A stretch of DNA of 20,433 nucleotides, taken from a virus. The position numbers were made by a program, and so were the translations under genes. The stretch is from positions 1 through 20,433 of the IMG/VR virus record IMGVR_UViG_3300050821_015285. The stretch is one strand, 5' to 3'. Each line of letters begins with the position of its first letter. The first letter of the stretch is position 1. Of this stretch, positions 1 through 20,433 are shown piece by piece. Under the pieces are notes generated by a model. It did no database searches and was not told the origin of the DNA. It was given only the letters and a program-made list of their open reading frames with translations.

Positions 1-1
1 C

Positions 2-232
2 AACATTCCGGCGACGGTCGGCCGCGTACACATCACGGCCGATTACGGCGGCTACACCTCGAACTTCATCGCCAATCTGGGCACTTTCACCATTCTCGCG
101 AACGTGATTCTCGGGACCAGTACGTTTGCGCAAGGCACCCACTATGACGCCGTCGCGCTGACCACCGGCGGCGGGACCGTCTCCATCATTGACTCGAACG
201 GCGTCTCGTGGTCATTCACCGAGGTCCGCTGA
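2..232 (+). CDS. C-terminal fragment of a structural-looking protein (5' end outside window)
   Basis: An open frame runs from the window edge to a TGA at 230-232 and gives 76 residues with no start inside the window. The visible part is rich in Gly, Thr, Ser and Asn with alternating small and beta-branched residues, as in beta-rich ends of phage fibre or spike proteins, and it ends in SWSFTEVR. I recognise no specific family. It is the first of three plus-strand genes that converge on the minus-strand tail operon, so it probably belongs to another transcription unit. Its reality rests on the uninterrupted frame and on a plausible composition; a fibre role is inference. Confidence 0.55.
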   Translation, partial: NIPATVGRVHITADYGGYTSNFIANLGTFTILANVILGTSTFAQGTHYDAVALTTGGGTVSIIDSNGVSWSFTEVR

Positions 233-247
233 ACTCACTGATCGTGC

Positions 248-284
248 CTCTCGGGTGTAGACTCGTCAGCGGATGACCCGAGAG
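248..284 (+). promoter_or_regulatory. 9-bp hairpin enclosing the start codon of the next gene
   Basis: A perfect 9-bp inverted repeat (CTCTCGGGT at 248-256, ACCCGAGAG at 276-284) brackets a 19-nt loop that contains the ATG at 273-275. No T tract follows, so it is not a standard intrinsic terminator. It could limit read-through from the upstream gene or modulate initiation at 273. No convincing Shine-Dalgarno sequence precedes that ATG. Function is inferred. Confidence 0.4.
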
Positions 285-542
285 CATCGCCTCGTCCTCA
301 GCCTGGACGAGATCCAAGCCGTCCGCTGGACCTGCCCGCAGTGCAAGGCCGCGATCACGTTCCGGCTGGAGGAAACGATCCGGCTGCCGGATCAATGCCC
401 GGCGTGCAATGACCCATTGATGGGCGCGGTCGAAGAGGCGACGAAGACGGCGCGGGAATTCCTGCGGACGTTGAAAGCGGCCACGCGATCGCCGTCGCTG
501 CTCTCCCTCGAATTCACGGACGAGGACGTCCCGCGAAAGTAG
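273..542 (+). CDS. Small zinc-ribbon protein
   Basis: Encodes 89 residues. Two Cys pairs, CPQC (21-24) and CPAC (42-45), are separated by 17 residues, the layout of a compact zinc ribbon. A helical Lys/Arg-containing segment and an acidic tail follow. No enzymatic motif is visible. The ATG at 273 sits in the loop of a 9-bp hairpin and has only a weak ribosome site. The next gene starts three bases after the TAG, so both are likely cotranscribed. Proteins of this shape often bind DNA, RNA or other proteins, but the specific role is unknown. The alternative frames on the minus strand here are Arg/Ser-rich and look like shadows. Confidence 0.65.
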   Translation: MTREHRLVLSLDEIQAVRWTCPQCKAAITFRLEETIRLPDQCPACNDPLMGAVEEATKTAREFLRTLKAATRSPSLLSLEFTDEDVPRK

Positions 543-545
543 CTG

Positions 546-797
546 ATGCCTGAGTCCCCCGACTTCGATGCTACGCTGATCAAGAACGGATTCCTGATGC
601 CCGACTTCGAGCAGATCGCGCGCCGGATCGTGCACAATGGCGCGAACGATGAAGAGGAGGACACGGCCTTCATCGCCGAGCAGCTCCGGCAGATCTGGAA
701 CGTCCGCGGCGCCGCGGACTCGAAGCTACTCACGGAAGAGTTCAACGAGGCGCCACCCGATCTCGTGGCCAGCGCGATCCGGAGCTTGGACCGCTAG
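546..797 (+). CDS. Small acidic protein of unknown function
   Basis: Encodes 83 residues and starts three bases after the stop of the zinc-ribbon gene, which implies translational coupling. The protein is acidic (an EEED run near residue 37), has no Cys and no hydrophobic segment, and looks mostly helical. I recognise no family. It ends at 797, 22 bases from the convergent end of the minus-strand train, with no clear terminator hairpin between them. Support comes from the operon arrangement and an ordinary soluble-protein composition. Confidence 0.6.
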   Translation: MPESPDFDATLIKNGFLMPDFEQIARRIVHNGANDEEEDTAFIAEQLRQIWNVRGAADSKLLTEEFNEAPPDLVASAIRSLDR

Positions 798-819
798 GGT
801 ATTACTTCAAGTCATCTCG

Positions 820-1116
820 TCAGTGCGGGGTGGGCTTCCCGACCTGCTCCGTGCCCGTCATCGGGATCATGACATTCGTCAGCGTCTTCGGATGGCAGCC
901 TGGGCTCCGTCGCCGATGATCGTCCGCCAGCGCCAGGAGGAGCGTGTCCCACCAGTCCGCCAGGCCTTCCGCCTGCCGCGCCCGCACGTCGACGGCAACC
1001 TTCTGCAGCCCACATTTCGGACAGGAGTAGAAGCACTGGATGGTCAGGGCATCGACGGGTTCCTCCGTGGCGAGATTCCACTGACTGCGGCGCCCGGGAT
1101 CGTCCCGCTCGGTCAC
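820..1116 (-). CDS. Small Cys/His-rich, zinc-ribbon-like protein, last gene of the minus-strand train
   Basis: Encodes 98 residues from a GTG at 1116 that overlaps the TGA of the upstream gene (GTGA), which fixes the start. It contains C28, the CPKC pair at 32-35, H67, C74 and H75, so one metal site is plausible. The middle (about 44-70) looks helical and contains a DWWD motif. There is no signal peptide or membrane segment. It is the promoter-distal gene of the operon and faces the plus-strand genes. Family and function are not recognised; a role in takeover or regulation would be speculation. Confidence 0.65.
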   Translation of the reverse strand: MTERDDPGRRSQWNLATEEPVDALTIQCFYSCPKCGLQKVAVDVRARQAEGLADWWDTLLLALADDHRRRSPGCHPKTLTNVMIPMTGTEQVGKPTPH

Positions 1117-1364
1117 GGCTTCACGCGATGCCAGAACAGCCAGGTGCCGAGAAAGCCGAACGCGAACGCCTGTAGGTTCTGGACGTCGACGGCGAAGAAG
1201 TGGGCGGAGAGGCCGCCGGCCAGGAGCGGCAGCACGAGCCCGTACGGGGCAAAGTCAATTCCCCACACGAAGCCCGAGAGCGTCTGGTTCCCGGTCCAGT
1301 ACGCCCAGCCTTCGTAGGCGAGGAGTTCGACGATGACGAGCGCCCAGACGTAGATCGGTTTCAT
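1113..1364 (-). CDS. Small multi-pass membrane protein, holin candidate
   Basis: Encodes 83 residues. The ATG at 1364 overlaps the preceding stop as ATGA. Hydrophobic segments lie at about 3-22, 39-58 and 64-78, so two or three membrane passes are likely. The C-terminus ends in His-Arg-Val-Lys-Pro, which would sit in the cytoplasm under a positive-inside rule. Size and topology fit a holin, but no family motif is recognised and other small membrane proteins are encoded nearby. A longer upstream start would overlap the neighbouring signal-peptide gene entirely and give an Arg-rich N-terminus, so it was rejected. Confidence 0.65.
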   Translation of the reverse strand: MKPIYVWALVIVELLAYEGWAYWTGNQTLSGFVWGIDFAPYGLVLPLLAGGLSAHFFAVDVQNLQAFAFGFLGTWLFWHRVKP

Positions 1365-1756
1365 AACTTTTTCGCCGCGATGTACGCCAGCACCGCGGGC
1401 GCGACGTACTTCGCGCACCAGGTCCCGAAGTCGCCGAGGGACTGCACCCAAGTCTTGTTGATCGCGGTGAGCTGGCTGTTCGTGTCCTTCTCGAGCACGA
1501 GTTGCTGTGCCTGCACGTCCGCGAGCAGCTTCGTGTTCGTCAGAATCGACTGCAGGAGCGCGGTGTAGTCGGGCAGCACCGCGACGGCCGGTGGCAGATT
1601 TGCAACCGGTTGGGGACTTTGTGCAACCGGCTCGATCTTGAGTTGCAGGATGATCGGGATTGTCTGCACCGGCACCGGGACCGGCTCTTGCGCGTAGCCG
1701 GCGGATGCGAGACTCAGCGACACAACGACAAGAACGATTGTCATTGTCGCGTTCAT
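1361..1756 (-). CDS. Exported protein with Sec signal peptide and C-terminal hydrophobic segment
   Basis: Encodes 131 residues. The start overlaps the upstream TAA as TAATG. A classical signal peptide covers residues 1-23 (hydrophobic core VLVVVSLSLASA, probable cleavage after GYA or GYAQ). A Pro/Val-rich linker follows (24-62), then a helical, coiled-coil-like region (63-108), then a short apolar segment at 115-128 ending in KKL. There is no lipobox Cys, so it does not look like an outer-membrane spanin lipoprotein. A periplasmic, membrane-tethered product is possible. Function is unknown; its position among holin candidates could indicate a role in lysis or envelope interaction. Confidence 0.65.
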   Translation of the reverse strand: MNATMTIVLVVVSLSLASAGYAQEPVPVPVQTIPIILQLKIEPVAQSPQPVANLPPAVAVLPDYTALLQSILTNTKLLADVQAQQLVLEKDTNSQLTAINKTWVQSLGDFGTWCAKYVAPAVLAYIAAKKL

Positions 1757-2010
1757 TAGCCTTCTCCGCCCACGGCGCCGACGATCGCGCCGAGCAGCTG
1801 CGGATTCGTGGCGACCGCGTCGGCGAACTGGCCGAACGCATCCTCAACGACCGGCAGGTTGCGCTCGATCAGTTGTTCGGCCGTGAGCGTGCCGAGCTTC
1901 ACCTTGACGAGATCGGCTTCGATCGCCGGGTGCGTGGCCACGTCGACCAGGAGCTGCCCGGCCAGCTTCGTGTTGCCCGAGATCACGGTGAACAGTTTCT
2001 TCACATCCAT
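1756..2010 (-). CDS. Small helical protein of unknown function
   Basis: Encodes 84 residues. Two adjacent ATGs exist at 2013 and 2010. I chose 2010 because GGAGG lies 6 bases upstream of it and only 3 bases upstream of the other. Both overlap the TGA of the preceding gene. The product is Leu/Val/Ala-rich and probably all-helical, and its last part (70-84) is small and apolar. No signal peptide or known motif is visible. The much longer frame that extends upstream to 2277 is Arg-rich and lies over another gene, so that part was rejected. Confidence 0.65.
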   Translation of the reverse strand: MDVKKLFTVISGNTKLAGQLLVDVATHPAIEADLVKVKLGTLTAEQLIERNLPVVEDAFGQFADAVATNPQLLGAIVGAVGGEG

Positions 2011-2171
2011 CATTTGCCTCCCCACGGCCCGAAGAACCAGGTCACGCTGACGCCGACGCCGACGCCGAACGCGGCCGCCGCCGCCAGCCAGCAGCCGTGG
2101 TCGCACGCCCACGTCCACGACGCGCCAATCGCCCGCGCATACCAGGGCATGAACGGCGTGCGCGCGCTCAC
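2010..2171 (-). CDS. 53-residue single-pass membrane protein
   Basis: The GTG at 2171 overlaps the TGA of the upstream gene as GTGA, and the gene ends with a TGA overlapping the next start. The product has a hydrophobic, Trp-containing C-terminal half (about 27-50, Ala/Gly/Val-rich), consistent with one membrane helix, and ends in GGK. Its size and position between an exported protein and a helical protein suggest an envelope-associated or holin/antiholin-like role, but this is inference. The overlapping junctions on both sides are the main evidence that it is real; an internal ATG at residue 8 is an alternative start. Confidence 0.55.
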   Translation of the reverse strand: MSARTPFMPWYARAIGASWTWACDHGCWLAAAAAFGVGVGVSVTWFFGPWGGK

Positions 2172-2734
2172 GAATACCCCCGACACGCCGGAATCTTCGA
2201 CCAGCCCCAGCGCGTGACGCCGCCGAGGGCGATGCCCTGCACGCGTTGGAAGATCGAGTGCTTGTCGGCGCGGCCACGCTCCTCGATCACGAAGGCCGCC
2301 ATCACGAGCGACCCCACGAACCACCAGCCGCCACTGTGGGGGTCGGGTTCAATTGAGATGACTGCATTGCCGCTGTGCCCCGAGACCGCGCCGTCGCTGC
2401 CCGACCCGTCCGGCCGCTGACTGGACGCGAGCGGCGCCAGTAGTTTCTTGAGCCCGATGTCCGCCACGTTGAACGCGCTGATCTCGCCGCCGTCACACAG
2501 CGCCGCGCGCAGCGTCTGCCCGTTCGCGTGGCCGCGCACGAGCGCCGAGGCGAAGTGGGTCGCCATATCACCGGCCAGGACGACTGAGCTGGCGACGTCG
2601 TCGACATGCCGCTGGCTGAACGGCGCCGCGTCGGCCGTCTGCGCGTGCAGATACGGCGAGCCGTAGAGCATCAGCGTGCAGAGGACGAGCGTCGCGACCG
2701 CCGCGGCGTACGGACCTTCGAATCGGATGCTCAT
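2168..2734 (-). CDS. Exported or membrane-anchored protein with signal peptide
   Basis: Encodes 188 residues. ATG 2734 was chosen because AAGGA lies 7 bases upstream; an in-frame ATG at 2758 would add eight residues and overlap the preceding gene. Residues 8-32 form a signal peptide or anchor ending in LHAQ. Residues 40-130 look soluble with a Ser/Gly-rich linker (105-124), and a second hydrophobic segment (136-151) precedes a basic C-terminus. Two membrane anchors would leave the middle portion in the periplasm. No catalytic motif is seen. A lysis or envelope role is plausible from its neighbours, but no family is recognised. Confidence 0.65.
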   Translation of the reverse strand: MSIRFEGPYAAAVATLVLCTLMLYGSPYLHAQTADAAPFSQRHVDDVASSVVLAGDMATHFASALVRGHANGQTLRAALCDGGEISAFNVADIGLKKLLAPLASSQRPDGSGSDGAVSGHSGNAVISIEPDPHSGGWWFVGSLVMAAFVIEERGRADKHSIFQRVQGIALGGVTRWGWSKIPACRGYS

Positions 2735-2750
2735 CGGTCGTTCCTTGAGA

Positions 2751-3122
2751 TCAGCCATGTGGCTTGACGGGCACCGGCACAACGTCCGGTTTCGTCAACA
2801 CCGATGGGACGGGCATCCCGAGCGCGATCTTGGTGTTCACCAGCGACTCAGTGACACCGACGGGACTCGCCAACGCGACCACGAGCTTCCGACGCGCCGT
2901 GATCTTCGAGATCGAGCTGCCGAACAACCCAACGATCACCGTCGCCGCCCCGGCGGCCAACCCCGCAATCATCTCGGGCGTGATCGTGTCCGTCGTCACG
3001 TACCCGTGCGCATGCTGGATCAGCAGCAGCACGAGGAGCGAGCCGCCGGTCGTCAGCGCATGCCGGAGCCAGCCGGCGCATTGCTCCTTGAAGAGCGGAC
3101 TCTGCAGATACGCGGTCAGCAT
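2751..3122 (-). CDS. Putative holin with two membrane segments
   Basis: Encodes 123 residues. The ATG at 3122 overlaps the upstream stop by 7 bases. Residues 11-22 are amphipathic. Hydrophobic segments at 24-38 and 50-71 are separated by a Thr/Asp-containing turn and followed by KITARRK, giving a two-pass hairpin with a positive end. This layout (WLRHAL..., two helices, basic tail) resembles phage holins of the Pam3-gp28-like type. The tail (80-123) is long and ends in a Pro/Val-rich stretch, which is unusual. It would form membrane lesions that release the lysozyme encoded at 7171. The family assignment is from memory, without a profile search. Confidence 0.6.
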   Translation of the reverse strand: MLTAYLQSPLFKEQCAGWLRHALTTGGSLLVLLLIQHAHGYVTTDTITPEMIAGLAAGAATVIVGLFGSSISKITARRKLVVALASPVGVTESLVNTKIALGMPVPSVLTKPDVVPVPVKPHG

Positions 3123-3448
3123 GCGGGCCTCCTGAGTGCCGCCGCCCGACGCGCCGCGAGGCGTTGCCGGTGCCGCGTCCGCTGGTCGCTGAGGCAGCCC
3201 GCACAGACGGTGTGGCGTCCTCCTGGCCGCATCGGGAAATCGATCAGGTCCCGGTCTTGATGGCAATCGGAACAGCGCCTGAATCTCGTCGGGTCGGGGA
3301 CATACGCGAGGACCGGGTCGGCGATCACGACCGCATCGAACAGTTCCGGATGGGCGAGCGCGTGCTGCAACACGACTAGGTGGGCGGCCGCGCGCTCCGC
3401 GATCGAGGACTCACCCGCGCGCCGACTGTGCGTGCGGCGATCGATCAT
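3116..3448 (-). CDS. Small basic zinc-ribbon protein
   Basis: Encodes 110 residues; the ATG at 3448 overlaps the stop of the beta-helix gene as ATGA. Two CxxC pairs (59-62 and 82-85, 19 residues apart) bracket DLIDFPMRPGGRHTV, the arrangement of a treble-clef or zinc-ribbon fold seen in some HNH-associated and phage DNA-binding proteins. The C-terminal 25 residues are Arg/Ala-rich and strongly basic. No HNH catalytic motif is present. Nucleic-acid binding is a reasonable inference. Extending the frame upstream to about 4180 would overlap the beta-helix gene with Arg-rich shadow sequence, so that was rejected. Confidence 0.65.
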   Translation of the reverse strand: MIDRRTHSRRAGESSIAERAAAHLVVLQHALAHPELFDAVVIADPVLAYVPDPTRFRRCSDCHQDRDLIDFPMRPGGRHTVCAGCLSDQRTRHRQRLAARRAAALRRPAC

Positions 3449-4977
3449 GGGATCGTCACCCACGGAATCGCCGCGAGGATCGCCGAGATATTCGCGCCCG
3501 GCACCAACCCATCGGCCCCCCGTTGCGGTCCCAGGAACCGGTCCTGTGCATCGAGCAGCGCCGCGAGCCCGCCCGCCGCGAGCGGGAAGTTCCCGGCCGG
3601 ATACGGAATGACCCGTTCGACATTCCCGTCGATCACCAGGCCAGCCATCAGAGCGCCGGGCGCTCCCTGTTGCAACGACGGTGTCCCCATCGCCATCGTC
3701 CCGTTCCCCGCAATCCCGTAGAGCCCGCCGGCGACGACGGAGTTCGTGAAGGTCAGCCCCGAATTGATCGCGGACGGCATCGAGAGAAACGTGTTCCCGA
3801 TCCCGAGCATCGTGTTGTGGGTGAACGTCGATGGGTTCAGCGCGGACGCGAGCATCACGCCGCCATTGACGGCGAGAAACAGGTTGTTGCTCACCGTCAT
3901 GTTGACGCCCTGGACGCTCACGAACCCCGGCGTGTCGTCCAGGCCGAGCACCGAGATCGCGAACCCGGTGACGTGCCGGATCACGTTGTTGGTGAGGGTG
4001 ACGTCGCGGACGGTGCACCAGGGGCAGGTCCCGGATTGATTGCGCACCGTGAACAGCACACCGGAGCCCGACTGCCCATCGGTCCAGCAGTTCTCGAAGA
4101 CGTTGCCCGAGATGACCGCGCGCCGCGCGTTCTTCAACTCGAACAGATTCTTGACGCCGCCGACGTGCGTGGTCTGCCACGCGAGCGGTTTGAAAAAGTA
4201 GTTGCCCACGATCGTGAGGTCGCTCGGAATCAGTCCGGCCAGCGAGGGATCTTGGCCGCCGGCGAGGAAGTTCTCGCCGGTGGCTTCGAGATAGTTGTTC
4301 GTGATCGTGAGCGGCCCGGGCCCGTTGAAGATCGCGATGGCTTGCGAGTCCTGGCCCGTCTGCCAGAAGCCCGAGAGATACGAGTTGGTGACGGTCCCGT
4401 TGGCGACGTTCAGCTCGAGCCCGCGATGACCGCCGGCCGTCGGATCGCCATGCACGTAGACGCGATCGAACGTGATGTTCGCCGGCACCTGGCTGAGCGC
4501 GGTCATGTCCAGCCGGCCGAGCTCCACCAAGGTCGCGGTCGGTGTGGCCGGAGGCTGCGCGAGTTCCAGCCCGATGAGCGTGTAGTTGGCGGCGCCGTCC
4601 TCGGCGGTCAGGATCGGCGTCGAGCCAGGCGGCGCCGTCAGCGTCGCCATCGAAAGCACGGACGCCGGACCCACCCGCACAGTCGGCGGCAGCATCGCGT
4701 CCGTGCTGGCGCGAATAATAATGATGCCTGATCCGAGGGCCGTCTTGTTCCGAAGGATGAAGTTGCCGGTGTAGGTCGCACCTGTCGCCAGCTGCAGCGT
4801 GGTGCCCGGCGCCGCCGCGTCGATCGCGGCCTGGAGATTGGCGCCGGCCGGGACCTGCACGATCGTCGACGTCACCGGTGGCACGAGCTCGTCGAGCAGT
4901 CCCTTGATCTGCGTCACGATCTGCGCGGGCGTGGGCGACTGCGCGAGGAGCAGCAGCGCGAGCAGGATGAGTCGCAT
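3445..4977 (-). CDS. Secreted right-handed parallel beta-helix protein (pectate-lyase-like fold)
   Basis: Encodes 510 residues. The start at 4977 is preceded by AAGGAA at good spacing. Residues 1-19 are a signal peptide (LILLALLLLAQ core, TPAQ end). A helical or linker region follows, then from about residue 40 the phrase VPAGANLQAAIDAA, typical of the entry to pectate-lyase-like beta-helices. Residues 70-430 carry many short beta strands with N-x-x-x and ITNNYL/ISGNVF/LTNNVI-type turns, the Asn-ladder signature of parallel beta-helices. The fold is used by phage tailspike depolymerases and by secreted polysaccharide lyases. Catalytic residues cannot be assigned. The signal peptide is odd for a virion tailspike and may mean the protein is exported by the infected cell. 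Confidence 0.75.
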   Translation of the reverse strand: MRLILLALLLLAQSPTPAQIVTQIKGLLDELVPPVTSTIVQVPAGANLQAAIDAAAPGTTLQLATGATYTGNFILRNKTALGSGIIIIRASTDAMLPPTVRVGPASVLSMATLTAPPGSTPILTAEDGAANYTLIGLELAQPPATPTATLVELGRLDMTALSQVPANITFDRVYVHGDPTAGGHRGLELNVANGTVTNSYLSGFWQTGQDSQAIAIFNGPGPLTITNNYLEATGENFLAGGQDPSLAGLIPSDLTIVGNYFFKPLAWQTTHVGGVKNLFELKNARRAVISGNVFENCWTDGQSGSGVLFTVRNQSGTCPWCTVRDVTLTNNVIRHVTGFAISVLGLDDTPGFVSVQGVNMTVSNNLFLAVNGGVMLASALNPSTFTHNTMLGIGNTFLSMPSAINSGLTFTNSVVAGGLYGIAGNGTMAMGTPSLQQGAPGALMAGLVIDGNVERVIPYPAGNFPLAAGGLAALLDAQDRFLGPQRGADGLVPGANISAILAAIPWVTIP

Positions 4978-4987
4978 GGATTCCTTC

Positions 4988-5314
4988 CTATCTACGTCCG
5001 CTGTCGCTCGTGAAGGTCCAGACGCCGGCCTGGAGATGTCCGTGATACCGGCAGCCGTTGAGTCGCCGAATGCTCGGCGTGAGCGTCGGCGCGTCGCGGT
5101 TGCCATCCCAACCCCAGCAGGGCGACGCCCCTTGGACCCACGGTCCGATCTTCACCGGCAGCGAGAGATGCTCGCCGCAGCCGCAGGGGCAGATGTAGAA
5201 CAGCTCGCGGTTGTCCTCCGAAAACGTGTAGGCGCCGGAGACGGCGCTCTCGCGCAGCCCGAACGTCGTATCGCGCTGCGGGACCTGGGTCGCGGGCACG
5301 GGGTTCATGGTCAT
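4988..5314 (-). CDS. DUF6527-like small Cys/His protein
   Basis: Encodes 108 residues; the ATG at 5314 overlaps the stop of the TIM-barrel gene as ATGA (a second ATG two codons later is possible). It contains CPCGCG (42-47), C66, TLTPSI (77-82), C88 and HGHLQAGVWTF (91-101). The order CxCxC, TLxPSI, C..HGxL..G.W matches my memory of the DUF6527 family of putative metal-binding proteins. The C-terminal motif recurs in the gene at 6917-7171 of this window. The biochemical function of the family is not known to me. Its place between two surface-acting enzymes may be meaningful. Confidence 0.65.
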   Translation of the reverse strand: MTMNPVPATQVPQRDTTFGLRESAVSGAYTFSEDNRELFYICPCGCGEHLSLPVKIGPWVQGASPCWGWDGNRDAPTLTPSIRRLNGCRYHGHLQAGVWTFTSDSGRR

Positions 5315-6546
5315 CGAACCATCGCGGCGATGCGCGCGGCGCGTTTCGCTTGCCGTGCGACAACCGGAGAAACCGCCGCTACTATCTGTGGCACGACAAC
5401 GGATGCTGCCGGACGCACGGCTTCGAGAGCCGCCACCGCGCCACCGGGCGCGTATTTAGGCAGCAGGGGCCAGCCACTCGGCCAACGGCAACCATTGCCA
5501 AAGCCAGAGAGCGCGGGGATACGACTGTCGGTCCTGATGTCGTACAGCGTTTCGAGCACACGGAGATTCGCGTAGGCTTCCGTCCATTCCCCATAGAGTT
5601 CGGGTGTCCCCCCGTACTCAAAGATGACGACGCGGCTGTTCAGCGCGAGCTGGCCGTTGCCCCCCAGCTGGCCGAGATGGACACGTGGGCGCGTATAGAC
5701 ACCGACCACCGCATCCTCCATCCCCGCCGTGCGGTTGGCGTCCAACTGCAACATCAAATGGACCTTACCGTCGTATTTGCTCCAGTCGGTCAGGTAAGTG
5801 TCGAGCGGGAAGCCCAGCGGATAGCCGCCCCGGCCGCCCGTGCTGAAGTGCACCCCGACGGGAATGCCGTTCGCCGCGCCAGCCAGCGCGTTGTCGAGTA
5901 CCGCTTCAAGCTGTGCGGACGTCATCCCGGGCTGGCCGTCGACCTCCTCAGCCGGCATGTACCAGTCGATCGCGTGGGCGTCGGCGAGCGCCGCGAGGAA
6001 CGGATCGTTCAGGGTGAGCGGGCCGTTCCAGAACACGACGCGGAGGCCCCAGGACTTCACATACACGGCCCACTCGGCCAGCATGGCCGGCGTGGTCGTG
6101 ACGCCGTTCGCCTGGTCGTTCCAGTAGCTGATGACGTAATCCGTGAGCCCGTGCTCGCAGTGCTCGGTCAGGTCCGCGTCCTGCCACATGCGGGGATAGA
6201 GATTGACCATCGGCGTCAGCAGCATCGGGATCGGCGTCGAGTTGGCGCCGTTGAGCATCGGGGGGAGGCTACCCCACCGCGCGATGCACGCGGCATTGAT
6301 GGCGTCGTTGATCTGAGAATTCGGCACGTGGCCGACACTCCCTCCACCGAGACAGACGCCGCCAAAGTCCGCGCGCATGAACAAGGGATCGGAGAGGGCC
6401 GCGAGCAGTTCTGGGGGCGGACCTGTCGGCACGTCGCCGCCCGCCGGATCGTTGGGATCGAACGCCGGCAGCGCCGCGAGTTGAATCGGCGCCGGCCTTG
6501 ACCCGCCGCCGCCGTAGACGTGTCCCTGCGGGAGATCCAGGCTCAT
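5311..6546 (-). CDS. TIM-barrel glycoside-hydrolase-like tail protein
   Basis: Encodes 411 residues; start ATGA-coupled. After a Gly/Pro-rich leader (1-55), residues 57-340 show the alternating pattern of a (beta/alpha)8 barrel: FGGVCLGG, PIPMLLTP, DYVISYWND, GLRVVFWNG, IDWYMPAEEVDG, GIPVGVHFS, KVHLMLQLD and RVVIFEYGG. Acidic residues at strand ends (E200/E201 and E310) lie where acid/base and nucleophile Glu occur in clan GH-A glycosidases (strands 4 and 7), so hydrolysis of a surface glycan is plausible. The end (365-411) is Ala/Arg-rich and helical. No signal peptide. A virion-attached depolymerase or receptor-binding protein is inferred from context; the family itself is not named here. 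Confidence 0.6.
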   Translation of the reverse strand: MSLDLPQGHVYGGGGSRPAPIQLAALPAFDPNDPAGGDVPTGPPPELLAALSDPLFMRADFGGVCLGGGSVGHVPNSQINDAINAACIARWGSLPPMLNGANSTPIPMLLTPMVNLYPRMWQDADLTEHCEHGLTDYVISYWNDQANGVTTTPAMLAEWAVYVKSWGLRVVFWNGPLTLNDPFLAALADAHAIDWYMPAEEVDGQPGMTSAQLEAVLDNALAGAANGIPVGVHFSTGGRGGYPLGFPLDTYLTDWSKYDGKVHLMLQLDANRTAGMEDAVVGVYTRPRVHLGQLGGNGQLALNSRVVIFEYGGTPELYGEWTEAYANLRVLETLYDIRTDSRIPALSGFGNGCRWPSGWPLLPKYAPGGAVAALEAVRPAASVVVPQIVAAVSPVVARQAKRAARIAAMVR

Positions 6547-6920
6547 GCAGCCTCGATCGTCAGCACGAAGTCATCCACGACCGCGCCGTTCTCATCGCGA
6601 TACCAGAGGCTGAGCCCGTCGGGCTCGGTGACCGCAGACTCGGTTTCCCACAATCCGATGGCCCCATCGGCGCGCGTCTCGAGATGCGCGGGCACGCCCG
6701 GCGACGCCGGCACGGCGGAGAGTTGCCGGCCGGCGGTGACGAACAACGTCGAGAATTGCGTGGTGCTCCCAGGCATGAGCGTGAGCTCCAGCGTTTCCCA
6801 CTCCCCCGCCGGGCCCGCGCGCGTGTCGCCGTTCTGCCCGTAGACATACACCGGCCACTGCGGGCCGGTGCCGGGGTCGCAGCCGATGTAATGCCCGTTC
6901 AAGAGCAGATGAATTCTCAT
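6543..6920 (-). CDS. Possible beta-trefoil (fascin-like) carbohydrate-binding protein
   Basis: Encodes 125 residues; start ATGA-coupled to the upstream gene, and its stop overlaps the next start as ATGA. The sequence has three roughly similar stretches: HLLLNGHYIGCD...WETLELTL, LFVTAGRQLSAV and HLETRADGAIGLWETE. These resemble the HLxxxNGxYL...G.WETFxL repeats of fascin-like trefoils. It is directly coupled to the glycosidase-like gene, which would fit a small glycan-binding or adaptor protein. The fold assignment is visual and tentative. No signal peptide or membrane helix. Confidence 0.55.
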   Translation of the reverse strand: MRIHLLLNGHYIGCDPGTGPQWPVYVYGQNGDTRAGPAGEWETLELTLMPGSTTQFSTLFVTAGRQLSAVPASPGVPAHLETRADGAIGLWETESAVTEPDGLSLWYRDENGAVVDDFVLTIEAA

Positions 6921-7171
6921 ATCTCGGTCCAGACTCCTTCCGTGAGATGGCCGTGCCGCACAACGGGTCGGCCCTCGTTGTGGCCGGTAACCTTGATCGA
7001 GGGTTTGACCGTGATGGTCCCGTTCTCGTGTTCGGCCACCGTGTGCTGGCGCAGATCACCAATCCCACAGTGAGGAAAGTGCAACAGCCAGCGGTTCTCC
7101 ACGTGCCAGTAGCAGATCTTGGCCTCGTCCAGATCCGCGTAGCCCTCGATGCGTAAGGCGGCCTCAGCCAT
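6917..7171 (-). CDS. Small protein sharing a C-terminal motif with the DUF6527-like gene
   Basis: Encodes 84 residues. The ATG at 7171 shares one base with the lysozyme stop (TGATG). The middle reads LLHFPHCGIGDLRQHTV, then HENGTITVKPSI and VVRHGHLTEGVWTE. The tail TxxPSI...HGHLxxGVWT matches the protein at 4988-5314 (TLTPSI...HGHLQAGVWT), so the two may be diverged paralogues, but this one keeps few Cys and would need another metal site, or none. Similar short proteins occur next to phage lysis or tail genes. Function is unknown. Confidence 0.6.
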   Translation of the reverse strand: MAEAALRIEGYADLDEAKICYWHVENRWLLHFPHCGIGDLRQHTVAEHENGTITVKPSIKVTGHNEGRPVVRHGHLTEGVWTEI

Positions 7172-7599
7172 CAGCGGATACCGGTGATCAGTTGCGTCGC
7201 CATCTGGCGCGCGCGTGTCGCGTGGACCTGGCCCGCCCACTTCGAGTCAAGCAACGCGGCGCCGGCCGCCGCATAGTCGTCGCGTCGGAGCAGGTCGAGC
7301 ATCTGCACGAATCCGAGCTCGCCGGCGAGCCCGATGTTGAACTCGAGTTCGAGCAGCACGCCGAGGCGCACGTCGTCGAGGGCGTTGGTCCACGGCAGCG
7401 CGTGGGCGACCGCGACCACCGCGGCGTTGAGGTCGTTGTTGACGAGCAGCTCCGCTTCGCTGAGGCGAATGCCGTCGTCCGTCAGGTTGCGGCCCCACCC
7501 GATCGTGGTCTTGCCATCGGTATCGATGTACGGCCGCAGGCGCAACGCTTCGCGCATCTTCACTTGAGCGAGCACCGCCGCGAGGGCGGCCGGCGTCAG
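7171..7599 (-). CDS. Endolysin, T4-type lysozyme (GH24-like)
   Basis: Muramidase that cleaves the glycan backbone of peptidoglycan at the end of infection. From the proposed CTG start the product has 142 residues. The T4 lysozyme catalytic triad is recognisable as E17, D26 and T32 in REALRLRPYIDTDGKTTIGW, followed by GRNLTDDGI. The length suits the family, and there is no signal peptide, so it needs a holin. Start choice: CTG 7599 overlaps the previous TGA as CTGA, has AGGGG 7 bases upstream, and gives a family-like MTPAALAA N-terminus. The first conventional start is GTG 7575 (134 residues), which has no good ribosome site. Confidence 0.85.
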   Translation of the reverse strand: MTPAALAAVLAQVKMREALRLRPYIDTDGKTTIGWGRNLTDDGIRLSEAELLVNNDLNAAVVAVAHALPWTNALDDVRLGVLLELEFNIGLAGELGFVQMLDLLRRDDYAAAGAALLDSKWAGQVHATRARQMATQLITGIR

Positions 7600-7745
7600 C
7601 GTCGTGCCCCTTGCAGCACGCGCACGAGAAACACGATCACGATGACCACGAGCAGTAGGTGAATCAGACTCCCGCCGACACCGAGCCCGAGCCCGCCGCC
7701 CCAGCAGAGCAGCAACACGAGGATCACGATCAGCAACGGGTCCAT
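7596..7745 (-). CDS. 49-residue membrane protein resembling DUF3309
   Basis: The ATG at 7745 is preceded by AAAGGA 11 bases upstream. The product begins MDPLLIVILVLLL, has a Gly-rich centre (WGGGLGLGVGGS) and a second hydrophobic stretch VVIVIVFLV, and ends in a basic QGARR. The pattern of an apolar stretch, a Gly-rich linker and a second apolar stretch matches the very small DUF3309-type proteins found in many proteobacteria and some phages. Two short membrane helices are likely. It lies immediately before the lysozyme and overlaps its probable start, so a holin-like or lysis-regulating role is possible but unproven. Confidence 0.65.
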   Translation of the reverse strand: MDPLLIVILVLLLCWGGGLGLGVGGSLIHLLLVVIVIVFLVRVLQGARR

Positions 7746-7766
7746 GTCAGGTCAGGTCCTTTCAAC

Positions 7767-8597
7767 TCAGCGGGGCGGCCCCGTCGCCGTCGGCAAGGTG
7801 CTCGGCAACATCGCGCCTGGCACCGCTGGCACATACTGGATGACTTGCGGCGTCGCCGGCGCGGGCGCCGCAGAGTGCTGAAACGCATACAGGGCCAGGA
7901 CCAGGCCGACGGCCCCGACGAGATAGCCCCAGCCCTTCTCGAAGCCGGTCGTTTGGCCCGCGTTCGCGCTGAGCCGCGCCGTATTCGCGTGCACCTCGGC
8001 GATCAACGCCTGGCTCTGCGGATCGGTCGCCGCGTCCTTGCCTTCGATCCGGACCAGGCGATCCTTCACGTCCCCGATCTTGTCGTCGAAGGCCTTGGTC
8101 ATCGTTTGAATGAGGACGCTCAACTGATCGATCTGCTTGGTGGTCGCCAGCTCGCTTTTCGAGATCGCCGTGCTGCTCGACTTGTTCTGCTCCCCGACCG
8201 CTTCTTTCTGCGCCTGGAGCGCCGCGTCCACCGCGATCTTCACGGCACCCGCGGCTTGCTCGGTCCGGACGTCCCGTTCCGTAAACTGCGTCTGAATCGA
8301 GGAAAACTTCTCGTGGGTGACGACCGTGAGCGCGGCGATTTTCTCGTTGACCCATTCCGGCAACTTATCGGCATGCGCCTGCAGCAGCTGGATGGCGCGG
8401 TCGTTCCCGTCCATGCGCGTGGTCAGGATCTCGCGCAACGCGATCTGTGCGGCCACCGTCGCGTCGCGCAAGCTCGTGATCTCCCGGTTCAGCTGCTCCG
8501 TCGTCAGCTTGGTCGGATCAGGGACCGGGCGGACGTCGCCGCCGAACCGGCCCAGGTGCTCCACATCGGTCGACCGGCGGTTGTGCGGCTCGGTCAT
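7767..8597 (-). CDS. Coiled-coil protein with C-terminal membrane anchor
   Basis: Encodes 276 residues. A polar N-terminus is followed by long helices (35-185) with heptad-like spacing. They include KFSSIQTQFTERDVRTEQ, AVDAALQAQKEAVGEQN and KSELATTKQIDQ, stretches I recognise from an uncharacterised phage family often found close to lysis genes. A single transmembrane helix at 223-240 precedes a Pro/Ala-rich tail. A rod-like membrane-anchored protein could act in lysis timing, spanin-like bridging or tail-envelope contact; none is demonstrated. It starts after the longest gap in the train (78 bases), so it may have separate expression control. Confidence 0.65.
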   Translation of the reverse strand: MTEPHNRRSTDVEHLGRFGGDVRPVPDPTKLTTEQLNREITSLRDATVAAQIALREILTTRMDGNDRAIQLLQAHADKLPEWVNEKIAALTVVTHEKFSSIQTQFTERDVRTEQAAGAVKIAVDAALQAQKEAVGEQNKSSSTAISKSELATTKQIDQLSVLIQTMTKAFDDKIGDVKDRLVRIEGKDAATDPQSQALIAEVHANTARLSANAGQTTGFEKGWGYLVGAVGLVLALYAFQHSAAPAPATPQVIQYVPAVPGAMLPSTLPTATGPPR

Positions 8598-8656
8598 TAA
8601 AGTGCCAGTGAGTCGAGCATACCGACCACCGGCCCGCAGGTACAGGCCAATCGGCG

Positions 8657-8676
8657 ACCGTGCAAAAGGGCACAGT
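8657..8676 (-). terminator. Hairpin at the end of the jelly-roll-like gene (weak terminator or processing site)
   Basis: On the minus-strand transcript, ACTGTGC and GCACGGT pair (7 bp, one G-U) around a CCTTTT loop, beginning inside the stop codon at 8676. No U tract follows, so strong intrinsic termination is not expected. It lies in the only sizeable gap (8598-8675) in the operon. I saw no convincing promoter in that gap. Confidence 0.3.
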
Positions 8677-9449
8677 CAGGGCGCGACGGTGAGCGCGACG
8701 AATGTCGGCCCGCCGGCGCCAGCCGCCGGCTTGAAGCAGGCAGTCATGACGCCTTGAAGTTGCTGGCCGCCGTTGGGCGTCCACTGCGGATTGACACTGC
8801 CGGCCGCGCCTTCGATGACGTAGGCGGACCCTTCCCCGAAATTCAAGCCCGAGTTGGTCTGATAGATCTGGTTCGCGTTCATCCCGGTGTCGCCACTCCC
8901 GCCGCCGACGACATCGTTGGTGACCGAGAGACCCGCCGTGCCCGACGTGATGCCGGACACGCACAGATCACCGGCACTCGTCGTCGTGATCGCCGTGGCC
9001 GCCTGCACGGCCGTGGTCGAGTTGTTGGCATTCAAGCCGTTCTGGCCGTCGAGCGGCGACGTCGCCATCACGCCGCTGAACGCCCACACGATCACGCTCG
9101 GGTAACAACTGCTCCCGCCGATACACGATGCGGTGAACGTATGGCCGGTGCCGACGGTGGGACTCGCCACATAGGCGAACACGCCCGAGCTGCTCGCGCC
9201 CATGCCCTGCGCGGTGAGTCCGGCCCAGCTGTTCGACTTGCTATCCGCCAGCGTCGCGCCGACGCTGGTCAGATACGACATCTGCACCAGCAGAAAATTG
9301 GCGCCGGTCGTATCGACAGCGACTGACGTGATCGCCATGCCCGAACTGCTGCCGGCCGTCTGCGAGATGACCAGCACGATCGCTGGCAGCAGCGTCAACG
9401 GCCGAAGCGTCTGGAGCAGCGTCCTAAAAGTTCTGATTGCAGGCCGCAT
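8676..9449 (-). CDS. Exported jelly-roll-like beta protein
   Basis: Encodes 257 residues. ATG 9449 was chosen because it gives a basic N-terminus and a hydrophobic core (about 16-29, TLLPAIVLVIS) like a signal peptide; longer starts are Arg/Ser-rich shadow sequence. It overlaps the end of the upstream fibre gene by 26 bases. The mature part is beta-rich, with ADSKSNSW, GTGHTFTASC and YPSVIVWAFSG. This pattern recurs in uncharacterised phage and bacterial extracellular proteins and suggests a lectin-like sandwich. Cys residues (SCIGGSSC) could form a disulphide after export. A role in surface or glycan binding is inferred. Confidence 0.6.
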   Translation of the reverse strand: MRPAIRTFRTLLQTLRPLTLLPAIVLVISQTAGSSSGMAITSVAVDTTGANFLLVQMSYLTSVGATLADSKSNSWAGLTAQGMGASSSGVFAYVASPTVGTGHTFTASCIGGSSCYPSVIVWAFSGVMATSPLDGQNGLNANNSTTAVQAATAITTTSAGDLCVSGITSGTAGLSVTNDVVGGGSGDTGMNANQIYQTNSGLNFGEGSAYVIEGAAGSVNPQWTPNGGQQLQGVMTACFKPAAGAGGPTFVALTVAP

Positions 9450-10455
9450 AAAATTTGGTGACCGATGCCACATAGATGGCGGTGCAGACATCGACCTTGC
9501 TCGCGGTGACCGTGATCGTCGGCGCCGTCCCACCGGACCAGAGGAACGTCGCCGGCCACGTGACCGTGAAGCTGCCCGCGCCGGTCGCGAGTAGGAAGAC
9601 ATACCGGCCGCCATCAACCGGGTTCGTGACCGTCAGCGTGACGTTGCCCGTCAGCGTGAGGAAGTGTTCGTTGCCTTGGCTGAGGTCGAGCGTCTTCGTG
9701 GTCCCGCTGTTGCCATCGGCCACGAGCGGGCTGAAGTACTCGCCGGTGAACGTCGCGACCGCTGTCGCGTCGGCCGCCGAGCCGAAGCCGACGCGCGCGA
9801 ACTGCGGCGTGCCCGTCGTGCCGAGGCTGCTCATCGCGAGCGTGCCCGTCACATCGGCCGAGAGCGAGACAGCACCGAAGGTGGGCGCGCCTCCGGCATT
9901 CCCATGCAGGAGCGTGGTGGTGGTGCCGAGCGAGGCGAGCACCTTCGTGTCGGTGGTCCCGGCCCCGAGGACGATCTCGTTCGCCGTCAAGGCGCCCGCG
10001 CTCGCGGTCACCGTGCCGGAGCCGGCGACCGATTGGAACGTCGGGTCCGCCATGCTGCCGTTCGAGGTCAGCACCTGGCCGCTGGTCCCGAGGCCGCTCA
10101 CGACTCGCGTGTCGGTCGTGCCGGCGCCGAGCACCACCGCTCGAGCCGTCAGCGCGCCCGCGCTCGCGGTGACCGTGCCACCAGCCGCGCCGTAGGCGAC
10201 CCATCCGGTATTCGTCGCCGTGCCGCTCTCTTTGATGTAGAGCACCGTGCTCGCGCCGCCATCGGTGCGCAGGAACGTATCGCAGACGTTGCCGACGACC
10301 GCGCTGTTCGGCGACCCGGTGCCGGTCTGCATCACGCAGAGCGGCGTCGTCGGCGTGCCGAAGGTGAGGCGACTGAAGAACGCATCCTGGGCGTGCACGC
10401 GTGCAGGCACGAGCAGGAACAGCACAAGTAGAACGCGCCAGAGATTACGCGGCAT
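9424..10455 (-). CDS. Repeat-containing tail-fibre-like protein with signal peptide
   Basis: Encodes 343 residues from ATG 10455, which overlaps the preceding gene by 11 bases. Residues 1-23 are a clear signal peptide (hydrophobic core WRVLLVLFLLVPA, end VHAQ). The middle has two tandem 54-residue repeats, each starting GTVTASAGALTA and containing VLGAGTTDT, and then AVSLSADVTGTLA, phrases typical of phage tail fibres. The C-terminal part (about 245-343, including LTLTGNVTLTV and SFTVTWPATFLW) matches the small beta domain at the ends of many phage fibre proteins. A fibre with a Sec signal is unusual. Starting at the more upstream ATG (10509) would bury the signal and is less likely. Confidence 0.7.
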   Translation of the reverse strand: MPRNLWRVLLVLFLLVPARVHAQDAFFSRLTFGTPTTPLCVMQTGTGSPNSAVVGNVCDTFLRTDGGASTVLYIKESGTATNTGWVAYGAAGGTVTASAGALTARAVVLGAGTTDTRVVSGLGTSGQVLTSNGSMADPTFQSVAGSGTVTASAGALTANEIVLGAGTTDTKVLASLGTTTTLLHGNAGGAPTFGAVSLSADVTGTLAMSSLGTTGTPQFARVGFGSAADATAVATFTGEYFSPLVADGNSGTTKTLDLSQGNEHFLTLTGNVTLTVTNPVDGGRYVFLLATGAGSFTVTWPATFLWSGGTAPTITVTASKVDVCTAIYVASVTKFYAACNQNF

Positions 10456-10984
10456 AACACTCGATCCTTCCGGTCGCGAACACGTCCGCGGCTGCATTGC
10501 CGCCTTCAATCTGGAGCTCGTAGTGATGGGCCGCGGCGTTCAGCCCGATCGCAAACGTCTCTTCGTGCCACAGGAGATCGGCGGTGATCAGCACGCCGGT
10601 GCCGACGACCGCATTGCTATTGTCGATGTCGACCACGCGCACCTGGACGCTCGTCGTCGTGGCCGCCGTGCGCCGTTCGACGCGCGCGATGCAGGTCACG
10701 ACGGCCGCCGGATTGATGAGCGGGTGCTTCCACTCCGCGATCGTCACCCACGTGGCGCTCCGGATGCCGAGGCTCCGGCTGCCGCCCAGCTCGTGCGGGA
10801 TCATCTGCGGCATCCCGAGGCCGAAGCCATCGGTCTGCGTGGAGTCGGCGATCAACGCGCTTCCGTTCGCCGCCGCCGTCGTCAGCGGGTGCGAGTCGTT
10901 CAACGCATTGGCGGACCAATCCACGAGCGGATTGTTCGGCTTCGTCGTTCGCTGGCGATGGAGAAACTGCGCGAGAATGGACAT
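10445..10984 (-). CDS. Tail-tip associated protein of unknown function
   Basis: Encodes 179 residues, three bases after the hub gene. The N-terminal third is polar and irregular. From about residue 75 a beta-sandwich pattern appears (SATWVTIAEWK, AAVVTCIARVERR, SVQVRVVDID, HHYELQIEGG, GRIECYA). No signal peptide or membrane segment. Its place directly after the hub protein and before the fibres fits a small baseplate or fibre-attachment protein. I do not recognise a named family. Confidence 0.65.
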   Translation of the reverse strand: MSILAQFLHRQRTTKPNNPLVDWSANALNDSHPLTTAAANGSALIADSTQTDGFGLGMPQMIPHELGGSRSLGIRSATWVTIAEWKHPLINPAAVVTCIARVERRTAATTTSVQVRVVDIDNSNAVVGTGVLITADLLWHEETFAIGLNAAAHHYELQIEGGNAAADVFATGRIECYAA

Positions 10985-10987
10985 GGA

Positions 10988-13900
10988 TTAGCCCGTCAGT
11001 TGTTTCAGTAAATCGAAAAAGGTATAGCGCACCGACGACGCGATGACCGTCATACGCGGGTCCAGCACGTGTGCGCCGTCGATGTCGATCTCGTCAATGA
11101 CCACGTCTTGAATCACCAGGTCGGCGACGATCGCGGCCGGGTTCGATGTGTCCGCAATGTCGCAGATGGCGGGATCGCAGATCAGTGGGTCACAGATCCC
11201 CGGCACGAAGTCCACATGGACGACGGCGCCCATCCGCGTTTTGCGGTCACGCGTCGAGTAGGTGACCGTGATGATCGGATTCGCGAAGAGCGCGAGCTCG
11301 GCGTCGCACCGGGCCAGACACGTGGCGATCGTCGGGTAATCGCCATCCGGAATCCGGTACTCGCGAATCCCGTCGCCGAAGCCATCGTCTTCCACGAGAC
11401 TGAGCGCGACTTGCGCGGCCACGTCGTCCCGTTGCACCCAAACGTTGACGGCCGTCCCCGCCGGAATCAGCACGGTGAGTGGCGCCGACAGGGTGAGGTA
11501 CGGCAGGGACGGATCGTAGACGCCGGTGTACGCCATGAGCCGCGAACCCACCGCCAGCGCCGTGACCATGCCGCCCGCCGTCGCCGTGACGACGGCCACC
11601 GGAATCGTGAAGTGTGTCGCGTCCGTGACCGTGACCACGAAGGTCCCGGTAATCGGAAGGTTCCCGCTGATAGAGACCGACTGGCCGGTGGCGAGCCCAT
11701 GCACCGAGGCGGTCGTGACGACGGTCGGATTCCCAATCGAGCAACCGGTGATCGCCACACCGAGCGCGGGCGACGCGCCCACGAGCAACGTGCCGGTCGC
11801 GACCAGAAACGGCGTGATGTCGACCACGTGGAGGAAGAGGTCCCCGATATTGGCTTGGACTGCGAGCACCGACCCCGGGCCTTTCAGGAAGACGCGATTG
11901 CGAATCTGCGAATGGTCGACCGCCACCGTGGGCAGCGAATTCTGATCCAGGCGACTCTCGAACGTAATCGGGTCCGGCGGCGGATCGGTTTCGAGATACG
12001 GTCCGTCGACATGCACTCCCGGACTCGGCACGAAGAACGGCCAGAAGCGCCCACACAGTTTGTGCGTGAACGCGACCCCGTTATTCCGACTCGCGTGCAG
12101 CGTCGCTGGGGGACTGTTGCCATAGGCCGGATCGTTTGCCCACTGTTGATTGTGGAGCGAGGTCGTGGTGTTGTCGGGCACCACGAGGAAGAGTTGCGGA
12201 TTCAGCCAGTTCGGGACGCCGTGTGCCGGCCGCGGCTCGAACGAACAGATCCAGATCCGGCGAAAGGCGACGGGCACCTCGACCGGCAGGCCGATCGGCA
12301 CGTTGTCGAACTGAATCCGGTACTGACCGGTCAGGGTGATCGGCGGCGTCGGCGGCCCCGGCAGCGACTCGGCCCCGTTTGCATAGACGTTCGTGACGCA
12401 GAACGAGTAGTCGCCCGGGCCGAACTGCCAATCGAAATAGCCGACAAACGTGTTGTCGAGCACGCTGCCGCCGATCAGAAATCCGGGCGTCCCGTGAATT
12501 GGCCCCTGCGCGAGCGACGTGCCGACGATCTGCATGACAGCGAACGCCGCGAACGGGGCGACTGCCGCCGTCGCATAGAGCGTGGCCGTCTCGGTAACGG
12601 TCGGCGCCGTCGCCGGGCCCGGCACGTTGCGAAACGGCACGGGGAGGAACGTGTCAACGAGGCCGAGGCCTTGCCCGGGGACGCTGCCGCTCTCATCGGA
12701 GCCAGCGGGGAGGTCGTGGAGATACGAGGTGGTCGTGTTGTCGGGGATCTGGACCCACGGCGTGAAATAGAGATGGGTCGCGGCCGTGGGAGGAAACGAC
12801 GAGTTATCCGGCCAGAGAAACCCATCCTGCGAATTGCAATTGACCCCGGAGATCTCGCGCAGAACGGCCGGCGATCCCGCCGCATTGGCACTGCAGATTG
12901 GGACCGTAAACTGCACCTGCATCGCCCCGGACAACGCCACGATGTTCGACATCGCGGAGAATCCACCGGGAGCGACTTCACTGCCTCCGCCTGACCAGGT
13001 CCCGTCTGCGTACTGGCACCGGAGAAAGAACCCGTAGTACCCCGCGGGGAGAAACGATTGCGTGAACGGCGTCGCACTCTCGCTCACGATGAGCGGCGTG
13101 ATGGGCGACGGCGGCGCCGGCGCGAAGGTCTGCAGCGCCGGCGGCACACGGAAGAAATGCAGGTCGCGCTGGAGGTCGATCTCCCAGGTGGCGCTGCCGA
13201 GCAGGGTCGCGATCTGCGTCAGGCATTGATCGAACGGCAGCGACCCGTCGAAAGCGATCGTGATATTGGCGAGCCCCGTTTGCACATGCCCGGTGGAAAA
13301 ACTCGGCGCGAATTGCGCGATGAGATCCTGGATCACCTGCGTCGCGGAGACGTTGGTCCAGATGCCGAACGGGCGTCGACGATTCAAGAGCCACACCGAC
13401 CCGACGGCCGTGCAGTCCCACGACCAGCGCGAGCCTTCGGACGCCGGCCAGGGCGGGTCGAGCGTCGCGCCTTCGAACACCTGCGTCCACGATTGAATCG
13501 TCCCATCGAGCAGCGGATCGCGCACACCGAGACTGACGCGCTGGCCGCCACGCGGCGGCACCGCGCTCCGGATCGTCGCGGTGACTTGCGCCGCCGGTTG
13601 GTTGTGAATCGAGAGGACGGGCGCCATCCGCAGCTTGAGGTTACTGACCGGCGTCGTGCACTGCACGAGCAGCGAGATCGCATCGATCTGCAAGAGGCTG
13701 CCGGCGTTGCCGATAATGATCTGCCAGAGGCCGTTGACGGAGTTCGGGATCTGAAAGAGATCGGCACGTGTCCAGGGCACGCCGGTTTCCGGATTGACCA
13801 GCAGCGCGGCGGTCTTGAGCACCGTCCACTGCGGGAAGACAATCGGGTCCGGCGTCGCCGGCAACACGAGGGGCACGGGCGTATTGCCGCCGTTCGAAAA

Positions 13901-14212
13901 GAACTTGGCACAGTCGCCCGCGGTGGCCCAGAAGTGCAGGTTGACGCCGTTGCCCTGCAACCGGATCGTGAACTGCACGGACGCGATGACCGTCTCGGCG
14001 GGAATCGAGCCGTCGTCCGCAAAGGCGACCTGGAAGTTCGGGTCCTGGCCGACGCCGCTGGAGACCACGAGGCCGTCGCCCGCGGCTTGTAGCGCCTTCC
14101 CCAGATCGACCAACGGCCCAAAGCCGCTGCAGAGCGTGCCGATCAGGGTGCCGCCGCCATCGATCGGGGCGGTGAGCGCGGTCGCCTGGGGCCGCAGGGT
14201 AATGAGGCCCAT
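10988..14212 (-). CDS. Tail-tip hub protein (Dit-like N-terminus fused to baseplate hub)
   Basis: Encodes 1074 residues, the largest gene here, three bases after the tape measure gene. Residues 1-190 form a beta-rich domain resembling a jelly roll. Residues 200-360 carry a hub-like domain with WDCTAVGSVWLLNRRRPFG, SATQVIQDLI and FDQCLTQIATLLG, seen in tail-associated hub proteins. About 365-700 contains two fibronectin-III-like segments, each with a PDNTTTS phrase. From about 720 the hub resumes (VFLKGPG..., DGDYPTIATCLARCDAELALF, ASSVRYTFFDLL at the end). Residues 1006-1018 hold a three-fold ICD(PxICD) repeat. It should close the tail tip, contact the tape measure and start host attachment. 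Domain limits are visual estimates. Confidence 0.75.
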   Translation of the reverse strand: MGLITLRPQATALTAPIDGGGTLIGTLCSGFGPLVDLGKALQAAGDGLVVSSGVGQDPNFQVAFADDGSIPAETVIASVQFTIRLQGNGVNLHFWATAGDCAKFFSNGGNTPVPLVLPATPDPIVFPQWTVLKTAALLVNPETGVPWTRADLFQIPNSVNGLWQIIIGNAGSLLQIDAISLLVQCTTPVSNLKLRMAPVLSIHNQPAAQVTATIRSAVPPRGGQRVSLGVRDPLLDGTIQSWTQVFEGATLDPPWPASEGSRWSWDCTAVGSVWLLNRRRPFGIWTNVSATQVIQDLIAQFAPSFSTGHVQTGLANITIAFDGSLPFDQCLTQIATLLGSATWEIDLQRDLHFFRVPPALQTFAPAPPSPITPLIVSESATPFTQSFLPAGYYGFFLRCQYADGTWSGGGSEVAPGGFSAMSNIVALSGAMQVQFTVPICSANAAGSPAVLREISGVNCNSQDGFLWPDNSSFPPTAATHLYFTPWVQIPDNTTTSYLHDLPAGSDESGSVPGQGLGLVDTFLPVPFRNVPGPATAPTVTETATLYATAAVAPFAAFAVMQIVGTSLAQGPIHGTPGFLIGGSVLDNTFVGYFDWQFGPGDYSFCVTNVYANGAESLPGPPTPPITLTGQYRIQFDNVPIGLPVEVPVAFRRIWICSFEPRPAHGVPNWLNPQLFLVVPDNTTTSLHNQQWANDPAYGNSPPATLHASRNNGVAFTHKLCGRFWPFFVPSPGVHVDGPYLETDPPPDPITFESRLDQNSLPTVAVDHSQIRNRVFLKGPGSVLAVQANIGDLFLHVVDITPFLVATGTLLVGASPALGVAITGCSIGNPTVVTTASVHGLATGQSVSISGNLPITGTFVVTVTDATHFTIPVAVVTATAGGMVTALAVGSRLMAYTGVYDPSLPYLTLSAPLTVLIPAGTAVNVWVQRDDVAAQVALSLVEDDGFGDGIREYRIPDGDYPTIATCLARCDAELALFANPIITVTYSTRDRKTRMGAVVHVDFVPGICDPLICDPAICDIADTSNPAAIVADLVIQDVVIDEIDIDGAHVLDPRMTVIASSVRYTFFDLLKQLTG

Positions 14213-14215
14213 GTC

Positions 14216-16705
14216 TCAGCCCAACTGGCGACCGGTTCGCAGTTGCGCCATCACAGCGGCACCGGCAATCTGGCCCAGTTTCGCCGCCGACGGCGCGTCG
14301 AGCATCCCGAGCACGCCGTTCTGCTGAATGATGACCGTGACGCCGCCGCTGCCGGCGCCGCTCGCGAGACTCGGCGCGGCGAGGACCGGCGGCACCGGCG
14401 TCAGCGAGGCTGCCGGGAGGACGGCCGTGGTCGCCGACGCGGCTAATGTACTCGCCGTCTGCGCCTTGAGATAGTTCTGCGTGGTCGTCCAGATCTGCTC
14501 CGCCATCTGCAACGTGAACCCTGGCATAAATTGCCACTGCTGGATGATCTCCGAGATCGATTCGCCGCGCTGTTTCCCGGTCACCGGATCGGTGACCAGT
14601 TCCATCGGCGCACCCTGAAACCCGGTTGAGGATGCCGCGGCCTTCGCGGCGGCGCCCGCCTTCGTGATGTCGGTGCCGACCTTGTTCGCCGCATCGTCTG
14701 CGGCATTGAGTTGGTCGATCCAGCTCTGCGTGCTGTTGACAATGGCGGGGGTCACGTCCACGGCGGCCTTCCCGATGGCAGTCAGCCCCATCGCGGCGTT
14801 CTTGTCGGCGTCGACCACGTCTCGCTGCGCCTGGATGGCGGCCGCCGAATAATGCAGACGGCCGGTCATCATGTCATTCAGCGTCTGCACCTGCTTCTGG
14901 TACTCCTGGTTCAGCGCCTCGATCGAGCCCTTCGCGACCCGGGCATCGTCGTTACTGGCTTTGCTGACGTCCTGCTCCCGCAGCGCCCAGAGCGCGTTGT
15001 AATAGTTGATGTCGACGACGCCCTTGGCCTGCGCCGCCTTCACGGCGATCTCGTACTTCGCCTCGGCCGCGTTCGTGGCCCGTTGCAGGTCGGTGGTCAT
15101 CAGATCGCCGGCGGCTTTGTCGTAGTCCGCCCAGAGCTGGGTGAGCGCGAGCGAGGTCGAGTCGTTCAGCTTCAGCATCTTGTCGGCGGCGGCCACCTGC
15201 GCGGTCGAGAGCTCCGGATAGGCGGCGGCCACCGTCTTCACGCTCTGTCCGAGGGAGAGGTAGTAGTTGATCTGTTCGAGAAGCTTCGGGTTGATGGTGG
15301 CGAGGGTGTCCGTGAGCGTCGCGCCCACTGAATCGAGCTCATACCAGGCGTCGCCAAACTTCTTCGCCGCGGCGGCGGCCAGCTTGTCCTCCTCCTCGAG
15401 CTCGCGGGTGGCCGTCTTGATATTCCCGACGATGTCGATCACGCCCTGCCCGCCCTGTTTGAGCGTGTCGAGACCCGCGGCCCACTTGGCTTCGGCCGCC
15501 GTCGCATCGCCCATCACCTTCGGGAGTTCGCCCCAACTGTGGCCGCTCAGGTAATCGATCAGGATCCCTTGCTCTGTAAGTCCCTTGTTCATCAGGGCGA
15601 TCGACTCGGAGAACTGGTCATTCCCCATCCCGCCTTGCACGACCTGCTTCGCGAAGTCGGCGAAGTGACTCGTCGCCAGCGTGAGCGTGGGGAGCACAAC
15701 ATTGCCGACGGTGTTCTTGAGGTTCTCGTATTCCAGGCCGAGCTGCCGCACGGCGATGCCGTAATCTTCGGCCCCTTTCGCTTGGTCTGCCGTCATCACG
15801 CCGTTCGCGACGGCTTGGTCGTAGTAGTCGCGCATCGGCTTTTCGAGCACGGCCAGACTGTCGCGGCCGGACCGGCCGAAGAGTTCCATCGCGACCGCCT
15901 GGAGGTTCGTGCTGTCGCCGGCGGCCCGCATCGCATCGGAGATCGCGAGGAGCTTCTGGTCGGGCGACAGCGCGAAAAAGTCCGCCGCGGAAATCTTCAG
16001 CGATTGCAGGGCATCGTTGAACTTCGTCGGCTGCTGCTCCATGCGCTGCTGCATCATGAAGACGAGATTGCTCATCTGCTCGAGTGAGCCACCGGCCACG
16101 ATCGCGGACTGCCGCAACGCATCGACGGCCGGCACGGTCATTGACATCTTCAGCGACGCGTCATAGACGCTGGATCCGAGCGCGGCGGCCTCTTGCGCGA
16201 GGCTGAACAGCTCTTTGCCCCCCAGCACGGCCAACGACGCGACGCCCGTCAGCGCGATCCCGGCCACGCCGAGCGTGTCGGCAAACGCGCTCAGGCCGCC
16301 CTGCGCGGTGCCGAGTGGATCACTAATCGCGGTTTTGATATCGAACTTCCCGGCCCACTCGCCGAAGCTGTCCCCGGCATTCTTCGCGGCATCGGCGATC
16401 GCCTGGATGCCAGGCGGAACGGTCTGACCTAATGCGGTCAGCTTCTCCGCCGCCTCGGTCGCTGTCGCGCCAACCTTCGCGAGCTCGGCTTCGGTCAGCT
16501 TCGAGATGCCGCCGATGCGATCGACGGCTTCGGCCATGATCGTGGCCTGCTGGACAATCTGATTCCCAGTCAGACTGTTCGCCATTTTCGAGAGCGCGCT
16601 ACTCACCTTCCCGGAGTTCGCCTCGAAATCGGTTAATTTCACAACGGCACTGTCCACTGCCGCTGAGAAGGACGAGAAGTCGGCCTGGAGGGTACCTGAG
16701 ATCAT
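14216..16705 (-). CDS. Tail tape measure protein
   Basis: Encodes 829 residues from ATG 16705, which overlaps the HNH stop as ATGA; an in-frame start 10 codons upstream would lie inside the HNH gene. The sequence is Ala-rich and mostly helical. A hydrophobic stretch at about 146-163 (GVAGIALTGVASLAVL) is typical of tape measure proteins, which form a channel in the membrane during DNA injection. Position after the G/GT chaperone gene and before the hub gene is the classical siphovirus order. By the rule of about 1.5 angstrom per residue, the tail would be about 120-125 nm long. No lysozyme or peptidase domain is evident. Confidence 0.88.
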   Translation of the reverse strand: MISGTLQADFSSFSAAVDSAVVKLTDFEANSGKVSSALSKMANSLTGNQIVQQATIMAEAVDRIGGISKLTEAELAKVGATATEAAEKLTALGQTVPPGIQAIADAAKNAGDSFGEWAGKFDIKTAISDPLGTAQGGLSAFADTLGVAGIALTGVASLAVLGGKELFSLAQEAAALGSSVYDASLKMSMTVPAVDALRQSAIVAGGSLEQMSNLVFMMQQRMEQQPTKFNDALQSLKISAADFFALSPDQKLLAISDAMRAAGDSTNLQAVAMELFGRSGRDSLAVLEKPMRDYYDQAVANGVMTADQAKGAEDYGIAVRQLGLEYENLKNTVGNVVLPTLTLATSHFADFAKQVVQGGMGNDQFSESIALMNKGLTEQGILIDYLSGHSWGELPKVMGDATAAEAKWAAGLDTLKQGGQGVIDIVGNIKTATRELEEEDKLAAAAAKKFGDAWYELDSVGATLTDTLATINPKLLEQINYYLSLGQSVKTVAAAYPELSTAQVAAADKMLKLNDSTSLALTQLWADYDKAAGDLMTTDLQRATNAAEAKYEIAVKAAQAKGVVDINYYNALWALREQDVSKASNDDARVAKGSIEALNQEYQKQVQTLNDMMTGRLHYSAAAIQAQRDVVDADKNAAMGLTAIGKAAVDVTPAIVNSTQSWIDQLNAADDAANKVGTDITKAGAAAKAAASSTGFQGAPMELVTDPVTGKQRGESISEIIQQWQFMPGFTLQMAEQIWTTTQNYLKAQTASTLAASATTAVLPAASLTPVPPVLAAPSLASGAGSGGVTVIIQQNGVLGMLDAPSAAKLGQIAGAAVMAQLRTGRQLG

Positions 16706-17544
16706 GCGAGCTTCGCGCCTTTCAACAGATTGCATCTGGCGTGCGTCGGCTGGATGTTCTCGCGGGTATGCGTCCCGCCCTTCGAGAGCGGAATGATATG
16801 GTCGAAGTGGATGCCGAATTCGTCGAACGGCTGCCGACAGATCCCACAGACGCCCTTCGCATCAGACAGGATCTTTTGAAAGTCAACTTTCTCGACCTGG
16901 GTCTGACGTTTTATGGCCCCGCGCCGACTACTCAGCTCACGCGCACGCGCAGGATATTTTGCGCGATACGCACGACAGCTCTTTCGTCTTCTGGCGCGCC
17001 ATTCTGGCGTTCCTGCCGCGCGCTCATACGCAGCCTTGTTCCACGCCGCAATCTTCGCGGCTCGTGCGACGTCGTTCGCTTGCGCCTCTAGGCGTCGCTG
17101 AGCCACTTTCGCGAGATACTCCGCCTTCAGCGCTGCACGTCCATCTTTTGCCTGGTCCGCCACAAGCGCCCGATAACGCTCATTGGCATAGGTTCGTCGC
17201 TCCTTTCGATGCGCCGCCTCCCACGCCTTCATATATGCGAGCCGCTTCTCGCGATGACGCTCCCTGTGTCGTTTGTACCTAGCGAGGCGTTTCTCGCGAG
17301 CAACATCCTGAATCGGTAATGCCGGCGGCGGTCGGTTCGCGTGGAGTTTGTCTTTGAGCATCGCCCGATATGCCAACGCGACTGCCTTCGCGCGTTCGGT
17401 CTGACGGTGCGCTCGATTCTTAGCGAGGATGGCGTTCCGATTCGCCGCGTACCACGCCTTCCGGCAGGCTGACACTTTCTCTCTATTGGCGAGATGAGTC
17501 GCCTGCCGGCTGGCCTTCGCTGTCTCCTTGTCTTTGTAAGGCAT
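16702..17544 (-). CDS. Free-standing HNH endonuclease
   Basis: Encodes 280 residues from ATG 17544 (MPYKDKETAK, a start common in this phage family); a GTG at 17574 is an alternative. Residues 1-225 are strongly basic, with repeated Arg/Lys/Tyr helical units (for example RLARYKRHRERHREKRLAYM), likely DNA-binding. The C-terminal 50 residues hold the nuclease: CGIC (233-236), HFDHIIPLSKGGTHTRENIQ with D248/H249 and N263, then H268-ARC-N272 and a final KG. One zinc ligand of the usual second CxxC appears replaced by His. It sits between chaperone and tape measure genes, which are usually adjacent, so it is probably a homing-type insertion. Its stop overlaps the tape measure start. Confidence 0.85.
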   Translation of the reverse strand: MPYKDKETAKASRQATHLANREKVSACRKAWYAANRNAILAKNRAHRQTERAKAVALAYRAMLKDKLHANRPPPALPIQDVAREKRLARYKRHRERHREKRLAYMKAWEAAHRKERRTYANERYRALVADQAKDGRAALKAEYLAKVAQRRLEAQANDVARAAKIAAWNKAAYERAAGTPEWRARRRKSCRAYRAKYPARARELSSRRGAIKRQTQVEKVDFQKILSDAKGVCGICRQPFDEFGIHFDHIIPLSKGGTHTRENIQPTHARCNLLKGAKLA

Positions 17545-17579
17545 GATGCGATCAGATACGACAGTCAGGGCCACACTAC

Positions 17580-18133
17580 TTACTCGTCCTCGTGACTGTC
17601 CGTGTCCGCGTGCGATGCATTGAACATCTCGACCAACAGCTCGTAATCGTCTTCGTCTAGTTCACGGACCCACTCGACGCGCCAATGGCAGTGGACGGCG
17701 AGGATGAGATCGGATCGGCGTCTGGCTTCGAGTCCTGGATTTTTTTTTGGGCCTGGCGTGCCGCCGTGATCGCGGCCTCGTGCGCCGTGATCGCGTCGCG
17801 GATTTCGTTGAAGCTGTCTTCATCGATCGACCGGAGCATCGACTTCACGACGTCCAGTGGTTGCCCGCGGATGACGAGCGGCTCGGCGTCCGGTGCCGTC
17901 AGCGACCAATCGATCAGATAGGCCAAGATGCTCGCCGTCTGGCTATTGGCTGGACCGACGACGAGCCGCCCCTCGGCCGTGGTGACATAGGACCCGTCTG
18001 GGTTCTTCAAGTACATGTGTTCGAACGAATCGTGGCGCTCGCCGGCGGAGAGCTTCGTGCGGACGATGATCCAATCGCCTTGGGACAGCTCGAGCTTCTT
18101 CGAGCTGGGTCGGACGACCCGTGATTCACCCAT
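17580..18133 (-). CDS. Tail assembly chaperone, frameshifted long form (lambda GT-like)
   Basis: Predicted product of -1 slippage on the A9 run at 17748-17740: 131 residues shared with the short form, then 53 new residues (184 total) ending at the TAA 17582-17580. The extension starts NPGLEARR and contains WRVEWVRELDEDDYELLVEMF and an acidic tail, a plausible protein, not random read-through. In lambda, gpG and gpGT are made by the same kind of -1 slip and load the tape measure protein during tail assembly. Gene order (tail tube, chaperone, tape measure) and the overlap of frames support the same system here. It stops just before the HNH gene. Confidence 0.75.
17657..18133 (-). CDS. Tail assembly chaperone, short form (lambda G-like)
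   Basis: Encodes 158 residues; AAGGAG lies about 9 bases before ATG 18133. It has an N-terminal beta-rich part (LSQGDWIIVRTKLSAGERH, DGRL-like strands), a helical centre (ILAYLIDWSL, VKSMLRSIDEDSFNEIRDAI) and a helical run up to the Lys pair at 130-131, where the slippery A9 run lies. The last 27 residues are Ser/Pro-rich and low-complexity, as if dispensable. This matches chaperone G in size, position and the link to a frameshift. It should bind the tape measure and tail tube proteins during assembly and not remain in the virion. Confidence 0.8.
   Translation of the reverse strand: MGESRVVRPSSKKLELSQGDWIIVRTKLSAGERHDSFEHMYLKNPDGSYVTTAEGRLVVGPANSQTASILAYLIDWSLTAPDAEPLVIRGQPLDVVKSMLRSIDEDSFNEIRDAITAHEAAITAARQAQKKIQDSKPDADPISSSPSTAIGASSGSVN
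17740..17749 (-). promoter_or_regulatory. Programmed -1 ribosomal frameshift site
   Basis: The coding strand reads CAA AAA AAA ATC, containing the canonical slippery heptamer A AAA AAA in the zero frame (17747-17741). A -1 slip joins the short chaperone to an open 53-codon extension. Nine consecutive A residues stand out in this GC-rich region. A stimulatory RNA structure downstream was not evaluated. Confidence 0.75.
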
Positions 18134-18149
18134 ATGATTCGTCTCCTTG

Positions 18150-18437
18150 TTACTGCAGTGGCTGACCCAGAATGGCGCGCAACTCTCGTGTCCCGATATC
18201 GACTTCGTTCAACTCCCAGCACCACCTAGACCCGCGATTGCGTGGCGCGGTGAACAGGAGTTCCTTGAACTTCACCGCTTGCTGACATTGCCAGCGATCG
18301 GCCTGATTCAACGTGGCCGTGAGTTGCCAGTCACCCTGCTTCCGTTTCGTGATGCGCCAGGTCGTGAGCACGGCGATCGGACGATAGCCCCAGACGAGCT
18401 CCGCCTGACCGCCGCGCAAGGTCAGCCGCGTGAACAT
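18150..18437 (-). CDS. Small protein between tail tube and chaperone genes
   Basis: Encodes 95 residues. The ATG at 18437 lies directly behind a strong hairpin that covers the end of the tail tube gene, with no free Shine-Dalgarno site, so translation may depend on ribosomes arriving from upstream. The sequence is beta-rich and Trp-rich (VWGYRPIAVLTTWRITKRK, WQLTATLNQADRWQ, RWCWELNEVDIG). No known motif. Position suggests a minor tail or assembly protein. It is soluble and lacks a signal peptide. Confidence 0.65.
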   Translation of the reverse strand: MFTRLTLRGGQAELVWGYRPIAVLTTWRITKRKQGDWQLTATLNQADRWQCQQAVKFKELLFTAPRNRGSRWCWELNEVDIGTRELRAILGQPLQ

Positions 18438-18458
18438 CGCTGCCGACCTACGGCAGCG
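18438..18458 (-). terminator. 8-bp GC hairpin enclosing the tail tube stop codon
   Basis: The transcript reads CGCTGCCG-TAGGT-CGGCAGCG: a perfect 8-bp stem with a 5-nt loop that contains the TAG stop of the tail tube gene. No U tract follows. It is more likely to act as an mRNA stabiliser, attenuator or translation block for the next gene (which starts one base after the stem ends) than as a full terminator. Confidence 0.5.
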
Positions 18459-18846
18459 TCCAGGGACCCGCGGCCATGAACGTGCCCGAGATCTTCGGCA
18501 CCGACAGACTGCAGTCGATGTCGCAATCGATCCAGGCGAGGCCGTCGAACAGCGTCGTGGGGTCGCCCACGGAGTCGTTCCCGAGCTGCAGGAACCCGGG
18601 CGTGGCCGCCTGGGCGGCCGCGATCAGGCGCAGCTCACTGGAGTTGAAGAAGCCGGCGATCGTCCCGCTGACATCCGGGATGCCGGGCACGTACAGTTTG
18701 TTGGGATCCCCAAAGCAGGTGACGTCCTGCTTGGCGGTCTTGAGACTCAGCTTCCACGCGTTGAGGCTGAGGATTTCCGTCGGTGTCTCCGGGCTGCTCG
18801 GAACCACCTGGAGTTTCACCGTGCCATATCGCCCTGTGTTGATCAT
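18448..18846 (-). CDS. Major tail tube protein
   Basis: Encodes 132 residues; AAAGGG lies about 9 bases before ATG 18846. The beta-rich pattern (GTVKLQVVPSS, LNAWKLSLKTAKQDVTCFGD, DVSGTIAGFFNSSELRLI, GLAWIDCDIDCSLSVPKISGTF) and the motif ...AWKLSL...VTCFGD...GIPDVSGTIAGFF resemble tail tube proteins that use W..S...D.T.FGD and SGTI.GF elements. Its size is at the small end of the family. It polymerises as hexamer rings around the tape measure protein. Position after the tail terminator is as expected for siphoviruses. A strong hairpin at its stop codon could raise its expression relative to the following genes. Confidence 0.75.
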   Translation of the reverse strand: MINTGRYGTVKLQVVPSSPETPTEILSLNAWKLSLKTAKQDVTCFGDPNKLYVPGIPDVSGTIAGFFNSSELRLIAAAQAATPGFLQLGNDSVGDPTTLFDGLAWIDCDIDCSLSVPKISGTFMAAGPWTLP

Positions 18847-18888
18847 CTGTCACGCCCTTTCGATCTGTTCGTTGCCGAAGACCCGTGG

Positions 18889-19326
18889 TTAGACCAGTGC
18901 CATCTGGACCCTGTAATTGCCGCCCCGGCGATACCACCGGATCGTCGGGTCGATGGCGTCGACTTCCGTGCGCCGCACGCGGGACTCGCGAAACGTGGTC
19001 ATCCACGTGTAGCCGCTCACGCTGAGCGGCGAGCCCACGCCGAGCACGCGATTCTCGAGCAGCGCATCAATGCGTGCCGCCGCCGCTTTGATGTTCCCGC
19101 CCGCCGTCGAGAGCATGCGCGCCTCGATCAAGAACAGCGTGTCCTCATAGGCGCGACCGCTGAAGACTCCTTCGTCGTGCTCATCGACGATCGAGACGAT
19201 CACGAACCGTGTGGCGCCCGGTGGCGCTTCATCCATGTACACCCCGTTGGGGCAATAGCCGAGCAGCGTGGTGTCCGCGCCGAGCGTGGCGACGAGCGCC
19301 GCGTCGATATCCGAGGAATCAGGCAT
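18889..19326 (-). CDS. Tail terminator-like protein
   Basis: Encodes 145 residues; start overlaps the preceding gene by 8 bases. It opens with DIDAALVATLGADTTLLGYCPNGVYMDEAPPGAT, then VIVSIVDEHDEG and DTLFLIEARMLSTAGG, and a final beta hairpin. The pattern (short N-terminal helix, 'L.aD..L....gvy...apqgt..PyvV') is that of DUF3168 or gpU-like tail terminator proteins that cap the tail tube and join it to the head. Position and length fit. Assignment rests on pattern and gene order, not on an alignment. Confidence 0.7.
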   Translation of the reverse strand: MPDSSDIDAALVATLGADTTLLGYCPNGVYMDEAPPGATRFVIVSIVDEHDEGVFSGRAYEDTLFLIEARMLSTAGGNIKAAAARIDALLENRVLGVGSPLSVSGYTWMTTFRESRVRRTEVDAIDPTIRWYRRGGNYRVQMALV

Positions 19327-19774
19327 CGCCGCTCACCGCCAGTCCATGCCGCACGAGCAGGTCCTTGAGCGTCTCGTACATGGCCCGGCGTGTACGCGCC
19401 ATCGTGCCGGCGAAGATGTGCGTGGGCGGCGTGGTGCCGCCCCACATCGTGCCCGTCGCATGCTCAGCGCCGCGTTTCGTCATGTAATGCCGCGCTTGCG
19501 AGCCGTTGTCGAACAGCCAGGCAATCGGATCGTTCACCCGGACGATGGCGCCCGCGCCGTACGTCCCCGTCTGGATCGCGCCGACGGTCACCGAGTCCGC
19601 CAGGTGCTGCGTGATCGCGTGCGCCTCGTACACCTCGCGGACGGTATCCGCGGCTGCGTTGCCCGCGTCTAGGACGATCCCGCTCGCCTCGAGCGCCAGG
19701 TCCGCCGGCAAGGCGCGCAGTGCCTCGCGCAGTTCGTCGAGACCCGAGAACACGAACCGGTTGTCGTCGCTCAT
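19319..19774 (-). CDS. Tail-completion / neck protein (HK97 gp10-like)
   Basis: Encodes 151 residues; ATG 19774 overlaps the preceding stop as ATGA. The N-terminal helix FSGLDELREALRALPADLALEASGIVLDAGNAAADTV and the later phrase VNDPIAWLFDNGSQAR, followed by a C-terminal helix with RRAMYETLKDLLV, match the HK97 gp10-like pattern (GLDEL...L..LP......; the ...A..iE.Gt... element). These proteins sit at the head-tail interface and complete the tail. The Gly/Thr-rich insertion at about 105-120 (TMWGGTTPPTH) is where the family varies. Confidence 0.75.
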   Translation of the reverse strand: MSDDNRFVFSGLDELREALRALPADLALEASGIVLDAGNAAADTVREVYEAHAITQHLADSVTVGAIQTGTYGAGAIVRVNDPIAWLFDNGSQARHYMTKRGAEHATGTMWGGTTPPTHIFAGTMARTRRAMYETLKDLLVRHGLAVSGDA

Positions 19775-20157
19775 GGGACGATCACCTCGGAGACCAGCGC
19801 CACCGTCTCGACGCCCGCGCCTTCCGTGTCATCGACGTCGAGGACATTGCCGGTGTGGGTCACGTTCGCGCGGTCCGTCCACACGATCTGGGTCGGCGAC
19901 TGCGCGTTGATCCCCGGATGGAACCGACCGCTGAAGATATGGGTGGCATGCGCGATGACCGTCGCGGCGAAGTGTCGCTCCGCCGATCGGACCGTCGCCT
20001 TCTCAACCGCACAGCGCCACACGGCCGGATTGAGCGGGACCATCGGTCGCGTGAAGCCGCCGTCCCCGTCGGGCACCGGCGTGCCTGGGTTCGCGAGCGT
20101 CGCCGCTTGCCGCAGATCCCCGATCACGACCCCGACGGCGCCGCTGTTGAGGCTCAC
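19771..20157 (-). CDS. Head-tail adaptor / head closure protein
   Basis: Encodes 128 residues. GTG 20157 was chosen because it overlaps the upstream TGA as GTGA and follows a G-rich ribosome site; a GTG at 20172 in the same frame would add five residues inside the previous gene. The product is beta-rich and contains DLRQAATLANPGTPVPDGDGGFTRPMVPLNPAVWRCAVE, then HATHIFSGRFHPGI and QIVWTDRANVTHTGNVLDVDD. This is the layout of SPP1 gp16-like head-tail joining proteins (R...P..DG.GG......P..W.A.v; sHi...r....i....r....r.y.v..v.d). It closes the portal after DNA packaging. Confidence 0.72.
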   Translation of the reverse strand: MSLNSGAVGVVIGDLRQAATLANPGTPVPDGDGGFTRPMVPLNPAVWRCAVEKATVRSAERHFAATVIAHATHIFSGRFHPGINAQSPTQIVWTDRANVTHTGNVLDVDDTEGAGVETVALVSEVIVP

Positions 20158-20433
20158 CAGCCACCCCCCCACCAGGGGCCGCCCATGCCGTACCCACTCA
20201 TGCCGGCAAAGTGCGGCCAGTGATACTCGTGAAGGACCTGCGACGGCAGGGCGGAATATTTGAACCCGTTCATGAGGTTCTCGATCCCGGTCGGGAAGTC
20301 CCCGTAGCCCGTGCGAAATGGGGCTGCTTGCCGCACCTGATCGAAGTTCCCCACCAAATAGCAGAGGACGCCGCGCACCAACTCCGGCACATCGTCCGGC
20401 CCGTCACCATAGCCGCAGTTGTAGCGAATGCGC
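20154..20433 (-). CDS. Head-tail connector (gp6-like), C-terminal part
   Basis: The frame is open from the right window edge to the TGA at 20154, giving 92 codons with the 5' part missing. It reads YNCGYGDGPDDVPELVRG then VLCYLVGNFDQVRQ, the characteristic GYGD...VP..ir.ail.lv..w...R pattern of phage connector proteins of the gp6/phiE125 gp8 type. The tail is Gly/Trp/Met-rich (MSGYGMGGPWWGGGW), which is unusual. The protein would form a ring below the portal. Its position upstream of the head closure gene is as expected. Confidence 0.75.
   Translation of the reverse strand, partial: RIRYNCGYGDGPDDVPELVRGVLCYLVGNFDQVRQAAPFRTGYGDFPTGIENLMNGFKYSALPSQVLHEYHWPHFAGMSGYGMGGPWWGGGW

Follow-up and report, generated by a model that had tools for sequence, protein, structure and literature searches.

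The window analysed here, an IMG/VR virus record of 20,433 bases, encodes on its minus strand a putative tail assembly chaperone that contains a slippery site and is flanked by the tail tube and tape measure genes, all three on the same strand. In the direction of reading, the features of the locus are:

18448..18846, minus strand: major tail (tube) protein of 132 aa, matching PHROG 9522 (major tail protein) at E 6e-5
18150..18437, minus strand: protein of 95 aa and unknown function, encoded between the tail tube and chaperone genes
17657..18133, minus strand: gene of the putative tail assembly chaperone, whose zero-frame product (G) has 158 aa, from ATG 18133 to stop TAG 17659-17657
17741..18133, minus strand: G domain until the slip site, 131 codons
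17741..17747, minus strand: candidate -1 slippery heptamer A_AAA_AAA, within an A9 run at 17740-17748
17580..17741, minus strand: extension in the -1 frame (T domain) of 53 codons, closed by TAA 17582-17580
17657..17740, minus strand: dual-coding overlap of the zero and -1 frames, with a Ser-rich zero-frame tail that lacks constraint
16702..17574, minus strand: HNH endonuclease gene (Pfam HNH, E 4e-11), inserted between chaperone and tape measure
14216..16705, minus strand: tape measure protein, matching PHROG 8462 (tail length tape measure protein) at E 9e-12

The chaperone gene is preceded by AAGGAG upstream of its ATG, and its coding strand reads CAA AAA AAA ATC (CAA = 17749-17747), in phase with the ORF 18133-17657. 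The A9 run is the only one in the whole window, against a shuffle expectation of 0.01. Past the slip, the -1 frame spells NPGLEARRRSDLILAVHCHWRVEWVRELDEDDYELLVEMFNASHADTDSHEDE before its TAA, so that a ribosome slipping back one base would make a product of 184 aa (131 + 53), the slip-spanning peptide of the predicted G-T fusion containing ...QAQKKNPGLEAR..., whereas the zero frame ends in the Ser-rich C-terminus ...ISSSPSTAIGASSGSVN*. The first-pass annotation of this DNA had proposed the A9 run, the in-frame heptamer and a 53-codon -1 frame yielding 184 residues, and its codons, coordinates and lengths proved exact on the minus strand when translated. Its further claim that the extension would be missed by standard gene callers is probably correct, because the output of a mechanical ORF caller contains nothing of 20 aa or longer that ends at 17580. 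The 95-aa protein encoded upstream (18150-18437) has counterparts in the relatives inspected and has no match in Pfam or PHROG.

Neither the chaperone nor the tape measure protein, used as a direct query, found relatives among viral contigs; therefore, the tail tube (44-66% identical between the window and its relatives) was taken as the anchor for finding related loci. A search with the tail tube yielded 46 viral loci and a profile search 408, from which the best 80 were retrieved; the counts below refer to loci with sequence over the site, a few that end before or within it being left out. All 42 such loci of the first set possess an in-frame A_AAA_AAA or A_AAA_AAC followed by a homologous -1 extension, and the best 80 of 408 agree throughout, giving an in-frame A_AAA_AAN with a homologous extension in 103 of 103 relatives' loci across the two sets. 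Thus, no covered relative lacks an open -1 frame; such a lack is what the first-pass annotation had named as contrary to its proposal. With the window included, the 104 loci represent 81 distinct sites, at every one of which the heptamer is in phase and the extension homologous (55 A_AAA_AAA, 24 A_AAA_AAC and 2 A_AAA_AAG). The extensions are 41-74 aa long, with a median of 49 codons. Along a tail-tube phylogeny, built on a gene other than the chaperone, the last base of the heptamer has changed at least 14 times and the site has been lost in none, in a tree of few columns and many open forks of which the well-supported branches alone force at least five changes for the A group and at least five for the C group. 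The slip site has therefore been kept though its letters vary. The family is evidently one of uncultured viruses: no homologue of the chaperone or the tail tube is detectable among the cultured phages in the collection, bacterial and archaeal genomes scanned with the tail-tube alignment gave no match, and the tape measure protein compared with named phages gave weak matches only, in two of them.

The same sites bear on the possibility that an error of sequencing or assembly in a homopolymer has split one normal gene into two frames. Runs of nine A invite such errors and the window comes from IMG/VR as a virus record, but the A runs of the 81 distinct sites are six, seven, eight or nine bases long with the identical relation of the zero frame to the -1 frame in all of them, and such an error, contradicted by the sites of the relatives, was rejected as having negligible probability. 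They also bear on the alternative that T is encoded by a gene of its own, which starts internally and needs no frameshift. Overlap and translational coupling of adjacent tail genes are found in many phages, as this alternative would have it, but in the window the -1 frame offers no possible start until 35 codons past the slip, ATG, GTG and TTG are all missing from that frame at 77 of 81 sites between 10 codons before and 8 codons past the slip, and an ATG near the slip is found in none of the 81. Sequence conservation of the -1 frame, moreover, begins immediately past the heptamer. An independent T start was rejected because start codons near the slip are missing, and it is almost certainly not the explanation.

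Differences between relatives indicate which frame of the overlap is under selection. In 13 pairs of relatives, hand-picked as close and aligned by their -1 proteins (which leans slightly toward the -1 frame), the -1 frame has a pN/pS of 0.43 in the overlap (bootstrap 0.31-0.55) and of 0.47 (0.34-0.60) in the single-coding stretch beyond the zero-frame stop, whereas the zero frame in the overlap has one of 1.20 (0.98-1.6). By codon position of the -1 frame, the differences in the overlap number 72 at third positions versus 37 and 32 at the others. In the overlap, purifying selection acts on the -1 frame and not on the zero frame. The Ser-rich zero-frame tail is thus a passenger, a by-product of constrained -1 codons read one base off: the tail that the first-pass annotation had pointed out is present, but at a pN/pS of 1.20 it does not count as an independent feature. 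That both the A run and the open -1 frame after it arose by chance was likewise considered, since long chance ORFs are common in the window; the purifying selection on the -1 frame, together with homologous extensions in all relatives covered, led to its rejection, and its probability is practically nil.

How the frame is changed is suggested by the lengths of the A runs. If RNA polymerase added an A within the A9 run, some mRNAs would encode G-T directly, and runs of eight or nine do occur in the window and at 57 further distinct sites; transcriptional slippage on poly-A uses An with n > 7 (PMC3711429), and in E. coli cassettes the efficiency of frameshifting was correlated with the length of the A run (PMC3711429), both of which count in favor of slippage by the polymerase. 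In the other 23 of 81 distinct sites, the run is only six or seven bases, below the usual length for polymerase slippage, and at all of these sites a heptamer suited to tandem slippage, in most cases A_AAA_AAC, still stands in the right phase, something that the ribosome requires and transcription does not. Transcriptional slippage as a mechanism common to all sites is therefore unlikely, and as the account of the window in place of a ribosomal slip it is decidedly improbable, though it may contribute at the window's own A9. It is also rather unlikely that the A8-A9 sites, the window included, are partly transcriptional and the A6-A7 sites ribosomal, lineages having switched or mixed mechanisms at a single junction. 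Tandem ribosomal slippage at A_AAA_AAN is the best supported mechanism because every site holds the phase and the run is as short as six or seven A in 23 distinct sites. Counting against it, A_AAA_AAA is less shifty than A_AAA_AAG in E. coli (PMC5009743). Downstream RNA structure is not conserved (mean z -0.54 over 33 sequences; +0.94 in the window), no consistent Shine-Dalgarno-like stimulator was found across the sequences, and a search of Rfam returned nothing consistent. With neither a conserved structure nor such a stimulator found, the slip site may act alone.

The identity of the chaperone is suggested by predicted structure. No Pfam or PHROG chaperone model matches the protein above the cut-off. 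An alignment of the G domain of the window with 31 homologues (28-46% identical to it) and an AlphaFold2 model built from 31 sequences (pLDDT 90) were obtained, and the best named matches of the model among viral models (Foldseek) are annotated tail assembly chaperones: those of Bacillus phages 019DV002 (E 2e-6) and Gemini (E 3e-6) and Gordonia phage Teatealatte (E 3e-4), with TM about 0.63 and 17-23% sequence identity to the G domain. Foldseek found no match to the G domain in the PDB at E 0.001. A second look at the PDB placed the HK97 tail assembly chaperone 2ob9 first (Z 4.4, 12% identity, rmsd 4.0 across 93 residues), a likeness that is suggestive only, its Z being low and the next, unrelated row scoring 4.1. 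The model of the T domain consists of three helices (pLDDT 86); it matches no viral structure at E 0.001, and among the four chains compared in the second look at the PDB no row reaches Z of at least 2. Two profiles each match 3 of 32 T domains weakly and below the cut-off, Phage_TAC_7 of Pfam (best E 0.006) and the tail assembly chaperone family phrog_1442 (best E 0.039), which does not amount to membership in either. Separately, phrog_9046, a family of unknown function, weakly matches 21 of the 31 G-domain homologues (best E 3e-4), which suggests that it is a tail assembly chaperone family.

The locus is read, with a probability of about 0.94, as a tail assembly chaperone of the lambda G/GT type made by programmed -1 ribosomal frameshifting, as the first-pass annotation had proposed. 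The conserved site, the gene order, the predicted fold of the G domain and the selection seen at codon level all support this reading; the ribosomal nature of the slip, its efficiency, the fusion product and its binding partners are inferred. Most ribosomes would complete the 158-aa G product, while a minority, when decoding the pair of AAA lysine codons in A_AAA_AAA, would slip back one base by tandem tRNA slippage and read 53 more codons to make the 184-aa G-T fusion. In lambda, a first product and a rarer -1 frameshift fusion are made, gpG and the rare gpGT binding the tape measure protein and T binding the tail tube (PMC5009743). By analogy, the tape measure protein of the window would be coated by many G and few G-T, the T domain would recruit tail-tube subunits, making the tail tube its expected partner, and both G and G-T would depart from the completed tail.

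The window has in common with lambda G/GT a location between the major tail protein and tape measure genes and a T domain without a start of its own. It differs in its heptamer, which is A_AAA_AAA rather than the G_GGA_AAG of lambda, in a T extension of only 53 aa, in a chaperone that has no Pfam or PHROG match above the cut-off, and in the HNH gene that parts the chaperone gene from the tape measure gene. Because frameshifted tail chaperones are widespread and already known (Xu et al. 2004, as cited in PMC5009743 and PMC3711429), the system is a divergent, uncultured addition to the lambda G/GT kind and not a novel one. The analysis assigns a predicted function and a corrected gene model, the 184-aa fusion, to a divergent family of chaperones, encoded by uncultured phages, that the models of Pfam and PHROGs do not recognise as tail assembly chaperones. 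The 81 natural variants of a single slip site all retain the heptamer and the -1 frame, with no RNA structure found, and are material for defining the minimal bacterial frameshift signal.

The junction downstream of the chaperone is itself variable. The true start of the tape measure protein in the window is likely ATG 16705 (MISGTLQADF), judging from comparison of its N-terminus with those of relatives, and it overlaps the stop of the HNH gene as ATGA. In the relatives with a recognised tape measure start, the chaperone and tape measure genes adjoin, the latter starting -17 to +12 nt from the -1 stop (starts recognised by pattern only). Only one relative, L029, also has an HNH gene at this junction (L029:4367-5128, 38% identical to that of the window), and it is absent from L035, a close relative of L029. 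The presence of the gene in the window and L029 and its absence from L035 point to a mobile endonuclease at a junction that has been used more than once, or from which the gene has been repeatedly lost. In L029, the tape measure frame past the HNH gene (L029:5060-5473) has no ATG near the expected start, and the protein may instead start at an upstream GTG within the HNH gene.
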